A DNA stretch of 64,000 nucleotides, taken from contig NZ_LPVZ01000022.1 of the NCBI RefSeq assembly GCF_001613795.1, forward strand, positions 186,001 to 250,000, in the 5' to 3' direction. The stretch comes from Thalassospira sp. MCCC 1A01148. GTDB lineage: Bacteria > Pseudomonadota > Alphaproteobacteria > Rhodospirillales > Thalassospiraceae. The notes under the pieces are model-generated. The model was not told where the DNA came from, did no database searches, and was given only the letters and a program-made list of their open reading frames with translations. Positions 1 to 64,000 of this stretch are shown here, one piece after another. Made by a program: the position numbers and the translations under genes. Within the stretch, counting starts at the first letter, position 1; every line of letters begins with the position of its first letter.

Positions 1-1
1 A

Positions 2-919
2 GTGAAATTAGTTGCCAGCGAAACTTCCGGAAATACAAAAGCTGTCGTTGATGGCCTACTTGGAAAACTTTGTGAGAACTTATCTAAGCATGCGCCGGCA
101 ATTCTTGAGCTGGAAATACCTGTAGGGCATGCGAAAACACGTGAAGTCGCTCTCTCACTGGGATTTCGCCCCGACGATGAAGATAAAACCTCTAGAACAG
201 TTTTCCATAAAATTTCATACGGCAAGGTCATTACAAGTAATCTCTGGTCTCAGTTCAGGGCCGACTTAATTGCTCTCGCCAAAATAAAGTTGCCTGAGCA
301 GCCACCGAAGTATGAAAGCGCCAGTCAAGTAATTGAGTATCGTGACGCAGAGGATAACCTCAATCAGTTGTCTCTCGCTGAATTTGAGACGCTGTTGTCA
401 CCTTTAATTCTTCTTTTGCCGCATCGCGATGGATTGATTGTACCAATCCGAAGATATTATGCGGACGACCTGCTTGGGACTTCTGATCAGCTCTCTTTGT
501 TGGGGGATCACTCCGCTTCGATTCACAGTTCACGCGTTTATTACAGTAGGCCGAATAAAACTATACAGCCCAATAGTGTGATTATTTTTTATGAGTCGTC
601 TGCCGGAAATGGGCGAAGCAGTGCAGTCGCAATTGCAAATGCAACACAGGTGCGAGAGCTGACATCCGCACAGATTGCAGTTGAAACCAACCGATTTGGT
701 GTAGTGCGGCATTCGGAACTTAAGAACATTGGCAAAAGTCCGCGCAAGCTAACTTTGCTTTGTAGCAGTATAGTGAAATTTAACGATATCGTGTCATACA
801 GCAAACTGTGTAAGCTCGGATGCAACAATGGTGCGCGGTTTGTTACCGCAACACGTATTAGTCATAACGAGCTACTTAAAGTGGTTGCTGCAGGGGGATT
901 GAATGGCGCGAACGGATAA
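2..919 (+). CDS. GNAT-like / PUA-like fusion protein, 5' partial
   Basis: The reading frame is open to the window edge, so the first codon used (GTG at 2) is probably internal. Near the N-terminus of the visible part, GHAKTREVALSLGFR resembles the last helix-strand of a GNAT acetyltransferase (alanine/arginine helix followed by a GF motif). The C-terminal half, with NSVIIFYESS, GRSSAVAIANATQV and a closing TATRISHNELL-like segment, resembles PUA/EVE-type RNA- or modified-base-binding folds. It overlaps the next gene by 17 bases, so the two are translationally coupled. Codon use is visibly more AT-rich than in the genes after 1491, which suggests acquired DNA. A role in nucleic acid modification or defence is inference; substrate and function are unknown. 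Confidence 0.6.
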   Translation: MKLVASETSGNTKAVVDGLLGKLCENLSKHAPAILELEIPVGHAKTREVALSLGFRPDDEDKTSRTVFHKISYGKVITSNLWSQFRADLIALAKIKLPEQPPKYESASQVIEYRDAEDNLNQLSLAEFETLLSPLILLLPHRDGLIVPIRRYYADDLLGTSDQLSLLGDHSASIHSSRVYYSRPNKTIQPNSVIIFYESSAGNGRSSAVAIANATQVRELTSAQIAVETNRFGVVRHSELKNIGKSPRKLTLLCSSIVKFNDIVSYSKLCKLGCNNGARFVTATRISHNELLKVVAAGGLNGANG

Positions 920-1352
920 CATTCTTATCTCAGTCGAAGACCGATATGTTCGCCGAATGCTTCGCGGAGAAAAGAAAGTAGAGTTGCGCCGTAAAGCTCT
1001 CAACCTTGTGCCAGGCACGCACGTCTGGATATATAGCAAACTTCCAAAAGGCGAAGTTTGCGCACTTGGTGTAGTGGACCGGGTCGCTGAGGCGAGTCCA
1101 GATGGCATCTGGGAAGAATTTTCTGACGTCAGCGGCGTTAGCGAATTTGAATTTAAAGAATATTTTTCTGGCGCGACCAAGGGCTATGCAATTGTGTTCG
1201 AGGACGTGTTTCCTCTAGGGAGGGGCCTATCGTTGTCGTCGATTCGCTCCAAGGTTGGAGCTTTCCAGCCACCACAGTTCTTTAAACGATTGAATGCGAG
1301 CGGCCCGGAGCTGTCATACTTTCAAACAGCTTTGTCTCCAGAGTACGCTTAG
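903..1352 (+). CDS. ASCH/PUA-like domain protein
   Basis: A 149-residue protein whose first 100 residues match the ASCH (PUA-superfamily) pattern: NILISVEDRYVRRMLRGEKK followed by VELRRKAL, then an IYSKLPKGEV strand and the GVVDRV strand typical of the beta-barrel. ASCH proteins bind RNA or nucleotides, and some are ribonucleases. It starts inside the end of the upstream GNAT/PUA-like gene (overlap 903-919), so both are probably made together as a functional pair. The low GC content relative to the flanking genes suggests horizontal transfer. I see no catalytic residues that would fix an activity. Fold-level assignment is fairly confident; the biological role is open. Confidence 0.65.
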   Translation: MARTDNILISVEDRYVRRMLRGEKKVELRRKALNLVPGTHVWIYSKLPKGEVCALGVVDRVAEASPDGIWEEFSDVSGVSEFEFKEYFSGATKGYAIVFEDVFPLGRGLSLSSIRSKVGAFQPPQFFKRLNASGPELSYFQTALSPEYA

Positions 1353-1490
1353 TTTAATAGTCACTCCTTCACCGCCTTTACCAATGCTCTACCGGATACT
1401 AAGCAAGGCTTTACTCTTACAATATCGCAGAGTAGCTGACAGCTGCAGCGATAGACTGTGAGCAGGCTGTTCGAGCTCAAAACCGAACGA

Positions 1491-1811
1491 CTACGCTGAG
1501 GTTCCAACAACCAAATCAAACACCACCAACCCGGCGACACCACCGTCAAGCAGTCCCACCAACTGCCCACCCAAGGCCTTATGCTCTGGGTGTTCCAGAT
1601 AGGCGTCTCGGGCTTCCGCATCGTCAAAATCAATTGAAAATCCGTGGCGGAAGCCTTGTTCCAGGCCCTCCGGGCTGACCGAAACGCCGCCCTCAAAGCC
1701 GCGCATGCCGGGGATATGGCTTTTGAGGTCCGCCAGCTTGGCAAACAGGCTGTCGATGTCGGCCTTTGTGACCTCGGCCTTGAATTTGGTCAGAACGATG
1801 TGACGGATCAT
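1491..1811 (-). CDS. Dabb (stress-responsive A/B barrel) family protein
   Basis: A 106-residue single-domain protein. It begins MIRHIVLTKFK, the hallmark first strand of dimeric alpha/beta barrel (Dabb) proteins, and contains the PGMRGFEGGVSVSPE turn, a DFDDAEARDAYLEHPEHK helix and a C-terminal VVFDLVV strand. The length is typical for the family (about 95-110). These small cytoplasmic dimers are mostly uncharacterised; some act as olivetolic-acid-cyclase-like or stress proteins. The ATG at 1811 is the only good start. It lies downstream of, and on the same strand as, the 1866 and 2067 genes but about 54 bases away, so operon membership is uncertain. Confidence 0.8.
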   Translation of the reverse strand: MIRHIVLTKFKAEVTKADIDSLFAKLADLKSHIPGMRGFEGGVSVSPEGLEQGFRHGFSIDFDDAEARDAYLEHPEHKALGGQLVGLLDGGVAGLVVFDLVVGTSA

Positions 1812-1865
1812 GGGGACTCCGGTTGGCGGCTTTCGTAGCCTTAGACGTTGGACTGTCAGAGATAT

Positions 1866-2057
1866 TTATGGTCGACCACCAGGATCAGATCCGGTGCCGC
1901 TATTTGATCCGGAATAATACCGCGTGCCGGGAAGAGAGCCATGCTCCCTGCCGTCGCTGGATCGGCGATCTCGGCCGCTGACCCAGAAAACCCGTATGAC
2001 GAATACGCCAACTGCAAGCGCGATGATCGTGCCAAGGATGTTTTGTATAAGTTCCAT
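1866..2057 (-). CDS. small single-pass membrane protein, downstream of ydiJ
   Basis: A 63-residue protein with one hydrophobic segment at residues 7-25 (ILGTIIALAVGVFVIRVFW), then a polar Gly/Ser/Arg-rich tail. The ATG lies 9 bases after the stop codon of the large FAD/Fe-S oxidoreductase gene and is preceded by a good ribosome binding site (gaggataagag), which argues for a real co-transcribed gene. The N-out or N-in orientation cannot be decided; arginines after the helix suggest the tail is cytoplasmic. I do not recognise a family. It could anchor or modulate the dehydrogenase at the membrane, but that is inference from position only. Confidence 0.55.
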   Translation of the reverse strand: MELIQNILGTIIALAVGVFVIRVFWVSGRDRRSSDGREHGSLPGTRYYSGSNSGTGSDPGGRP

Positions 2058-2066
2058 CTCTTATCC

Positions 2067-5000
2067 TCAAACCAAATGCCGCGCCAGATATTCCACCGGA
2101 TGCTGCGGCTTCACACCTTCATAGCGGTCCACCTGACAGCGGCAGGAATAGCCGGTCACCAGCATGTTCTGTGGGCCGGTGGCATCGACCTTCTTTTTCC
2201 AGCTCAGGTCATACAACGCGCGCGAGGTTTCCTGATGGCGGGTTTCATGGCCATAGACACCGGCCATGCCACAACACCCGGTTTTTTCCGTGGCGAGCTT
2301 TAACCCGAACGCCTCAAAGATCTTCTGCCATTTGACACCGACATCGGGGATGGACGTCTTTTCCGTGCAATGGGGGAACAGGCTTGCCGGGGTTTCCGTG
2401 GTGCTGATGTTAACGCCGTTATCAATTTTCGGCGGGGTGAGGCGGCCGTGCTCGATCTCGCCCGCCAGCCATTCATGGAACAGATGCACGCGGTAATCTG
2501 GGCGGTTTGAAAGCCGCTGTTCGTATTCCTGCCGGTAGGTCAGGGTCACGCTGGCCTCGATCCCGATCATGGGCACGCCGGATTTGGCGATTTTGCCCAG
2601 CACGATGTCATTTTGCGTCGCCTGATAATCAAAGCGTTTGAGGAACCCCTTCACATGCATCGCCTTGCCATTCGGGCGGTAGGGCGGCACGAAAACGCGG
2701 TATCCAAGGCGCTGCAAAAGATCGACATGGGCCAGCACCACATGGGTGTCGTAATGCGTGGTAAAGCAATCCTGCACAAGGATCACCGACTTGGCCTTTT
2801 CTTCCGAGCTTAAGGCCTCCAACTCTGCCTGCTTGAACTTGCCAATGCCGCGTTGGCGCAAGGCTGATTTAAGGCTTTGGCGATGGAGTTTCGGCAAATC
2901 GGTCAGGCCGATGAAGCGTTTGAAGATCCAGGGCATCGGCGGGATGGATTGCAGCGCGTTAAACAGCCCCGGCGCCTTTGCCAGAAGCGGGGCGATATTT
3001 TCCAGTGACGCAATCACATGGTCCTTGATCGGGCGTTTATAGCGCGTGTGATAGGTCTCAAGGAACCGGGATTTCATTTCCGGGATATCGACCTTGACCG
3101 GGCATTGCCCCGCACACGCCTTGCACGACAGGCAACCGGCCATCGCCTCATACACGTCATGGGAAAAATCCCGGCCATTGATGACGGCCAAGTCCTTGTT
3201 CATCGGATCGGTGCCGACCGAAAGCTGGCGGATCCATTCGCGGATCATCCCGGCCCGGCCCTTGGGCGAATGCACGCGCGATCGCGTGACCTTATAGGAC
3301 GGGCACATGGCATCCATCAGATCCCAGTTAAAGCACGCCCCGTTGCCGTTACACCGCGTCGCGTTCAGGTATTCATCACGCAACGCATCCTCGATCTGGC
3401 GGTCAAACTGGCCGCGCATCGGGGCTTCGTCGATTGCGGTGATCGGTGTGTTTTTGCTATACGGCGATGCGATCTTGCCGGGGTTAAGCTGCCCTTCGGG
3501 ATCAAACGCCTCCTTGATGCGGCGCAGAACATCATAAAGCTCCGGCCCGAAATAGACGGGGGAGTATTCGCCCCGGAACCCCTTGCCATGTTCGCCCCAG
3601 ATCAGGCCGTTATAGCGTTTGGTAAGCTCCGCCACCGCATCGGAAACGCGCCGGATGCGGGCCTCGTCCTCTTCATCCATCATGTCAAGCAGCGGGCGGA
3701 CATGCAAACACCCGACATCGACATGGCCAAACATGCCGTAATCAAGTCCCTCGGCATCCAAAAGGGCCCGGAACTCGGCAATGAAATCGGCAAGGTTTTC
3801 TGGCGGAACAGCGGTATCTTCGACAAACGGGGTGGCGCGGCGTTTGCCCTCAAGATTGCCCAGAAGCCCCACCGATTTCGCCCGGATCGACCAGATGGCG
3901 GCGATTTGGCCCGGGTCGGTCGCCTGCACAAAGCCGATGGGGGCGTAGTCTTCAGTCGGGTTGGCCTCAAGGTAGGCTTTGAGTTCCGCCTGTTTGGCCG
4001 CCACCTCGGCCTCGCTCTCGCCAACGAACTCGACGACGTTAAAGCCGCGCGTGGGTGTGTTGCTGTTTTCCGTGCCGAGAAGCTTGCCCAGCATGTGCCA
4101 GCTTTCATCCTGCTCGGCCAGTTTCATGACCTTGTCATCGATGCTTTCAATCGCGACGGGGTCAAACTGCACCAGCGTTTTGACGTGACGAAGGGCACTG
4201 TCAAAGCTGTCATAGCGCACGACCGTGACGGCCTTGTGTTTTGGCAGCGGAATGACGCGGAAGGTAATTTCCTTGACCATGCCAAGGCTGCCCTCGGCCC
4301 CGGCAATCAGAAAGGACAGGTTCATGTCCCCGGTGTCAGATACCGCTTCCTTAAGGTTATAGCCCGTAAGCCCCCGGTTCATTTCCGGGAAGGTTGATTT
4401 GATCTGATCCCGCCTTGGCGCGATTTCGTCATGGACCTTTTTATAAAGCTGCCCGACACGATCCGCGCGGTCCATGGTGTCTTTGGCTTCCGTCGCTGTC
4501 ATCGCGCGGGTATTGAAATCCGTGCCGTCGATCAGAACCGTGGTCATGTCATGGATGTAATGGCTGGTTTTGCCATAAATCCGCGATCCCTTGCCCGAAC
4601 TGTCCGATCCGATCATGCCGCCCACCGTGGCGCGGCTCGCGGTCGACACGGCCGGCGGGAAGAAATAGCCGTATGGCTTCAGCCAGGCATTCAACTGATC
4701 AAGCACCACACCGGGCTCGACATGCACAAGGCCACGTTCGGCATCAAAGCCAAGGATATCGTTCAGGTGTTTGGAGGTATCAAGAATGATGGTGTTGTTC
4801 AGCGACTGGCCATTGGTGCCGGTCCCGCCGCCCCGCGGGGTGATTTTGACCTCGGAAAATTTCTCACGGCCCGCAAGCTCCATCACCACATTGATGTCAT
4901 CGCGCGTTCTGGGCTGCAGGACGGCGGTTGGCATCACCTGATAGACGCTGTTATCGGTGGCATTGATCAGCCGGGTCGGGAAATCGGCATGGATTTCACC

Positions 5001-5174
5001 GGCAAACTTGCCCTCGGCCTCCAGCGTTTTGAGAAACCCCAGCGTCAAACTGTCCAGCGACCGATCCGGGGTCAGGGCCGGCAGCTTTTTGATCACGCTT
5101 TTGTTTGACGCGTTGGTAACCGGATTGGTGGCCGGATTGGTAACCGGGGTGGCAGCCGGGGCAGGGACGGACAT
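2067..5174 (-). CDS. ydiJ: FAD-binding and Fe-S domain oxidoreductase, YdiJ type (D-2-hydroxyglutarate dehydrogenase-like)
   Basis: A 1035-residue two-part enzyme close in length to E. coli YdiJ (1018). The N-terminal half is a VAO/PCMH FAD-binding domain with the nucleotide loop RGGGTGTNGQ at residues 114-123, followed by a GlcD/Dld-type C-terminal FAD-oxidase region. The C-terminal half is GlpC/LldE-like: a ferredoxin motif CLSCKACAGQCPVKVD, an upstream CNGNGACF cysteine cluster, and CCG-type motifs ending in TGCCGMAGVYGHE. The family oxidises D-2-hydroxyacids, with D-2-hydroxyglutarate established for YdiJ, and passes electrons to the quinone pool or a carrier. The first 25 residues are a Pro/Thr/Asn low-complexity lead. 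It is divergent from a LysR regulator across 246 bases that hold two palindromes, so control by that regulator is likely. Confidence 0.88.
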   Translation of the reverse strand: MSVPAPAATPVTNPATNPVTNASNKSVIKKLPALTPDRSLDSLTLGFLKTLEAEGKFAGEIHADFPTRLINATDNSVYQVMPTAVLQPRTRDDINVVMELAGREKFSEVKITPRGGGTGTNGQSLNNTIILDTSKHLNDILGFDAERGLVHVEPGVVLDQLNAWLKPYGYFFPPAVSTASRATVGGMIGSDSSGKGSRIYGKTSHYIHDMTTVLIDGTDFNTRAMTATEAKDTMDRADRVGQLYKKVHDEIAPRRDQIKSTFPEMNRGLTGYNLKEAVSDTGDMNLSFLIAGAEGSLGMVKEITFRVIPLPKHKAVTVVRYDSFDSALRHVKTLVQFDPVAIESIDDKVMKLAEQDESWHMLGKLLGTENSNTPTRGFNVVEFVGESEAEVAAKQAELKAYLEANPTEDYAPIGFVQATDPGQIAAIWSIRAKSVGLLGNLEGKRRATPFVEDTAVPPENLADFIAEFRALLDAEGLDYGMFGHVDVGCLHVRPLLDMMDEEDEARIRRVSDAVAELTKRYNGLIWGEHGKGFRGEYSPVYFGPELYDVLRRIKEAFDPEGQLNPGKIASPYSKNTPITAIDEAPMRGQFDRQIEDALRDEYLNATRCNGNGACFNWDLMDAMCPSYKVTRSRVHSPKGRAGMIREWIRQLSVGTDPMNKDLAVINGRDFSHDVYEAMAGCLSCKACAGQCPVKVDIPEMKSRFLETYHTRYKRPIKDHVIASLENIAPLLAKAPGLFNALQSIPPMPWIFKRFIGLTDLPKLHRQSLKSALRQRGIGKFKQAELEALSSEEKAKSVILVQDCFTTHYDTHVVLAHVDLLQRLGYRVFVPPYRPNGKAMHVKGFLKRFDYQATQNDIVLGKIAKSGVPMIGIEASVTLTYRQEYEQRLSNRPDYRVHLFHEWLAGEIEHGRLTPPKIDNGVNISTTETPASLFPHCTEKTSIPDVGVKWQKIFEAFGLKLATEKTGCCGMAGVYGHETRHQETSRALYDLSWKKKVDATGPQNMLVTGYSCRCQVDRYEGVKPQHPVEYLARHLV

Positions 5175-5193
5175 CAGGCTCTCTCAATACTCG

Positions 5194-5208
5194 TATGATA
5201 ATATCATA
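5194..5208. promoter_or_regulatory. perfect 15-base palindrome upstream of ydiJ
   Basis: TATGATA-A-TATCATA is a perfect palindrome around a single central base, 20 bases upstream of the ydiJ start codon. It contains the T-N11-A spacing of LysR-type boxes and would overlap a ydiJ promoter or leader. It is a candidate operator for the divergent LysR regulator; binding is inferred. Confidence 0.45.
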
Positions 5209-5310
5209 TGCCTTTTATCGGATTTTCCGGTGCGGGCCGGTGGGTCCGATCTGGCATGAATGTCATTTGACAGCAAGGCCATTGCAAAGACAAATTAAAA
5301 AGTCTGAACT

Positions 5311-5333
5311 ATTATTCAATTTCATTTAATAAT
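5311..5333. promoter_or_regulatory. inverted repeat upstream of lysR-type gene
   Basis: ATTATT-N11-AATAAT is an inverted repeat with LysR-box geometry (T-N11-A) located about 90 bases upstream of the LysR gene in an AT-rich stretch. It is a candidate autoregulatory or activator site. Confidence 0.35.
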
Positions 5334-5420
5334 GGATGTCTGTCGGATTTTACTGAATTCCACTGCCCTGAAAGGCGGCTGGGCGGCAAATTTAATCCTC
5401 ATACAATTGGGAATGGCTGG

Positions 5421-6551
5421 ATGTTATCCTCGATCAGTTTACGTCATATGCGCGTTTTTGCCGCCGTCGCCGATCACGGCTCTTTCTCGGCTGCGGCAGA
5501 TGTACTTGGCCTGACACCACCAGCCCTGACCAGCACCATTCGCCAGTTTGAAGAGGCCACAGGTGCTGCCCTTTTTGATCGCACGACCCGCCAGGTAACC
5601 CTGACCCAGACCGGCGAGCGGTTTTTGCCGATTGCGCGGCGGTTGCTGGCCGATTTTGAAGAGGCGCTTGGTGATCTTGATGCGCTGTCAAAGGGAGTTG
5701 GCGGCAAGATTACGATTGCAGCCGCACCCTCGGTTCTGACGCGTATTTTGCCCGCCGTGATTTCCGAATTTGTTGCCGCCCATCCCGATGCGCGCATTCG
5801 TTTGGATGAACGCAATGCCGGTGAAGTGCATGAGGCGGTGGCAAACAATGCCGCTGATTTCGGCATTGCCGGGGAATGGCAGGCGCTGCCCGATATTGCG
5901 TTTCGCCCGCTGTTTTCCGACCGGTTTGGCGTGCTGTGCCGCGCCGATCATGCCTTTGCCCAAAAGTCGGTTTTGCGTTGGTCGGATTTGACCGGCGAGA
6001 GGCTTGTCGGGTTGGGGCCGGAATCCGGGACCGGGGCGCTGATGGCGCAGCCCGGTGTCACAAGCGATCTGTCATCTGACACCATGCCGGTCCTGAGCCC
6101 CGCTGTGCGCGATGCGGTGGCGGCGGGAATTCCGGCGGCGAAAACGGTTCTGGCGCGGGCGCAAAAGGCGATGCGGGCCGAGGAAAAGGTGCTGCGCTCA
6201 CTTGATCCGAACGCCAGCAGTGTAGAGGAAGGCAGCGATATCGCATTGGGCGCAACCGGCCCGATCCTGCCGCGCCCGATTGTCGAAACATCCAACACCA
6301 TCACGCTGGCGGCCATGGTCGCCGAAGGGGTGGGGATCACGGTTCTGCCGGAACTGGCAGCGCGCGTGTCGGATATGGCGGCACCCGAAAAGCTGGTGTT
6401 TGTGCCGCTCACCACCCCGGAACGCCATCGCCATATCGGCGTGATCACCCGCAAAAGCAAAAGCCTGTCACCGATTGCACGGCTGTTCCTTGATCAGGTG
6501 ATCGCGCTTGCCCCCAAGCAGGACCTTCCGGCCAGTTTGACATGGTATTGA
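5421..6551 (+). CDS. LysR-family regulator with an extended effector domain
   Basis: The N-terminus is a canonical LysR winged helix-turn-helix: ISLRHMRVFAAVADHGSFSA, then AADVLGLTPPALTSTIRQFE and LFDRTTRQVTLTQTGERFLP. The periplasmic-binding-protein-like effector domain starts near residue 95 (GGKITIAAAPSVL). The protein is 376 residues against about 300 for the family. The surplus is an insertion of roughly 70 residues between about 210 and 288, between LVGLGPESGTGAL and the usual RPIVETSNTITLAAMVAEG-type strand. It is divergent from ydiJ, the most likely target. Downstream genes start 105 bases later. The start codon ATG at 5421 gives the usual LysR N-terminus. The inducer is unknown; a 2-hydroxyacid is a reasonable guess given the neighbour. 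Confidence 0.88.
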   Translation: MLSSISLRHMRVFAAVADHGSFSAAADVLGLTPPALTSTIRQFEEATGAALFDRTTRQVTLTQTGERFLPIARRLLADFEEALGDLDALSKGVGGKITIAAAPSVLTRILPAVISEFVAAHPDARIRLDERNAGEVHEAVANNAADFGIAGEWQALPDIAFRPLFSDRFGVLCRADHAFAQKSVLRWSDLTGERLVGLGPESGTGALMAQPGVTSDLSSDTMPVLSPAVRDAVAAGIPAAKTVLARAQKAMRAEEKVLRSLDPNASSVEEGSDIALGATGPILPRPIVETSNTITLAAMVAEGVGITVLPELAARVSDMAAPEKLVFVPLTTPERHRHIGVITRKSKSLSPIARLFLDQVIALAPKQDLPASLTWY

Positions 6552-6656
6552 GCCGGGGTCGTTTTCGGCCATTAGATATCATTGCTGGCAGATGGTGCGG
6601 TTTGCGACATATCATGACCAGTATGCCGAACATTATGACCAGGTGCAGGAGATGGC

Positions 6657-7703
6657 ATGAGCGAGCGTGCGAAGCAATCGACGGCGACCAACCGCAAACA
6701 GATCAACCTAGCCCTGCAGGGCGGGGGATCGCACGGGGCGTTTACCTGGGGCGTTCTGGACCGGTTGCTTGAGGATGAAGAGATCGAGCTTGAGGCGATT
6801 TCGGGCACGTCGGCGGGGGCGATGAATGCCGCCGTGGTGACGTCGGGCTTTTGCAAGGGCGGTCATGACGGGGCGCGCGAGGATCTTGAGCGGTTCTGGT
6901 CAGCGGTTTCGGAAGCTGCGCGGTTCAGCCCGCTTCAGCGATCGCCGATTGATGTTTTGTTTGGCAACTGGTCGCTTGGCAATTCGCCGATGTATCAGTG
7001 GCTGGATATGTCGGCCAAAATGTTTTCGCCCTACGATCTGAACCCGGTGGGTGACAATCCGCTGGCGGGGCTTTTGGAAGATGTGGTCGATTTTGATTTG
7101 CTAAACAAAAGCCCGACCAAGCTTTTCATCACCGCGACCAATGTGGAAACCGGCCAGGCACGGGTGTTTCGCAACCCCGATATCAGCCTTGATGTGTTGC
7201 TCGCCTCGGCCTGTTTGCCCAATATTTACAAGACGGTCGAGATTGATGGCGTGCCCTATTGGGACGGGGGATATTCCGGCAATCCCAGCCTTGGCCCGCT
7301 GGTGCGGGAATGTTCGGCCAATGACACGGTGCTGGTGCAAATCAATCCGGTCAAACGGCCGGGGATCCCGAAAACGTCGCACGAGATATCAAGCCGGCTG
7401 AACGAGATTTCGTTTAACAGTTCATTGGTCAAGGAGCTGCGCATGATGTCGGTGATCCGCAAGGACATGCCGCCCCATCAATGCGAAGCCAGCAGTTGGG
7501 GCACCATGCGCATGCATCTGATTGCAAGTGATGTGATGCTGGAGCTTGATCACACGTCCAAGATGAATGCCGAATGGGATTTCATGACCATGCTGCGCGA
7601 CAAGGGACGCGAGGCGGCAGGGGCGTTTCTTGATGCCCATCGTGGCGATATCGGAGAACGCCCGACGCTTGATCTTGAACAGTTTGCGCCCGATTACGTG
7701 TAG
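6657..7703 (+). CDS. patatin-like phospholipase
   Basis: A 348-residue patatin/RssA-type serine hydrolase. The oxyanion loop is QGGGSHGAF (residues 21-29), the nucleophile elbow is GTSAG (Ser52), and the dyad aspartate is in DGGYSGNP (Asp203). The arrangement and length match bacterial patatin family proteins that act on phospholipid or acyl esters. There is no signal peptide, so it is predicted cytoplasmic or membrane-peripheral. The ATG at 6657 has an aggagatgg-type ribosome binding site. A 9-base-pair hairpin follows the stop codon. Physiological substrate is unknown; alternatives are polyhydroxyalkanoate- or lipid-turnover enzymes of the same fold. Confidence 0.87.
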   Translation: MSERAKQSTATNRKQINLALQGGGSHGAFTWGVLDRLLEDEEIELEAISGTSAGAMNAAVVTSGFCKGGHDGAREDLERFWSAVSEAARFSPLQRSPIDVLFGNWSLGNSPMYQWLDMSAKMFSPYDLNPVGDNPLAGLLEDVVDFDLLNKSPTKLFITATNVETGQARVFRNPDISLDVLLASACLPNIYKTVEIDGVPYWDGGYSGNPSLGPLVRECSANDTVLVQINPVKRPGIPKTSHEISSRLNEISFNSSLVKELRMMSVIRKDMPPHQCEASSWGTMRMHLIASDVMLELDHTSKMNAEWDFMTMLRDKGREAAGAFLDAHRGDIGERPTLDLEQFAPDYV

Positions 7704-7723
7704 GAAGATCGCGCAGATGTTTC

Positions 7724-7751
7724 CCATGCTTGGCAAAGACAACAAGCATGG
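7724..7751 (+). terminator. hairpin after patatin gene
   Basis: A perfect 9-base-pair stem (CCATGCTTG with CAAGCATGG, loop of 10) lies 20 bases after the patatin stop. There is no T-run behind it, so it is a weak or Rho-assisted terminator, or an RNA-stabilising hairpin. Confidence 0.35.
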
Positions 7752-7880
7752 CGTCTTGATCGCGTGGGGGTGACGCGGATGCGTTTTTTATGCCGGTGGC
7801 TGGGGCAGCGCCGTGCAGATTGCAGTTACCCGCAATCCGGCGTAACGTGTTGTCCGTCCCGAACAACGCCACAGAGCATC

Positions 7881-8435
7881 ATGGCAAAAAGCGAACTTGA
7901 AAAAATGCAATCCGGTGACTGGTATTCCTGCCTTGATCCGGAAATCACCGTGTTGCGCCATCGCGCCCTTGAGGCGTGCCATGAGCATAGCGTTCTCTAT
8001 CCGGCGGAGCGCGGCAATATCGGGCCGAAACTGCGCGCGCTGTTTGCCGCTTGCGCGGATGATGTGCGGATCGAGGCGCGGTTTCATTGTGCCTATGGCA
8101 TCAATATCCATTTGGCCGAAGACGTGTTTTTAAATGTCGGCTGTGTGATCCTTGATACGGCACCGGTAAAGATCGGGCGGCATTCGATGCTGGGTCCGAA
8201 TGTGCAGATTTACTGTGCCGATCATCATCGTGATCCGGAGCTCCGCAAGCAGCATCTTGAAATCGCCAAGCCGGTGACGATTGGCGACAATGTCTGGATC
8301 GGGGGCGGGGCGATTATCCTGCCGGGGATCACGATTGGTGATGATGCGATCGTTGGTGCGGGGGCGGTGGTGACGCGCGATGTTGCGGCCGGGAGCAGCG
8401 TTGTTGGTAACCCGGCGCGGGTGTTGCCCCGTTAG
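7881..8435 (+). CDS. maa: maltose O-acetyltransferase
   Basis: A 184-residue hexapeptide-repeat acetyltransferase. The N-terminal Maac segment (KMQSGDWYSCLDPE, residues 7-20) is diagnostic of the Maa/NodL/LacA group. The left-handed beta-helix begins near HCAYGINIHLAEDVFLN, with the catalytic-His region CADHHRDPE and the closing repeats TIGDNVWIGGGAIILPGITI and VVGNPARV. It transfers acetyl groups from acetyl-CoA to the 6-hydroxyl of maltose, glucose or similar sugars. The reading frame is open upstream to 7764, but the ATG at 7881 gives the family-typical length and N-terminus. No obvious operon partner. Confidence 0.88.
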   Translation: MAKSELEKMQSGDWYSCLDPEITVLRHRALEACHEHSVLYPAERGNIGPKLRALFAACADDVRIEARFHCAYGINIHLAEDVFLNVGCVILDTAPVKIGRHSMLGPNVQIYCADHHRDPELRKQHLEIAKPVTIGDNVWIGGGAIILPGITIGDDAIVGAGAVVTRDVAAGSSVVGNPARVLPR

Positions 8436-8476
8436 GGGCAGCACGTGATGTCCCTGAGCCGGGGGTGGTGTGGCCT

Positions 8477-8504
8477 GTATTCCCGCTTTCGCGGGTATGA
8501 CGGG
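8477..8504. repeat. REP-like palindromic intergenic element
   Basis: The core CCCGC-TTTC-GCGGG followed by tATGACGG is the common proteobacterial intergenic palindrome type. Related sequences occur at 8551-8576 and 48702-48726 in this window, always between genes. Confidence 0.5.
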
Positions 8505-8550
8505 TTGGGAATGACAGGTTGGGTATGACTGGCAAAGTAACGATCAGATT

Positions 8551-8576
8551 GTCATGCCTGCCTGGACGGGCATCCA
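8551..8576. repeat. REP-like element, degenerate inverted copy
   Basis: GTCATGCCTGCC followed by a GGGCATCCA end resembles the reverse orientation of the element at 8477 (gtcat-cc-N-gg-atcca pattern). The two form an inverted pair about 47 bases apart in the 186-base gap between maa and the lipoprotein gene. Confidence 0.35.
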
Positions 8577-8621
8577 GTGGGACGGGCAGGATCCGTAGCA
8601 GGTTTATGTAGCCGCAAACTC

Positions 8622-9233
8622 TTAGCCACAAACCTTGGGCAGGTCATATTCACCGCGAATTTCAGACAGGCCATCGGCAAGTTCCCGACGGCGGAGTTCG
8701 GCCGCGGTTTCATCGGCGATATTGGCATCCCTTGCGATGATGTCGCCATACATGGCGCGCGCGGTGCTTTCCTGTCCCTGATCGGAATAGGCAAGGGCTT
8801 CAAGCCACAGGCCGGCAACCACGAAATCGGCATTACCTGATTGCTGGGCCAAGTCGGCATTGGCAATGGCCGATGCATGGTCGCATTTGGCAAGGGCCGC
8901 AAGGCCGGTAAAGGCATCATCGCCGATCTTTGCGCGGATGCGATCACGCTTTTCCTTCTGGGCGGCTTCATATGCCTCGCGTTCGGCGGCATCGGCACTT
9001 GCGCCCGAAATGGCCCCGGCGGTTGCCCCGGTGGCCCCGCCATAAACCGCAGAGCGTGCCGCGGCCTCTATCGGGTCGCCGCCAAAGATCGCAGCCGTGA
9101 CAAAGCCGCCAACGGCCCCCGAAATGGCCCCGATTCCGGCGCCTTGTCCTGCATATTCGCCGGTTTTGCCAGTGCACCCCGCAAGGGCTGCGATTGAAAG
9201 GCCAAGAGCGGTTGCAATGACGACAGGGCGCAT
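8622..9233 (-). CDS. glycine-zipper lipoprotein
   Basis: A 203-residue exported lipoprotein. A signal sequence ends in the lipobox LAGC (cysteine at about residue 20). Residues 30-80 are a glycine/alanine zipper (GAGIGAISGAVGGF, GGATGATAGAISGAS) of the kind seen in outer-membrane-associated proteins, followed by a charged helix EREAYEAAQKEKRDR and a helical C-terminal domain with repeats of Ala-rich helices. Glycine-zipper lipoproteins usually sit at the outer membrane. I do not recognise a specific family and cannot assign a function. It has its own transcription unit, with about 190 bases to each neighbour. Confidence 0.7.
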   Translation of the reverse strand: MRPVVIATALGLSIAALAGCTGKTGEYAGQGAGIGAISGAVGGFVTAAIFGGDPIEAAARSAVYGGATGATAGAISGASADAAEREAYEAAQKEKRDRIRAKIGDDAFTGLAALAKCDHASAIANADLAQQSGNADFVVAGLWLEALAYSDQGQESTARAMYGDIIARDANIADETAAELRRRELADGLSEIRGEYDLPKVCG

Positions 9234-9421
9234 GAGGTGTCCAATCCGGTTTCAATTCATAATAGCATAGCCTACATCGAAATCGCGCCCGACCGAAAGA
9301 GCGAAGGCAATCGCGTGCCGCAAACAAAAAAGACAACCTGCCAGAGGTGGCGCGGTTGCCTTAAGTTGGGACAAACCATTGCTGGATGTCACAGGGTAAG
9401 CGTTAAGCTGGTAAAGCCCGA

Positions 9422-9955
9422 TCAGGCGATATCGTCCGTTGCCGGGCGGCGTTTGCGTCCCGTGATCATGGCGCGCACCAGATTTTCGTGATGACGGAGG
9501 CTGGCCAGCAACACGCCGCCAACATGCAGCAGAACAAGGAACAACAGGCCGTTTGCCAGCGCCTCGTGGGTTTCCTCTACCCACTCGGAACCCCAGAACA
9601 TGGTGGTGGTGTACATCCAGCCGGTCAGAATGCAGCCCGCCATGGCGAGAATGAGGGCGATGATCATCGCCGCGCCGGCCGGGTTGTGGCCAAGATAACG
9701 CGGTTCCGTGCCGCGCAGGATATCGCCAAGATATTTAAGCGTTGCCCGGGGGCTTTTGATGAACTGGGTGAAACGGGCATAACGGGTGCCGATCAGGCCC
9801 CAGATCAGACGCAGTGCAATCAGGCCGCCCGCGGCATAGCCCGCCCAGTGATGCAGGCTGTCCCATTCTTCAGCCGTGACCCAGGCAATGACGAAACTTG
9901 CCGCCAAGCCCCAGTGGAACAGGCGGACAAACGGGTCCCATACTTTGACAGACAT
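9422..9955 (-). CDS. cytochrome b561-family membrane protein
   Basis: A 177-residue, four-helix cytochrome b/b561-type protein (COG3658 style). It starts VKVWDPFVRLFHWGLAASF, where the histidine in helix 1 is a haem ligand; LHHWAGYAAGGLIALRLIWG supplies the second-helix histidine pair, and HEALANGLLFLVLLHVGGV the last. Such proteins carry two b haems and relay electrons between the quinone pool and periplasmic partners. It lies 147 bases downstream of, and on the same strand as, a periplasmic PepSY protein gene and is divergent from a two-component system, a layout in which the regulators usually control the redox pair. The C-terminal tail is basic (GRKRRP). Confidence 0.85.
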   Translation of the reverse strand: MSVKVWDPFVRLFHWGLAASFVIAWVTAEEWDSLHHWAGYAAGGLIALRLIWGLIGTRYARFTQFIKSPRATLKYLGDILRGTEPRYLGHNPAGAAMIIALILAMAGCILTGWMYTTTMFWGSEWVEETHEALANGLLFLVLLHVGGVLLASLRHHENLVRAMITGRKRRPATDDIA

Positions 9956-10102
9956 GATGCGTGCTCCTGACTGTTGAATGCGTTTTCAGATGGCGGGTTC
10001 GAAGAGGCGGCTTTGACCGAAGGCACCCGTGCAGGCAGGCACGGGGCGTGGGGACAGGACAACGGTCAAAGCCGCACTCAGCCGAGGGAGGACCGATTGA
10101 GA

Positions 10103-10405
10103 TCAGTCGTCTTCCTTGACGAGTTCAAAGGTTGACGGGTTGAAATAGGCTTCAACTTTCTTGCCATCGGCCTTGATGGCGTAAACTTCAAAGCAGCCAT
10201 CATCTTCCTTGATCTTGCGGACGTCCCAGCCCTCGGCCGTCAGTTTTTCCTTGAGCGCATCCATGCTCTGCCATTCGGATTTCGGCACGTTGCAATAATC
10301 GTCACTGGCCTGTGCGGTATGCGCCGTCAGGCCAAGGGAGGCAGTGGCAAGGAGCGTTGCAGCAAAACTGCCAAGGGCGGCTTTCTTCAAAACAGTGTTT
10401 TTCAT
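10103..10405 (-). CDS. periplasmic PepSY domain protein
   Basis: A 100-residue exported protein. A signal peptide of about 33 residues ends in AHTAQAS. The mature part is one PepSY-type domain: a helix SMDALKEKLTAEGWDVRKI and the strand pair DGCFEVYAIKADGKKVEAYF, ending FELVKEDD. Two cysteines (in DDYCNVP and DDGCFEV) could form a disulfide. PepSY_2 proteins next to cytochrome b genes are common in proteobacteria, with unclear roles. It is divergent from the response regulator at 10568 across 162 bases, so it is probably a target of that system. Confidence 0.8.
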   Translation of the reverse strand: MKNTVLKKAALGSFAATLLATASLGLTAHTAQASDDYCNVPKSEWQSMDALKEKLTAEGWDVRKIKEDDGCFEVYAIKADGKKVEAYFNPSTFELVKEDD

Positions 10406-10567
10406 GGCTCGGTTCCTTCATAAGATAGGGGTAATGTCATGATCGGTGCCGAGTATGGCGTGCTTCCCTGACAGCAAACTGAACCGGATGTTTTTCACCG
10501 TTCAGCACACTGTCAGGAACGGCCGTTACCCACGGCAGATTGTGCGAAGCTTCGGGAAGAGGTTGGG

Positions 10568-11227
10568 GTGCGTATTCTTCTGGTCGAAGATGAATTGATG
10601 CTGGCAGACGCGGTGCGCGATCATTTACTCGCAAGCGGCGAGGCGGTTGATCACAGTGCAAGTGTGGTCGATGCCGAGATCATGCTGCGCGGGACCAATT
10701 ATGATGTGTTGTTGCTGGACCTTAACCTGCCCGATGGCAAGGGGCTTGATCTGTTGCGCGATCTGCGCCGCCAAGGGTCGGCCACACCATGCATTATCCT
10801 GACCGCGCAGGATCAGATTTCGGATCGGATCGCGGGGCTTAATGCCGGGGCAGATGATTATCTGGTCAAGCCGTTTGATCTGAACGAGTTATCCGCACGT
10901 TTGGCCGCCGTTTCGCGGCGCTATAGCGGCAATCCCAATCCGTTTGTCGAGTTGCAGGGCGGGGTCGAGGTGGACCTTGCCGGGCGGTCGGTTTTGCGGG
11001 GTGGCGAACATATCGATCTGACATCGCGTGAATGGGCGCTGTTTGATCAGATGGTCAAACGGCCGGGCCAGACATTATCAAAGCGCCAGCTTGAAGAAGC
11101 GCTTTATGAATTTGGTGCCGAGATCGAAAGCAACACGGTCGAGGTATATGTCAGCCGCCTGCGCCGCAAGCTTGGCCGCGACGTGATCAAGACCGTGCGC
11201 GGTGTCGGCTATCGGGTTGAGGGATAA
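10568..11227 (+). CDS. OmpR/PhoB-family response regulator
   Basis: A 219-residue two-domain regulator. The receiver has the acidic pair ED (residues 7-8), phospho-acceptor Asp51 in LLLDLNLPDG and Lys101 in YLVKPF. The C-terminal winged helix is of the OmpR type, with LTSREWALFDQMVKRPG and VEVYVSRLRRKLG, closing in the standard VRGVGYRVE. It starts with GTG at 10568, behind a gaagagg ribosome binding site; upstream ATG alternatives would not give the family N-terminus. The stop overlaps the kinase start codon (TAATG), so the two are co-translated. It is closest in style to QseB/PmrA-type regulators. Divergent PepSY and cytochrome b genes are likely targets. Confidence 0.93.
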   Translation: MRILLVEDELMLADAVRDHLLASGEAVDHSASVVDAEIMLRGTNYDVLLLDLNLPDGKGLDLLRDLRRQGSATPCIILTAQDQISDRIAGLNAGADDYLVKPFDLNELSARLAAVSRRYSGNPNPFVELQGGVEVDLAGRSVLRGGEHIDLTSREWALFDQMVKRPGQTLSKRQLEEALYEFGAEIESNTVEVYVSRLRRKLGRDVIKTVRGVGYRVEG

Positions 11228-12636
11228 TGAAGATCAGGGCGCAAAACAGTCTTCAGTTCATTCTGACCAAACGCCTGACCTTAATTGTCGCGGTGTTCTG
11301 GGTGATCGGGGCCCTGTTTGCGGCCTACACGGCGCGCCATGAGATGGAGGAGGGGGCCGATACCGCCCTTGTCGAGACGTCACGGCGGACCTCGACCCTT
11401 ATCATTGATTATCTTGAAAACCATCAGGACGCGGGCGGGATTGTTGTCTTGCCCGAACCGGGCTTTGACGCTGTTCATGATGGTGATGATGATGAGGATA
11501 GCGATCATGACGGTGATGTCGACGATTTCGATGACTTCATGCAGTATCAATTGCGTGATGCAAAGGGTGACGTGCTGCTGCGGTCGCAAAATGCGCCGGA
11601 AACGCCATTTGATGCGCCGCTTGAGCCCGGCTTCAGCGATGGTGATGAGGTTCGTGTCTATACCAGTGTGACCGGCAATGGTGATCTGTTCATGCAAGTG
11701 GCCGAACCGACCGAGCATCGCAATGAAGCGATCATTGAAACCATGGTGTCGCAGTTCACGCCGCTGATTTTCCTGATCCCGGTGACCATTCTTGCGGTGG
11801 TCTATAGCGTGACCCGTGCGCTGGGTCCGGTACGCCGGGTCCGCAACGAGATCGAGGCACGCGGGGAGGGCAACCTGACCCCGATTGCGCAGGACGACCA
11901 GACCGAGGAAATCAACACCATTGTCACGGCGGTTAACCGCTTGATGGCAAAGCTTGAGGCGGCACTCAGTGTCGAGCGCAGCTTTACCGCCAACAGTGCG
12001 CATGAACTGCGCACGCCGATCGCCGTGGCGCTGGCACAAACGCAAAGGCTTCTGGCGGAACTGCCCGAAGGGCACGCGGCCCGAAAACGGGCGGTCCAGA
12101 CGGAAGAGGCGCTTAAACGCCTGTCGCGGTTGTCCGAAAAGCTTTTGCAGCTGGCGCGTGCGGAATCAAGTGGCGGGTTCAGTCCGACCGGACATAATCA
12201 GGAGCTTGGTCCGACGCTTAATCTGGTGATCGAAGACATCCGACGGGCCGGGATGGACGGGGCGGAGATCCGTTCTGGTGCGGAAAATCTGGCAACCCTA
12301 TCGGCCAATATCGACCATGACGCCTTTGCGATTTGCATGCGCAATCTGATTGAAAATGCCCTGAAATATGGCGGGGATGACGAACCCGTCGATATCCGTG
12401 TGGTGGAGGGGCACATCGTGCAAGTCGCAAATGGTGGCGCGCCGGTCAGCCCTGATGAACTGGCGCAACTGACGACCCGCTTCAAACGATCCAGCAACAA
12501 GGCCGATGGATCAGGACTGGGTTTGGCGATTGTCGAGGCGATTGCACGCAATACCAAGGCAGAGCTCAAGCTTTATTCCCCGCGCCCGGATCATGCGGAC
12601 GGCTTCATGGCCGAGCTTCGTTTGCATCAAAGCTAA
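11227..12636 (+). CDS. sensor histidine kinase with EF-hand-like acidic periplasmic loop
   Basis: A 469-residue membrane sensor kinase. The first transmembrane segment is about residues 14-34 and the second about 177-196 (LIFLIPVTILAVVYSV), framing a periplasmic domain. HAMP-like residues follow, then the H-box SAHELRTPIAVALA, the N-box MRNLIENALKYGG and the G-box GSGLGLAIVEAIA. In the periplasmic domain, residues 81-104 are very acidic and contain DSDHDGDVDDFD (residues 91-102), a full match to the EF-hand loop pattern D-x-D-x-D-G-x-[ILV]-x-x-x-[DE]. This suggests a divalent-cation sensor, functionally reminiscent of the PhoQ acidic patch, but cation identity is inference. It overlaps the response regulator by one base. 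Confidence 0.92.
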   Translation: MKIRAQNSLQFILTKRLTLIVAVFWVIGALFAAYTARHEMEEGADTALVETSRRTSTLIIDYLENHQDAGGIVVLPEPGFDAVHDGDDDEDSDHDGDVDDFDDFMQYQLRDAKGDVLLRSQNAPETPFDAPLEPGFSDGDEVRVYTSVTGNGDLFMQVAEPTEHRNEAIIETMVSQFTPLIFLIPVTILAVVYSVTRALGPVRRVRNEIEARGEGNLTPIAQDDQTEEINTIVTAVNRLMAKLEAALSVERSFTANSAHELRTPIAVALAQTQRLLAELPEGHAARKRAVQTEEALKRLSRLSEKLLQLARAESSGGFSPTGHNQELGPTLNLVIEDIRRAGMDGAEIRSGAENLATLSANIDHDAFAICMRNLIENALKYGGDDEPVDIRVVEGHIVQVANGGAPVSPDELAQLTTRFKRSSNKADGSGLGLAIVEAIARNTKAELKLYSPRPDHADGFMAELRLHQS

Positions 12637-12754
12637 GCGAACAAACAGCCCCCATAAAACGTCTGACCAGCAATGCAGCCCCGGAAAACCGGGTTGAAGA
12701 TTTGCGATCATGGCGCGGGGTTACCGTTTTATGTTTTGAAATCGAAACGTCATA

Positions 12755-12774
12755 AATGGCAGTTTTCCGCCATT
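12755..12774 (+). promoter_or_regulatory. hairpin upstream of the LacI-type gene
   Basis: An 8-base stem with one mismatch (AATGGCAG with CCGCCATT, loop TTTT) lies directly 5' of the operator-like site at 12774. It has no T-run. It may be part of a compound operator. Confidence 0.3.
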
Positions 12775-12787
12775 GTAAACGTTTCAA
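12774..12787. promoter_or_regulatory. LacI/GalR-type operator candidate
   Basis: TGTAAACGTTTCAA has the perfect core AAACGTTT with the central CG that typifies LacI/GalR-family operators. It lies about 85 bases upstream of the LacI-type gene and would let the regulator control itself and the ABC operon behind it. Confidence 0.5.
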
Positions 12788-12872
12788 ATGTTCATAAAAC
12801 GGAAACACAAGTGTTATCGAAGTGACTTCTTCGTTGGGTATGGTTTGGCCCGTCGAAGGAGTTTTGTTGCAG

Positions 12873-13919
12873 ATGACACCCAAGCCCACCATGCGCACAG
12901 TCGCCGCCAAGGCCGGCGTTTCAATCGCAACCGTATCACGGGTGATCAATTGCCCTGATGAGGTTCCGACTGAAACGGTTGAGCGCGTGCGTGAGGCCAT
13001 GGCGTATCTGAAATATCGGCCAAACATGAATGGCCGACGCCTTAAAATGGCGCAGACGCGGTCTGTCGGGGTTTTGGTGCCAACCATGGCCAACCCGGTT
13101 TTTGCAACATCGGTCCAGGGGATCGAGCAGGCCGCCCATGAAGATGGTCTGACCGTTCTTTTGACGTCATCGGAATACGACCCCGAACGCGAATTGGACG
13201 CGGTTTCGACATTGCTGAATAACCGGGTGGACGGGTTGATCCTGACACTGGCCAATGCCGATGATAATCGCGTGATCGACCTTTTGATCAGCGAAAACAT
13301 CCCGTTCGTGTTGCTGTTTAACCAGCCAAGCCGAACCGATGTGGCGTCCATCAGTGTCGATAACGCCAAGTCGGCCTATGACATCACGCAGGCGATGATT
13401 GCAAAGGGGCATCGCAAGCTTGCGATGGTGGCCGGCCATTTTGAAAGTTCGGACCGTTCGCGCCAGCGTTATGACGGGTTCTGTCAGGCCATTAACGACG
13501 CAAACCAACAGGACGCGGCGGCGATGGCGGCCCCGCGCCTGTGTCAGGTCGGGTTTGGCGAGACCGATCTTGAGGGCATTCTTGAAAGTTTTCTGACCGG
13601 GCCGGATGCGGTCACGGGTCTTGTCTGTTCGACTGACATGCTGGCGATTGCCGCAATCAGCGCATGCCGCACCTATGGGCTTTCGGTCCCGGGGGATGTG
13701 TCAGTCGGGGGCATTGACGGAATTGCGGTGGGTGGGCTGATCACACCGAAACTGTGTTCGGCCGTTCAACCCACCCAGAAGATGGGCCAGCAGGCGCTTG
13801 CATTCCTGCTGGGCCTGATACGGGGGCAGACAGAACCGCAAAGTTTGCTTTTGCCCCATCAACTTAGCACGGGTGAGTCGATCGGACCCGCCCGGCATCA
13901 GTCATCACCCCGATTATAG
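12873..13919 (+). CDS. LacI-family transcriptional regulator
   Basis: A 348-residue LacI/GalR regulator. The N-terminal helix-turn-helix TMRTVAAKAGVSIATVSRVI and hinge helix region KMAQTRSVGVLVPTMANPVF are canonical, followed by a periplasmic-binding-protein fold with VDGLILTLAN and the C-terminal DVSVGGIDGI. The frame is open upstream to 12822, but the family N-terminus fits ATG at 12873; TTG at 12867 is an alternative with better spacing to the gaagga site. The stop is only 11 bases before the ABC substrate-binding protein start, so the regulator is probably the first gene of the operon it controls. Its effector is likely the imported phosphodiester or a breakdown product (inference). Confidence 0.9.
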   Translation: MTPKPTMRTVAAKAGVSIATVSRVINCPDEVPTETVERVREAMAYLKYRPNMNGRRLKMAQTRSVGVLVPTMANPVFATSVQGIEQAAHEDGLTVLLTSSEYDPERELDAVSTLLNNRVDGLILTLANADDNRVIDLLISENIPFVLLFNQPSRTDVASISVDNAKSAYDITQAMIAKGHRKLAMVAGHFESSDRSRQRYDGFCQAINDANQQDAAAMAAPRLCQVGFGETDLEGILESFLTGPDAVTGLVCSTDMLAIAAISACRTYGLSVPGDVSVGGIDGIAVGGLITPKLCSAVQPTQKMGQQALAFLLGLIRGQTEPQSLLLPHQLSTGESIGPARHQSSPRL

Positions 13920-13930
13920 GGAGATCAAAA

Positions 13931-14941
13931 GTGCGTTTCAAACAACTTGTCATGGGTGTGAGCCTTGCGGTTGCTGCCACGGCGGCACAGCCTGCCTTCG
14001 CTGATGAAGCAGCGATTTGCTATAACTGCCCGCCGGAATGGGCTGACTGGGGCGGACAGCTCAAGAATATCTCGAAAGATCTGGGCATTGATGTCCCGCA
14101 GGATAACAAAAACTCGGGCCAGACCCTGTCGCAGCTTTTGGCGGAAAAAGAAAACCCGGTTGCCGATGTCGCCTATTACGGTGTGTCTTTTGGCATCAAG
14201 GCCAATGAAGCCGGTGTTGTTCAGAACTACAAGCCGACCAATTTCGATGCGATCCCGGATGGTCTGAAAGACCCGAACGGCGCATGGTTTGCGATCCATT
14301 CCGGCACGATTGGCCTGTTTGTCAATGTTGACGCGCTTGACGGTGCGCCGGTCCCGCAAAGCTGGAATGACCTTTTGAAGCCGGAATATGCGGGCATGGT
14401 CGGGTATCTTGACCCATCAAGCGCCTTTGTCGGCTATGCCGGTGCGGTTGCGATCAACCGTGCGATGGGTGGATCACTTGATGACTTCACCCCGGGTATC
14501 GAGTTCTTCAAGAAGCTCAAGGAAAACGATCCGATCGTGCCGAAACAGACCGCCTATGCACGTGTTCTGTCGGGCGAAATTCCGATCCTGCTTGATTACG
14601 ATTTCAATGCCTATCGCGCGAAATACAAAGACAGTGCGAATGTTGAATTCGTCATCCCGTCCGAGGGTACGGTCACGGTGCCGTATGTCATGAGCCTGGT
14701 TGCCAACAACCCGCATGGCGAGAACGGCAAAAAGGTTCTGGATTACGTGATGTCGGACAAAGGCCAGTCCCATTGGGCAAATGCCTTCCTGCGTCCGGTG
14801 ATCCCGAGTGCAATGTCGCCGGAAGCGGCATCCAAGTTCCTGCCGGAAGCCGACTATGCCCGTTCCCAGCCGGTTGATTACGCCAAGATGGCAACCGTAC
14901 AGACCGGGTTCTCTGACCGTTATCTGGCCGAGGTACGTTAA
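13931..14941 (+). CDS. ABC transporter periplasmic substrate-binding protein
   Basis: A 336-residue exported binding protein of the iron/putrescine/2-aminoethylphosphonate type (cluster D fold). A signal peptide of about 24 residues ends AAQPAFA. The mature N-terminus AICYNCPPEWADWGG includes a CxxC pair; ligand-site segments include HSGTIGLFVN and QTAYARVLSGEIPILLDYD. It starts with GTG at 13931 behind a tagggag ribosome binding site. It is followed directly by two permease genes, an ATPase and a GpdQ-like phosphodiesterase. The combination points to a phosphorylated small molecule, such as a glycerophosphodiester or aminophosphonate, as ligand, rather than iron or polyamine; this is inference from context. 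Confidence 0.88.
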   Translation: MRFKQLVMGVSLAVAATAAQPAFADEAAICYNCPPEWADWGGQLKNISKDLGIDVPQDNKNSGQTLSQLLAEKENPVADVAYYGVSFGIKANEAGVVQNYKPTNFDAIPDGLKDPNGAWFAIHSGTIGLFVNVDALDGAPVPQSWNDLLKPEYAGMVGYLDPSSAFVGYAGAVAINRAMGGSLDDFTPGIEFFKKLKENDPIVPKQTAYARVLSGEIPILLDYDFNAYRAKYKDSANVEFVIPSEGTVTVPYVMSLVANNPHGENGKKVLDYVMSDKGQSHWANAFLRPVIPSAMSPEAASKFLPEADYARSQPVDYAKMATVQTGFSDRYLAEVR

Positions 14942-14948
14942 GGTGTCG

Positions 14949-15848
14949 ATGGACCTTGATTTGAAGGAGGGGCGTTCGCGCCCTTCCTTGCTTTCATCCT
15001 TTTTAACCCCGCGCGCAGCGGCTGCAAGCCCGGCGATCCTGACGGTCTTGCTAATCCCGGGGCTTGTGATTGTTGCGGCGTTCTTTTTGATCCCGCTTGC
15101 GCGTGTTGCGGTCGAAGTCGGCAACGGGCCGGAGGGATGGGGGACGTATCTTCTGATCCTGACCAATGCGCGCTATCTGGAAAGTCTGATCCAGACGCTT
15201 GCGATGTCGGCAGGCGTTACGGTGATGGCGTTGGTCCTGTGTGCGATTGTCGGGCTGTTTTTGGTGCGCAACAGATTTGCCGGACGCAGCATTTTGATCG
15301 GGACATTGACCTTGCCGCTGTCCTTTCCGGGCACGGTGGTTGGCTTCATGGTGATCATGCTGGCCGGACGCCAAGGCGTGATTGGCGGGCTGACCGACGC
15401 GGCGTTCGGGTCGAAGCTTGTCTTTGCCTATGACATTGCGGGTCTTTTTATCGGCTATCTGTATTTTTCGATCCCGCGCGTGATCTTGGCGGTGATGGCA
15501 TCTGCCGAGAAGCTTGACCTGCAGCTTGAAGAAGCGGCGCGGTCGCTTGGTGCATCGCGGTTTCGTGTGATTTGCGACGTGATTTTACCCGGCCTCATGC
15601 CCGGCCTGATTTCATCAGGGGCCATTTGCTTTGCAACGGCGATGGGCGCGTTTGGCACGGCCTTTACGCTGGCGACCGATATCGATGTGTTGCCGATGGT
15701 GATCTATACCGAGTTTACGCGGAACGCCAATATTCCGGTGGCGGCCGCCCTTAGCATTGTGCTGGGCCTGATCACCTGGGCGTGTCTGGCTGCGGTGCGC
15801 AGCTTTACCGGCGAGGGCAAAAGCCTGCCGGTGCGCGGAGGGGCATGA
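14949..15848 (+). CDS. ABC transporter permease 1
   Basis: A 299-residue inner-membrane permease with about six to seven hydrophobic segments, beginning with LTVLLIPGLVIVAAFFLIPL. The EAA loop that contacts the ATPase is visible as EEAARSLGASRFRVICDVIL. The open frame runs upstream into the binding-protein gene, but ATG at 14949 (with aagg just 5') or GTG at 14943 are the sensible starts, 1 to 7 bases after the upstream stop. Order in the operon (binding protein, permease, permease, ATPase) is that of PotABCD/PhnSTUV-type importers. Confidence 0.88.
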   Translation: MDLDLKEGRSRPSLLSSFLTPRAAAASPAILTVLLIPGLVIVAAFFLIPLARVAVEVGNGPEGWGTYLLILTNARYLESLIQTLAMSAGVTVMALVLCAIVGLFLVRNRFAGRSILIGTLTLPLSFPGTVVGFMVIMLAGRQGVIGGLTDAAFGSKLVFAYDIAGLFIGYLYFSIPRVILAVMASAEKLDLQLEEAARSLGASRFRVICDVILPGLMPGLISSGAICFATAMGAFGTAFTLATDIDVLPMVIYTEFTRNANIPVAAALSIVLGLITWACLAAVRSFTGEGKSLPVRGGA

Positions 15849-15849
15849 T

Positions 15850-16659
15850 ATGCGACGCACAGGTATCTTTTACGCGCAGCTTGGCCTGACCATTTTGCTG
15901 TGCCTGTTTATCGTGGTGCCGATCGTGATGTCGGCGCTTGCCGGGGTGACGGTCAATGTGTTTCAGGGATTGTCTTCGGGCCTGACGCTGCGCTGGATAT
16001 TTGAGGTCTGGGACCTTTATGCATCAAGCATCTTCTTGTCATTGTGGCTGGCGATTGCGTGTCTGTTCGTGACGCTGATTGCCGGTGTGCCGTTGGCATA
16101 TGTTCTGGTGCGCAAGCCCGGCCGTGCCACCCGGTTGTTTGAGGAATTGCTGACACTGCCGGTGGCAATCCCCGGTCTGGCCTTGGCGCTCGCACTTTTG
16201 ATCACCTATGGCGGGGTCAGTGGATATCGGTCCAGTTGGCTTTTCATCCTGACCGGGCATGTGTTGTTTACCCTGCCATTCATGGTGCGGTCTGTTGCAG
16301 CCGTGATGTCGGCGATGGATATGAAAACCCTTGAAGAAGGGGCGGCAAGCCTTGGTGCCGGGTTCTGGCGGCGGTTCTTTACCGTAATCGTACCCAATGC
16401 AAAGCCCGGCATTCTGGCCGGTGCATTGATGGTGGTCACGCTGTCGGTCGGGGAGTTCAACCTGACCTGGATGCTGCATACGCCGCTGACCAAAACGCTG
16501 CCGGTCGGGCTTGCGGATTCCTATGCTTCCATGCGCCTTGAGATCGGCAGCGCCTATACCCTGATTTTCTTTGTACTGATCATGCCGTTGCTGATTGCCA
16601 TGCAAATACTGGCAAACCGGAGCAGCAAGCCTGCACGCGCGACGGCGGAGGATAAATAA
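15850..16659 (+). CDS. ABC transporter permease 2
   Basis: A 269-residue permease that pairs with the preceding one. It has about six membrane segments, such as [20 protein letters not shown] and [11 protein letters not shown], and an EAA loop [20 protein letters not shown]. The ATG is one base after the TGA stop of permease 1, and its own stop overlaps the ATPase start (TAATG), so the three transport genes are tightly coupled. The C-terminus is short and basic. It forms the heterodimeric membrane channel of the importer (family knowledge). Confidence 0.88.
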
Positions 16660-17753
16660 TGACCACTTCCCAAAAACAGGCATCGCAGGCGCAAGACGCC
16701 GGTACTGCGATTGCGCTGACAAACTGTGCCAAGACTTTTGCCGATGGCACACGCGCCCTGATGCCGTTCGATCTGTCGATCACGGCGGGCGAGACGCTGG
16801 TTTTGCTGGGACCATCGGGCTGCGGCAAAACCACGATCCTGCGCATGATTGCCGGGCTGGAATTCCCCGATGCGGGTGGTGCAATTCATTTCGGCGACGA
16901 CGATGTGACCCGCCAGTCGATTGAGCAGCGTCGGGTCGGCATGGTGTTTCAGTCCTATGCGCTGTTTCCCAATATGACGGTGGCCGAAAACGTGGCCTAT
17001 GGCCTTAAGGTGCAAAAGGTTGGCAAGGCCGAACGCGATCAGCGCGTGCGCGAGATGCTTGAAATGATGCATATCGACATGCTGGCCAATCGCCGGGTCG
17101 ATCAGCTTTCCGGTGGGCAGCGCCAGCGTGTGGCACTTGCGCGCGCCATTGCGCCGCGTCCGCGTGTTTTGCTGCTCGACGAGCCGTTGACAGCCCTTGA
17201 TGCCAAGCTGCGCGTCCGGCTCAGGACCGAGATCAATGCGCTTTTACGCAAGCTTGGCATTACAGCGATTTACGTCAGCCATGATCAGGAAGAAGCCATG
17301 GCACTGGGCGACCGGATCGTTGTGATGCAAAAGGGTGAAATCGCGCAGATCGGGACACCACAGGAAATTTATCGCGCGCCGAAAACCCCGTTTGTGGCCG
17401 ACTTCGTCGGGGCAAGTAATTGCCTGAAGGTCGATATCGAAAACGGGCGGGCTTTGCTGGGCAAGGTTGATGTTGATGTGTCGCCCGCGTGGAATGCCAG
17501 CCAGACGACCGACGGGTTGTCAGAAATCTATTTCCGGGCCGATGGCCTTGCGCTTTGTGCCGCGGATGATGCGCATTTCACCGCGAGGGTTGAGGCTGTT
17601 TCATATTTGGGGGAACGGCTGCGCGTGACGGTTTCGGGTATCGGCGAAGAAGCGGTTTTGGTTGATACTGACCCTGATACAAACATGACGCCGGGCGAGA
17701 CGGTGCATTGCCGGTTGGTGCCAGAACGCCTCACCGTGTTTGCCGCAAGCTGA
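16659..17753 (+). CDS. ABC transporter ATP-binding protein
   Basis: A 364-residue PotA/UgpC-like ATPase. Walker A is GPSGCGKTT, the signature is [15 protein letters not shown], Walker B is [16 protein letters not shown] and the switch histidine is in [14 protein letters not shown]. After residue 240 there is a TOBE-type regulatory domain ([19 protein letters not shown]). The length and domain plan match polyamine/phosphonate/maltose-type importers. It overlaps the second permease by one base and is followed 55 bases later by the phosphodiesterase gene. Confidence 0.92.
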
Positions 17754-17808
17754 CGGTTTCCAGTCCCAACACGCACAAGAAATTTCAGATACGAGAGACT
17801 TTAAAAGC

Positions 17809-18639
17809 ATGCTTATTGCGCAATTGACCGATTTGCATATCGGTGCCGGGCGGCGTCTGGCCTATCGCAAGGTGGATACGGCAACGGCCCTTGAACGGGC
17901 GGTAGCACGGGTGAATGCCATGGTGCCGCGCCCGGATATGGTTGTCTTTACCGGTGATATTGGTGATTTGGGGACAGCCGATGAATACGCGCTGGTGAAA
18001 GACATCCTGCGCGACCTTGACGTGCCGTTTTACATGATCCCGGGCAACCATGATCAACGTGCGCCATTGCGCGCAGCCTTTGAGGATGCCATGCCCATCG
18101 AGGATGGGGTGGCGTTCATCAATTACGTGATTGATGCTGGACCGGTCAGGCTGATCGCGCTTGATAGCCTTGATGAAGGTCGGCCGGAGGGCAAATTGTG
18201 TTCAGCCCGATTGGACTGGCTAGAGCGCACGCTGCATGACGGTGATGACCGGCCTTGTGTCTTGTTTGTCCATCACCCGCCTGTCGCGGTCGGGATCAAG
18301 CACATGGATGATCAGCGGCTTTTGAGCGGGGCAGAGACATTTGCCCAGATCGTGCTGGCGCATAAAGATCGCATTCAGGCGATCATGTGTGGCCATCTGC
18401 ACCGTCCGATCCATACACGGTGGGCAGGCGTGCCGTTGATTGTTGCGCCATCCATTGCCCATCAGGTCGCGTTGGATCTGCGCGATGACGGACCGTCGGC
18501 CTTTACCATGGAACCGCCCGCGATGCATTTGCATCGCTGGGATGAAGAGCAGCAATACCTTCTGACCCATCTGGCCTATGTCGACCAATATGACGGGCCA
18601 CATCCGTTCTTTGACGAGAACGGCAAACTGATTGTCTGA
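17809..18639 (+). CDS. GpdQ-type metallophosphoesterase (glycerophosphodiesterase-like)
   Basis: A 276-residue calcineurin-like phosphoesterase. Metal ligands are all visible: TDLHIG (Asp8, His10), FTGDIGD, PGNHDQ, FVHHPP and CGHLHRP. Length and the C-terminal YDGPHPFFDENG closely resemble the glycerophosphodiesterase GpdQ (274 residues) of Enterobacter/Klebsiella, a dinuclear-metal enzyme acting on phosphodiesters; CpdA-type cAMP phosphodiesterases are a second possibility. No signal peptide, so it acts in the cytoplasm on imported substrate. The ATG at 17809 is chosen over the upstream open frame because the fold starts at MLIAQLTDLHIG. It is the last gene of the ABC operon, before a strong terminator. 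Confidence 0.87.
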   Translation: MLIAQLTDLHIGAGRRLAYRKVDTATALERAVARVNAMVPRPDMVVFTGDIGDLGTADEYALVKDILRDLDVPFYMIPGNHDQRAPLRAAFEDAMPIEDGVAFINYVIDAGPVRLIALDSLDEGRPEGKLCSARLDWLERTLHDGDDRPCVLFVHHPPVAVGIKHMDDQRLLSGAETFAQIVLAHKDRIQAIMCGHLHRPIHTRWAGVPLIVAPSIAHQVALDLRDDGPSAFTMEPPAMHLHRWDEEQQYLLTHLAYVDQYDGPHPFFDENGKLIV

Positions 18640-18645
18640 AAAAGG

Positions 18646-18669
18646 GGGGTGGGCTTATTTGCCCACCCC
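18646..18669. terminator. bidirectional terminator
   Basis: GGGGTGGGC and GCCCACCCC form a perfect 9-base stem around a six-base loop. The loop carries the stop codon of the convergent UbiH-type gene. It separates the ABC/GpdQ operon from that gene; the T-run is weak. Confidence 0.6.
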
Positions 18670-19845
18670 GACCTTGATGGCGAGTTTGCGGAGCGGGCCG
18701 ATGCGGTTAATCGCGGTGAGGCCGGCATAGCGCAGGTCGCGGAGTGTTTTGGGTTCGAACATTGATGCACGGTTAAGCAGATCAATGCCGCCGACCCGCA
18801 TGACGGTTTTGGGCAGCTGGCGGCGTTCATAGGATTTCAGAAGCGGGGTCGCGCCGATATCCTCATTATGCAGTTTGGCCTTGGCCATCAGTTCGGCCAG
18901 GGTTTCGATGTCATGCAGGCTCATATTAAGCCCTTGTGCGCCGATTGGCGGGACGACATGGGCGGATTCCGCGATCAAGGCAAGGCGGGCGGCAATCAGG
19001 CGCGAGGGCACTTGCGAGATCATCGGCCAGACGGCACGCGGGCTTGCGACGGTCAGCGGGCCAAAAAGGTTCATGGTGTCGTGGGTGATTTCGGCTGACA
19101 GGGCTTCATCGGTCATGGCGTTCAGATCATCGACACGGCTGGCCGGGACCATCCAGACCACGGACGAGCAGGGCTTGCCATCAAGGTCGGGCATGGGCAC
19201 GAGGGTCAGCGGACCACCGGTGCGGTGAATTTCGGTCGAGATGTTGTCATGGGGATCATTGTGGGTGACGACAAACACCAGCGCACTTTGATCATAGGCC
19301 CAGCGTTTGTATTTGATCCCGGCCATATCGCGCAAAGACGAGTTGCGACCATCTGCCGCAACAACGATTTTGGCCCGCACGGTCTGGCCATCCGACAGGG
19401 TTGCCTCGCCATAGCGCGACGTGCTTTTGAACGCGGTGACCGTGGTGGAAAAGCGGAAATCGACATTATCGAGTTCGCCCAGGCGCGCCATCAGGGCCAC
19501 ACGGGCCGCCTTGTTCGACACATTCCAGCCAAAGAAGCCGTTCTTGGTTTCAGCACCATCAAAGTCGGCGGTTTCGCGCGGGGTGCGTTCAGTACCACCG
19601 GCATCGACAATGCGCATGACGCGCAATTCAGCCCCGGTCGGTTTGATGGCATCCCAGACGCCAGCCTTTTTAAGGGTTTCGATGCCCGGCTCAAGAAAGG
19701 CGGTGGTGCGCAAATCCGTGCCTTCGCCGATATCGACTGGTGCCGGGTCGACAATCACGATCTGATGGCCGTCGGCGGCAAACCGTGCCGCGGCACTCAT
19801 TCCGGCGATCCCGCCGCCTGCAATCAGAATATCGGTTTCGATCAT
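18655..19845 (-). CDS. UbiH/UbiF-family FAD-dependent hydroxylase
   Basis: A 396-residue class A flavin monooxygenase. The Rossmann motif IAGGGIAGMSAAARFA lies at residues 7-22, the second FAD/NADPH motif is VVAADGRNSSLRD, and the third FAD motif is PPIGAQGLNMSLHDIETLAE. These are signatures of the ubiquinone-ring hydroxylases UbiH, UbiF, UbiI, UbiL and UbiM. Which ring position this one modifies cannot be read from sequence. Alphaproteobacteria often encode a broad-specificity UbiL or UbiM. It is convergent with the GpdQ gene and divergent from the SMR transporter. Confidence 0.85.
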   Translation of the reverse strand: MIETDILIAGGGIAGMSAAARFAADGHQIVIVDPAPVDIGEGTDLRTTAFLEPGIETLKKAGVWDAIKPTGAELRVMRIVDAGGTERTPRETADFDGAETKNGFFGWNVSNKAARVALMARLGELDNVDFRFSTTVTAFKSTSRYGEATLSDGQTVRAKIVVAADGRNSSLRDMAGIKYKRWAYDQSALVFVVTHNDPHDNISTEIHRTGGPLTLVPMPDLDGKPCSSVVWMVPASRVDDLNAMTDEALSAEITHDTMNLFGPLTVASPRAVWPMISQVPSRLIAARLALIAESAHVVPPIGAQGLNMSLHDIETLAELMAKAKLHNEDIGATPLLKSYERRQLPKTVMRVGGIDLLNRASMFEPKTLRDLRYAGLTAINRIGPLRKLAIKVGVGK

Positions 19846-20097
19846 GACTGTTTATCCTGTTCCTTGGCCCGGGATGGTCGCGCTAAACCGGACGCCATCG
19901 GCTGCAATCCATGCCGGGCAATGTGCCCTGTCCCATCACTATACGCAACGGTTTTGCCATCCGTTTTGATCCAGATTACGTCACGGCGATTTGGGCGGGT
20001 GGAGATAAGCTGGGCGCGGGGGATTGCCCCATAAGGAAAAGTGGGCCATTTTTGGAAGCGCCTACCGCCACCACCCCTGACAACAAGGATTCCGCAC

Positions 20098-20424
20098 ATG
20101 CTCGCCTGGGTATATCTGTTTATTGCGATCAGTCTTGAAGTGATCGGGACGATATCGCTTAAATTCTCGGATGGATTTACCGATTGGCGCTTTACGGTTC
20201 TTAGTCTTGGCGTCTATGGCCTGAGCTTCTGGTTCTTGTCGATGACGCTGCGCATCATTCCGGTCGGAACGGCCTATGCGGTGTGGGCCGGGCTTGGCAC
20301 GGCATCGGTCGCCCTGATTGGCTGGCTGTTCCTGAAGGAACCGATGACCGCGGTCAAGGCGGTATTGTTGCTGATGATCATTGGCGGGGTGGTCGGGCTC
20401 AAGACCATCAGCACAGAAAGTTAA
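20098..20424 (+). CDS. small multidrug resistance (SMR) transporter
   Basis: A 108-residue, four-helix SMR protein. The key membrane glutamate is in ISLEVIGTISLKFSDGFT (Glu14), the segment that binds cations and protons in EmrE and SugE/Gdx. The central AYAVWAGLGTASVALIGWL and the closing GGVVGLKTIS are typical. It exports quaternary or guanidinium-type cations against protons as a dual-topology dimer. ATG at 20098 is chosen, with aagga 8-10 bases upstream, because it gives the standard length; the open frame starts earlier at 20041. No guanidine riboswitch hallmark was seen upstream. It is convergent with the epimerase gene, five bases apart. Confidence 0.9.
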   Translation: MLAWVYLFIAISLEVIGTISLKFSDGFTDWRFTVLSLGVYGLSFWFLSMTLRIIPVGTAYAVWAGLGTASVALIGWLFLKEPMTAVKAVLLLMIIGGVVGLKTISTES

Positions 20425-20429
20425 CTTTG

Positions 20430-21350
20430 TTAACTTGATACGTTGCCCACCGGGAGAGCAATAGCATTAATGTCGGCTGCGATATCTTGGTGGGCTGGTG
20501 ACCAGCCCAGGTCGCGGCGTGCTTTTTGATTGCTCATGACCTGATGGTGGGCAAGGCCCGCAGCCCAACTGCCAAGGCGGTCCATTGCCGTTTGGGTGGT
20601 GATTGTACCGACCTTGCAATCGCGCCCACCGAAACGAGTTGCGATCAGATGGGCCAGTCGGTGGTTTGAAACGTCATTGATCCCGACCCCGAAATAGGAC
20701 GTGCCCGGTTTGGCATGGCATAATGCCAGACGATAGAGATCGGCCAAATCATCGCCATGGATCATCGGCAGGGTGATATCGCCAGATCCGATGATGGTGA
20801 CTCGGTTTTCTGTGCGGGCGGTTTCCATATCGCGGGTCAATAATCCGTAATGCCCGTGCCGCCCGGTGGCGTAAACACAGGCCGGATGAATGATGATGCC
20901 GTCTATCCCGTCATCGCCGAGGACGCGGTCAATGCCTGGACACATCCATTGGAAGTCCGGCAAGGGATCGAACATGCAGCTTTCATCAATTTCTGCGTCA
21001 GACCCTGTTTGGGGAAATAACCATGTGCCGCCGGTATAGATAACGCGCACACGGCCCGGCATTTTTCGGGCCGCGGGAAGCAAGTGATGCAGAAGGATAC
21101 CATCGGCCTCGGCCATATCATCGGCAAAGGTGCAGGCGGTATGGATTATGGCATCTACGTTTGGCAAATGACCGACCCATGCAGCGGGATTGGTGATCTC
21201 GCCGATGATCGGGGTTGCGCCAAGCTCGGCGAGCATTTTATGGCTGGCATCTGATCGGGCGAGTGCGAAGACATCGTGTTGATGATTGATCAGGTTTTCA
21301 ACGATGGCCGAGCCGATCAGGCCGCTTCCGCCCGTGACAAAAACGCGCAT
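20430..21350 (-). CDS. NAD-dependent epimerase/dehydratase family protein
   Basis: A 306-residue extended short-chain dehydrogenase. The nucleotide-binding motif FVTGGSGLIGSAIVENL sits at residues 4-20. Later segments HTACTFADDM, PACVYATGRHGHYG and MIHGDDLADLYRLAL follow the COG0451 plan. The usual YxxxK catalytic pair is not obvious in VYATGR, where arginine stands at the lysine position, so this may be a reductase of unusual type or a non-catalytic binder. The ATG at 21350 has an agggaa ribosome binding site; the longer open frame to 21452 would add a non-conserved lead. Substrate unknown. Confidence 0.8.
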   Translation of the reverse strand: MRVFVTGGSGLIGSAIVENLINHQHDVFALARSDASHKMLAELGATPIIGEITNPAAWVGHLPNVDAIIHTACTFADDMAEADGILLHHLLPAARKMPGRVRVIYTGGTWLFPQTGSDAEIDESCMFDPLPDFQWMCPGIDRVLGDDGIDGIIIHPACVYATGRHGHYGLLTRDMETARTENRVTIIGSGDITLPMIHGDDLADLYRLALCHAKPGTSYFGVGINDVSNHRLAHLIATRFGGRDCKVGTITTQTAMDRLGSWAAGLAHHQVMSNQKARRDLGWSPAHQDIAADINAIALPVGNVSS

Positions 21351-21436
21351 GCTATGTTCCCTGTTTGTTGTGTTGCGCGTGGTTATCGGACCTGAACCAT
21401 GGTTGGGGTCAAGGGCAATTTGAGGCGGTTGGGTAC

Positions 21437-21463
21437 AAAAAAAGCCGGGCATATCTGCCCGGC
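21437..21463 (-). terminator. Rho-independent terminator of the ridA-type gene
   Basis: On the minus strand a GCCGGGC stem with a six-base loop is followed by seven T residues, 25 bases after the RidA-family stop codon. It is a textbook intrinsic terminator. Confidence 0.85.
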
Positions 21464-21487
21464 CTTGATGTCATGATGGCAAAGGAC

Positions 21488-21955
21488 TTAGTTGGCGATT
21501 TCGAAAATGCCATCGATTTCAACAGCAACGCCAAGCGGCAGGGCGGCAACGCCAACGGCCGAGCGGGCGTGTTTACCCGCATCGCCAAAGATTTCGACCA
21601 TCGTGTCAGACGCACCATTGACAACTTTGGGCTGATCGGTGAAGTCCGGCGCGGAATTGACGAATGCGTTCAATTTGACAACGCGGGAGACCTTGTCGAG
21701 ATCGCCGATGGCGGCTTTGAGCTGTGCAACAAGGTTGAGCGCGCAAAGACGGGCGGCTTTCTGGCCGGTTTCAACATCATAGTCGGCACCGAGCTTGCCC
21801 ACGAATTTCAGATCGCCATTTTCCATGGTGATCTGACCGGAAATATGAACCAGATTGCCAGAGATGACATAGGGCACATAATTCGCGACCGGGGCGGTCG
21901 CTGTCGGCAGCGAGATGCCGAGATCGGCAAGATGGGCGTCGATTTTACCAGCCAT
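21488..21955 (-). CDS. RidA/YjgF family protein
   Basis: A 155-residue member of the YjgF/YER057c/UK114 family of the longer type. Visible family segments are GNLVHISGQI, GQKAARLCALNLVAQLKA, NAFVNSAPDF and HARSAVGVAALPLGVAVEI, with the arginine in ARSAVG that binds carboxylates. RidA proteins deaminate reactive enamine/imine intermediates released by PLP enzymes. This sub-type conserves the arginine, so deaminase activity is plausible. It forms a single-gene transcription unit with its own terminator. Confidence 0.88.
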   Translation of the reverse strand: MAGKIDAHLADLGISLPTATAPVANYVPYVISGNLVHISGQITMENGDLKFVGKLGADYDVETGQKAARLCALNLVAQLKAAIGDLDKVSRVVKLNAFVNSAPDFTDQPKVVNGASDTMVEIFGDAGKHARSAVGVAALPLGVAVEIDGIFEIAN

Positions 21956-22099
21956 GATGATCCATCCTTTTTGCGTGGCAGATGTATTGGTTGGTCGCCA
22001 ACTTATCGGGGTTGGCGGGCAAACAAAACAATTTCTTTGTATCCCTGCAATTGACCGTAAAGCATGGTGGGCAAGGGGATTGGCCGTGATTAAGAACTG

Positions 22100-22199
22100 T
22101 TGAAAAAAATCGAATTGTCATAAGGACAAAGGACCGTAACAATGGTGCAATGCGCAGCACGCGTTAGGCCCTGACCCTAGGCGTGCTGCTTTGTTTTTT
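22100..22199 (+). promoter_or_regulatory. candidate translational attenuator: leader peptide plus terminator
   Basis: A ten-codon reading frame (ATG 22142 to TGA 22174, MVQCAARVRP) has an aaagga ribosome binding site 8 bases upstream. Its codons 5-7 form the left arm (GCAGCACGC, 22154-22162) of a perfect 9-base stem with GCGTGCTGC (22181-22189), followed by TTTGTTTTTT. It precedes the EamA transporter ATG by 42 bases. A ribosome on the leader would disrupt the terminator. No other plus-strand gene lies upstream for this terminator to serve, so it is either an attenuator or the end of a small RNA. Confidence 0.5.
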
Positions 22200-22241
22200 A
22201 TAGCGATGTGATGTGGCGAAAGCCGGGAAAAGGTTGGACAG

Positions 22242-23135
22242 ATGGCGTTACAGGATCGGTTAACTAATGTGCATGGTGGCTTGATTGCCCTGCTGGGGGT
22301 TTTGATCCTGTCGCCCGATGCGCTGTTGTTGCGACTGATCGGGGCCGATGATTTCACCACGGCGTTCTGGCGGCTGGGCTTTTTGACCATTGCGCTTTTG
22401 CTGGTCGCGCTTTGGAACGGTGCCAAGCGCGGCGAGGGCATTGTTCAGTCCATCCGACCCAGCGGCTATGAAATGCTGACCGGGTTGTTTTACGGCGGGA
22501 CCTGCACGTTATTTATGTTTTCGGTGCGCAATACCGATGCCGCCAACACATTGATCATTATCGCAGCAACCCCGCTTTTGGCCGGGTTGATTGGCGTTTT
22601 TGTCTTCAAACGTTCCCAGCCGATCCGGACATGGATTGCCTCAATCGTGGTGTTCGTCGCATTGCTGAGCCTGTTTAGTGCCGGCTTTGGCGGGGAGAAT
22701 GCGCTGGGTGACATGTTGGCCCTTGGCGCGTCGCTTTGCATGGCGGGTTACTTCAATGTGCTGGGGGCGAAGCCCGAAGTCGACGCGCTCAAGGGGATGT
22801 TGTTTGGCGCGTTCGTCGTGACACTGATCCTGCTGCCCGGGGCCGCGCCGTTATCGCCAATTGGTCTGGACTGGGTCTGGCTTTTGATGCTGGGCTTTTG
22901 GGTGCTGCCGGTTTCCTTCCTGTTGATCGCCCATGCGTCACGCAAGATCCCGGCCGCCGAGGTCAGCCTGATCATGCTTAATGAAGCGATCTTTGGATCG
23001 TTTCTGGTTTGGGTATTTGTCCAGGAAGTGCCCGACGAGATGACGCTGATGAGCGGGACGGTCGTGATCAGCACACTTGTGGTCCACAGCCTTCTGGGGC
23101 TGCGTGCGAGCAAGCGTGCCCGCAGCGCGGCCTGA
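22242..23135 (+). CDS. EamA/DMT-family transporter
   Basis: A 297-residue inner-membrane protein with about ten hydrophobic helices arranged as two EamA repeats, for example GGLIALLGVLILSPDALLLR at the start and VSLIMLNEAIFGSFLVWVFV near the end. The signature turn before the last helices matches drug/metabolite exporters of the RhaT/YdcZ/EamA type. The substrate is unknown; amino acid or metabolite export is typical. A terminator overlapping a short leader ORF lies just upstream, suggesting conditional expression. A TetR gene starts 120 bases downstream on the same strand. Confidence 0.85.
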   Translation: MALQDRLTNVHGGLIALLGVLILSPDALLLRLIGADDFTTAFWRLGFLTIALLLVALWNGAKRGEGIVQSIRPSGYEMLTGLFYGGTCTLFMFSVRNTDAANTLIIIAATPLLAGLIGVFVFKRSQPIRTWIASIVVFVALLSLFSAGFGGENALGDMLALGASLCMAGYFNVLGAKPEVDALKGMLFGAFVVTLILLPGAAPLSPIGLDWVWLLMLGFWVLPVSFLLIAHASRKIPAAEVSLIMLNEAIFGSFLVWVFVQEVPDEMTLMSGTVVISTLVVHSLLGLRASKRARSAA

Positions 23136-23189
23136 GGTCTTTATCCCGGCAAACAGTCGTTGTTTTCGCGCCAAATGGCTTGTCGCGAA

Positions 23190-23241
23190 TTGACATAAGT
23201 GTTGCCCCGGTTTAATTGAGTGTACTCAGTGAGTGTGCTCA
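23190..23241 (+). promoter_or_regulatory. TetR gene promoter with tandem operator
   Basis: A perfect -35 (TTGACA, 23190-23195) and a TTTAAT-like -10 (23211-23216) run into two near-identical 12-base imperfect palindromes, TGAGTGTACTCA (23217-23228) and TGAGTGTGCTCA (23230-23241), in direct repeat with 13-base periodicity. This is the expected place and form for a TetR autorepressor site. Confidence 0.6.
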
Positions 23242-23255
23242 TTTTAGGGGTCAAG

Positions 23256-23876
23256 ATGAATAGTCGAGCCGCGCAACGTCAACAAACCCGTCAGAAAATC
23301 CTTGATGCCGCCAGAGATTGCTATGGGGCAGGATCATTTGACGCCGTTTCTACGCGTGAAGTTGCCCAACGGGCCGGTGTCGCCGAAGGTACGATATTCA
23401 ATCACTTTCCAACCAAGGAAGAACTGGTGATCAGTTGTGTCGGCGATCAGCTTGCCGAGGCGATTGAGAAGGGGCTTTACACGATGGACCCGGAATGGTG
23501 CTTCGTTGACAAGGTGATGCATGTTGCCTCCTATCGCTTCACACAGGTCGGACTTAATCCCGGTTTGTGGCAGGTGATCATGCAGCAGGTCGTGTTTTCC
23601 CCCCGCAAGGGTGCGGTCCAAGCCATCATGGAAAGCAGCGGCCTGATTGCCGCCATTCAGGCCCTGATCGAGGAAGCGCAGCTTTCGGGGGAGCTTAATC
23701 CCGATTTGGCACCGCAACTGATTCGGAAAACCCTGATGGCATTGTTCTTGTTCACCATCCACGAGCATTTCAGCACGCAGAATTTTGATTGCCAGGATAT
23801 GTGCGCAACCTTGCGCGAGCTGCTTGAAACGCAGGTCAAGGGGCTTTGGGCGTGTGAACCGGAACTGGCGGCGTAA
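23256..23876 (+). CDS. TetR-family transcriptional regulator
   Basis: A 206-residue TetR regulator. The N-terminal helix-turn-helix is canonical: QQTRQKILDAARDCYGAGSF, TREVAQRAGVAEGTIFNHFP and TKEELVISC. The C-terminal ligand domain is helical and not recognisable. ATG at 23256 is preceded by an aggggtcaag ribosome binding site; the frame extends upstream into the operator and is unlikely to be translated there. It likely represses itself through the tandem palindromes at 23217-23241. The EamA transporter gene upstream on the same strand is a possible second target, though no copy of the site is seen there. Confidence 0.88.
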   Translation: MNSRAAQRQQTRQKILDAARDCYGAGSFDAVSTREVAQRAGVAEGTIFNHFPTKEELVISCVGDQLAEAIEKGLYTMDPEWCFVDKVMHVASYRFTQVGLNPGLWQVIMQQVVFSPRKGAVQAIMESSGLIAAIQALIEEAQLSGELNPDLAPQLIRKTLMALFLFTIHEHFSTQNFDCQDMCATLRELLETQVKGLWACEPELAA

Positions 23877-23887
23877 GCGCCGGGATA

Positions 23888-23964
23888 CGCCTTATTCGCC
23901 GATGAGATGCAGGGTGACCTTGCGGTGATGGGGGGGCACGGCGATGTTCGAACAGATAGATGCC
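23888..23964 (-). pseudogene. displaced 3'-end fragment of yjbQ (left flank of insertion)
   Basis: These 77 bases match 25711-25786, the working 3' end of yjbQ, at all but about four positions. Read on the minus strand they encode the same C-terminal residues (GIYLFEHRRAP), but one extra base in a C-run breaks the frame before the end. It is a gene remnant, the left boundary of the SIR2 insertion. Confidence 0.8.
23888..23964. repeat. left direct repeat flanking the SIR2 cassette
   Basis: Direct repeat partner of 25711-25786 in the same orientation; about 73 of 77 positions agree. The pair encloses 1.75 kb of AT-richer DNA and looks like the attL/attR of a small integrated element. No integrase is present inside. 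Confidence 0.75.
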
Positions 23965-24139
23965 TCGGCAGGTGTTAACTATTTTCCTGCAAACGTTGGA
24001 TCAGAGCAAACGAGCTTTGTTACGTAAAGGTAGTGACTTATTGGTTTAGAAAATTCTTGTTAATCACGATGTTGAAAGGCCATACTTCTTTCGTGCTCGT
24101 TTTAGTTGTGTTTCTTGGAAGTCGCGTGGGAAGAAAAGT

Positions 24140-25663
24140 ATGCTGATTGATGATGTTGTAGCAGGTTTAGATAACCAAGGGCCTAGGAGCTATTATGCCT
24201 TTGAGACGTTCGTCCAGAACCTGCTGTCACACCACATTGAGAAGCAGAATAAAGCGTTTGAGTTCGGCAACAATCCATTTGACAGGTACGATGCATTCGC
24301 TCCAGTTGGTTTCGACGACTTTGATGGGCCAGTACTCTTCGAGATAAAATTCAATTTATTAAGTTTAGTACGATTATCTCATCTGCGCAGAATACTTGAA
24401 AACTATATTGAGATAAATGCGAAGAAAAGATTTGATCACTTGATTATTGTCTCTGCAAAGAGAGTTCCTGAAAAAATATTTCATGAGCTAGATTTTATAA
24501 GGGAGGAGTCTGATTTTCCGTTTGAGGTTCATATTTGGGGGCCAGAAGATTTAAATAAAATTGCAAATAAAAATAAAAAATTTGCTGTAAGTATTGCGGA
24601 TAAGTTGTTCTCTCTTAGGATTAATACTGCAATTTCCAAGGTCGTAAAGGATTGGAAATCAGAGAGAGATGAAATTCTTAGTAACCTGAAATCAAGATAT
24701 GAAAAAGGTCAGTTTTCCCTTTTCTTGGGCGCTGGTGTTTCGAGCAGTGCTGGTATGCCAGACTGGAATACTTTGTTGAACTCATTGTTTGTGAGTTACC
24801 TGACAAAAGAGTTCAATAACGATGGTGCAATTGGAGATCAAGATATTGGCGACCTTGTTTCGCGATTGAATAACATAAATGAACCTTCTGCATTGATGGC
24901 TGCTCGTTATCTAAGGAAAGGACTTTCTAAAAGAGAAGGAGAAGCAAAAGACTTTATCGAAGCTGTGACCCGTAATTTGTATAAGCTACGTGCCGGAGAT
25001 GTACCTACCGCGTCAGCTTTAATTAAATCGATTTCTTCGATGTGCCAACCACGTCGAACAGGCGCAAAAGTAAAGTCTGTTGTAACTTATAACTTTGACG
25101 ATTTGTTGGAGCGGCAGCTAGAAGGCGATAACATTCTGCACCGCTCAATTTACACTGATACAGAAAGTTACGATCCCGATGAGCTTCCTGTTTATCATGT
25201 TCACGGTTTCTTGCCAGAGAACCGAAAAGATTATCAGGGCTTAGAGAACTCTACCTTAGTGTTTTCTGAAGAGGGCTATCACCAAATTTATTCAGAATCC
25301 TACCATTGGTCAAATTTGGTGCAATTAAACTCTTTCAGAGAGAACTGCTGTTTGATGATTGGCCTTTCTATGACCGACCCAAATTTGCGTCGCTTATTAG
25401 ACATATCTTCAAAAAACATTGAACGTAGTAAGCATTTTGCATTTATGAAGCGTTTATCCTCTGAAGAGTTCTGCTATGAGACAGGCGAGAAAGGGGGGAG
25501 GAAGAAGGCGGTCAGGAATGCTGATGCGGCAGAAAAGTTTTTGCAGCGACATCACGCACTCAATGAAGAGCTAATGAGAGAACTGGGTGTCACCATTGTA
25601 TGGTATGAGGACTACGATGAAATTCCTCAGTTCATTAGAGAAGTTGTGAGATACGAAGCTTAA
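24140..25663 (+). CDS. predicted PD-(D/E)XK nuclease - SIR2 fusion (candidate antiphage protein)
   Basis: A 507-residue two-domain protein. Residues 15-150 look like a restriction-endonuclease fold of Mrr type: Glu22 in an early helix, Asp62, then Glu68-x-Lys70 in VLFEIKF, a LIIVSAK strand and a WGPEDLNKI end. Residues 190-430 form a SIR2-like NAD-binding domain: FLGAGVSSSAGMPDW (GAG at 197-199), TYNFDDLLE (Asn318, Asp320), the catalytic-His region YHVHGF (His353/355), and MIGLSMTDPNLRRLL. SIR2 domains in bacterial defence proteins typically destroy NAD on infection. Low GC and the flanking duplicated yjbQ ends indicate horizontal insertion. The role is inferred; nuclease and NADase activity are both predicted from residues only. 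Confidence 0.8.
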   Translation: MLIDDVVAGLDNQGPRSYYAFETFVQNLLSHHIEKQNKAFEFGNNPFDRYDAFAPVGFDDFDGPVLFEIKFNLLSLVRLSHLRRILENYIEINAKKRFDHLIIVSAKRVPEKIFHELDFIREESDFPFEVHIWGPEDLNKIANKNKKFAVSIADKLFSLRINTAISKVVKDWKSERDEILSNLKSRYEKGQFSLFLGAGVSSSAGMPDWNTLLNSLFVSYLTKEFNNDGAIGDQDIGDLVSRLNNINEPSALMAARYLRKGLSKREGEAKDFIEAVTRNLYKLRAGDVPTASALIKSISSMCQPRRTGAKVKSVVTYNFDDLLERQLEGDNILHRSIYTDTESYDPDELPVYHVHGFLPENRKDYQGLENSTLVFSEEGYHQIYSESYHWSNLVQLNSFRENCCLMIGLSMTDPNLRRLLDISSKNIERSKHFAFMKRLSSEEFCYETGEKGGRKKAVRNADAAEKFLQRHHALNEELMRELGVTIVWYEDYDEIPQFIREVVRYEA

Positions 25664-25710
25664 CTTTGAGAATAGCGACCTTTTCTCTACAGCAAGTAGC
25701 TAACGTGTTT

Positions 25711-25786
25711 CGCCTTATTCGCCGATGAGATGCAGGGTGACCTTGCGGTGATGGGGCGCGCGGCGATGTTCGAACAAATAGATGCC
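25711..25786. repeat. right direct repeat flanking the SIR2 cassette
   Basis: This copy overlaps the intact 3' end of yjbQ (stop at 25715-25717) and matches 23888-23964. The gene body lies to its right, so this copy is the one that restores yjbQ after insertion. Confidence 0.75.
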
Positions 25787-26137
25787 CTGCCACGTTCCAA
25801 GGACGGCCCGGCCACTCGATACCGGAATGGTCAGCGACACATCGGTCAGGGCTGATTTGATGTGGGCGGGCATGTCATCGGGCCCTTCGCAGGTATGGCG
25901 ATAGAGGCTGGGGTTTTCCTGCACCAATTGCCCGAAGAAGGTTTGGAGATCAAAGCGCACATCCGGATCGGCATTTTCCTGAATGGTCAGGCTGGCCGAG
26001 GTGTGACGGACAAAGATGGTCAGCTGGCCGCGTTCAAGACCGGTCTGGTTCACCCATGACTGGATCGGTTCGGTGACTTCATAAAGCCCCTGACCGCTGG
26101 TGGTGATTTCAAGGGTAATCTGGTCTTGTGAAAGCAT
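25715..26137 (-). CDS. yjbQ: YjbQ / UPF0047 family protein
   Basis: A 140-residue protein of the UPF0047 (YjbQ) family, matching the 138-residue E. coli protein in length. Family segments include GLYEVTEPIQSWV, IFVRHTSASLTIQENADPDV, HIKSALTDVSLTIPVSSGR and GTWQGIYLFEHRRAPHHRKV. Some homologues have weak thiamin-phosphate-synthase activity; the physiological role is unsettled. ATG at 26137 is chosen for length; the open frame continues upstream to a GTG at 26260 without a convincing ribosome binding site. Its 3' end is duplicated on the far side of the SIR2 gene, so this gene was the insertion target and was restored. Confidence 0.85.
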   Translation of the reverse strand: MLSQDQITLEITTSGQGLYEVTEPIQSWVNQTGLERGQLTIFVRHTSASLTIQENADPDVRFDLQTFFGQLVQENPSLYRHTCEGPDDMPAHIKSALTDVSLTIPVSSGRAVLGTWQGIYLFEHRRAPHHRKVTLHLIGE

Positions 26138-26312
26138 CTGACACGTCTTGACATAGGGTGGGCCGCTTTCGTTGATGGTAAATCCCAAGGGATTGAATAA
26201 CAAGCTCTTCACGAAATCAGTGCGTTGCAGGCTGCTTCTCAACGAAGCCATATTTGCCACAATATCGCCACTTGACGCACTGAGCGCGCCGGAATATCGA
26301 TTTCGCGGTCAC

Positions 26313-26651
26313 TTGTTACTGGAAAACATCTTGCGTTACTTGTCCTGCATACTTGTCGTTCTTATTGGCCCGACTGCTTTGCTGTCGGGGCATGACGCCG
26401 TGCAGGCAAATGTAAACGCATCCGGTGCAGGGCACCATGCCGAGATGATGAACCTGTCGGCCGATCAGGCCGGAGGTGGGCATGCGTCCCATGTCGATAT
26501 TTGTGGTGTGACCCTGTGTGGTCCGTTTGCAGACATCGTGAACGGTTCGTCCGTTTTCATGCCGCTTCTTTCGTCTGCGCAGTTTTGGATCAAAGACCAA
26601 CGACTGTTTTCTGCAGATCAGGATGGCAGCTACAAGCCGCCGCGCGCCTGA
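26313..26651 (+). CDS. small Cys/His protein at head of copper operon, start uncertain
   Basis: The plausible protein begins near a TTG at 26313 (about 112 residues) because the first hydrophobic segment, LSCILVVLIGPTALLSGHDA, follows directly and reads as a signal or membrane anchor. The only in-frame ATGs (26172, 26175) would make it overlap the yjbQ promoter. The middle has HHAEMMNL and GGGHASHVDICGVTLCG, a His/Cys-rich patch like those of small DUF2946-type proteins found with copper genes. It precedes a cupredoxin by about 135 bases. Function unknown; metal binding is inference. Confidence 0.45.
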   Translation: MLLENILRYLSCILVVLIGPTALLSGHDAVQANVNASGAGHHAEMMNLSADQAGGGHASHVDICGVTLCGPFADIVNGSSVFMPLLSSAQFWIKDQRLFSADQDGSYKPPRA

Positions 26652-26785
26652 AAATAATCCCGTCTTATCGAATTTTGGCCATCGCCCGTTTGACTGTTTC
26701 GAGGTGAAACAGTGCCTGGTTACGCACCCTTTGTGCAACCAAGGCGATGGCATTCCTTCTGACGCGTTATTTTCAGGAGCATGAT

Positions 26786-27343
26786 ATGCCCAACGCTAAA
26801 ACGTCTGTTCTCACCCGTATCGCGACTTCCACTGTAATCCTTGGTGGGCTCGTGGCTGCACCGCTTATGGCGGTTGCCGGCCCCGGTCACAACGGGCCAG
26901 CCCCCGATATCGGCAAGCCCGGCGAGATTTCTGATGTTCGCCGGACCATCAATATCACGATGGAAGACAACTTCTTTGATACGGACAAAATCGTTGTCCG
27001 TGCCGGGGAAACCGTGCGGTTCATGATCGAGAACAAGGGTGAGTTTGTCCACGAGTTCAATATCGGCACTGCGGTCATGCATGAACAACATCGTGAAGAG
27101 ATGTTGATGATGATGGAGCACGGTGCGCTTGATATCGACAAGATCCACATGGACAAAATGGCCATGGATATGGGCGACGGCATGACCATGGAGCACGACG
27201 ATCCCAACAGTGTTCTGCTGGAACCCGGCAAGACGGCCGAGATCATCTGGACCTTCCCGGAAGATGCGGAGCTTGAATTCGCCTGTAACGTGCCCGGTCA
27301 CTATGAGAGCGGCATGATGGGCGAAGTCCGTCTGCAGTCATAA
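26786..27343 (+). CDS. periplasmic cupredoxin with Met/His-rich insertion
   Basis: A 185-residue exported blue-copper-like protein. The signal peptide covers residues 1-31 (ending LMAVAG). Type 1 copper ligands are His89 in FVHEFNIG and Cys167, His172 and Met177/178 in CNVPGHYESGMM. Between the first ligand and the Cys, residues 98-137 form an unusual Met/His/Asp-rich insertion (for example MDKMAMDMGDGMTMEH) that could bind Cu(I). The organisation resembles CopI-like copper-tolerance cupredoxins. ATG at 26786 has a caggag ribosome binding site 6 bases upstream. It lies upstream of a CopA-type oxidase and CopB, so copper resistance or delivery is the likely role. Confidence 0.87.
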   Translation: MPNAKTSVLTRIATSTVILGGLVAAPLMAVAGPGHNGPAPDIGKPGEISDVRRTINITMEDNFFDTDKIVVRAGETVRFMIENKGEFVHEFNIGTAVMHEQHREEMLMMMEHGALDIDKIHMDKMAMDMGDGMTMEHDDPNSVLLEPGKTAEIIWTFPEDAELEFACNVPGHYESGMMGEVRLQS

Positions 27344-27418
27344 CGCCGTCTGAACGTGTCGCCAGGGGCTGCTTTTTGCGGCCTCTGGCCCGCATGACCA
27401 ATTTTGGGAATCCATAAA

Positions 27419-27637
27419 ATGAATATCAATTTCGTCAAAGGCGCCGTTATCGGCGTGCTGGGCACGCTTGCTGTGTCCACGGCCAGTTGGGCTGCGACAT
27501 ATGACCTGTCAGTTGACTATGTCACCATCGATACCGGCAGCAAGAAAACCAGGGGCATCGGGTATAACGGATCGTCGCCCGGACCGACACTTCGTCTGAA
27601 AGAAGGCGGTGATCAATGTCACCAACAATCTCGATGA
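27419..27637 (+). pseudogene. N-terminal fragment of the CopA-type multicopper oxidase (frameshifted)
   Basis: This frame starts at ATG 27419 with a signal peptide (LAVSTASWAAT end), then VDYVTIDTGSKKTRGIGYNG and PGPTLRLKEG, which are the normal first cupredoxin strands of CopA/PcoA. At about 27605-27609 the coding frame jumps from this frame to that of the 27609 ORF, where INVTNNLDESTSIHWHG continues the same protein. Family alignment from memory expects about three residues between KEG and the INV strand, so an 8-base net deletion fits. It may be a real mutation or a sequencing error. Confidence 0.7.
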
Positions 27638-29096
27638 AAGCACTTCTATTCACTGGCACGGCCTGATCCTGCCATATGAGATGGATGGCGTGCCGGGCAT
27701 CAGTTTCCCCGGAATTGAACCGGGCGAAACATTTACATATCGCTTTCCGGTAACCCAGAGCGGCACTTATTGGTTCCATAGCCATTCCGGGTTTCAGGAG
27801 CCGGACGGGGCGTATGGTTCGATCATTATCGAGCCGGAAAAACGCGAGCCGTTCCGTTTTGATCGCGAATATGTCGTCGTCCTGAAGGACAAGCATCCCC
27901 ATTCCGGCAAGCGTATTCTGCGCAACCTTAAAATGATGCCGGACTACTACAACCGCAAACAGCGCACGCTGGGAGATTTCATCACGGATGCCCGTGAAAA
28001 AGGCCTTGGCGAGACGCTCTCGGAAAGTGCTGATTGGGGCAATATGCGCATGATGCGCACTGATATCGAGGATGTGCAGGGCTTTACAGGCCTGATCAAC
28101 GGCAAATCCCCGGAACAGAACTGGACCGGTTTGTTCAAGCCTGATGAACGCGTGCGTCTTCGGTTCATCAACGCATCGGCGATGACCTATTTCGATGTTC
28201 GTATTCCCGGTCTTGAGATGACCGTGGTGCAGGCTGATGGCAACAATGTTCAGCCCGTACGTGTTGATGAATTCCGCATTTCGGTTGCTGAAACCTATGA
28301 CGTGATCGTGCAGCCCAAGGAAGAAAAGGCCTATCCGATTATGGCGGAATCGATGGGGCGTTCCGGGTTTGCCTTTGCCACCCTTGCTCCGCGTGAAGGC
28401 ATGGTGGCAGAGATGCCGGAATTGCGCACGGAGCCGCCGGTTCTGACCATGGCAGACATGGGCATGGATCACAGTAATATGGCCGGAATGTCAGATTTGG
28501 CAGATATGTCAGGCGTCACGGCGACCGGTGGTATTGATCACAGTGCAATGGGCCATGACATGTCAGCGATGAGCGGTGCGGATAACGGGACCAATGATCC
28601 GTTCTATGCCGCGGGCAGTGGCTTGGTTCCGCAAGCAGCAAATGGTGGAAAGTTCCTGTCCTATGCCGACCTGAAGGCGCAAAAGCCGCTTTATGAGGAT
28701 CGCCCGGCAACGCGTGAGATCGAGTTGCGACTGACCGGGAACATGGAACGCTATACCTGGACAATCAATGGCGTGAAGTACGAAGACGCTGATCCGATCC
28801 GGCTGAAATACGGTGAGCGTGTCCGGTTCAAGTTTGTCAATGAAACCATGATGTCCCATCCGATGCATCTGCATGGCATGTGGTCGATCCTTGATACCGG
28901 GCAGGGCAAATGGGACCCGGTCAAACACACGATCAATATCAATCCCGGCATGACGGTTTATTCAGAAACCGAAGTCGATGAACCCGGCGAATGGGCCTTC
29001 CATTGCCATCTGAGTTACCACATGGCGACGGGCATGTTCCGCAAGATCATCGTCGAAGGTGGTCCGGCTGTCGCACAACTTGAAAACGGGAACTGA
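27609..29096 (+). CDS. copA: multicopper oxidase, CopA family, main body
   Basis: This frame carries 495 residues with all four copper-binding motifs of a multicopper oxidase: SIHWHGL and WFHSHSG at the start, and SHPMHLHGMW and HCHLSYHMATGMF at the end. Between is a Met/His-rich stretch (MADMGMDHSNMAGMSD and HSAMGHDMSAMS) typical of CopA/PcoA, which oxidises Cu(I) in the periplasm. It lacks its own signal peptide; that lies in the frame at 27419, so the gene is frameshifted as given. If the shift is real, this enzyme would not be exported. CopB follows three to six bases later, so they form one operon. Confidence 0.85.
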   Translation: MINVTNNLDESTSIHWHGLILPYEMDGVPGISFPGIEPGETFTYRFPVTQSGTYWFHSHSGFQEPDGAYGSIIIEPEKREPFRFDREYVVVLKDKHPHSGKRILRNLKMMPDYYNRKQRTLGDFITDAREKGLGETLSESADWGNMRMMRTDIEDVQGFTGLINGKSPEQNWTGLFKPDERVRLRFINASAMTYFDVRIPGLEMTVVQADGNNVQPVRVDEFRISVAETYDVIVQPKEEKAYPIMAESMGRSGFAFATLAPREGMVAEMPELRTEPPVLTMADMGMDHSNMAGMSDLADMSGVTATGGIDHSAMGHDMSAMSGADNGTNDPFYAAGSGLVPQAANGGKFLSYADLKAQKPLYEDRPATREIELRLTGNMERYTWTINGVKYEDADPIRLKYGERVRFKFVNETMMSHPMHLHGMWSILDTGQGKWDPVKHTININPGMTVYSETEVDEPGEWAFHCHLSYHMATGMFRKIIVEGGPAVAQLENGN

Positions 29097-29102
29097 TCAG
29101 TG

Positions 29103-29825
29103 ATGAAAATGACCAAACTTGTACTTGCCGCAGGTGGCACCTTCGCTGCAATGGGCGCGTTTTCTTCGGCGGCCAGCGCAATGAACAACCTGTATTACGG
29201 CTTCCAGACCGAGCAGTTTGAATATCGGCTCGGTGATGAGAACGAAAAGCTGTTTGTCTGGGGCGCGGATGCGTTCGTCGGGACCGATGAGGTCAAACTG
29301 CGCTGGCAGGGAGAGGGCGAACGTGACCTTGATGCCGACATTTACGAAGGATTGGAAAACCGATTGGTGGTGCAAACCCCGATTTCCGATTTCTTCGATG
29401 CGAAGGCAGGTGTGCGCCTTGATACACCAGAAGGTGCAGATCGTTGGTATGGCACGGTCGGGGTTATGGGCTTGGCCCCGCAATGGTTTGAAGTGGATGC
29501 GGATCTGTTCGTCAGCGAGATCGGTGATGCCAGTGCACGGCTTGATGTCGAGTATGAAGCACTGCTTACCAACTATCTGATCCTGACCCCGTCGTTCGAG
29601 ATCAATGCCGCCTTTTCCGAAGATCGCGAGATCGAGGTCGGCAAGGGTTTATCAAGTGCGGAGTTCGGTCTGCGACTGAGCTACGACCTGATTGATCGGG
29701 CCATCGTGCCCTATGTCGGTGTTGCCTATGAACGGAAGTTCGGGGACACCGCAGACTTTGCCAAACATGATGGCGAGGATTACGAGGCGACCTATCTGGT
29801 CACCGGGCTTCGTGTGATGTTCTAG
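29103..29825 (+). CDS. copB: copper resistance protein B
   Basis: A 240-residue outer-membrane protein of the CopB/PcoB family. A signal peptide ends near AASA, followed by the diagnostic MNNLYYGFQTEQFEYRLGD and FVWGADAFVGTDEVKLRWQG strands. The rest alternates as beta-strands, ending with the aromatic RVMF expected of outer-membrane barrels. It starts at ATG 29103 (GTG 29100 possible), a few bases after the CopA stop. It lacks the long Met-rich N-terminal region of many CopB proteins. It works with CopA in copper sequestration or export (family knowledge). A strong terminator follows. Confidence 0.88.
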   Translation: MKMTKLVLAAGGTFAAMGAFSSAASAMNNLYYGFQTEQFEYRLGDENEKLFVWGADAFVGTDEVKLRWQGEGERDLDADIYEGLENRLVVQTPISDFFDAKAGVRLDTPEGADRWYGTVGVMGLAPQWFEVDADLFVSEIGDASARLDVEYEALLTNYLILTPSFEINAAFSEDREIEVGKGLSSAEFGLRLSYDLIDRAIVPYVGVAYERKFGDTADFAKHDGEDYEATYLVTGLRVMF

Positions 29826-29830
29826 ACAAA

Positions 29831-29862
29831 AGGCCGGGAGATGAATTCTCCCGGCCTTTTTG
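29831..29862. terminator. bidirectional terminator after copB
   Basis: A stem of about ten bases (GGCCGGGAGA with TCTCCCGGCC, loop ATGAAT-like) is followed by TTTTT on the plus strand and preceded by AAAA, so it serves copB and the convergent dioxygenase gene. Confidence 0.85.
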
Positions 29863-29881
29863 ATTTTGCGAAAAAGCGTGA

Positions 29882-30709
29882 TCAGGCAGCGTTTTTGACG
29901 CCGCCCTGGTCATGGAAACGAAGGGCGGTCATGGCGAGGTTGCCGAACTCGTAACTGTTATGGAGAAGATCGGGTTCGAAATCATCCGATGCAGCGCCCA
30001 GCGCAACATAGAAGGGCATCAGGTGATCGTCCTCCGGATGGGCCATGGCAGCGTGCGGGGCAAGGCTTCTGTAATCAAGCAGGGCGTCGATATCGTGTGC
30101 CTTGACCTTTTCCACCATCCAGTCGGTGAATTCCTTTGCCCACGGATCAATCGGGCCTTCGTTGCGATCAAGCGCACGCAGATTGTGTGTCATCGCACCG
30201 CTTGCGACCACCAGAACCCCCTTATCGCGCAGACCACGCAGCTTTTTGCCAAGTTCGAAATGTTCGCGCGGGCCACCGTGGCCCAGCATGGAAAGCTGAA
30301 AGACCGGAATGTCGGCATTGGGGCGGGCAAGATACATCGGCATCCAGGCGCCATGATCAAGACCACGGGTGGCATCGGTATCAATCCCAAGATCGCTGGC
30401 GATTTCGCGGGCCAGTTCCGGCGCGCCTTCGACACCGTATTGCAGATCATAAAGCGGTTGCGGGAAACCATAGAAGTCATGGATGGTTTCCTGATGCGCT
30501 GCGGTCGAGATGGTCGGGCTTGATGTCTGCCAGTGGGCCGAAACAATCAGAATGGCGCGCACACCGTCGGTCAATTTCGAAAGTTCATCGACAAAAAAGT
30601 CAAAGGCCGGGGTGCTTTGACGCGCCACCAACATCGGCGACCCGTGCGAAATAAAGATCGGTGCAAGATGTGTTGCGCTGCTGCCGGTATCTGAAGACGT
30701 GATTGCCAT
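29882..30709 (-). CDS. ygiD: class III extradiol dioxygenase, YgiD (DODA) type
   Basis: A 275-residue LigB-type ring-cleavage dioxygenase. Metal and catalytic residues are visible in FISHGSPM, VSAHWQTSS, LDHGAWMPM and the late HPEDDHLMPF. The size and plan match YgiD-like 4,5-DOPA extradiol dioxygenases, which use Fe(II) or Zn(II). The natural substrate in bacteria is uncertain. It is divergent from an AraC-family gene across 313 bases that hold a 17-base palindrome, so that regulator could control it. Confidence 0.87.
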   Translation of the reverse strand: MAITSSDTGSSATHLAPIFISHGSPMLVARQSTPAFDFFVDELSKLTDGVRAILIVSAHWQTSSPTISTAAHQETIHDFYGFPQPLYDLQYGVEGAPELAREIASDLGIDTDATRGLDHGAWMPMYLARPNADIPVFQLSMLGHGGPREHFELGKKLRGLRDKGVLVVASGAMTHNLRALDRNEGPIDPWAKEFTDWMVEKVKAHDIDALLDYRSLAPHAAMAHPEDDHLMPFYVALGAASDDFEPDLLHNSYEFGNLAMTALRFHDQGGVKNAA

Positions 30710-31022
30710 GAGAAAGCCTCGTGGGATTAAGTTGGGTCAATCGCTTGTCATTTGCGATAAATATGCGGTGCGATTGGGAAAGTGACTAGTCGCTGTTTGG
30801 CAACAGTGTGTTGCCGGGTACTGTTTTTGTTCATCCATTGGAAACATTAGTGCAGGGTCGTTTCACGCTGACAGCGCCCGTTGCTGTCGGCCGGAGAGGT
30901 TGGCGCGGCGTTAAATGCCGAATTTGGCAAGGCTGAAAACCGGTAAAAACATAGAGTCTTGTAAATCAACCCAAAGAGGCGCACTGTGATTGCTGGAACC
31001 TGTTTAATATGGCTGTCAAGGT
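30710..31022. other. gene-free interval with palindrome
   Basis: No credible gene is seen. The notable element is a perfect inverted repeat GGCAACA-GTG-TGTTGCC at 30799-30815, roughly 90 bases upstream of the ygiD start, followed on the plus strand by GGGTACTGTTTTT. It could be an operator for ygiD or a weak terminator. Confidence 0.4.
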
Positions 31023-32078
31023 ATGACGCATCAAACATCCCCAAAAAGCACGATACTTGAAAGATCGCGTTTCTCGCTAAATGAGCTGCCCAGCGCACAG
31101 CGGTTCGAGGTCTGGAAAGATAGCATCAACTGTATCTATAGCGTGGATGCGGACCGCAGGACCCGTCGGGAAGACTTTGTTGCGGACCTTGATTCATGGC
31201 GGCATCGAGATTTGATGATGGTGGAAGCGCGCAGTTGTGCGCAGAGCTTCTTGCGCACATCGCAGATGATCGCGTCCGATGGCATGGATCATTACAATGT
31301 GCAGCTTTACACCGACGGCGCGGTGAAGTCCGATGCCGGGCTTGGTGGCGATGTGCTTAAGCGCGGCGGGTTGTTGCTTCTGGATCTGGCGCAGCGCACC
31401 GAAGCGCAATCAAGCGAACAGTTCAATTCCGTTCATCTGTTTTTGCCAAGACGGCTTGTCGAGGACCACTTGACCAACCCGGATGATCACAATCTGCGTT
31501 TCCTGTCAGAACGTGATCCCATGGTGCGGATGTTGTTTAGCCAGATCCTGTCGATGCATCGCCATATCCACGAGTTCAATGACACGCAAATTTCGGTATT
31601 GCAGAAAACCATCGTCATGATGCTGTCGACCTGCCTGAATTCGGCAAAAGGTGAGACAAACACTACGCGCGCGCTGCGTCAGGACATCGAAAAAGGGGTG
31701 ATGATCCGGCGTTATTTCCGCGAAAACCTGTTGTCGCAGGAATTGACGGCGGAAACCGCGGCAGATGATCTTGGTCTGTCGCGATCAAGCCTGTACCGGC
31801 TGTTTAAAAAGCATGGCGGGGTTAACCAGTATCTGCGCGACATGCGGCTTCGCCACGCGCTTAAACTGTTGACCGACCCGACAGAATGCCGCCGTTCGAT
31901 CTATGACATTGCACTTGAATGTGGCTATGAAACCGATGCCGGCTTTATTCGGGCCTTCCGCGCGAAATACGACATGACGCCCGGTGATGTCCGTGCCGGT
32001 CATGTGCCGCATGCGCGCCATCGTGATGATGATCGCATTGATAAACGCTATGAAAACTGGCTGCATACACTCGCCTAG
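31023..32078 (+). CDS. AraC-family transcriptional regulator
   Basis: A 351-residue AraC/XylS regulator. The N-terminal part (FEVWKDSINCIYSVDAD) is of the AraC-binding-like type 2 seen in NphR/FeaR-like activators. The C-terminal DNA-binding region has two helix-turn-helices: AETAADDLGLSRSSLYRLF and IYDIALECGYETDAGFIRAF followed by YDMTPGDVR. Such regulators control aromatic or aldehyde metabolism genes. It is divergent from the extradiol dioxygenase, which makes that gene a plausible target. The ligand is unknown. Confidence 0.88.
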   Translation: MTHQTSPKSTILERSRFSLNELPSAQRFEVWKDSINCIYSVDADRRTRREDFVADLDSWRHRDLMMVEARSCAQSFLRTSQMIASDGMDHYNVQLYTDGAVKSDAGLGGDVLKRGGLLLLDLAQRTEAQSSEQFNSVHLFLPRRLVEDHLTNPDDHNLRFLSERDPMVRMLFSQILSMHRHIHEFNDTQISVLQKTIVMMLSTCLNSAKGETNTTRALRQDIEKGVMIRRYFRENLLSQELTAETAADDLGLSRSSLYRLFKKHGGVNQYLRDMRLRHALKLLTDPTECRRSIYDIALECGYETDAGFIRAFRAKYDMTPGDVRAGHVPHARHRDDDRIDKRYENWLHTLA

Positions 32079-32177
32079 AAAAAACCGCGTGTGACGAATT
32101 CCCGTTCAGGTCCGTCCTTTGACAATGGATCAAGCGACGCATGTGTGTCGAACTTGAAATCGTAGTGGTTTGTGCGT

Positions 32178-32498
32178 TTAGACGAGATTGAGATCTGGCT
32201 CTGCGTGCAGGAATGAAAACGGTATGGATGCCGGGTTGCCGGGAAAACCAAGAATCGCAAGAATTCTGATATTGTTGTCGCGAAGCGAGTTGGCAAGCGT
32301 GGTGGCGGACGCCAGATCCGGCAACAAAACCATGCGCGCCCGACCAATATAAGCCTCGATCAACCGGGCAAGGTCCGGGGCTTCATGGCAAATGATCACG
32401 ACAGGATGCGGTGCGACATCCGAAGACGTTCGTCGTTCCGGATGGAGCGGAATGACGCTGTTTCGGGTGTGTCGACGTATGGCCGTGGATGACTTCAT
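32178..32498 (-). CDS. hypothetical protein
   Basis: A 106-residue frame of coding-like composition. The middle (PVVIICHEAPDLARLIEAYI, then ARMVLLPDLASATTLANSL and IRILAILGFPGNPA) alternates strands and helices much like a degenerate receiver or flavodoxin-like fold. The ATG at 32498 has a run of G (ggggggat) as ribosome binding site. A perfect palindrome lies 17-35 bases upstream of the start. No family is recognised. It could be spurious, but the residue pattern and the operator-like element favour a real gene. Confidence 0.5.
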   Translation of the reverse strand: MKSSTAIRRHTRNSVIPLHPERRTSSDVAPHPVVIICHEAPDLARLIEAYIGRARMVLLPDLASATTLANSLRDNNIRILAILGFPGNPASIPFSFLHAEPDLNLV

Positions 32499-32514
32499 TC
32501 CATCCCCCCGTTTA

Positions 32515-32533
32515 ATTGATCTACGTGATCAAT
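32515..32533. promoter_or_regulatory. palindrome ATTGATC-N5-GATCAAT
   Basis: A perfect 7-base inverted repeat upstream of the 32498 gene. It contains FNR/FixK half-sites (TTGAT, ATCAA), but they are 7 apart rather than the required 4, so a different dimeric regulator is likely. Confidence 0.45.
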
Positions 32534-32662
32534 CGAGTTTGGACTCCTTTACCATATTAGAATGTTGTTTGATCCGGACTGTGCGCGGTGTGCCGACTTA
32601 TTGACCGGGGGTGCCAATAAGCCGGTTTTGACATGATTTGCGGCGCACGTTTGGCCGAATGC

Positions 32663-33232
32663 CTAGGGCAGGGAGGATGTGACGGTGTCGCTGTCGGTAA
32701 GCGAACAATATTCCGAGGCCAGAACAGCGGCATAAAGATCAAACACGTCCTGTGCTGCGAAGGTCTTGCCATTGGCATCACGCACATCAATCGCGGTGGT
32801 GGCATCCAGCACCAGCCAGTTTTCAAAGCCAAGGCAGTGCGCCATGCGGATGGTGACATCCATGGAATTATGGATGACCACGCCGGTAAAGATCAGGCGC
32901 TTGATGCCGCGATCATGCAGGTGCTTTTCCAGCGACGTGCCGACAAAGGCGCAGTTTTGCTGCTTGGCAATCACGGTTTCACCATCCAACGGCAGGGCTT
33001 CGTCCTTGAACGGCAAACCGGGGCCGTCGACATAGAAGCTTGAGGCCGGGTTGGCTTCTTCGTGGCGGACATGGATCACCGGCAGGTTGGCGGCGCGAAA
33101 TTTTGCCAGCAGCTTTGCAATCACATCGGCATAGCCGGGATTGTTTTTGCTGTTCCAGCGTGGATCGTCGATGGCCTTTTGCACATCAAGGACGATCAGC
33201 GCCGTGTCGTTACCAAGTGCGGGCAGGGTCAT
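32663..33232 (-). CDS. isochorismatase-fold hydrolase with Ser at the nucleophile position
   Basis: A 189-residue isochorismatase-like protein. The N-terminal aspartate is in ALIVLDVQKAID and the second motif in PVIHVRHEE. The family nucleophile motif GVxTxxCVxxT reads TGVVIHNSMDVTIRMA here: serine replaces cysteine. The cis-peptide region before it is intact (IFTGVVIH). Some family subgroups naturally have NS in this place and their activity is poorly known. ATG at 33232 has an aaagga ribosome binding site and gives the standard length. It is downstream of, and on the same strand as, nrdJ, about 100 bases away. Confidence 0.83.
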   Translation of the reverse strand: MTLPALGNDTALIVLDVQKAIDDPRWNSKNNPGYADVIAKLLAKFRAANLPVIHVRHEEANPASSFYVDGPGLPFKDEALPLDGETVIAKQQNCAFVGTSLEKHLHDRGIKRLIFTGVVIHNSMDVTIRMAHCLGFENWLVLDATTAIDVRDANGKTFAAQDVFDLYAAVLASEYCSLTDSDTVTSSLP

Positions 33233-33328
33233 AACGCATTCCTTTTTGCAAATCCTCAAAACAAAACCGGCCGGGGGAGCCCCGGCCGGTTTGCTGATCA
33301 GATCAGATGTTCGGAAGGGGAAGACCCC

Positions 33329-36300
33329 TTAGGAACAACCGGTGGTCGCGCCACAAGAGTCACATTTCAGGCAGGTGCCGTTGCGCACCAGGGTGAAGTT
33401 ACCGCAATCCGGGCAACCGTCACCTTCATAGCCCTTCATGCGGGCTTCGCGGATCTGGTCCATCTTGGCATCGGTTTTGGCGATGACTTCTTCGCTGGTG
33501 GACAGGATAGCATTGCTTTGCGGTGCTGACGGTGCAGCGGTGGTTGCAGCACTTGCGGTGGTTTCGTGGTTGTGATTGTGACCGTCCGTGCCGGTGGATT
33601 TGACTTCCACGACGCGTTCTTCGGTCTGTACACCGCCGTCAACAACATAGAGGTTGCGACGCACGAAGCCGGAAGATGCCACCTTGCGGATGGTTTCAAT
33701 CGCCTGATCACCAGCCTTTTCGGCGGTTTCACCAAGGTCACCCTCGGCGACACCTTCGCCAACCGCATCCGGCAGGATGTCGGACGGCTGAACGTGGGCG
33801 AGGTCGTTACGGCCAAGGTAGGAGATCGCCAGTTCGCGGAACATGTAATCAAGGATGGAGGTTGCCATCTTGATCGCATCGTTGCCCGAAACCATGCCGG
33901 ACGGCTCGAAGCGGGTGAAGGTGAAGGCTTCGACATACTCTTCGAGCGGCACGCCATACTGCAGGCCGATGGACACCGCGATTGCGAAGTTGTTCATCAG
34001 CGAGCGGAATGCAGCGCCTTCCTTGTGCATGTCGATGAAGATTTCACCAAGCTTGCCGTCTTCGTATTCACCGGTACGCAGGTAAACCTTGTGACCGCCA
34101 ACAGTTGCCTTCTGGGTGTAGCCTTTGCGGCGGCCCGGAAGGGAACGACGGTCGCCACGGACAACGCGTTCGATGATTTTCTCGACGATCTGTTCGGACG
34201 CCTGGGCTGCCTTGGCAGCGGTCGGCTGATCGGCGTAATCGTCTTCTTCGACCAGTGCGGAGTTGAGCGGCTGGCTGAGTTTCGAACCATCACGGTACAG
34301 GGCGTTTGCCTTAAGGCCCAGACGCCAGGACAGCATGTAGGCGTCTTTACAATCCTGGATGTTCGCGCTGCTTGGCATGTTGATGGTTTTGGAAATCGCA
34401 CCCGAGATGAACGGCTGGGCCGCTGCCATCATGCGGATGTGGCTTTCTGCTGAGAGGTAACGCTTGCCGATACGGCCGCACGGGTTTGCACAATCAAAGA
34501 CCGGCAGGTCTTCGTCGCGCAGATGCGGGGCACCTTCAAGGGTCATCGAACCGCAAACATAGGTGTTGGCTGCTTCGATCTGTTTTTTGTCGAAACCAAG
34601 GGCTGCGAGCATGTCAAAGTCCATGCTGTTGATTGCCTTGGCATCAAGACCCAGCGTGTTGACGCAGAAATCATCGCCAAAGGTGTATTTGTTGAAGACG
34701 AATTTGATGTCAAATGCGTTCTTCAGCGCACCTTCAACCTTGGCAATCGCATCATCGTCAAAGCCTTTTGCCTTCAGCTCATCATGGGTGATGGCCGGCG
34801 AGCCTTTGAGCGTACCGTGACCGACCGCATATTTTTCAATGTCGCGGATCTGGTTTTCGGTATAGCCGAGCGTTGCCAGAGCAACCGGAACGGTGCGGTT
34901 GATGATTTTGAAGTAACCGCCGCCAGCAAGCTTTTTGAACTTCACAAGCGCAAAGTCCGGTTCGATGCCGGTGGTGTCGCAATCCATGACCAGACCGATC
35001 GTGCCGGTCGGCGCGATAACGGTGGTCTGGGCATTGCGGTAGCCGTGCTTTTCACCAAGCTCGACCGCCTTGTCCCAAGCGGCACGTGCGGCAACCGGAA
35101 GATCGGCATAGGGGCTGTCAGCAGCAACCAGCGGAACCGGGTTGATCGACAGGCCTTCGTAGCCTTCCTGTTCGCCATGTGCGGCACGGCGATGGTTGCG
35201 CATGACGCGCAGCATTTCTTCGGCGTTGTCGGCATACCCCGGGAACGCACCCTGTTCGCTGGCCATTTCAGCCGAGGTGGCATAGGAAACGCCACACATG
35301 ATTGCGGTCAGAGATGCGCCAATCGCACGGCCTTCGTCGCTGTCATAGGAAATACCCATGCTCATCAGCAGGCCGCCAATGTTGGCATAGCCAAGACCAA
35401 GGGTACGATAGCGATAGGAGAGTTCCGCAATACGATCAGACGGGAACTGTGCCATCAGAACCGAGATTTCGAGAACAACGGTCCACAGACGGACAGCATG
35501 TTCGTAAGCCTCGATATCCACGCCGCCATCATCAGAACGGAAGTTCATCAGGTTCAGCGATGCGAGGTTACATGCGGTATCGTCAAGGAACATGTATTCC
35601 GAGCATGGGTTGGACGCATTGATGCGACCCGAGTTCGGGCAGGTGTGCCATTCGTTGATCGTGGTGTCGTACTGGATGCCCGGATCTGCACAAGCCCAAG
35701 CAGCTTCGCCGACTTTTTCCCACAGGTCACGTGCGGAGATTTTCTTGGCAATCTTGCCGTCGGTACGACGGATCAGTTCCCAGTCACCGTTATCAAGAAC
35801 AGCCTGCAGGAAGTCGTTCGACACACGAACAGAGTTGTTCGAGTTCTGACCGGAAACGGTCAGGTATGCCTCGGAGTCCCAATCAGTGTCATAGGTCTTG
35901 AAGCTGATTTCGGTGAAGCCCTGACGGGCGAATTCGATGATCTTGTTGATATAGGAATCCGGGATCATCACAGCGCGGGCTGCCAGAACAGCTTCTTTGA
36001 GCTGCGGGTTGGCGCGCGGCAGGAAGCGGTCCTCGGAGTCAGCGGCACCGTCCCAGTTGGTGCAAGCAGCCAGAACCTGTGTCAGGTGCTTTTCAGCCAG
36101 TTTGGAACCGGCGACAAGGGCAGCAACTTTCTGCTCTTCGACGACTTTCCAGTTTACGTACTCTTCGATGTCCGGGTGGTCGATATCAACCACAACCATT
36201 TTCGCCGCACGGCGGGTGGTGCCACCCGACTTGATCGCGCCAGCTGCACGGTCACCAATTTTCAGGAAGCTCATCAGGCCGGAAGAACGACCACCACCGG

Positions 36301-37036
36301 ACAGGGTTTCGCCTTCGCCACGTACGTTGGAGAAGTTCGAACCGGTACCGGAACCGAATTTGAACAGACGCGCTTCACGGGTCCAGAGATCCATGATGCC
36401 GCCTTCGTTTACAAGGTCATCGGCGACAGACTGAATGAAGCAGGCATGCGGTTGCGGATGTTCGTATGCGCTGGCCGATTTGGTCAGTTCGCCGGTTTTG
36501 TAATCGACATAGGAGTGACCCTGTGCCGGGCCATCAATGCCATATGCCCAGTGAAGACCGGTGTTGAACCACTGCGGAGAGTTCGGCGCACCCATCTGGT
36601 GGGAGAGCTGGTAACGCATTTCGTCAAAGAACGCCTGCGCATCGGACTCGGCGTCAAAATAGCCGCCTTTCCAGCCCCAATAGGTCCAGGTGCCAGCCAG
36701 ACGGTCAAAGACCTGGGTCGAGCTGGTTTCGCTGATGTAGCGTTTTTCGGCCGGCATCTTGTTGAGCTTGGCGGTGTCAGCAGTCTGACGCCACAGCCAG
36801 GACGGGACGTCCTTTTCCTTAACCGGTTTGAGCGCGACCGGAACACCAGCCTTGCGGAAGTATTTCTGCGCCAGAACATCACTCGCCACCTGAGACCAGG
36901 AAGCGGGCATGTCAATGTCCTTCATCTCAAAAACAACCGAACCATCCGGGTTTTTGATGACAGATGTTAGCTTACGAAACTCTATGTCAGCGTACGGGCT
37001 GACACCTTCCTGGGTGAATTTTCTGGTGATCCGCAT
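33329..37036 (-). CDS. nrdJ: adenosylcobalamin-dependent ribonucleotide reductase (class II)
   Basis: A 1235-residue class II ribonucleotide reductase, which reduces ribonucleotides to deoxyribonucleotides with B12 and without oxygen. Core segments include [15 protein letters not shown], the cysteine region [20 protein letters not shown], the active-site loop [20 protein letters not shown], and [20 protein letters not shown]. The C-terminus carries a zinc ribbon with CPDCGNF and [14 protein letters not shown], which helps re-reduce the active site. The length matches the long alphaproteobacterial NrdJ. Upstream are two NrdR-like boxes and a roughly 190-base leader. A strong antisense open frame exists but is a composition artefact. 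Confidence 0.96.
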
Positions 37037-37230
37037 GGTCTGCTCCGGTTGTGATCAGACGTGACAGGGCGCTTACGGGTGATGCGCCAACATCGCCTGA
37101 CTTTATATAGTTTGCTCAATGCTCTTGCGCCGCCCCCGACGTCGATATTTTCCGACGTTTCCAGAGCTTCGCAATTATGGGTAGTCGGTGGTGTTGGTCC
37201 CCCCTTGGAACCAGCCGGTCCGTGGGGAAG

Positions 37231-37305
37231 ACTATAATGGCAAAATTTCGCCTCAGTCCACTAATCTTTGTGGTTGACAGTGATTTTTACCACAACATCT
37301 AGTGG
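37231..37305 (-). promoter_or_regulatory. nrdJ promoter with paired NrdR-like boxes
   Basis: Box 1 is CCACTAATCTTTGTGG (37258-37273) and box 2 CCACAACATCTAGTGG (37290-37305). Both are 16-base imperfect palindromes of the NrdR type (consensus acaCwAtATaTwGtgt), and they start 32 bases apart, about three helical turns, as NrdR sites do. On the minus strand a -35 (TGGACT, 37255-37260) overlaps box 1, and a -10 (TATAGT, 37231-37236) follows after 18 bases. Confidence 0.65.
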
Positions 37306-37541
37306 GTCGATTGCTGTCTTGCTGATTCGATGCTGGTGGGATTCTCGTTAACAATCTCTGAATCGCTCCGGGAGGCCCGGAAAACTGCGCTTCGTGTCGC
37401 AGCATGATTGTGTACTGGTCCTAAGACTCGGACTACATATTGTGTGGTAACGAGAGGTGCCCACACAACGCAGGATCAAGCTAACGCGGATTTCGTTCCA
37501 TTTCCAGTGCGAAGCGGAAATCAGTGCGTTTCGTTGTTTTT
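37306..37541 (+). ncRNA. candidate structured small RNA ending in a terminator
   Basis: This stretch has no ORF but a series of short perfect hairpins: GATTC/GAATC, CCGGG/CCCGG, CTGCG/CGCAG, GTCC/GGAC and TTGTGTGG/CCACACAA. It ends with CGAAGCG/CGTTTCG (one wobble, 37510-37533) followed by TTGTTTTT, an intrinsic terminator on the plus strand with no upstream plus-strand gene. A perfect TTGACA lies at 37274-37279, with only a weak -10. It does not match tmRNA, RNase P, SRP or 6S RNA landmarks that I know. Confidence 0.35.
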
Positions 37542-37845
37542 CCTAGCATGCGAACCAATGATAACAGTTTGATATTTATGTTAAAGTCTTCTTTTTGATG
37601 CGGGCGCAAAGATAGGGATAGCAAGGATCCTGGGCTACTACATATATGGGGCGCGTTGTGGATAAGCAGGTGGACAAAGCCCCCAGATCTAGATGGATCA
37701 AAGAGTCGTCGCCCTACAAGCAGTTGTGGGTTGTTTCAAGACACCACAGGGCAAGGTCGGGGACGGTGATTTGCGCAAGTGTGGCCTTGCACCGGTTTTG
37801 TCCGCAGTTTGTCCGCAGTTTGTCCTCTGTGGCGGGCTTGAAACA

Positions 37846-37876
37846 TTGACTTTCCACGAACATCACGACATATAAG
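37846..37876 (+). promoter_or_regulatory. promoter candidate of the NDUFA12 gene
   Basis: TTGACT (37846-37851) and TATAAG (37871-37876) are separated by 19 bases (17 if CATATA is taken as the -10), about 100 bases upstream of the start codon. Confidence 0.45.
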
Positions 37877-37975
37877 TCACTTGATTGAGGGGCTGTAAGA
37901 CCAAACAGCCTGCGCTGCCTTTTGCCGCCTTCCCGAATTTCGGGCGGACAAACCAGATCTGGAGAGAGACCCAAC

Positions 37976-38338
37976 ATGGCCACCGTCGGCACCCGTATTT
38001 ATACTGCGCTGTTTGGCAAGCGCGTTGGCGAAGACCGTTTCGGCAATACCTATTACACCGAAAAGACTCCGGCAAAGGGTCGTCGCACCAAGCGTTGGGT
38101 TGTTTACAAAGGTGTCGCAGAAGGATCAAAGGTTCCGGCCGAATGGCATGCCTGGCTGCATTACACTGTTGATGCGCCGCTGTCGGACAAGGCCGAAGAC
38201 CGTTATGACTGGCAGAAAGATCATCTGCCGAACCTGACCGGCACCAAATATGCCTATCGCCCGAAAGGCCACGAATATAGCGGCGGCAAGCGCCCGGAAG
38301 CGACCGGCGATTATCAGGCATGGTCGCCGGAAGGCTGA
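37976..38338 (+). CDS. NADH:ubiquinone oxidoreductase accessory subunit, NDUFA12 family
   Basis: A 120-residue homologue of the mitochondrial complex I subunit NDUFA12 (B17.2), a feature of alphaproteobacteria. The core reads ALFGKRVGEDRFGNTYYTEK, followed by RRTKRWVVYKG, PAEWHAWLHYTVD and the C-terminal YRPKGHEYSGGKRP. It is an accessory subunit of complex I at the inner membrane. ATG at 37976 has a ggagagag ribosome binding site. Together with mlaD, a small protein and a DUF2155 gene it forms the block typical of this class. Confidence 0.93.
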   Translation: MATVGTRIYTALFGKRVGEDRFGNTYYTEKTPAKGRRTKRWVVYKGVAEGSKVPAEWHAWLHYTVDAPLSDKAEDRYDWQKDHLPNLTGTKYAYRPKGHEYSGGKRPEATGDYQAWSPEG

Positions 38339-38364
38339 TCATTCAAAAGAATTCCGATTTCATG

Positions 38365-38397
38365 CGGGCGCGGGGCAACTCGCGCCCGTTTGTGTTT
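38365..38397 (+). terminator. terminator after the NDUFA12 gene
   Basis: GGGCGCG and CGCGCCC form a 7-base stem (38366-38372 with 38381-38387) followed by GTTTGTGTTT. It is a moderate intrinsic terminator. Confidence 0.5.
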
Positions 38398-38537
38398 CCG
38401 ATATGTTTTGCCTGAATTCTGCTTCCCGATGGCCCGTTTGATGCGGTTGTCTTTTGGGTGGTTGTTTTTCGGGGCGGGGCAATACAGTATAGGGTCCAGA
38501 CCCTAAGTCTCAAAGAGATACAGAACGGATAAGGTCG

Positions 38538-38990
38538 ATGAGCAACAGACTGATTGAAACCATTGCCGGTGCGGCCGTAATTGCGGTCGCGGTTGGATTT
38601 GCGGCCTATTCCTATTCACGCGCCGGAATCAATACGGTGGAAGGCTATGAGATCATGGCCAGTTTCAACCGTATTGATGGTCTTGTTGTTGGCAATGATG
38701 TCCGTGTTTCAGGTGTCAAGGTCGGTACCGTTACGGCACAGGAACTTGATCCCGATACCTATATGGCGGTTGTCAGAATGTCGGTGCAGCCTGATCTGGC
38801 ATTGCCGCTTGACAGTTCGGCCAAGATTGCGTCGGACGGGTTGCTTGGCGGCAAGTTTGTTGCCCTTGAGCCAGGCGGGGATATCGACATGATCGAAGCT
38901 GGTGGTGAAATCGAATACACCCAAGGGTCGGTAAACCTTGAAGATTTGATTGGTCAGGTTATCTATTCCTCGACCAACAGCGATAATTGA
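38538..38990 (+). CDS. mlaD: MlaD family outer membrane lipid transport protein
   Basis: A 150-residue MCE-domain protein. One N-terminal membrane helix (GAAVIAVAVGFAAYSYS, about residues 11-27) anchors a single MCE domain: ASFNRIDGLVVGNDVRVSGV, KVGTV and DSSAKIASDGLLGGKFVALE, the family signature. MlaD forms a hexameric ring with the MlaFEB transporter and moves phospholipids between membranes. The C-terminal helix SVNLEDLIGQVIYSS fits the pore-lining helix. The other mla genes are not here; in many alphaproteobacteria mlaD lies apart beside NDUFA12, as here. Confidence 0.93.
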   Translation: MSNRLIETIAGAAVIAVAVGFAAYSYSRAGINTVEGYEIMASFNRIDGLVVGNDVRVSGVKVGTVTAQELDPDTYMAVVRMSVQPDLALPLDSSAKIASDGLLGGKFVALEPGGDIDMIEAGGEIEYTQGSVNLEDLIGQVIYSSTNSDN

Positions 38991-39130
38991 GCCGTGTGAG
39001 GCCATTGGTTGTCAGCCAGCGATTGCCAGCCATGTTTTTGCCCGGTTTGCATCGCAGGGTGTGGTACAGATAAGGCAAGGGCAGGGGATGTTCCGCATAA
39101 CCCTGTCATCACAGAATGTCGGAGCGGTTG

Positions 39131-39382
39131 ATGAAAAAGACCGAAAATATTGATCACTTCCCCACCTGGCAGGCCAGTGATGGTTCACCGCTTTCGTGCG
39201 TGGAAAAGATCAAGGTGCTCAATGACAATTTCGGTGAACTGCGCGAAATCATGCAGGATGCGCTTGAAGATGCACTTTTGATGGGCTGTGACGAAGAACA
39301 GTTCCGCAATGTGATGCATGATCTGGTGGCCGAACTGCATAATCCGTATGCCAAAAACGATACAAGCGACAAACAGGACTGA
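39131..39382 (+). CDS. small conserved hypothetical protein
   Basis: An 83-residue soluble, acidic protein with no signal peptide. The N-terminus has HFPTWQASDGSPLSCVEKIK, then a long amphipathic helix (LNDNFGELREIMQDALEDAL) and a second helix around EEQFRNVMHDLVAEL. ATG at 39131 has a ggagcgg ribosome binding site at the right spacing; the upstream ATG at 39116 would have none. It lies 8 bases before the DUF2155 gene and downstream of mlaD, so it is probably one operon with them. No function is known to me. Confidence 0.7.
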   Translation: MKKTENIDHFPTWQASDGSPLSCVEKIKVLNDNFGELREIMQDALEDALLMGCDEEQFRNVMHDLVAELHNPYAKNDTSDKQD

Positions 39383-39390
39383 AGACCACA

Positions 39391-39840
39391 ATGAAACGAT
39401 CCTTTGCGATTGCCGCGATTTGTTCGACATGTGCAATGATCGGAACAGCGTCTTCGGCGCTTGATTATCGTCCCGCCCCGGTTGCCCAGTTGCAGGGGCT
39501 TGATAAAATCACGGCCCGTATTTCGACCTTTGAGGTGCCGGTGGGGCGCACGGCCAGTTTCGGAACGCTCGAAATTCGGGTCGATGCCTGTTATCGCACG
39601 CCGCCGGAAGAACGCCCGGAAAGTGCGACCTTCCTTGATATCGCAGACATTCGCGATGATGGCGATGGGGAACGTACACCCCTGTTTTCAGGATGGATGT
39701 TTGCATCAAGTCCGGGTTTGTCCGCACTTGAACATCCGGTCTATGACGTGTGGCTCAAGGAATGTTTTGATCCGTCAGGTGCCGAGGCGGAAGAGGGCGC
39801 TACTGCCCCGCAAGGTCAGGCCGCACCAGAACAGCCATAA
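39391..39840 (+). CDS. DUF2155 domain protein (exported)
   Basis: A 149-residue exported protein with a signal peptide of about 22 residues (ending TASSA). The DUF2155 core is visible as LDKITARISTFEVPVGRTAS, FGTLEIRVDACYRTPPEERP, SGWMFASSPGLSALEHPVYD and WLKECF. Two conserved cysteines (DACYRT and KECF) may pair. The tail is Ala/Glu/Pro rich. It occurs next to NDUFA12 and mlaD in many alphaproteobacteria; an envelope role is likely but unproven. Confidence 0.88.
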   Translation: MKRSFAIAAICSTCAMIGTASSALDYRPAPVAQLQGLDKITARISTFEVPVGRTASFGTLEIRVDACYRTPPEERPESATFLDIADIRDDGDGERTPLFSGWMFASSPGLSALEHPVYDVWLKECFDPSGAEAEEGATAPQGQAAPEQP

Positions 39841-39859
39841 AACCAGCCATACGGCGATC

Positions 39860-39908
39860 ACCCCCGAATTGGCAACAAGCTGACCTTCGGGCGGGGGCGC
39901 GTCTTTTT
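39860..39908 (+). terminator. possible terminator after the DUF2155 gene
   Basis: CCCCCG and CGGGGG arms are followed by CGCGTCTTTTT. The loop is long with secondary pairing, so the call is tentative. Confidence 0.35.
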
Positions 39909-40150
39909 ATCGCAAGGCATCAGATCCATCTGTGCGCCGCAGAAAGCCTGCTTTTAATGGTGCGCGGCTATCTGATGATTGGGCCGAAATCGTCAAGAAT
40001 ATGGCGAATGTTCTTCTGATTGTTTCCAAATTAGAAAATATATGTTGCGGTATCGCTGGCTTGAGAGCGACCCGTCACCCTGTCATCCTCAGTTCACGAT
40101 TTATTGCAGCGCAACGATGTTTGCGCCACGTGAACAAGAGGGAAAATAAG
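39909..40150. other. non-coding interval before the first YceI gene
   Basis: Together with 39841-39908 this makes about 310 bases without a credible gene. The frame of yceI is open through much of it but has no family-like residues. It must hold the promoter of the YceI operon; no clear -35/-10 pair or operator was identified. Confidence 0.4.
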
Positions 40151-40744
40151 ATGTTTAATTCTATCAAGAAAGCCGGTGTCGCGCTGGCAATTGTTGCAGG
40201 TCTTTCGGGTGCGGCTTTTTCGGCCCAGGCAGCAGATACCTATAAACTGGACCCGACCCACACCAGCGTTATTTTCATCGTGAACCATCTTGGTTTCTCC
40301 GACTTCCAGGGTCGTTTTGGTGGAACCAGCGGCGAGTTGACCCTTGACCGTGAAAACCCGTCGGCATCTTCGGCCACCATCACCATTGACCTTAATCAGG
40401 TAGATAGTGGTGTTGAAGCCCTTGATAACCATATGAAAACCGCCGATTTCCTTGATGTGGAAAACTTCCCGACCGCAACCTTTACCAGCACTTCGGTCGA
40501 ACTGGTTGGCGACAATGCCGCAACCGTGACCGGCGATCTGACCCTTCTTGGCCAGACCCAGCCGCTGGTTCTTGACGTCGTCCTGACCGGTGAAGGCGAA
40601 CACCCGATGACCGGCGACGCCGTTGTTGGTTTCTCTGCAAACGGTACCGTGATCCGTTCCCAGTACGGCATGGACTACCTGATCGGTGGCGTTGGCGACG
40701 AAGTAGAACTCCAGATTTCTTCTGAATTCCTGAAGCAGAAGTAA
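40151..40744 (+). CDS. YceI family periplasmic protein (first copy)
   Basis: A 197-residue lipocalin-like YceI protein. A signal peptide ends SAQAA (about residue 29). The domain has the standard start YKLDPTHTSVIFIVNHLGFS, the loop GRFGGTSGELTLDRENP, then NHMKTADFLDVENFPTATFT and VTGDLTLLGQTQPLVLDVVL. YceI proteins bind isoprenoids such as polyprenyl or ubiquinone tails. ATG at 40151 follows a gagggaaaa ribosome binding site. It is the first gene of a YceI / cytochrome b561 / YceI operon, where the lipocalins may carry quinone to the b-type cytochrome (inference). Confidence 0.92.
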   Translation: MFNSIKKAGVALAIVAGLSGAAFSAQAADTYKLDPTHTSVIFIVNHLGFSDFQGRFGGTSGELTLDRENPSASSATITIDLNQVDSGVEALDNHMKTADFLDVENFPTATFTSTSVELVGDNAATVTGDLTLLGQTQPLVLDVVLTGEGEHPMTGDAVVGFSANGTVIRSQYGMDYLIGGVGDEVELQISSEFLKQK

Positions 40745-40838
40745 TCCGCAATTCTGGATTTCCGACGTGCGCTGTGGTGGCAATGCTGCAGCGCACGTTC
40801 ACCTTTCGGGCCTGCACAGGCAGCAAGGAAAACCGGTT

Positions 40839-41393
40839 ATGACACTCCGTAGCACAAAAAATGCCTTTGGCGCGGTGACCAAGACCATCCATTGGGTGAT
40901 GGCACTTTTGGTCATCAGCGTTTTTTCGATTGGCTGGTACATGGATCTCCTGCCGCTGGGTATGGAGAAGCTGGAATGGATTTCGCGCCACAAGTCACTT
41001 GGGGTGACAGTGCTGGCACTGGTGATCCTGCGTGTGATCTGGCGTCATCGAGAACCCACACCAGAGGGGCTTGGTAAAACGCGGATCGAACGGCTGGCGG
41101 CGAAGGCGGGGCATCTTGGGCTGTATCTTTTGATGTTTGCCATGCCCTTGACGGGCTGGACCATGTCGTCGGCGGCAAATTTCCCGGTCAGTGTCTATGG
41201 CCTGTTTACCTTGCCCAACCTTGTTTCGCCCAATCAGGAACTGTTTGAAACGCTGCGTACCGTGCACTGGCTGTTGTCCTGGGCTGTTGCCGGTCTGGTC
41301 GGCGTTCACATTCTGGCAGCCCTTAAACATCACTTCTGGGATCGTGACGCCACCTTGCGACGCATGCTGCCCGGCAAAATCGAGGAAAACTGA
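40839..41393 (+). CDS. cytochrome b561
   Basis: A 184-residue four-helix cytochrome b561 of the bacterial CybB type. Haem-ligand histidines are in VTKTIHWVMALLVIS, ISRHKSLGVTVLALVILRVI, KAGHLGLYLLMFAMPLTGW and TVHWLLSWAVAGLVGVHILA. CybB-type proteins oxidise ubiquinol and may reduce superoxide. ATG at 40839 has an aaggaa ribosome binding site. The gene ends one base before the ATG of the second YceI gene, so they are translationally linked. Confidence 0.92.
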   Translation: MTLRSTKNAFGAVTKTIHWVMALLVISVFSIGWYMDLLPLGMEKLEWISRHKSLGVTVLALVILRVIWRHREPTPEGLGKTRIERLAAKAGHLGLYLLMFAMPLTGWTMSSAANFPVSVYGLFTLPNLVSPNQELFETLRTVHWLLSWAVAGLVGVHILAALKHHFWDRDATLRRMLPGKIEEN

Positions 41394-41394
41394 C

Positions 41395-41973
41395 ATGTTT
41401 CAGATAACGCGAAAAACGTTGCCTGCACTGGCCCTTGCCTCCACCATCGCCGGTTTTTCCGGAGCCGGGTGGGCAGCCGACCCATGGGTGGTCGAAGCTG
41501 GCGACAGCGAGATTGAATTTACCGGCACCCAGCTTGGCGCCGCGTTCGAAGGCGAATTCAAATCCTTCACCGCCGAGATCGTGTTTTCACCTGATGATCT
41601 TGCCGGATCGTCGGTAAAGGTTCTGATCGATATTGCGTCGGTTGATACCGCAAATGGGGATCGCGACAGTCAGATTGTTTCGCCCGACTGGTTCGATGCT
41701 GCGCAATGGCCAACTGCCAAATTCGAAACCAAGTCGTTCAGCGAAACCGCGCCGGGCCAGTACGAGGCGGTTGCCGACCTGACCATCCGCGATGTAACCC
41801 GCGAAGTCATTTTGCCGTTTGATCTTGAGATCGAGGGCAACGAGGCCAAGGCCACAGGCACGGTGACCATTAACCGGACCGACTTTGGCGTCGGTCAGGG
41901 GCAGTGGGCCGATACGTCCCAGGTCGGCGATCCGGTCACCATCGAAATTGATATCGAAGCCAAGCGCCCATAA
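41395..41973 (+). CDS. YceI family periplasmic protein (second copy)
   Basis: A 192-residue YceI homologue, diverged from the first copy. A signal peptide ends GAGWAAD. The core includes VVEAGDSEIEFTGTQLGAAF, EGEFKSFTAEIVFSPDDL, SPDWFDAAQWPTAKFETKSF and INRTDFGVGQGQW. The typical HSSVxFxVxH start of other YceI proteins is replaced by DSEIEFTGTQ, as in the subgroup associated with cytochrome b561. The ATG directly follows the b561 stop, with a gaggaaa ribosome binding site. A strong terminator ends the operon. Confidence 0.9.
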   Translation: MFQITRKTLPALALASTIAGFSGAGWAADPWVVEAGDSEIEFTGTQLGAAFEGEFKSFTAEIVFSPDDLAGSSVKVLIDIASVDTANGDRDSQIVSPDWFDAAQWPTAKFETKSFSETAPGQYEAVADLTIRDVTREVILPFDLEIEGNEAKATGTVTINRTDFGVGQGQWADTSQVGDPVTIEIDIEAKRP

Positions 41974-42001
41974 GCTGCGCTGTCTTAAAGACCCACAGAA
42001 A

Positions 42002-42035
42002 AACCGCCCCGGATGATCTCCGGGGCGGTTTTGTT
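42002..42035. terminator. bidirectional terminator
   Basis: AACCGCCCCGG and CCGGGGCGGTT form an 11-base stem around ATGATCT, followed by TTGTTT. It separates the YceI operon from the convergent chemoreceptor gene. Confidence 0.85.
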
Positions 42036-42065
42036 TGCGCGTGTCCTGCTTTTTTATGTTTTTGC

Positions 42066-43766
42066 CTAGCTTGCGGCGCTTTTGCGCAGGTTATCGAGGA
42101 AGGCTTCGACCGCGTCATCAAGGGCAACGGCTTCGGACACCAGCTTTTCGGCCGTGCTGGCGAGCTGATTGGTGCCTGATGACACTTTGCCAGCGTTGCT
42201 GTTGACGGTTTCGATGCGCTCGGACACTTCGCGTGTCCCGTCGGCTGCCTGTTGGACACTGCGCGAGATTTCACCGATGGCAGCGTGCTGTTCCTCGACT
42301 GCTGCGGCAATCGCGGTCGAGCTGTCTGCCACCTGGGCAATGGTTTCGGAAATCCGGCGGATGGCGTCAACCGCCTCGGTGGTTTCGTTCTGAACCGCAA
42401 GGATCTGTTGATTGATTTCCTCGGTCGCCTTGGCGGTCTGATTGGCGAGGTTTTTGACTTCGCTTGCCACAACGGCAAAGCCTTTGCCAGCATCACCAGC
42501 ACGGGCGGCCTCGATGGTGGCGTTAAGGGCGAGGAGGTTGGTCTGTTCGGCGATGTCGCCGATCAGGCTTGCGACGTCGCCGATACGCTGGGCGGCTTCG
42601 GACAAACCTGTGACCGTTTCATTGGTGCGCGTGGCTTCGTCATTGGCGCGGTTTGCAATAGAGGCAGAATTTGCAATCTGCTGGGCGATTTCATCAGAAG
42701 ATGCCGAGAGTTCCTCTGTTGCGGCCGAGACCGTTTGAACATTGCTTGATGTTTGGGTCGTTGCGGTCGATACCGCACCGGTCAGTTCGCTGTTCATGTT
42801 GGTCGCGTTGCGCATTTCGTCGGTCGCGGCTTGCATTTCCTTGATCGAGTTGGAGATCGAGTTGATCAATCCCTTAACCTGCTTATCAAGAGAATCCGCC
42901 ATTTCCATCAGGGCTTTACGCTGTTTCTCTTCGGCTTCTTCTTCTAGCGCGCGCTGTTTGTCCTGAAGCTTGAGGTTTTCAAGTGCCTGTTCGCGGAAGG
43001 AGACCACGGTGCGCGCCATGTCACCGACTTCATCCTTGCGTTGTTGGCCTTCGATACTGCCTTCAAGGTCGCCGCTTGAAATGACACGCATGCGTTCAGC
43101 AAGGGTTTTCAGTGCGCCGGTGATGTCGCGCCCGATGGCAAGACCGACAAAGATCATGACCAGCAGGATCACACCGCCAATTATGACGACAAAGGTTGCC
43201 TGTTCACGGAAGGCTGCATCGACATCATCAATATAGATGCCTGTGCCAATGATCGAGCCCCACGGAAGTGGTTCCGCATAGGAGAGTTTTTCAAATGTGA
43301 GATTTTCATCCTCGCCGGGTTTTGGCCAGTGATAGGACGAAAAACCACCGCCGGGCTGGTTGCCGGCCGCAATCAGTTCACGGATGAAGTAGTTACCCTG
43401 GGAATCCTGCGCATTGTTCAGGCTTTGGCCAACAAGTGAAGGCTTGGCACCGTGCATTTCGGTCATGCCATCTGTGGCAAAGACAAAGAAGTAACCGATG
43501 TTGCCGTCATATTTGCCTGCGGCGGCAACCTCGTAGAACTGACTGATTGCTTCTTCCTGTGTCAGAGTGCCGGCATCTGCCTTGTCCTGATAGAATTGTG
43601 CGATTGAGGTGATGTAGTTGGTGGTTGAACGAATCTTGTCTTTGCGGTCTTCGAGCATTGAGTCGCGAAGGGTCGAGAGCTGCAGGGCCCCGATCACGAT
43701 CACACCCAATAAAGCGATGACTGACAAGACAACGATCTTGTAGCCGATTTTCATGTTGCCAAGCAT
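42066..43766 (-). CDS. methyl-accepting chemotaxis protein with Cache-type sensor (copy 1)
   Basis: A 566-residue chemoreceptor. Transmembrane segments are at about residues 10-28 and 190-210 ([20 protein letters not shown]), enclosing a periplasmic single-Cache domain with [19 protein letters not shown] and the [10 protein letters not shown] and [10 protein letters not shown] motifs. A HAMP region, a long coiled coil and the signalling tip [20 protein letters not shown] follow, with an [10 protein letters not shown] helix. sCache receptors often sense carboxylates or amino acids. No CheR-binding pentapeptide is seen at the C-terminus. It is paralogous to, and the same length as, the gene at 44021; its own promoter lies in the 254-base gap. 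Confidence 0.94.
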
Positions 43767-43961
43767 TTGTTTCCTCCGCTCAATGCGGTTGTTGAATTAA
43801 AATATAAAAATATAATGGTTTGCATTCATCTTTAGTGCAAGTCGTATTATTCTAAAGTGTAGGTTTCAGGGTATAGGTTAGAAATGGCAACGGCGCACCC
43901 AAACGACAAGGCCGATATGCTTTTCATCTTTTGTGAAAGCCCTAAGTCTTTGTCGAAGCAC

Positions 43962-43992
43962 AAAAAAGGCCGGCGCTATAAGCCCCGGCCTT
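43962..43992 (-). terminator. terminator of chemoreceptor copy 2
   Basis: On the minus strand AAGGCCGG pairs with CCGGCCTT around a loop and is followed by six T residues, 29 bases after the stop codon. Confidence 0.85.
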
Positions 43993-44020
43993 CATGCAAA
44001 GATATGTCGATGCAAGTCGT

Positions 44021-45721
44021 TTAGTCGGTTGCGCGTTTACGCAGGTCGGCAAGGAAGTTTTCGACAGCTTCGTCAAGGGACTGTGCTTCTTCGACCAGTT
44101 TTTCCGCCGAATGGGCAAGCTGACTGGTCCCAGACGACACACGACCGGCATTTTCATTGACCGTTTCGATGCGCTGGGAGACTTCGCTGGTGCCGTCAGC
44201 AGCTTGTTGAACGTTACGCGAAATCTCGCCGATTGCGGCATGCTGTTCTTCAACGGCTGCGGCAATGGCGGTAGAGCTGTCAGCGACCTGGGCAATGGTT
44301 TCGGAAATCAGGCGGATCGCCTCGACCGCTTCGCCCGTTTCATTCTGAACCGAGAGGATCTGCTGGTTAATCTCCTCGGTCGCCTTGGCGGTCTGGTTGG
44401 CAAGGTTTTTGACCTCGCTTGCCACCACGGCGAAGCCTTTGCCTGCGTCACCGGCACGCGCGGCCTCAATCGTGGCATTCAGCGCCAGAAGGTTGGTCTG
44501 CTCGGCGATATCCCCGATCAGCTTTGCGACATCACCAATTTTCTGTGCCGCATCGGCCAGGCCCGTGACGGTCTTGTTGGTGCGCGTGGCTTGTTCGTTG
44601 GCCTGATTGGCGACCTGGGCGGATTGGGAAATCTGCTGGGCGATTTCATCACTGGACGCGGTCAGTTCCTCGGTCGCGGCTGACACGGTCTGTACGTTGG
44701 TCGATGTCTGCGTGGTGGCAGATGCCACAGCAGCAGAGAGCGAGCTGTTGGTGTTGCTGGCTTCTTCCATCGTGGTAGTGGCCTTCTTCATATCCGTAAT
44801 GGAACCACCAATCGCGCGGATGAGGCCCTTGACCTGACTTTCAAGGCTGTCGGCCATATCGGTAATGTCCTGACGGCGTTGCTTATCTGCCTGGGCTTCC
44901 AGTTCTTTCTGGCGGTTCTGAAGTGCCTGATTTTCCAGCGCCTGTTCACGGAAGGCGACAACCGTGCGGGCCATATCACCCACTTCGTCACCACGTTCCT
45001 GACCTTCGATCTCGCCTTCAAGCTTGCCGCCGGCGATTTCGGTCATTCGGGCCGAAAGTTTATTCAGTCCACCGGTAATATTACGCCCGATCGCAAGTGA
45101 GAACACGATCATCAGGGCAACAACAATTGCAATGATCACCAGCAAAAAGACCGCCTGTTCCCAGAACGCGGCATCAACATCGTCAATATAGATACCGGTG
45201 CCGATGGCGTGGCCCCAGGGGAGCATGGCGGAATAGGACAATTTCTCGAACAGTTGGTCTTCGGGCTCACCGGGCTTTGGCCAGTAATATGAGAAGAAAC
45301 CGCCGTCGGGGTTTTGCGCGGCCGCAAGAAGATCCTGCACAATAAAGTTGCCGGTCGGGTCTTTGACCTGACTCATATCCGTGCCGTTCAGCGACGGTTT
45401 GGCGCCGTGCAACTTGTTAATGCCGTTTTCGTCATAGGCAAAGAAATAGCCAGTTCCCTCATCAAACCTTGCCGCTGTGCTCCAGCGGTAAAATTCGTCC
45501 GTTGCTTCTTCTTGTGTAAGCTCGCCGCTGCCGACGCGATCCTGATAGGACTGGGCAGCCGTCACCAGCATTGAAACAGTTGCCTGAATTTTGTCTTTGC
45601 GGTCTTCAAGCATCCCGTTGCGCAACGTTTGAAGCTCAAGTGCTGCAATCGCCAGCAAGGCAATCAGAGACAGCAAGGATAAACTGGCGACTTTCTGGCC
45701 AATTCGTATGTTCTGAAGCAT
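44021..45721 (-). CDS. methyl-accepting chemotaxis protein with Cache-type sensor (copy 2)
   Basis: A 566-residue receptor with the same plan as copy 1: N-terminal helix ([19 protein letters not shown]), a sCache domain with [20 protein letters not shown] and [20 protein letters not shown], a second helix ([20 protein letters not shown]), HAMP, and a signalling domain nearly identical to copy 1 ([20 protein letters not shown]). The sensor domains differ much more than the signalling tips, as expected for duplicated receptors that took up different ligands. ATG at 45721 is chosen because it aligns with copy 1; a 15-residue upstream extension is open but not supported. Confidence 0.94.
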
Positions 45722-45968
45722 GATCCGTTCCCGTTTTCTTGTTATTCCCCGAGCCAAAGCGCACAAACCTATTCAAAGATCTGTTCTTTCGTATGGGTTA
45801 ATGGCCAAAGCTGTAAAAAAGTATAGGTATGATTTTCGGCGACTGCACCAATTTTCTGTTGGTCGACCATTCGTAACACGTTGGGGTCAAACCGATTTAT
45901 GGTTGGGTGCGCAGATATCAAGCGTGCGAAACAACGTATCGACGCTCATATGTTGGAACGATCAGTCA

Positions 45969-46007
45969 TAAAAAAAGCACCTGACGGTTAAGAAAGGTGC
46001 TTTTTTT
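45969..46007. terminator. bidirectional terminator
   Basis: AAAAAAAGCACC and GGTGCTTTTTTT form a 12-base stem around a loop of about 15, placed 30 bases after the esterase stop on the minus strand. Confidence 0.8.
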
Positions 46008-46036
46008 CATAAGAACTGGGGCAGGGAGATGTCTGA

Positions 46037-46735
46037 TCAGCGTAATTGTTTGATCAGGAAGTTGCTGGCAATGCCAAGCCCTTCTTCATCAATGCCGTGT
46101 TGCAGGCCGGGGCGTTCGTGCAGGCTGACTTCTATGCCATTTGCAGCCAGGGTTTCCTTGGCAAGACGGGATGCCTCGATTGGCACGACCGGATCGGCGG
46201 TGCCATGGACCAGCACCATTGGCGGGCGGGACTTGATTTCCGCCCCGAAGGCCTGTTCGCCAAGAAGTGCACCAGAGAAACCGACAACCCCGGCAATCTG
46301 GTTTTCACGGCGCGGTGCGGTTTGCAGCGACATCATTGTGCCTTGTGAAAAGCCAACCAGCGCGACCTTGTCGGCGGTCACGCCATGGGTTTCCATCACG
46401 TGATCAATGAAATCATCGACATAAGCCGCACTTTTGCGGGCACCTTCGGCCATGGCGACAAGGGCGCCAGACATTGTTTCCGGGGCGCGGCGCAGAAATT
46501 CCGGATCATATTCGGCCAGGCTAAACCACTGGCGTCCGAAGGGGGACATTTCGCACGGGAATGGCGCGTTGGGCGAATAGAAACTGGTGTCGGGCAGGGC
46601 GCGCGCCAGATGCGGTGCCAGACCGATCAGGTCATTGCCGTCTGCGCCATAGCCATGCAGCAAAATAACGACGCTTTTGGTCGTGCCTGAGGCGGCCGGG
46701 ACGGTTGGTCCAGAGAGTAGGGTATCTGTGCTCAT
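46037..46735 (-). CDS. carboxylesterase/phospholipase family hydrolase
   Basis: A 232-residue alpha/beta hydrolase of the YpfH/carboxylesterase-2 family. The oxyanion region is ILLHGYGADGNDLIGLAPHL (residues 24-43), the nucleophile is Ser130 in ALVGFSQGTMMS, the acid is in HGTADPVVP and the catalytic His in LQHGID. The length is standard. These enzymes cleave short- to medium-chain esters or lysophospholipids. No signal peptide. It has its own terminator and lies upstream of the chemoreceptor genes on the same strand, but is separated by that terminator. Confidence 0.88.
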   Translation of the reverse strand: MSTDTLLSGPTVPAASGTTKSVVILLHGYGADGNDLIGLAPHLARALPDTSFYSPNAPFPCEMSPFGRQWFSLAEYDPEFLRRAPETMSGALVAMAEGARKSAAYVDDFIDHVMETHGVTADKVALVGFSQGTMMSLQTAPRRENQIAGVVGFSGALLGEQAFGAEIKSRPPMVLVHGTADPVVPIEASRLAKETLAANGIEVSLHERPGLQHGIDEEGLGIASNFLIKQLR

Positions 46736-47330
46736 AAATGCTTTTCCTGATTTTCCCGTGTCCCTTGCTCAGGGTCAGGACCTATTAATTTGGTTTGAAT
46801 GGTCGTTCAGATTTGCGCTGACCCTAGCAATGCAGCCCACGGACCACCAGCATTTTTTGTTGGCAAACCGGGCGGAAGAAAGCGTGCCGTCAGGCGGAAA
46901 TCCCCATATGGCTAAAGGCTGTGGATAACTTTGTGGATGGAACGGGTGATTCTCAGAAATTCAGCCTTTGAATGGTTCGTATGTTGCGAAACAGTCTTGG
47001 TTATCTATGCCTTGGTATAAAATCTCCGGGTTTTCTAATTTAAAATATTTCGATATTTTTCTACCAAATTTAATCAATAAAATCATATGGTTATCTTGTT
47101 CCCCTTGTTGTGGGCTATTCTTGAGGGTGGAGATGTTCGGTTTGGCCCGTTGGCGGTTGAAGTGAAAAATCGCGCGAAAGCTGCATAGCTTGGGCCAAAA
47201 AGTTAACGATGTGGATTTTTTGGACAGACGGTCAGTAAAAGGCGGCTTTTGCCGCCCGGCTTTCTGTGTAACAAGAAATCTTCCGGTTTGCCCGGATGCC
47301 CCACAGCACAATCCATAGCCCGAGGTCCCG
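46736..47330. other. 595-base gene-free interval, AT-rich in the middle
   Basis: No supported gene. Bases 46975-47110 are conspicuously AT-rich (TAAAATATTTCGATATTTTTC-like sequence) compared with the rest of the window. A hairpin GGCGGC-TTTT-GCCGCC lies at 47241-47256, about 75 bases before the MATE gene. It could contain a promoter, a protein-binding region or remnants of a lost gene. Confidence 0.4.
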
Positions 47331-48668
47331 ATGAACCAAACGCGCCGCTGGTTCGGCAAGGGAGATCGACGTGTTCTGGCGTTGACCTTGCCAATTATCT
47401 TGTCCAACGCGACTGTTCCGTTACTTGGCGCAGTTGACACGGCCGTGGTCGGCCATCTTGACAGTCCACATTATATCGGTGCGGTCGCTGTAGGTGCGCT
47501 GATCTTTTCCTATGTGTTCTGGAGCTTTGGCTTCTTGCGCATGGCGACCACCGGGCTTGCTGCCCAGGCCTATGGCCGTCGCGATGCGAACGGGGTGCGC
47601 GCAGTTTTTGCCCGGGCAGCCCTGATTGCCGTTGTTGCCGGTCTGGCCGTGATGGTGTTGCAATGGCCGATCATTGAATTGGCCATGACCCTGATTGCGC
47701 CGACCCCCGCGGTTGAGGCAGCAGCGCGTGACTATTTCCATGTTCGGATCTGGGCATCGCCCGCGACGCTGATGCAATACTGCATGCTGGGCTGGTTGCT
47801 TGCCATGCGTGATAGCCGCGCAGTGTTCATTTTTCAGGTGTTCTTGAATTCACTGAACATCATTCTTGATATCCTGTTTGTGCAAGGGTTCGGCTGGGAC
47901 GTGCGCGGGGTGGCCGGGGCCACGGTGATTGCGGATTATTCCGGTGTTGTCCTGGGCTGGTTCCTGATGCAGCCACATCTGAAGCGGCTGGGCGGGACGT
48001 GGCGCGGCATTGGCCTGTTTGATCGCGGGCAACTGGCGCGGCTGATGAAGATCAATGGGGATATCTTTATCCGTACAATGGCACTGACATCGGCCTTTGC
48101 ACTGTTTACCAGTTTCTCTGCCCGGTTCGGGGAAGTCACGCTTGCGGCCAATGCGGTTTTGCAAAACTTCCTGATGTTTGGGTCCTTTGCGCTGGATGGC
48201 TTTGCCCATGCGGCCGAAACCCTTGTCGGGCAGGCTTATGGTGCGGAAAAGCGCAAACAGTTTATGTGGGCGGTGCGCAAGACAACGATCTGGAGCGTTG
48301 TGTCGGCAATTGTGATGTCGGCCATGTTTGCCCTTGCCGGGCCATGGATTGTTGATGCCCTGACCAGTATTCCCGAGGTCCGCACAGCATCCTACGAATA
48401 CCTGATATGGGCCGTGATCCTGCCGGTGACCGGTGTGTTGGGCTTTCAGTTTGACGGGGTGTTTTTGGGCGCGATGCAGACCAAGCACTGGCGCAACATG
48501 ATGCTGGTCTCGGTTGCGATTTATGCCGGGTTTGCCTGGTGGGCTGTGACGATGGGCAGCAACCATTTCCTGTGGGCGGCGTTTAACGGGTTCTTCCTGT
48601 TGCGCGGGCTGACACTGATGGTGCTGTTCCCGACAATCATTCCCAAGCCGCGTCAGGCTGTGGCATAG
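47331..48668 (+). CDS. MATE family efflux transporter, DinF type
   Basis: A 445-residue, twelve-helix MATE exporter. The start LALTLPIILSNATVPLLGAV and DTAVVGHLDSPHYIGAVAVG is diagnostic of the NorM/DinF superfamily, with GLAAQAYGRRDANGVRAVFA in the first half and AETLVGQAYGAEKRKQFM at the equivalent position in the second half. They export drugs or organic cations against Na+ or H+. The DinF subgroup is suggested by the DxAxVG motif and length. Monocistronic as far as can be seen. Confidence 0.92.
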   Translation: MNQTRRWFGKGDRRVLALTLPIILSNATVPLLGAVDTAVVGHLDSPHYIGAVAVGALIFSYVFWSFGFLRMATTGLAAQAYGRRDANGVRAVFARAALIAVVAGLAVMVLQWPIIELAMTLIAPTPAVEAAARDYFHVRIWASPATLMQYCMLGWLLAMRDSRAVFIFQVFLNSLNIILDILFVQGFGWDVRGVAGATVIADYSGVVLGWFLMQPHLKRLGGTWRGIGLFDRGQLARLMKINGDIFIRTMALTSAFALFTSFSARFGEVTLAANAVLQNFLMFGSFALDGFAHAAETLVGQAYGAEKRKQFMWAVRKTTIWSVVSAIVMSAMFALAGPWIVDALTSIPEVRTASYEYLIWAVILPVTGVLGFQFDGVFLGAMQTKHWRNMMLVSVAIYAGFAWWAVTMGSNHFLWAAFNGFFLLRGLTLMVLFPTIIPKPRQAVA

Positions 48669-48701
48669 CGTGCTTTTCAGGTTCGGCACGTGTTGATCAA
48701 G

Positions 48702-48726
48702 GTCCCCGGCTTCGCGGGGATGACGG
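48702..48726. repeat. REP-like palindromic element
   Basis: CCCCG-GCTTC-GCGGGG followed by ATGACGG, like the copy at 8477. It lies just after the MATE gene stop and could also act as a transcript end. Confidence 0.45.
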
Positions 48727-48781
48727 CGCCAGATTGGCTTGTTTCGCTGTCATATCCGTGATGGCAGGAAACGATGTGATG

Positions 48782-49261
48782 TCAGTCGGCGTCGGCAACG
48801 GGCAGGGTGGTGCTGTTTTTGACTTCGTGCAGGGTGAAGCTTGATTTCATGTTGGCAACACCGGGTAGCTTCATCATGACTTCGGACAGGAAACGCTGAT
48901 AGGCAGCCGGATCGGGCACGACAATGCGCATCATGTAATCCTGATTGCCGACCATGGCATAGCAATCAACAATTTCCGGATGTTCCTGTACCGCACTTTC
49001 AAAACGGCGCAGCGACGGTTCGTCATGCTGGGTCAGCGACACGGTGACAAATACGTTTACACCGAGTTGCAGATGCGCCGGATCAAGCAGGGCGACATAT
49101 TTGCGGATGACACCGATTTCTTCGAGTTTGCGCAAGCGACGCAGGCAGGGCGACACGGACAGGCCGACCTTGTCAGCCAGTTCGACCATGGAGATTCGAC
49201 CATCTTCCTGAATTTCACGAAGAATTTTGCGATCAATTGCGTCGAAACCGTTGCGCGCCAT
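48782..49261 (-). CDS. Lrp/AsnC family transcriptional regulator
   Basis: A 159-residue regulator. The N-terminal helix-turn-helix is DAIDRKILREIQEDGRISMV, then ELADKVGLSVSPCLRRLRKL, followed by the GVIRKYVALLDPAHL linker and a RAM domain with VFVTVSLTQHD and CYAMVGNQDYMMRIVVPD, which binds amino acids. ATG at 49261 has an aaggag ribosome binding site; the longer open frame to 49492 has no homology-like residues. Targets are unknown; the divergent gap to the GNAT gene (461 bases) is a candidate region. Confidence 0.92.
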   Translation of the reverse strand: MARNGFDAIDRKILREIQEDGRISMVELADKVGLSVSPCLRRLRKLEEIGVIRKYVALLDPAHLQLGVNVFVTVSLTQHDEPSLRRFESAVQEHPEIVDCYAMVGNQDYMMRIVVPDPAAYQRFLSEVMMKLPGVANMKSSFTLHEVKNSTTLPVADAD

Positions 49262-49722
49262 GGCGTGCCACACTCCTTTAGACGATAAGAAACCGGGCCG
49301 AGATGCGCCCTTGGAAATTATAATTGCGGAAGGGTGGATTTTGCCAAATACCCGACCAGCTGTACATAATTCCTGCTGCGCGATAAGCCATGACTTCGCG
49401 TTTCTGTCAATCTTTGCGTCGTCCAAAGGGGCATTTTTTGCGCCGTTATCGGAGATCGTGTTGCAGGGTGCAGCACCGGATTTCGTGGGCAAAATACATG
49501 GCAGGTGCTTGCATCAAACAGACAATACAAGTATGTCGTTCAATTCGTTGGAATGCCTAGGCTTGTGAGCATCTGCAGCGGAACTTATCATTGCCGTGTG
49601 CCATCCGGGCAGTGTAGTATAATCGTACCAATTTACTTATTTCGATTGTGATTACTCTCCTGCCGGGAGCCGGAGGAGGCTGACACTGTCTGACAATGTC
49701 AGCCTATTAGTGAAAGGCACGT
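49262..49722. other. 461-base divergent intergenic region
   Basis: No supported gene. It should contain the Lrp and GNAT/Rrf2 promoters; a TAGTATAAT-like -10 appears near 49615-49623. A perfect 8-base hairpin lies at 49678-49704 directly upstream of the GNAT ribosome binding site. Confidence 0.4.
49678..49704 (+). promoter_or_regulatory. hairpin in the GNAT gene leader
   Basis: GGCTGACA and TGTCAGCC form a perfect 8-base stem with an 11-base loop. It ends about 10 bases before the AAAGG ribosome binding site of the gene at 49723, without a T-run, so it could modulate translation or be a binding site. Confidence 0.4.
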
Positions 49723-50223
49723 ATGGTGGACGCTGCGCAAAACACGCCGGGATATAACCTGGTTACCATTGGCGAGCACAAAATCAATATTCGTCCAGCG
49801 GTCGAGGCAGACCTGCCCAATGTTGTCGATCTTGATGACCGGACCACAGGGCTGCGCAAGCCGGATTACTGGGATGATCTGTTTACCCGTTATGGCAACC
49901 GCAAGGATTCCCGCTTCTTTCTGATTGCAGAGGAAAACGGAACACTTCTGGGCTGTATCTTTGGGGAAGTCCGGTCGTGGGAATTTAACTCCGTCCCGTG
50001 TGGCTGGGTCGGCACGGTCAGTGTCGAGCCGGATCTTCGCATGGGCGGGATTGGCACGATCCTTTATGATGAAATCTGCCGCTGTTTCCGTAACGCCGGA
50101 GTGACCAAGATCCGCACTATGATCCCGCGCGACGCGACCGACCTGATGTCGTTCTTCCGCGCACAGGGCATGATGGCGGGGCCGTTCATTCAGCTGGAAA
50201 CAGATATGGAAGAGGGGGAATAA
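49723..50223 (+). CDS. GNAT family N-acetyltransferase
   Basis: A 166-residue single-domain acetyltransferase. NIRPAVEADLPNVVDLDD is the first strand-helix, FLIAEENGTLLGCIFGEV the central strands, VGTVSVEPDLRMGGIGTIL the acetyl-CoA-binding motif A (with RMGGIG in place of the usual R/Q-x-x-G-x-G/A), and KIRTMIPRDATDLMSFFRAQ the last helix. Substrate unknown. It is four bases upstream of an Rrf2-type regulator, so they form an operon. Confidence 0.87.
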   Translation: MVDAAQNTPGYNLVTIGEHKINIRPAVEADLPNVVDLDDRTTGLRKPDYWDDLFTRYGNRKDSRFFLIAEENGTLLGCIFGEVRSWEFNSVPCGWVGTVSVEPDLRMGGIGTILYDEICRCFRNAGVTKIRTMIPRDATDLMSFFRAQGMMAGPFIQLETDMEEGE

Positions 50224-50227
50224 GCCA

Positions 50228-50674
50228 ATGATGTCTTTGCAAAAGGCAACGTTGTTTGCCCTCTATGCCGTGCTGGAACTGGCCGAAGATACCGACCGCC
50301 AGCTTTCGGCATCGGAAATTGCCGAACGCTATAATATCTCGACCAACCATCTGGCGAAGGTTCTGCGCGACCTGGGGCGTGCGGGGCTGGTTGAGTCGGT
50401 CCGTGGGGCCGGTGGCGGCTATCGTTTCTGTGGCAATGCCAAACGCACGACACTTCTGGATGTTGTGCAGCTGTTCGAAGAAGTTGGCACAAGCCCTTCC
50501 AACAGTATTGTGCAGGATACCAATGCCGGGGCGGCCTTGACGCTGGTGATGGATGAAATCGAAGAAATCACCCATGCGACCTTGTTGTCGATCACGATCG
50601 AGACGATGCTGAAATTGATGCGCAAGCGTCGCCCGGAAAAGCCGACATCCACCGGATTGTTCCGCGCCGTTTAA
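50228..50674 (+). CDS. Rrf2 family transcriptional regulator
   Basis: A 148-residue Rrf2 regulator. The winged helix is typical: LFALYAVLELAEDTDRQLSA, EIAERYNISTNHLAKVLRDL, then LVESVRGAGGGYRF. The Fe-S-binding cysteines found in IscR and NsrR are absent (only one Cys, in FCGN), so any redox sensing would not be by a [2Fe-2S] or [4Fe-4S] cluster of the usual type. ATG at 50228 or 50231. The gene follows a GNAT acetyltransferase by four bases and ends at a strong terminator. Confidence 0.9.
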   Translation: MMSLQKATLFALYAVLELAEDTDRQLSASEIAERYNISTNHLAKVLRDLGRAGLVESVRGAGGGYRFCGNAKRTTLLDVVQLFEEVGTSPSNSIVQDTNAGAALTLVMDEIEEITHATLLSITIETMLKLMRKRRPEKPTSTGLFRAV

Positions 50675-50697
50675 CCCGCCAAGCAAATTACAGATAC

Positions 50698-50732
50698 AAA
50701 AAAGGCCGTCAGAATGTTCTGACGGCCTTTTT
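50698..50732. terminator. bidirectional terminator
   Basis: AAAGGCCGTCAGAA and TTCTGACGGCCTTT form a 14-base stem with a two-base apex plus flanking A and T runs, between the Rrf2 gene and the convergent DEAD-box gene. Confidence 0.9.
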
Positions 50733-50753
50733 GATGTGATCTTGTGGACGTGT

Positions 50754-52607
50754 TTAGCTTTCGCTATCGGCAGGCGCCTGTGTCGGGGCCTGCGCCGCGT
50801 CAGAACCTTCTGAAGCGTTGTCAGCAGATTTTGCAGCATCTGGTTTTGGCGCTGCTTTTTTGCGCGGACGGCGCGGCGTGCGTTTTTTGACTTCCTTGGC
50901 CGGTGCGGCTTCAGAAGTTGTTTCGCTTGCGGTTTCTACCGGTGCTTCGGTTGCTTCCGGTGCCGGTGCGCTATCCTCTGCCGGTGTTTCTTCAGCAACT
51001 GCTTTCCTGGTCGAACGGCGCGGCTTTTTCGGGGCTGCGGCCTTTGGCTTGTCAGCTGTTTTGCGCCGGGTTGTTTTCTTCGGTGCTTCTTCCTCGTCCG
51101 TGGCTTTTTTGCCAAGGCTTGAGGCCGGGACCTTGGTCAGCAGGAAGCTTGGAACGTGATCGCCAAAGCCGACAACCGCTTTATCGTCGCGGTCATCACG
51201 ATCACGACGGTTGTTGCGATTATTGCGGTTGTTGCGATCATTGTTCCGGTCGTTGTTGCCCTTGTTGTTCTGGGCGTCACGTGCCGGTGCCTTGGGCGTT
51301 TCGGCTTCTTTCTGCTTTGGTGCTTCCGGCTGTTTTGGCGCTTCAGGCTGTGGCTGAGCTGCCTTTTCCGGTGCGGCGTCCTTTCTGTCCGACTTTGCCG
51401 GACGGGCGGAACGGTCATCGCGGTTATTTGGCTTGCGGCTTTTCTTGTTGCGACGCTTCTTGCCGGAGAAGTCCAGCTCCAGCGTTTCAATGCCGTCAAG
51501 TTCGGTCAGCGGGATGTCCATATTGATGGTCTTGTTGATCGCCGCGACCAGTTTGCCGTCTTCGGGCACGGCCAGCGTAAAGGCCTTGCCATTGCGACCC
51601 GCGCGGCCGGTACGACCGGTACGGTGCACGTAATCCTCGGCGTTGAACGGGACATCAAAGTTAAAGACGTGCGATACGTCAGAAACGTCGATACCGCGTG
51701 CGGCAACGTCGGAACAGACCAGAAGGGTGATCTCGCCGGATTTGAACTTTGCCAGTGTTTCGGTACGTTCGCTTTGTGCCAGATCCCCGTGCATGCGCCC
51801 GGCATTGAAGCCATGCTTGGTCAGCGACTTGTAAAGGATGTCGACGTCTTTTTTGCGGTTACAGAACACAAAGGCGTTGCGGACATCTTCGGCGCGGATC
51901 AGGCGACGCAGGGCCTCGCGCTTGTCAAAGTCGTCGAGAACAACAAGTTTGTGTTCAACCGTGGTCGCCATGGTCGAGGGCGGGGAGACGGTGATTTCCT
52001 TGGGATTGGACAGGAATTTGTCGGCAAGGCGCTTGATTTCCTTGGGCATGGTCGCCGAGAAGAAAAGCGTCTGGCGCTGTGTCGGCAGCATCTTTACGAT
52101 TTTTTCGATGTCGGGGATGAAGCCCATGTCGAGCATGCGGTCGGCTTCGTCTATCACAAGCAGTTTGCAATCAGACAGCAGCAGTTTGCCGCGCTCAAAC
52201 GTATCGATCAGTCGGCCCGGCGTCGCGATGATGACATCCGCACCTTTTTCAAGAACCTTGCTTTGCTCGGCAGCCGATTCACCGCCGATGATCAGGGCCT
52301 TTGAAAGCGAGATATATTTGCCGTAGGTGTCAAAGTTCGCAGCAACCTGGGTGGCCAGTTCACGGGTGGGTTCCAGAATGATGGAACGCGGCATCCGCAT
52401 GCGGGCGCGACCGTGATGAAGGATGTCAAGCATCGGCAGGGTAAAGCTGGCCGTTTTGCCCGTACCCGTTTGCGCACAGCCCAGAATGTCACGTGCCATC
52501 AGCACCGACGGAATAGCTTGGGCCTGGATCGGGGTTGGGGTGTCGTAGCCGGCATCTGCGACGGCTTTGAGGATATCTTCGCTCAGACCGAGATCGGCGA
52601 AATTCAT
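50754..52607 (-). CDS. DEAD-box RNA helicase with long disordered C-terminal tail
   Basis: A 617-residue RhlE/DeaD-like helicase. Motifs are in order: Q-motif YDTPTPIQAQAIP, Walker A AQTGTGKT (45-52), PTRELATQ, DEAD (153-156), SAT, then domain 2 with FVFCNRKKDVD, SDVAARGIDVS and HRTGRTGRAGR. After about residue 375 the protein is a low-complexity tail: Lys/Arg/Asn-rich with NNDRNNDRNNRNN repeats, then Ala/Pro/Glu-rich and Lys-rich stretches. Such tails bind RNA and drive condensates. ATG at 52607 gives the family start; 25 codons upstream are open but not conserved. It remodels ribosomal or mRNA structure, often under cold stress. Confidence 0.92.
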   Translation of the reverse strand: MNFADLGLSEDILKAVADAGYDTPTPIQAQAIPSVLMARDILGCAQTGTGKTASFTLPMLDILHHGRARMRMPRSIILEPTRELATQVAANFDTYGKYISLSKALIIGGESAAEQSKVLEKGADVIIATPGRLIDTFERGKLLLSDCKLLVIDEADRMLDMGFIPDIEKIVKMLPTQRQTLFFSATMPKEIKRLADKFLSNPKEITVSPPSTMATTVEHKLVVLDDFDKREALRRLIRAEDVRNAFVFCNRKKDVDILYKSLTKHGFNAGRMHGDLAQSERTETLAKFKSGEITLLVCSDVAARGIDVSDVSHVFNFDVPFNAEDYVHRTGRTGRAGRNGKAFTLAVPEDGKLVAAINKTINMDIPLTELDGIETLELDFSGKKRRNKKSRKPNNRDDRSARPAKSDRKDAAPEKAAQPQPEAPKQPEAPKQKEAETPKAPARDAQNNKGNNDRNNDRNNRNNRNNRRDRDDRDDKAVVGFGDHVPSFLLTKVPASSLGKKATDEEEAPKKTTRRKTADKPKAAAPKKPRRSTRKAVAEETPAEDSAPAPEATEAPVETASETTSEAAPAKEVKKRTPRRPRKKAAPKPDAAKSADNASEGSDAAQAPTQAPADSES

Positions 52608-52812
52608 ATGGTTCGTTTTCCCGCAATGAAATGCGTTAAGGTGAAGCGGATCGCTAAAAATCTGATTGCGTCGTAAAGCCAAGCCTTAATTAAGTCAAGA
52701 AAAACGCCGCTTATTTGCCTTGGAAAACCCATTCTGAGGTCTTTGAGAGACTTGTTTGCAACAATTTGACGGCGTACCCTGTCATTACAAATGCGTTTTG
52801 GGGAGAAAAACA

Positions 52813-53379
52813 GTGCTGATGGACGCAACACGTTCAAGTTTGCTGATAATCGACGTTCAGGAAAAGCTCTATCCGGCTTGTCAGGAGCCCGAACAGATCA
52901 TCGCCAATTGCTGTTTTCTGGTGAAATGTGCCAATCGCCTTGGCGTGCCGGTGACGGTCACAGAACAGTACCCAAAGGGGCTGGGGCATACCGCCAAACA
53001 GATTGTCGAACTTCTTGAAAAGCCCGGTGATTGTTCAGACGGCGGAAATGTTGTTTCCAAGGTCGCTTTTTCCGCCATTCCTGCTGACGGTTTTATCGAG
53101 AAGATGGAAGAGAACACGGGCCGGGACCAGGTGGTGGTCGCGGGCATGGAGACCCATGTCTGTGTTTTGCAGACCGTCATGGATCTGATTGAACGCGGGC
53201 GCGAGGTATATGTGGTGGCCGATGCGGTGACATCGCGTAGCCAGCAGGACAAGATTTTCGGGCTTGAGCGGATGCGTGATGCCGGGGCAAAGATCGTGAC
53301 CCGTGAAAGCGTGATGTTCGAATGGCTGCGTGTGGCCGGAACGCCCGAGTTCAAGGAACTGAGTGCGCTGATTAAATGA
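52813..53379 (+). CDS. isochorismatase-family cysteine hydrolase
   Basis: A 188-residue isochorismatase-fold hydrolase of the YcaC-like group. Asp in LLIIDVQEKLYP and the nucleophile Cys in GMETHVCVLQTVMDL are both intact, and KVAFSAI fits the catalytic Lys region. These enzymes act on amides, ureas or isochorismate-like ethers; the substrate here is unknown. GTG at 52813 is preferred because gggag lies 7 bases upstream; ATG at 52819 is a close alternative. The stop overlaps the start of the next hydrolase gene (ATGA), so the two are co-translated. Confidence 0.88.
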   Translation: MLMDATRSSLLIIDVQEKLYPACQEPEQIIANCCFLVKCANRLGVPVTVTEQYPKGLGHTAKQIVELLEKPGDCSDGGNVVSKVAFSAIPADGFIEKMEENTGRDQVVVAGMETHVCVLQTVMDLIERGREVYVVADAVTSRSQQDKIFGLERMRDAGAKIVTRESVMFEWLRVAGTPEFKELSALIK

Positions 53380-54146
53380 GTTCGCCTGCAAGGAAAGATA
53401 CCGGGCACGCCGATGGTGATGGCGTGCCCGTTGTGTTTTTGTCAGGGATGCTGGCCGATCAGCGCATGTGGCATCCGGCAATTGCCGCCCTTGGCGATCT
53501 TGACGATCCTGACGACCTAGCCAAACCCGGACTGATCCCGGTATTTTGCGAGTTGTTTGATCAGGACACAGTTGCAGACATGGCGTCTGCAGTACTCGAT
53601 ACCGCACCTGATCGCTTTGCGCTGGTGGGGATGTCGATGGGCGGGTATACCGCCTTTGAAATCCTGCGCCAGGCGCCGGAAAGGATCACTCACCTGATGC
53701 TGGTCAATACAAGGGCAACAGCCGACAGCAATGCGGTGCGACGGCGGCGTTTGTTGCTGTCGCGGATTGTCGCGGGCAAGACGCCGTTTGTTGCGGTCAA
53801 TGACGGGATGCTTGATGAAATGCTTCATCCCGATAACCGCAATGATGCGGCGCTCGTCGGATTGCTGAAAGCCATGGGGGATGCATGTGGGGCAGGGGTG
53901 TTCAAGCGGCAAAATAATGCCGTAGCGCGCCGCCCGGACAGTATGGCCGATCTTGGCGATATCGCCGTGCCATGCAGCGTTCTGGTCGGTACGCATGACC
54001 GGATTATCAGCCCGGAAAGCCACCGGGACATGGCCGAAGCCATTCCCGGTGCGACTTATCACGAGATTGCGGGGGCGGGGCATTATGTGCCGCTTGAACA
54101 ACCGCAGCTTTTTGCGCGTTGTCTTGTCGAACTTCTTGGGCGTTAG
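53376..54146 (+). CDS. alpha/beta hydrolase
   Basis: A 256-residue alpha/beta hydrolase. The oxyanion strand is VPVVFLSGMLADQRMWHP, the nucleophile Ser is in LVGMSMGGYTAFEILRQ, the acid in LVGTHDRIISPE, and the His in GAGHYVPLEQPQLF. It resembles esterase or lactonase-like members; the substrate is unknown. It overlaps the isochorismatase gene by four bases. Its stop codon overlaps the stop of the convergent lipoprotein gene (54143-54146), leaving no room for a terminator between them. Confidence 0.88.
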   Translation: MSSPARKDTGHADGDGVPVVFLSGMLADQRMWHPAIAALGDLDDPDDLAKPGLIPVFCELFDQDTVADMASAVLDTAPDRFALVGMSMGGYTAFEILRQAPERITHLMLVNTRATADSNAVRRRRLLLSRIVAGKTPFVAVNDGMLDEMLHPDNRNDAALVGLLKAMGDACGAGVFKRQNNAVARRPDSMADLGDIAVPCSVLVGTHDRIISPESHRDMAEAIPGATYHEIAGAGHYVPLEQPQLFARCLVELLGR

Positions 54147-54745
54147 CAGCTTGGCAAGAACGGGCTACAGTGCCTGTCACCGGTCTTGAGCATGTTGCGC
54201 GGGAAAAGCTGGTGAACGATGACATCAGCATTACCGTCGATCTGTTCGGCAAGCTGATCGTTGTTAAAGTGTCCCCGGGTTTCCGAGATGATCTTGTCAC
54301 CAACGCAGAAGCCAAAGCGAACAGACACATTGCTGTTGGGGTCACGTGTGCCCACTGATTGTGGATCGGTACACAGTTTGCCGCGCATTGTCGCCTGTTC
54401 CGGGGCGACGACAACGACCAGACGGCTTTCCGGTTTGATCGTTACATTGTCCTCGGCGTCAGCCGGGTCGGTTACGAAATACAGGCGCGGGTAACCATGG
54501 TTTGACAGGGCATCCGTCCAGAAATCGTCCGGGAAGGTGTTATCAGCATCAACCACTTCAAGCATCATGACATCATTTGGTGCGCCAGCGGACCTGAAGC
54601 TTTCGACTTCGGAAACGTTATAGTTCGCGCGCTCGATTGCGGCGATGCTACACCCGGCCAGCAACAGGGCCCCGGTAGCCGCCGAGGCCAATGACAGAAA
54701 ACGATTGGCCGTGTTTTTCATAAGCTTAGGTGTCTTCGAATTCAT
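54143..54745 (-). CDS. hypothetical lipoprotein
   Basis: A 200-residue exported lipoprotein: a basic start, a hydrophobic segment and the lipobox LLAGC with cysteine near residue 32. The mature part has a strand-rich soluble domain (DVMMLEVVDADNTFPDDFW, RLYFVTDPADAED, RLVVVVAPEQATMRG) and three cysteines near CTDPQS and FCVGD and at the C-terminus. No family is recognised. ATG at 54745 is preferred over 54721 because aaaggaa lies upstream at the right distance. It is convergent with the hydrolase gene with overlapping stops. Confidence 0.7.
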   Translation of the reverse strand: MNSKTPKLMKNTANRFLSLASAATGALLLAGCSIAAIERANYNVSEVESFRSAGAPNDVMMLEVVDADNTFPDDFWTDALSNHGYPRLYFVTDPADAEDNVTIKPESRLVVVVAPEQATMRGKLCTDPQSVGTRDPNSNVSVRFGFCVGDKIISETRGHFNNDQLAEQIDGNADVIVHQLFPRNMLKTGDRHCSPFLPSC

Positions 54746-54952
54746 TGGAATGTTCCTTTGATGTATTCGACCATCATTCGCTCAATGACCTAGATATTGT
54801 CTGAAAACGTCCAAAGTCACGTCCGACACGGCTATTTTGCAACTTTAAAGTGACATTATTCACAAGCGGCTACTAAAACACGGCGGGATGACCGGGGCCA
54901 GCTGGCGGTTTTGCCGTTCGGTCAGGCGCAGAGCAAAACCGCTGTGCGATCT

Positions 54953-55873
54953 TTAGAAAACCGACCGGCCAATGGCGCGGATCAGTATTTCCAGCGCGCG
55001 AATGCCAGCAGCCGAATTGCCCCGCTGATCGAGGCGTGGCGACCATACGCAGACCGAAAATTCACCCGGAACCACGCCAATAATACCGCCGCCGACGCCG
55101 CTTTTTGCCGGTATGCCAACCGTAAAGGCAAAGTCGCCAACCCCGTCATACATTCCGCATGTCAGCATTAGTGCGTTGATGCGACTGGTTTCTTCGGCCG
55201 TAATAACAGGTTTGCCATCCATGCCCACACCCCGGCAGGCCAGAAAGCGACAGGCGCGTGCCAGTTCGCGGGCGGTCATTGCGACCGAACACTGTTTGAA
55301 ATAGGCGCGTACAACGTCTTCGACAGGATTGTCGAGTTTTCCGAAGCTTTTCATCAGATAGGCAATGGCACGGTTGCGATCACCGTGCTGGTCCTCGGAC
55401 AGATAAACATCGTTATCAACGCGAATATCGGGATTGCCGCAAAGCTGCCCGAGAAATTCGGCAACAGATCGATCCGGGTTCGCATAGCGCGACGTGATCA
55501 GATCAGCGACCCGGATGGCGCCAGCATTGATAAACGGGTTGCGCGGTATGCCGTTTTCCTGCTCGAGCTGGATCAGGGAATTGAAGGCAGAACCGGACGG
55601 TTCGCGGCGCACGGCCTGCCACAGGTTGTCACCATGGGCGCGCTGGGCCAGCACAAGCGCGAACATCTTTGAAATGCTTTGAATGGAGAAGGGCAAATCG
55701 GCGTGGCCGATGGCAAATTCCTGTCCATCGATGCCGCAGATGACCATGGCAAAATGATCATCGGGCACATCCGAAAGAGCGGGAATGTAATCAGCCTTGC
55801 GGGCAGTGGCGAAATCTGCCCTGGCAACCTCGTCAGCGATCTGTCCAAGGATGGCAGCATAATCGTGAGACAC
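54953..55873 (-). CDS. glsA: glutaminase
   Basis: A 306-residue serine-dependent glutaminase close to E. coli YneH (308). The catalytic Ser-x-x-Lys is in FSIQSISKMFAL; other family blocks are NPFINAGAIRVADLI, CSVAMTARELARACRFLACR, MLTCGMYDGVGDFAFTVGIP and AKSGVGGGIIGVVPG. It converts glutamine to glutamate and ammonia in the cytoplasm. GTG at 55873 with an agga site 7 bases upstream gives the family length; the frame is open upstream to 55993 but this lead lacks homology and crosses the parE terminator region. Confidence 0.93.
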   Translation of the reverse strand: MSHDYAAILGQIADEVARADFATARKADYIPALSDVPDDHFAMVICGIDGQEFAIGHADLPFSIQSISKMFALVLAQRAHGDNLWQAVRREPSGSAFNSLIQLEQENGIPRNPFINAGAIRVADLITSRYANPDRSVAEFLGQLCGNPDIRVDNDVYLSEDQHGDRNRAIAYLMKSFGKLDNPVEDVVRAYFKQCSVAMTARELARACRFLACRGVGMDGKPVITAEETSRINALMLTCGMYDGVGDFAFTVGIPAKSGVGGGIIGVVPGEFSVCVWSPRLDQRGNSAAGIRALEILIRAIGRSVF

Positions 55874-55911
55874 TATGCGATCCTGTCTTTTTACGGTTGG
55901 GGAATGCGGAC

Positions 55912-55940
55912 AAAAAACCCGGCACAACTGGCCGGGTTTT
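55912..55940 (-). terminator. terminator of parE (topoisomerase IV)
   Basis: On the minus strand AACCCGGC and GCCGGGTT form a stem followed by TTTTTG, 22 bases after the parE stop. The A-run on the other side makes it partly bidirectional. Confidence 0.8.
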
Positions 55941-55961
55941 GTCGATAGTTTTGCGTGCTGA

Positions 55962-57944
55962 TCAGACGTCGATATCCTCGACGAAGCGGGCATGTTCCTG
56001 AATGAACTGGAAACGCAGTTCCGGCTTTTTACCCATCAGGCGGGTCACCAGATCCTTGGTCTGACCACGTGCATCCGGTTCCGCTGCATCTGGCAGGGTA
56101 ACGCGCAACAGTGTACGTTTTTTCGGGGCCATGGTGGTTTCACGCAGCTGGGCCGGGGGCATTTCACCCAGACCTTTAAAGCGGGAAATCTCGACCTTGT
56201 TGCGGTTCTTGAACTCGCTTTCGATCAGGACTTCTTTTTCGGCATCATCCATCGCGTAGACCGATTTGCCGCCCTGAGTCAGACGATAGAGCGGCGGCAT
56301 CGCAAGATACAAGCTTCCGCTTTCGATCAGACCGGGCATTTCCTGATAGAAGAAGGTCATCAGAAGGGACGCGATATGCGCGCCATCGACGTCGGCATCG
56401 GTCATGATGATGATGCGTTCATACCGCAGGTCATTATGGCGGAAATCGGACCCGGAACCGCAGCCAAAGGCTTCGATCATGTCCTTGATTTCCTGGTTGG
56501 CCATCATCTTTTCATAGGTCGCCGATGCGACGTTCAGGATCTTGCCGCGCAGTGGCAGGACGGCCTGCGTTTCGCGGTCACGGGCCTGCTTGGCAGAACC
56601 ACCTGCGGAGTCACCCTCCACCAGGAAGATTTCAGTGCCCGCCGCGATGGAACGTGAACAGTCGGCAAGCTTGCCCGGCAGACGCAGGCGACGGGTGGCC
56701 GACTGACGCTTGGTTTCTTTTTTCTCCTTGCGGCGCTGGCGTTCTTCGGCGCGCAGGATGATCCGTTCAAGCAGACGCTTGGCGTTTTCAGTGTCCCCGG
56801 TCAGCCAGTGGTCAAAGTGGTCACGGACCGCGGTTTCAACCAGTTTGGTTGCACCCTGTGTGCCGAGCTTTTCCTTGGTCTGGCCCTGGAACTGTGGATC
56901 GGGGATAAAGACCGAAAGCATGATGCAGCCGCCGCCAAAGACATCTTCGGCGGTGATGGCCGATGCCTTTTTCTGGCCCAGCATATCGCCATAGGCCTTG
57001 ATCGCCTTGGTCAGGGCATAGCGGAAGCCGGCCTCGTGCGTGCCGCCAAGCGGGGTCGGGACGGTGTTACAATAGGAATGGAAGTAACCTTCGCCGCTTT
57101 CGGGCCAGCCAACAGCCCATTCGACACGACCGGCACTGTCAGCGAACTTGGCTTCGCCTGCGAACGGGCGGTCGGTGACAAGATCGCGGCCCTCAAGGGT
57201 CATTTCCAGATAGTCGAGAATCCCGTTGGGGAATTTCAGGACTTCCTGCTGCGGGGTCGGATCGTCACTGGTCAGAAGCGACGGGTCAACCGACCAGCGG
57301 ATTTCAACGCCCTTGTACAGATAGGCCTTGGAGCGCGCCATGCGGAAGATGGTCGCTGCCTTGAGCTTGGCACGTGCGCCGAAAATCTCGGGATCGGGTT
57401 TAAAGATAACCGTGGTGCCGCGGCGATTGTTGATCGCGCCGCCATCCTGCAAAGGACCAAGCGGGGTGCCTTTGGAATATTCCTGAAACACCATTTTGCG
57501 GTCACGGCAGACTTCAACGCGGAACTTTTCGGTCAGCGCGTTCACCACAGACATACCAACACCGTGCAAACCGCCCGATGTCTCATACGCCTTGCCAGAG
57601 AACTTGCCACCCGAATGCAGGGTGGTCAGGATGACTTCAAGCGCGGATTTGTCCGGAAATTTCGGATGCGGGTCGGTCGGAATACCGCGCCCGTTATCGC
57701 GCACCAGCACCGTATTGTCTGGCTGCAGTTCCAGTTCGATCCAGTCAGCGTGGCCTGCGACCGCTTCGTCCATGGAGTTATCGAGAATTTCCGCGACGAG
57801 ATGGTGCAGTGCTGCATCATCGGTGCCGCCGATATACATACCGGGGCGTCGACGGACGGGCTCAAGGCCCTCGAGAACTTCAATATCCTTGGCGGAATAG
57901 GCTTTGTCGGTGGACTGGTTTGAATCTTCAAAAAGGTCGGTCAT
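55962..57944 (-). CDS. parE: DNA topoisomerase IV subunit B
   Basis: A 660-residue type IIA topoisomerase ATPase subunit. The GHKL ATP site is EILDNSMDEAVAGHADWIEL, DNGRGIPTD and GLHGVGMSVVNAL. The TOPRIM domain has EGDSAGGSAKQARDRETQAV and MTDADVDGAHIASLLM. The length and the YIGGTDDAALHHL start favour ParE over GyrB (about 800). With ParC it decatenates daughter chromosomes. The parC gene is not adjacent. The gene is divergent from the thioesterase at 58240. Confidence 0.95.
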   Translation of the reverse strand: MTDLFEDSNQSTDKAYSAKDIEVLEGLEPVRRRPGMYIGGTDDAALHHLVAEILDNSMDEAVAGHADWIELELQPDNTVLVRDNGRGIPTDPHPKFPDKSALEVILTTLHSGGKFSGKAYETSGGLHGVGMSVVNALTEKFRVEVCRDRKMVFQEYSKGTPLGPLQDGGAINNRRGTTVIFKPDPEIFGARAKLKAATIFRMARSKAYLYKGVEIRWSVDPSLLTSDDPTPQQEVLKFPNGILDYLEMTLEGRDLVTDRPFAGEAKFADSAGRVEWAVGWPESGEGYFHSYCNTVPTPLGGTHEAGFRYALTKAIKAYGDMLGQKKASAITAEDVFGGGCIMLSVFIPDPQFQGQTKEKLGTQGATKLVETAVRDHFDHWLTGDTENAKRLLERIILRAEERQRRKEKKETKRQSATRRLRLPGKLADCSRSIAAGTEIFLVEGDSAGGSAKQARDRETQAVLPLRGKILNVASATYEKMMANQEIKDMIEAFGCGSGSDFRHNDLRYERIIIMTDADVDGAHIASLLMTFFYQEMPGLIESGSLYLAMPPLYRLTQGGKSVYAMDDAEKEVLIESEFKNRNKVEISRFKGLGEMPPAQLRETTMAPKKRTLLRVTLPDAAEPDARGQTKDLVTRLMGKKPELRFQFIQEHARFVEDIDV

Positions 57945-58198
57945 GCCCCGGAACGCAACTTCTTTTATTGTGTTAAAACAAGGCCCAATACCGTATATCT
58001 GTTCTTCGATATTCAGGGCTTGGAAGCCTTGGCGCTAAACGAGTACCATATCTTTGTCGGTTCGTACCATAGGATCGGTGCGCAACGACCATAAAAATGT
58101 GTTTTTGAATCCAATGCAAGTGGTGGTCGCCAAATCCGACCATATTTTCGCAAAGCCAGGATGCAGAAAACCGCGACCGGGAGGTCCAATAAAAAAAT

Positions 58199-58220
58199 GA
58201 CATGTCGAAACAGACATGTC
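58199..58220. promoter_or_regulatory. double GACATGTC palindrome
   Basis: Two copies of the self-palindromic octamer GACATGTC (58199-58206 and 58213-58220), six bases apart, lie about 20 bases upstream of the thioesterase start. The A-run to the left makes it look like a terminator on the minus strand, but no minus-strand gene precedes it. It is either an operator in the parE/thioesterase divergent region or a leader hairpin. Confidence 0.4.
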
Positions 58221-58239
58221 GCAAACAGGAGTGAGCCTG

Positions 58240-58665
58240 ATGGCGACAGATAAAGAGCAATCCCTTTTTGCGGAAAGCACCATGCCGCGCGGTGATTTGT
58301 GTACCCGCACCCTTGCCATGCCCAAAGATACAAACCCCAGTGGTGATATTTTCGGTGGCTGGCTGATGTCGCAAATGGATATTGCCGGTGGCGTGCTGGC
58401 AAGCCAGATTGCCGAAGGGCGTGTTGCGACCATCGCAGTCGATGGCATGACATTCCACCGTCCGGTCTATGTCGGCGATACCGTTTGTGTGTATGGCGAT
58501 ATTGAGCGTATCGGTAATACATCGATGGTGCTGCATCTTGAAAGCTGGGTGCTGCGCAAGAATCAGCCGCCGCGCATCAAGGTGACCGAAGCGACCTTTA
58601 CCTTCGTTGCCATCGACGCCGAAGGCCGCCCGCGTCAGGTCCGCCGTGACGAGGCAGAAGCCTAA
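58240..58665 (+). CDS. acyl-CoA thioesterase, YciA type
   Basis: A 141-residue hotdog-fold thioesterase. The active-site motif MPKDTNPSGDIFGGWLMSQM is diagnostic of the YciA/BACH group, followed by VATIAVDGMTFHRPVYVGDT and VTEATFTFVAIDAEGRPR. It hydrolyses short- to medium-chain acyl-CoA in the cytoplasm. ATG at 58240 is preferred, 8 bases after aggag; a GTG at 58231 in the same frame is possible. Confidence 0.92.
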   Translation: MATDKEQSLFAESTMPRGDLCTRTLAMPKDTNPSGDIFGGWLMSQMDIAGGVLASQIAEGRVATIAVDGMTFHRPVYVGDTVCVYGDIERIGNTSMVLHLESWVLRKNQPPRIKVTEATFTFVAIDAEGRPRQVRRDEAEA

Positions 58666-58706
58666 GCCAAACAGGGCCAGACCAGGCCAAATTCAGGAGC
58701 CCCGCC

Positions 58707-59126
58707 ATGCAGAGCCGCGCCGTGTCCCATTTGATGACCCGTCTGGTTTTGGTTGGCGGGGCTTTGTTCTTTTCGATCACTGCCCATGCCGGGGAAGCCG
58801 ATGTGGTTGCCGCCACGGCGACCAAAACCGGCGAGAATACCTATCGGTTTGACGTGACCGTGGCGCATGACGACACCGGCTGGGATCATTATGCCAATGT
58901 CTGGCAGGTGATCGGGCCGGATGGCGCCATTATTGGGGAACGGATTCTGGCCCATCCGCATGTCAATGAGCAGCCCTTTACCCGGTCTTTGTCCGGTGTT
59001 TCCATCCCGACCGATATCACCGGCGTTACGCTCAGGGCCGGTGATCTGGTGCATGAATTTGGCGGAGCGGAGCTGTATCTTGAATTGCCCTCAGAGGTCG
59101 GCCAGACGGTGACTGTTTCGGATTAA
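58707..59126 (+). CDS. conserved periplasmic protein of unknown function
   Basis: A 139-residue exported protein. A signal peptide ends ITAHAGE (about residue 28). The mature part is a small beta-rich domain with TYRFDVTVAHDDTGWDHYAN, HPHVNEQPFTRSLSGV and TLRAGDLVHEFGGAELYLEL; the His/Asp clusters could bind a metal. I recall similar unnamed proteins in proteobacteria but no assigned function. Its stop shares bases with the stop of the convergent TauE/SafE-like gene (TTAA at 59123-59126). Confidence 0.75.
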   Translation: MQSRAVSHLMTRLVLVGGALFFSITAHAGEADVVAATATKTGENTYRFDVTVAHDDTGWDHYANVWQVIGPDGAIIGERILAHPHVNEQPFTRSLSGVSIPTDITGVTLRAGDLVHEFGGAELYLELPSEVGQTVTVSD

Positions 59127-59908
59127 ACGGGCAGGCAAAGCGCGATCAGGCCCATGGCCGGTTCGGCAAGGGTCAGCATTCCGATCGCAATCAGTGTGCA
59201 GGCAATCATCTTCCTAATGAAATCTCCCGCATAATCACGTGTTGCTGAACGTTTCAGGAAGCTGATGCCAAGGGCGGCAAAGACGACGGCGGGCAGGGCG
59301 GCAAGCGCAAAGCAGGCCATGAACAAACCGGCCCTGGCAACAGTGCCCGTCATCATCGCGGTCAGAAGCGCGTTATAGACCATCGCACAGGGTGTAAGTC
59401 CAAGTGCCGCGCCGAGCGAGAACTTACCAATCCCGGCCCGGATTGCATGGGGCGTGATGTTCGGTGATTGAAAGGTTTGCTCAGCTGGCGACGTGTGCCC
59501 AGTGGCAGGGATGCCTGCCAGCGCCGGGCGCAGGGTGGTTTGAAACAGGAATTTCGGGATCAGATGGTCAAGGTGGTGGAGTGCCGGTGCAATGCCGATC
59601 ACGGCCAGCCCGGAATAGATCACCACCAGACCGGCAAGTACACGCAGCACCGATTGCCAGCCCGCTGTGACCAGGAGGGCGTCAAACGCGCCGCCAATCC
59701 CGCCAACAAGCAGGCCTGCAAGAATATAGGTCGTACTGCGTCCCGCCTGCATCAGGACAAGGGCGCGGAATTGCCGTTTTGCCGGACCTTTATGCAGGCC
59801 GCATGCGGCAAGGATGTTCGAGGCAATTGCCCCGCACATCCCCGCGCAATGCAGGCTGCTGGCAAGACCCAGCAAAAGGCCGCTGATGATCACATAACTG
59901 ATCGACAT
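59123..59908 (-). CDS. TauE/SafE-like membrane protein (COG2836 type)
   Basis: A 261-residue inner-membrane protein with about six helices. It starts SYVIISGLLLGLASSLHCAG, and the motif HCAGMCGA in helix 1 is diagnostic of the DsbD/UreH-like branch labelled sulfite exporter TauE/SafE. Related proteins are linked to metal or cytochrome oxidase assembly, and the HCxGMCG motif is a likely metal or thiol site. The substrate is unknown. It lies 30 bases downstream of the copper amine oxidase stop region's opposite end, on the same strand, and could support copper loading of that enzyme (inference only). Confidence 0.83.
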   Translation of the reverse strand: MSISYVIISGLLLGLASSLHCAGMCGAIASNILAACGLHKGPAKRQFRALVLMQAGRSTTYILAGLLVGGIGGAFDALLVTAGWQSVLRVLAGLVVIYSGLAVIGIAPALHHLDHLIPKFLFQTTLRPALAGIPATGHTSPAEQTFQSPNITPHAIRAGIGKFSLGAALGLTPCAMVYNALLTAMMTGTVARAGLFMACFALAALPAVVFAALGISFLKRSATRDYAGDFIRKMIACTLIAIGMLTLAEPAMGLIALCLPV

Positions 59909-59938
59909 GGTGACATGTCCTGATGGGTGTCGATCAGA

Positions 59939-61867
59939 TCAGCATTTTGCCGGGCAGCTGGCGTCGTTCTTTTCCGGCGGCAGATTGATGCCCGGATTGC
60001 CGTCAAAGAAGCCCATCGGCATCAGCTTGAACCCGGTGGTGACACAGGGCTGAACCGGGAAGTCTTCCATGCGGACCTGATGGTGCAGGCCAAAGACATG
60101 CCACATAACCAGATCGGTATTCTGAAGCGCACGGTCCTTTTTGATGAAATCGGTAAGCCCGCCCCGGCCATCGGAATGGTTCATGAAATCACCAGCGGGG
60201 AAGCGTTCCTCCGGATCGTAGGCGGTGAACCAGACATGGTTTTCAATGAAGCTTGCGCGTTTGCCCGATGGATATTCCGGGTTGATAAACGGGGTGACGC
60301 AGTTGGTGGCATCAAGCTTATAGCCCACCGGACGGCCGGTTTTGCCAAGCTTGTTGGGGTTAACGACTTTCCAGTAGCGCTGCGAGGCCGGGTTGGTTCT
60401 GCGTGCCGCAGCCAGTTCGGATTCGAGCACAGTTTCCTTTTCAAAGAACGCGTTGCCATATGGATTTTCCGGTCCGGGTTCCTCGGCAAAAGTATTGCAT
60501 TCGACCGGACTGTTGCCATAGCCATCAATCGCCATATCAAGCCGCGCACACAGGATGTGCTGATGGATCTGACCGGCAACACCCGGTGAAACTTCAACGG
60601 CATATTTGCCGGGCTGACCGGGCAGGCAGGCAGCGGTGTTGATGATGCCGGTTGCCTTGACCTCAAATTCGATCATGCCGTCAAGGAACAGGTACCAGTA
60701 CAGCGCATATTCATAGTTGCCGACGGTACAGATGGTGGAAATCACCAGCTTGGCGTTGCGGCGGCTTTCGGTGCGTTCGGTGCGGAAATCCATATGTTTC
60801 CACAAAAGGCCAGCGTCCTCTTCGTGGATGCAGATGGCATTTTCAATCGTCCAGGGTTCGCCATTCATCGTATTGAGGGTCACATCAAGATACTTGATCA
60901 CACCAAGGCAGTCACAACCCAGTGTCAGGGAATTGGCCAGCTTGCCGATGCCATATTCACCGATATCAAAGACGTTTTTGCGATAATGGCCGTTATCGGG
61001 GCTGCCATAGGGCACGGTCATTTCAACGATGGAGGCACGATGGACAATCGGGCGGCCATTGAACTTGATGTCATGCAGGGTCAGCGATTCACGGGCGTTG
61101 AAACCGATCACCAGTTCCCAGTTGCGCCAGGTAATCTTGTTGCCATCCATCTTGAAGTTCACACCTTCGGGCTGAACAACATTGATCGGTTTGGCCTTGG
61201 GCTGGAATTCGTCCTCTTCGAAGAAATCGGCTTCGTAGTTCACTTCGGCCTCGGGGATGGGCGCGCCGCCGTAATCATCAACCCGAATGACTTCCTTGGA
61301 CAGCAAGTCGACAACCGCATTCAGGCCCTCGATCGGGTTGGCATAGAAGTTGGAATTTTCGCGTTTGCGCAGCCAGCAGAATACGTGGGCCAGATGGCGG
61401 CCTTCTTCGCCGGGCTTGCCGAAATTGCCCGCTGACCATGGATCGACGCAGACCATGGACATGTCGGTGATGCCGCGTTTTCTGCAGGCTTCGATGAAGG
61501 TCGGGTCGGAACAGACGATTTCCTCGATCTCGACAAACTGTTCAAGCTGGATCATCGGGCGTTTGCCCGGCAGTTCCTGGGCCGAGATGATCTTTTCAGC
61601 GTCCAGATCAAGAACAAGCTTGGTAACGCTGACCTTGGTGGAATCAAAGACGTTTACCCGTGCCTTTCGCGCAATCGGATCGCCGGGCTTGAAATCAGCA
61701 AGTTCGCTCTTTTCGGGTTCCATCAATTCGATGGTTTCAAACAGGGTATTGTCACCATAAGGCGGGTCTGCACGCACGATGTCGGCGACCTTGATGATTT
61801 CCTCGGCCGTAAGGGGCTGAAGCGGGTGGGTGACTTCGACCTTTTCACTGCTGCAACATTTATCCAT
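59939..61867 (-). CDS. primary-amine oxidase (copper/topaquinone)
   Basis: A 642-residue copper amine oxidase. The topaquinone precursor is Tyr385 in GNYEYALY (N-Y-E-Y), the catalytic base Asp301 in FDIGEYGIG, and copper ligands His435 and His437 in IHQHIL and the His of FGLHHQVRMEDFP near 596. It oxidises primary amines to aldehydes with hydrogen peroxide and ammonia. No signal peptide, so unlike E. coli TynA it should be cytoplasmic, as in Arthrobacter. Both ends are cysteine-rich (MDKCCSS and SCPAKC), which is unusual. ATG at 61867 has a gggag ribosome binding site. It is divergent from an AraC regulator. Confidence 0.94.
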   Translation of the reverse strand: MDKCCSSEKVEVTHPLQPLTAEEIIKVADIVRADPPYGDNTLFETIELMEPEKSELADFKPGDPIARKARVNVFDSTKVSVTKLVLDLDAEKIISAQELPGKRPMIQLEQFVEIEEIVCSDPTFIEACRKRGITDMSMVCVDPWSAGNFGKPGEEGRHLAHVFCWLRKRENSNFYANPIEGLNAVVDLLSKEVIRVDDYGGAPIPEAEVNYEADFFEEDEFQPKAKPINVVQPEGVNFKMDGNKITWRNWELVIGFNARESLTLHDIKFNGRPIVHRASIVEMTVPYGSPDNGHYRKNVFDIGEYGIGKLANSLTLGCDCLGVIKYLDVTLNTMNGEPWTIENAICIHEEDAGLLWKHMDFRTERTESRRNAKLVISTICTVGNYEYALYWYLFLDGMIEFEVKATGIINTAACLPGQPGKYAVEVSPGVAGQIHQHILCARLDMAIDGYGNSPVECNTFAEEPGPENPYGNAFFEKETVLESELAAARRTNPASQRYWKVVNPNKLGKTGRPVGYKLDATNCVTPFINPEYPSGKRASFIENHVWFTAYDPEERFPAGDFMNHSDGRGGLTDFIKKDRALQNTDLVMWHVFGLHHQVRMEDFPVQPCVTTGFKLMPMGFFDGNPGINLPPEKNDASCPAKC

Positions 61868-62221
61868 TCTTTTTCTCCCTGATGAAGGTGTCTGATCACG
61901 GGCCGGGGCGAACCAGCCGGGCACAGGTATTTGACAACCGCGTTGGTGGCGCGGAGGGGGGTGAATGGACGTTGTTCCCTAGACTTCAGGCAGATGCCGA
62001 AAAACGCGTTTGACCATCGGGGGATGTCGAATAAGCGCGATTTCCCTGATCGGCGGTTTTAATTTTTTCTATTTCCAAAACGCTAGCCAAAGTGCACGGG
62101 CCTGTATTTGACATTTGGTGCCAAAATGACCTGTGTGGCTGGCATCAGACGGGCAGGTGTCGTTCAATTGGCACATCAATTGAATGCATTGATGTGTAAC
62201 TGCCCATGGAATGGATAACCC
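61868..62221. other. amine oxidase / AraC divergent control region
   Basis: No gene in these 354 bases. It contains TTTGG-TG-CCAAA near 62112-62130 and the nested inverted repeats at 62163-62196, both candidate regulator sites for the two divergent genes. Confidence 0.5.
62163..62196. promoter_or_regulatory. nested inverted repeats upstream of the AraC gene
   Basis: TTCAATTG-N6-CAATTGAA (62163-62184) overlaps CACATCAAT-N7-ATTGATGTG (62172-62180 with 62188-62196). Both are perfect, share the central CAAT bases and so are mutually exclusive as hairpins. They end 25 bases before the AraC start codon. Confidence 0.55.
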
Positions 62222-63256
62222 ATGAAACGTGTTTCGGGTGCCATTGACCGTTCGGTTCTAAACAGCGTGATGGGAATGCTTGGTGAGTCCGGCATCGATC
62301 ATGTGGGGCTTTCTGCGCGTGCGGGTCTTGCCGGGGCGGGGCTCTTCATGTCGCCGCAATCAACGCCCTTGATGATATTTACCACGATGCTGGAGCTGGC
62401 CTCGGACGCGACAAACAATCCGGCATTGGGATTATTCCTTGGCGATACATGGGGTTATCGCGGTCTTGGCAAACATGCCGAGATGGTTTTGACCGCACCG
62501 ACCCTTGGTCACGGACTTGAAAAATTCGCGCGATTTTTCCCGACCCTTCAGGGCAGCACATCTTTTTCACTGTCGGTCGAGGATGGTCAGGCAAAGCTTT
62601 CTTATCGTATTGCCGAGCATGCCGTACGTACCCGAACGCAGGATGCGATATTCAGCGAAGCGTCATTTCACTCGCTGTTATCAGCAGCACTGGGCGATGG
62701 TTGGCAGCCCAACTGCATTGATTTTGAACACCGAAATGACCGTGGATTAGGCATTTTTCAGAATCATTTCAAATGTCCGGTGCGTCTGGGTCAGCGCGAA
62801 AACGCCCTTTTCCTGCCAGCGCATCTTTTAAACAAACCGATGAAAAACGCCGACCCGGAGCGTCATTGGCAACTGGTCAATGAATTCCAAACCCGCGCCG
62901 AACGCCTGAAACAGAATGTCGATCTGCCAACCGCGACCAAGGCGTGGATTGTGGCAACCCTTTGCCGTCATCGTCAGATTGATGTCCATGACGCGGCCGA
63001 TGAGTTTTCCATGAGTCTGCGCAGTTTCCAGCGCGAACTTGATCAGGAAGGCACGAGTTTTCGCAAGATTCGTGAAGAGGTGCGCGGTGGTATTGCCAGT
63101 GACATGCTGCGTCTGACCGAACTTCCGATCCCCGATATCGCCGAACATTTGGGATATAGCGAACTGTCAGCATTCAGTCGCGGCTTCAAGGCGATGACAG
63201 GGACATCGCCGGGACAATTCAGACGGCAGCTTTCGGATGCCACTTCTCATGCATAG
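62222..63256 (+). CDS. AraC-family transcriptional regulator (OruR/ArgR-like plan)
   Basis: A 344-residue AraC regulator with an arabinose-binding-like type 1 N-terminal domain (PLMIFTTMLELASDATNNPA, LGLFLGDTWGYRGLGKHAEM) and a C-terminal HTH pair (VHDAADEFSMSLRSFQRELD and IPDIAEHLGYSELSAFSRGF, then MTGTSPGQFRR). Regulators with this plan respond to amino acids or amines, such as OruR. Being divergent from the amine oxidase, it probably activates it in response to an amine substrate (inference). Confidence 0.9.
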   Translation: MKRVSGAIDRSVLNSVMGMLGESGIDHVGLSARAGLAGAGLFMSPQSTPLMIFTTMLELASDATNNPALGLFLGDTWGYRGLGKHAEMVLTAPTLGHGLEKFARFFPTLQGSTSFSLSVEDGQAKLSYRIAEHAVRTRTQDAIFSEASFHSLLSAALGDGWQPNCIDFEHRNDRGLGIFQNHFKCPVRLGQRENALFLPAHLLNKPMKNADPERHWQLVNEFQTRAERLKQNVDLPTATKAWIVATLCRHRQIDVHDAADEFSMSLRSFQRELDQEGTSFRKIREEVRGGIASDMLRLTELPIPDIAEHLGYSELSAFSRGFKAMTGTSPGQFRRQLSDATSHA

Positions 63257-63274
63257 TCCGAGAAACCAAGCTTT

Positions 63275-63565
63275 CTAGATATTGGCGAGAATTGGATCTT
63301 CGCGTCCCAGGATGCGGGCGATCACCGTGCCATTATTATCGGATCGATAATAGATTGTGTTTGAACCAAACACGCAGCGCCGATAGCCGGGGCGTATGGC
63401 GTCTATTGCCTGATATATTGATGGAGCCTGCGCGATGCTGTCGAACTTATCGAACAGGGCATCGAAATAGATATCAGCCTGTTTCTGGCCGAAGGTTTCA
63501 ATGCCATAGCGATAGATCCGTTTGATATCGTCTTCTGCGCGTTTGCTGAGACGATAGGACGGCAT
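63275..63565 (-). CDS. parE: ParE/RelE-superfamily toxin
   Basis: A 96-residue toxin of type II toxin-antitoxin systems; not to be confused with topoisomerase ParE. The fold start YRLSKRAEDDIKRIYRYGIE, the GQKQADIYFDALFDKFDSIA helices, and the C-terminal YRRCVFGSNTIYYRSD and VIARILGRED strands are typical of ParE, which poisons gyrase. Its start overlaps the antitoxin stop by one base (TGATG), so synthesis is coupled. Monocistronic otherwise, at the edge of the amine oxidase region. Confidence 0.9.
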   Translation of the reverse strand: MPSYRLSKRAEDDIKRIYRYGIETFGQKQADIYFDALFDKFDSIAQAPSIYQAIDAIRPGYRRCVFGSNTIYYRSDNNGTVIARILGREDPILANI

Positions 63566-63801
63566 CAGGCAATTTCCGCTTTGACAGCGCTACGGATATC
63601 TTCCTTGGTCACGTTGGAAAGACCGCTTTCTTCTGCTTCGATCAAAGCACCGCGAATGCGTTCGATTTCGGCCATGCGTTGCTGTTTCTCGCGCAGGGCT
63701 TCGCGGACGATTTCGCTATCAGACGCGTACTGACCAGTCGCAAGCTGGGTTTGAATCCATGCTTCCTGCGTTTCAGTCACTGTGATGCTTTTCTTGATCA
63801 T
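63565..63801 (-). CDS. parD: ParD-type antitoxin
   Basis: A 78-residue antitoxin: ribbon-helix-helix DNA-binding N-terminus (KSITVTETQEAWIQTQLATG, then SDSEIVREALREKQQ) and an acidic C-terminal toxin-binding helix (IRGALIEAEESGLSN). ATG at 63801 has a ggggag ribosome binding site; the open frame to 63819 adds six residues without support. It binds the downstream ParE toxin and represses its own promoter (family knowledge). Confidence 0.88.
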   Translation of the reverse strand: MIKKSITVTETQEAWIQTQLATGQYASDSEIVREALREKQQRMAEIERIRGALIEAEESGLSNVTKEDIRSAVKAEIA

Positions 63802-63919
63802 CGGGTCATCTCCCCGCACGTGTGTTCCTACTTTATCCTACCACGGGCGACCTTTGCGGCGCAATTGGCGGAATATAGCGGAAGCATTTTGTCGCGCGGG
63901 CAGGTTTGGTGGCAGATTT

Positions 63920-64000
63920 CTACCAGCTTTCCTTGGCAACGCGGATGAAGTTTTGGCCCATGATTTTATCGACGTCATCGGCTGAATAACCGGTCGAAAT
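63920..64000 (-). CDS. M19 membrane dipeptidase, C-terminal fragment (continues beyond window)
   Basis: The minus strand at the window edge encodes 26 residues and a TAG stop: ISTGYSADDVDKIMGQNFIR followed by VAKESW. This matches the C-terminal helix of renal-dipeptidase-like (peptidase M19) enzymes, typically GYSEEDIxKILGGNFLR. The rest, including the metal ligands, lies outside. It is a zinc dipeptidase candidate; confidence is limited by length. Confidence 0.65.
   Translation of the reverse strand: MSTGYSADDVDKIMGQNFIRVAKESW

Follow-up and report, generated by a model that had tools for sequence, protein, structure and literature searches.

A lone SIR2-family gene beside an orphaned yjbQ 3' end in Thalassospira: a likely recombination scar

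How single defense genes that carry no mobility gene of their own enter bacterial chromosomes is the question raised by a 64,000-nucleotide stretch of the genome of Thalassospira sp. MCCC 1A01148 (contig NZ_LPVZ01000022.1, positions 186,001 to 250,000; this whole stretch is termed the window, and its numbering is used below). In it, a lone SIR2-family gene stands between two copies of the 3' end of yjbQ. A plain and testable answer would be one-sided recombination, whereby the incoming DNA brings its own gene end, the gene stays whole, and the orphaned end of the resident gene remains behind the new cargo.

A preliminary description of the locus had reported two direct repeats of about 77 bases, with roughly four differences, flanking about 1.75 kb of AT-richer DNA, the right copy being the real end of yjbQ and the left one a frame-broken version of it. 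Measurement bears this out. The left copy (positions 23888-23964, minus strand, 77 bp) and the right copy (25711-25786, minus strand, 76 bp) both repeat the end of yjbQ in direct orientation; they align over 77 columns at 94.8% identity and differ by three substitutions and one 1-base indel. The DNA between them (23965-25710, 1,746 bp) has a GC content of 40%, compared with 55.4% for the remainder of the window, a value below 45% being reached by 4 of 250 overlapping tiles of the same size. The right copy comprises the functional end of an intact yjbQ (25715-26260, minus strand, stop codon at 25715-25717) and the 4 bp past its stop codon, where the repeat has its edge. The gene belongs to UPF0047 and matches the NCBIfam model TIGR00149 (E 1.5e-41), which bears the name 'secondary thiamine-phosphate synthase'; its conserved part begins near 26137, and matches in 27 other genomes of the genus start at residues 14-42. 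The left copy is made up of the 4 bp beyond the stop, the stop codon, and 70 bp of the gene end, and one extra base breaks the yjbQ frame in it. As judged from the alignment and from synteny, it lies in the ancestral position, beside an intact and likewise syntenic TetR-family regulator (23256-23876, plus strand; PF00440, E 6.9e-16). In 508 kb of surveyed DNA (the window, 27 same-genus yjbQ loci, and one further stretch of the own genome), no other pair of direct repeats is 40 bp or longer, 90% or more identical, and no more than 6 kb apart, and a search of the own genome for a third copy of the yjbQ end found none, only ten short matches at E 0.15 or worse; chance is therefore excluded as the origin of the pair.

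The single open reading frame of at least 60 amino acids between the copies encodes a SIR2-family protein of 507 amino acids (24140-25663, plus strand; Pfam SIR2_2, PF13289, E 3.9e-18), laid out as an N-terminal domain (about residues 1-170) and a SIR2 NADase-like domain (about residues 180-500). Its predicted structure (mean pLDDT 82.7) finds its best fold matches in ThsA and KomC and also matches DSR2, and the SIR2 domain resembles these three proteins by sequence as well. SIR2_2 was found in all 33 aligned members, as were the asparagine of the TYNFDD motif (N318) and the second histidine of the HVHG motif (H355), both invariant and both presumably catalytic residues of the SIR2 domain. The window protein differs from ThsA, KomC, and DSR2 in its N-terminal domain (pLDDT 85.9), which is weakly like restriction endonucleases (best match EcoT38I, E 0.012, probability 0.92). 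The fold search with this domain gave nothing at E 0.001 or better, no Pfam family was found for this part of the window protein, and none of the NCBIfam or PADLOC models among the matches listed for the protein covers its full length. The gene is a probable phage-defense gene. Its product would most likely act alone, as an NAD-degrading abortive-infection protein, a defensive function that we infer; the orientation and spacing of neighboring genes vary across the 32 homolog loci listed, as would be in keeping with a protein that needs no partner. Three of ten neighbor proteins of the homologs that were scanned against Pfam have no family, and the remaining neighbors include a HerA-type ATPase, an HNH/DnaJ-type protein, RTX repeats, and metabolic enzymes.

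Homologs of the protein occur at 51 loci in genome contigs, in two viral contigs, and on one Klebsiella plasmid, the last at 67.5% identity over the full length. The closest in genome contigs are those of Alteromonas marina (75%, over residues 240-506 only) and Marinomonas sp. TW1 (69%), followed by those of Aeromonas taiwanensis (63%) and Acinetobacter tandoii (62%). The full protein was found in none of the other 28 same-genus genomes. One of these (G021) encodes a relative with 38% identity over residues 173-504, located on a different contig between genes that by eye resemble LysR and GST, with flanking direct repeats absent, and two more (G019 and G007) yielded weak matches (E 2.5e-4 and 7.6e-4, respectively). 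In a sample of the class (385 genomes, two of them of the same genus), the protein was detected at E 1e-20 solely in the genome from which the window derives. A search for transposon ends found no inverted repeat of at least 20 nt with both arms inside 23965-25710. The ends of the insert appear faintly inverted by eye (GTTAACTA/TAGCTAAC), but an integron cassette at a secondary site was considered and rejected, given that the SIR2 stop codon is only 47 bp from the right copy and that the left repeat folds no better than chance (z 0.85).

The gene yjbQ is present in 28 of 29 same-genus genomes. In 21 of the 27 other genomes, TetR lies at most 90 bp from yjbQ with nothing between them, and this arrangement represents the empty site. 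Five of the 27 have no TetR match and show different neighbors at this place (named by eye), and one, a sister species (G006), carries different cargo between TetR and yjbQ. Both predictions of the preliminary description, namely a single yjbQ end joined to TetR in strains without the insert and other cargo at the identical point in some relative, are thus borne out, in support of an insertion of one gene at the end of yjbQ, and the arrangement is not fixed in all relatives. The SIR2 protein has no match at this position in the 27 relatives and the insert is lineage-specific. A second full yjbQ end was found in none of the 27 other genus loci, only the truncated end in G006 and matches of 14-29 bp. 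The suggestion that the yjbQ end marks a possible defense hotspot was not supported, since a SIR2 gene occurs there in 1 of 28 genus loci (the window) and the cargo of G006 encodes a 391-aa protein without a Pfam family. The yjbQ locus is nonetheless plastic. As separate observations on the surrounding DNA, a gap of about 1.8-2.1 kb separates EamA from TetR in 18 of the 22 relatives that have both (for example, L039 12481-14348) and is absent in the window genome, the stretch from EamA to yjbQ turns over within the genus, and the window itself contains two adjacent stretches of 1.3 kb in direct orientation (42076-43372 and 44031-45327) that are 71% identical.

The left copy occupies the place that the yjbQ end has in relatives and is therefore taken to be the old end, and the right copy, accordingly, to have been brought with, or made by, the insertion. 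The insertion probably, although with considerable room for doubt, arose by homology-facilitated illegitimate recombination (HFIR), a process described in Acinetobacter, Pseudomonas stutzeri, and Streptococcus pneumoniae; the same reservation applies to the donor and the crossover point, which are reconstructed along with the route. A linear fragment from a close relative, with a yjbQ 3' end and a convergent SIR2 gene behind it, would have entered the cell and paired with the resident yjbQ, crossing over by ordinary homologous recombination. At the other end of the fragment, an illegitimate joint to the resident yjbQ would have formed some 70 bp ahead of the stop codon, the proposed position being 23964/23965. 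Read along yjbQ, the resident gene body would then be followed by the incoming end, the SIR2 gene, the displaced resident end, and TetR. On this reading the left copy belongs to the resident allele, as its displaced end, the right copy would have come in with the SIR2 gene, and the orphan end, freed from coding, may later have acquired its frame-breaking base.

Several lines of evidence favor this origin. An old 3' end orphaned in its ancestral place and an insert free of any recombinase are what HFIR would leave, and both are observed. The empty site in 21 of 27 relatives also favors HFIR, as does the combination of an insert with no integrase and a gene for which no clear use as an attachment site was found. 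Read in the frame of yjbQ, the copies are distinguished by three substitutions (TTG/CTG, CGC/CGT, and GCG/GCC), each of them synonymous, as would fit a pair of alleles that both worked until one of them was displaced; had one copy merely drifted, 24-29% of random changes would be synonymous and the P value for such an outcome is 0.013-0.024, from three sites only. Other considerations weigh against HFIR. Neither a donor of the window insert nor any strain of the same species was found. The window yjbQ is closest to one clade throughout (90-100% identity per 60-bp bin), with no foreign tract or mosaic visible, so that under HFIR the fragment would have to stem from a near relative. Three substitutions are few. 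The crowding of the differences in the inner part of the repeat would also suit an attachment site with a crossover near the stop codon, and a site-specific element could equally account for a repeat edge only 4 bp past the stop. HFIR is, moreover, rare in the laboratory (PMC5361080). The competence families DprA and ComEC are present in the own genome, but the same families were positive in 11 and 10, respectively, of 14 control genomes including E. coli, so that this result says little.

The proposal draws further on the G006 locus (L046), where a multi-lineage scar of the same geometry occurs in the same place. This locus comprises an orphaned, truncated yjbQ end, the other cargo, and a yjbQ of which the last ~120 bp are foreign. 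It was compared with same-genus loci in tiles of 150 bp, the lineage groups being those drawn in this analysis from pairwise identities. From 9401 to 11350, 12 of 13 tiles are 93-99% identical to the G005 type (L053), which is the own lineage of G006, and the remaining tile is 85.5% identical. From 11351 to 13300, the best match is G022 (L038) in 12 of 13 tiles, and the tract closes with a yjbQ 3' end that is truncated and likewise of G022 type. At the joint are six bases (GATGCG) common to the G022-type yjbQ and the TetR of a third group, and past the joint lies the TetR 3' end of that third group (L056, 93%). Nine tiles within the cargo of about 1.5 kb are without a match in the genus loci. 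In bins of 60 bp counted from the stop codon, the yjbQ of G006 resembles the third group at 98 and 97%, then the G022 group at 97 and 90% (the next group reaching 88% in the latter bin), and then its own lineage at 97, 92, and 98%. Overall, positions 11351-15250 form a three-lineage mosaic around the 391-aa repeat protein between TetR and yjbQ. No recombinase was recognized in the cargo, of which this protein is the longest open reading frame; a lectin identity for the cargo was dropped, the protein having no Pfam family.

The geometry of the G006 locus is that of the window, and its scar has the form of HFIR. In the simplest reading, a third-group fragment consisting of a TetR end, the cargo, and a yjbQ end would have entered a chromosome of G022 type, with homologous crossover within yjbQ on one side and joining at the six shared bases on the other, by which the resident yjbQ end would have been displaced. 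The whole arrangement would later have reached the G006 lineage through ordinary recombination. The scar is compound and more than one event must therefore be assumed, which counts against the proposal; its likely parents can nonetheless be read from the sequence.

Whether the repeat geometry accompanies the SIR2 family elsewhere was examined across its homologs. Of 54 homolog loci, nine were left out (L083, L089, L090, L113, and L116-L120) for cut-off flanks or as weak relatives, and 46 loci (window included) were scanned, with flanks of 2.5 kb and a cut-off of E 0.001, for direct repeats on either side of the gene. Such repeats were found at 11 of the 46 loci versus 1 of 138 mismatched pairs, a control that preserves neither base composition nor paralogy within one genome; with flanks widened to 8 kb, a scan that lacked a control had given 14 of 49. 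Among the 11, the repeats of the window and of L112 are gene ends and those of L080, L096, and L104 are multi-copy repeats, L068 has a repeat of 75% identity, and direct repeats at E 0.001 were also recorded at L077, L078, L086, L093, and L101. No flanking repeat was found at 35 of the 46 loci, a result that counts against HFIR, and the repeat geometry is therefore no fixed property of the SIR2 family.

The locus most like the window in this respect, L112, also favors HFIR, since a distant SIR2 homolog there shows the same geometry with both gene ends in frame. It is a 4.2-kb contig of a Prevotellaceae MAG in which the SIR2 homolog stands between gene-end copies at 416-595 and 2496-2677 (182 bp, 82% identity) that correspond, by eye, to the 3' end of a convergent thioredoxin-like gene. 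The left copy keeps its frame and stop codon over 39 codons at 74% amino-acid identity; between the copies dN is 0.18 and dS 0.40, and 11 of 23 differences fall at third codon positions (P 0.11), values that would suggest constraint. A search for the corresponding empty site gave a partial match in 1 of 60 other genomes.

Homologs in other settings were noted in passing. At L068, the SIR2 homolog lies by genes that by eye are portal/terminase-like genes of a P2-type prophage, and in this phage-like contig it stands between repeats of 157 bp with 75% identity (4634-4787 and 7881-8035). At L104 (4374-9531, a Thermoanaerobaculia MAG) and L096 (276-3395, Paenibacillus), the homologs are found in what look by eye like arrays of integron attC repeats; the core triplets are non-canonical, and one copy in L104 folds above chance (z -3.55), two others giving z values of -0.33 and -1.60. 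At L080 (Chryseobacterium indologenes AA5), repeats of about 70-75 bp (6574-6649, 7796-7869, and 9482-9554) with a hairpin of the CTCCGAAGTC-GACTTCGGAG type flank the SIR2 gene and the gene preceding it, as in a cassette-like array.

An alternative that we regard as unlikely is that the insert is what remains of an integrative element that targeted the end of yjbQ and carried its own copy of that end, and that either lacks its integrase through later loss or was mobilized in trans. In e14 and phage 21, which reside at icd, the element carries its own copy of the gene end and so restores the gene. The window resembles elements of the e14/icd type in its restored gene and its long, imperfect repeat, and the duplicated gene end and the repeat limit 4 bp beyond the stop are what such an element would produce. 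The first 42 bp of the copies are identical and all four differences fall further inside, confined to the final 35 of the 77 columns (P about 0.04), as would also be expected of an attachment site. The window differs from such elements in that no integrase is present, the SIR2 gene being the only open reading frame of at least 60 amino acids between the copies, and in that no element family was found at yjbQ. In a search of the own genome restricted to the Phage_integrase family, three genes exceed the cut-off, and all three are on other contigs. The lack of a third yjbQ end in the genome likewise speaks against an element. In the class, the last 45 residues of YjbQ were matched at E 0.01 in 78 of 289 genomes, and only the window's own genome (G000) gave more than one match; the 77 others, 7 of which match weakly (E above 1e-4), contain no second match. 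The frame-broken left copy was itself detected in this search, so that such repeats are visible to it. The preliminary description had recognized here the geometry of an element that integrates into a gene end; the gene-end duplication stands, and an integrase-type element is what these results do not support.

Mobile-element records add one point in favor of an integrative element. Matches to the YjbQ end occur in 7 phage records and 42 plasmid records, and three viral contigs encode it. By eye, one of these (L151) has an integrase at a tRNA-like sequence and another (L152) resembles a Mu-type phage inserted in yjbQ. In the third, a Bacteroidota-like contig (L153, 2654-4551), yjbQ is followed just downstream by a convergent gene that resembles a tyrosine recombinase, which is one hint that yjbQ ends can serve as integration sites. 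No second yjbQ end was found in the 20-kb record of L153, which may be a fragment, nor in L151, searched with the L153 end only. Against the alternative, no viral contig matches a yjbQ end of the type found in the genus, and no publication combining yjbQ, an integrase, and a genomic island was found among the literature matches listed.

It is rather improbable that insertion of the SIR2 gene duplicated the resident 77 bp and that the left copy then drifted. Long target duplication was reportedly observed at restriction-modification genes in Helicobacter by Nobusato et al. in 2000, and insertion of such genes with long target duplication is also said to have been treated by Furuta in 2010. The outward form of the window is the same: a defense gene between long direct repeats of host sequence, with no recombinase. 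The cargo is defense-like, as are the restriction-modification genes for which 'insertion with long target duplication' is described (PMC3031569; PMC1643837). Furthermore, in the genus alignment the two copies share a TTA stop codon and GATGAG, a combination absent from all other 27 rows. However, a left copy free to drift would not be expected to differ by synonymous substitutions only, an argument that involves just the three sites considered above. The copies also differ by four events, about as many as separate the right copy from its counterpart in the nearest species (4-6 in 72 bp), and the class of long target duplications is itself without an established mechanism. The 'target duplication' of the preliminary description is thus doubtful, since the copies resemble two separately evolved functional alleles and G006 exhibits a route by HFIR. 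In this, and in carrying a SIR2 gene and not a restriction-modification system, the window departs from the described cases. A misjoining of repeat and insert during assembly is highly improbable, for although the genome is a draft of 24 contigs, the copies differ at four places and so are not one collapsed sequence, and the insert lies inside a contig of 256,685 bp with flanks syntenic to those of relatives.

HFIR remains the preferred explanation, and precedent for it is available. For Vibrio T6SS arrays and for Rhs genes, HFIR that leaves displaced 3' ends has been proposed (PMC5361080), which favors the same route here, and small variable segments of E. coli have also been discussed in terms of HFIR (PMC2884548). 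The likeness lies in a displaced, orphaned 3' end behind new cargo and in a pairing of a homologous end with an illegitimate one, the latter showing microhomology in G006. The difference lies in the anchor, here yjbQ, and in the cargo, here a lone SIR2 gene. The window locus is likely a new instance of a known recombination scar, and G006, in a sister species, illustrates its likely mechanism.

Tentatively, displacement of 3' ends by lopsided recombination may be a general, enzyme-free route by which single defense genes come to lie beside core genes, and part of what has been termed 'insertion with long target duplication' of restriction-modification genes may really consist of two alleles. 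The cases of displaced 3' ends possibly comprise two species of one genus, one of them with other cargo, and one Bacteroidota contig. If this is true, orphan gene ends would be datable scars able to name the donor lineage. Should they be common beside solo defense genes, they would provide a searchable signature, and where 'target duplication' surrounds restriction or SIR2 genes, a new interpretation as two juxtaposed alleles would become open.
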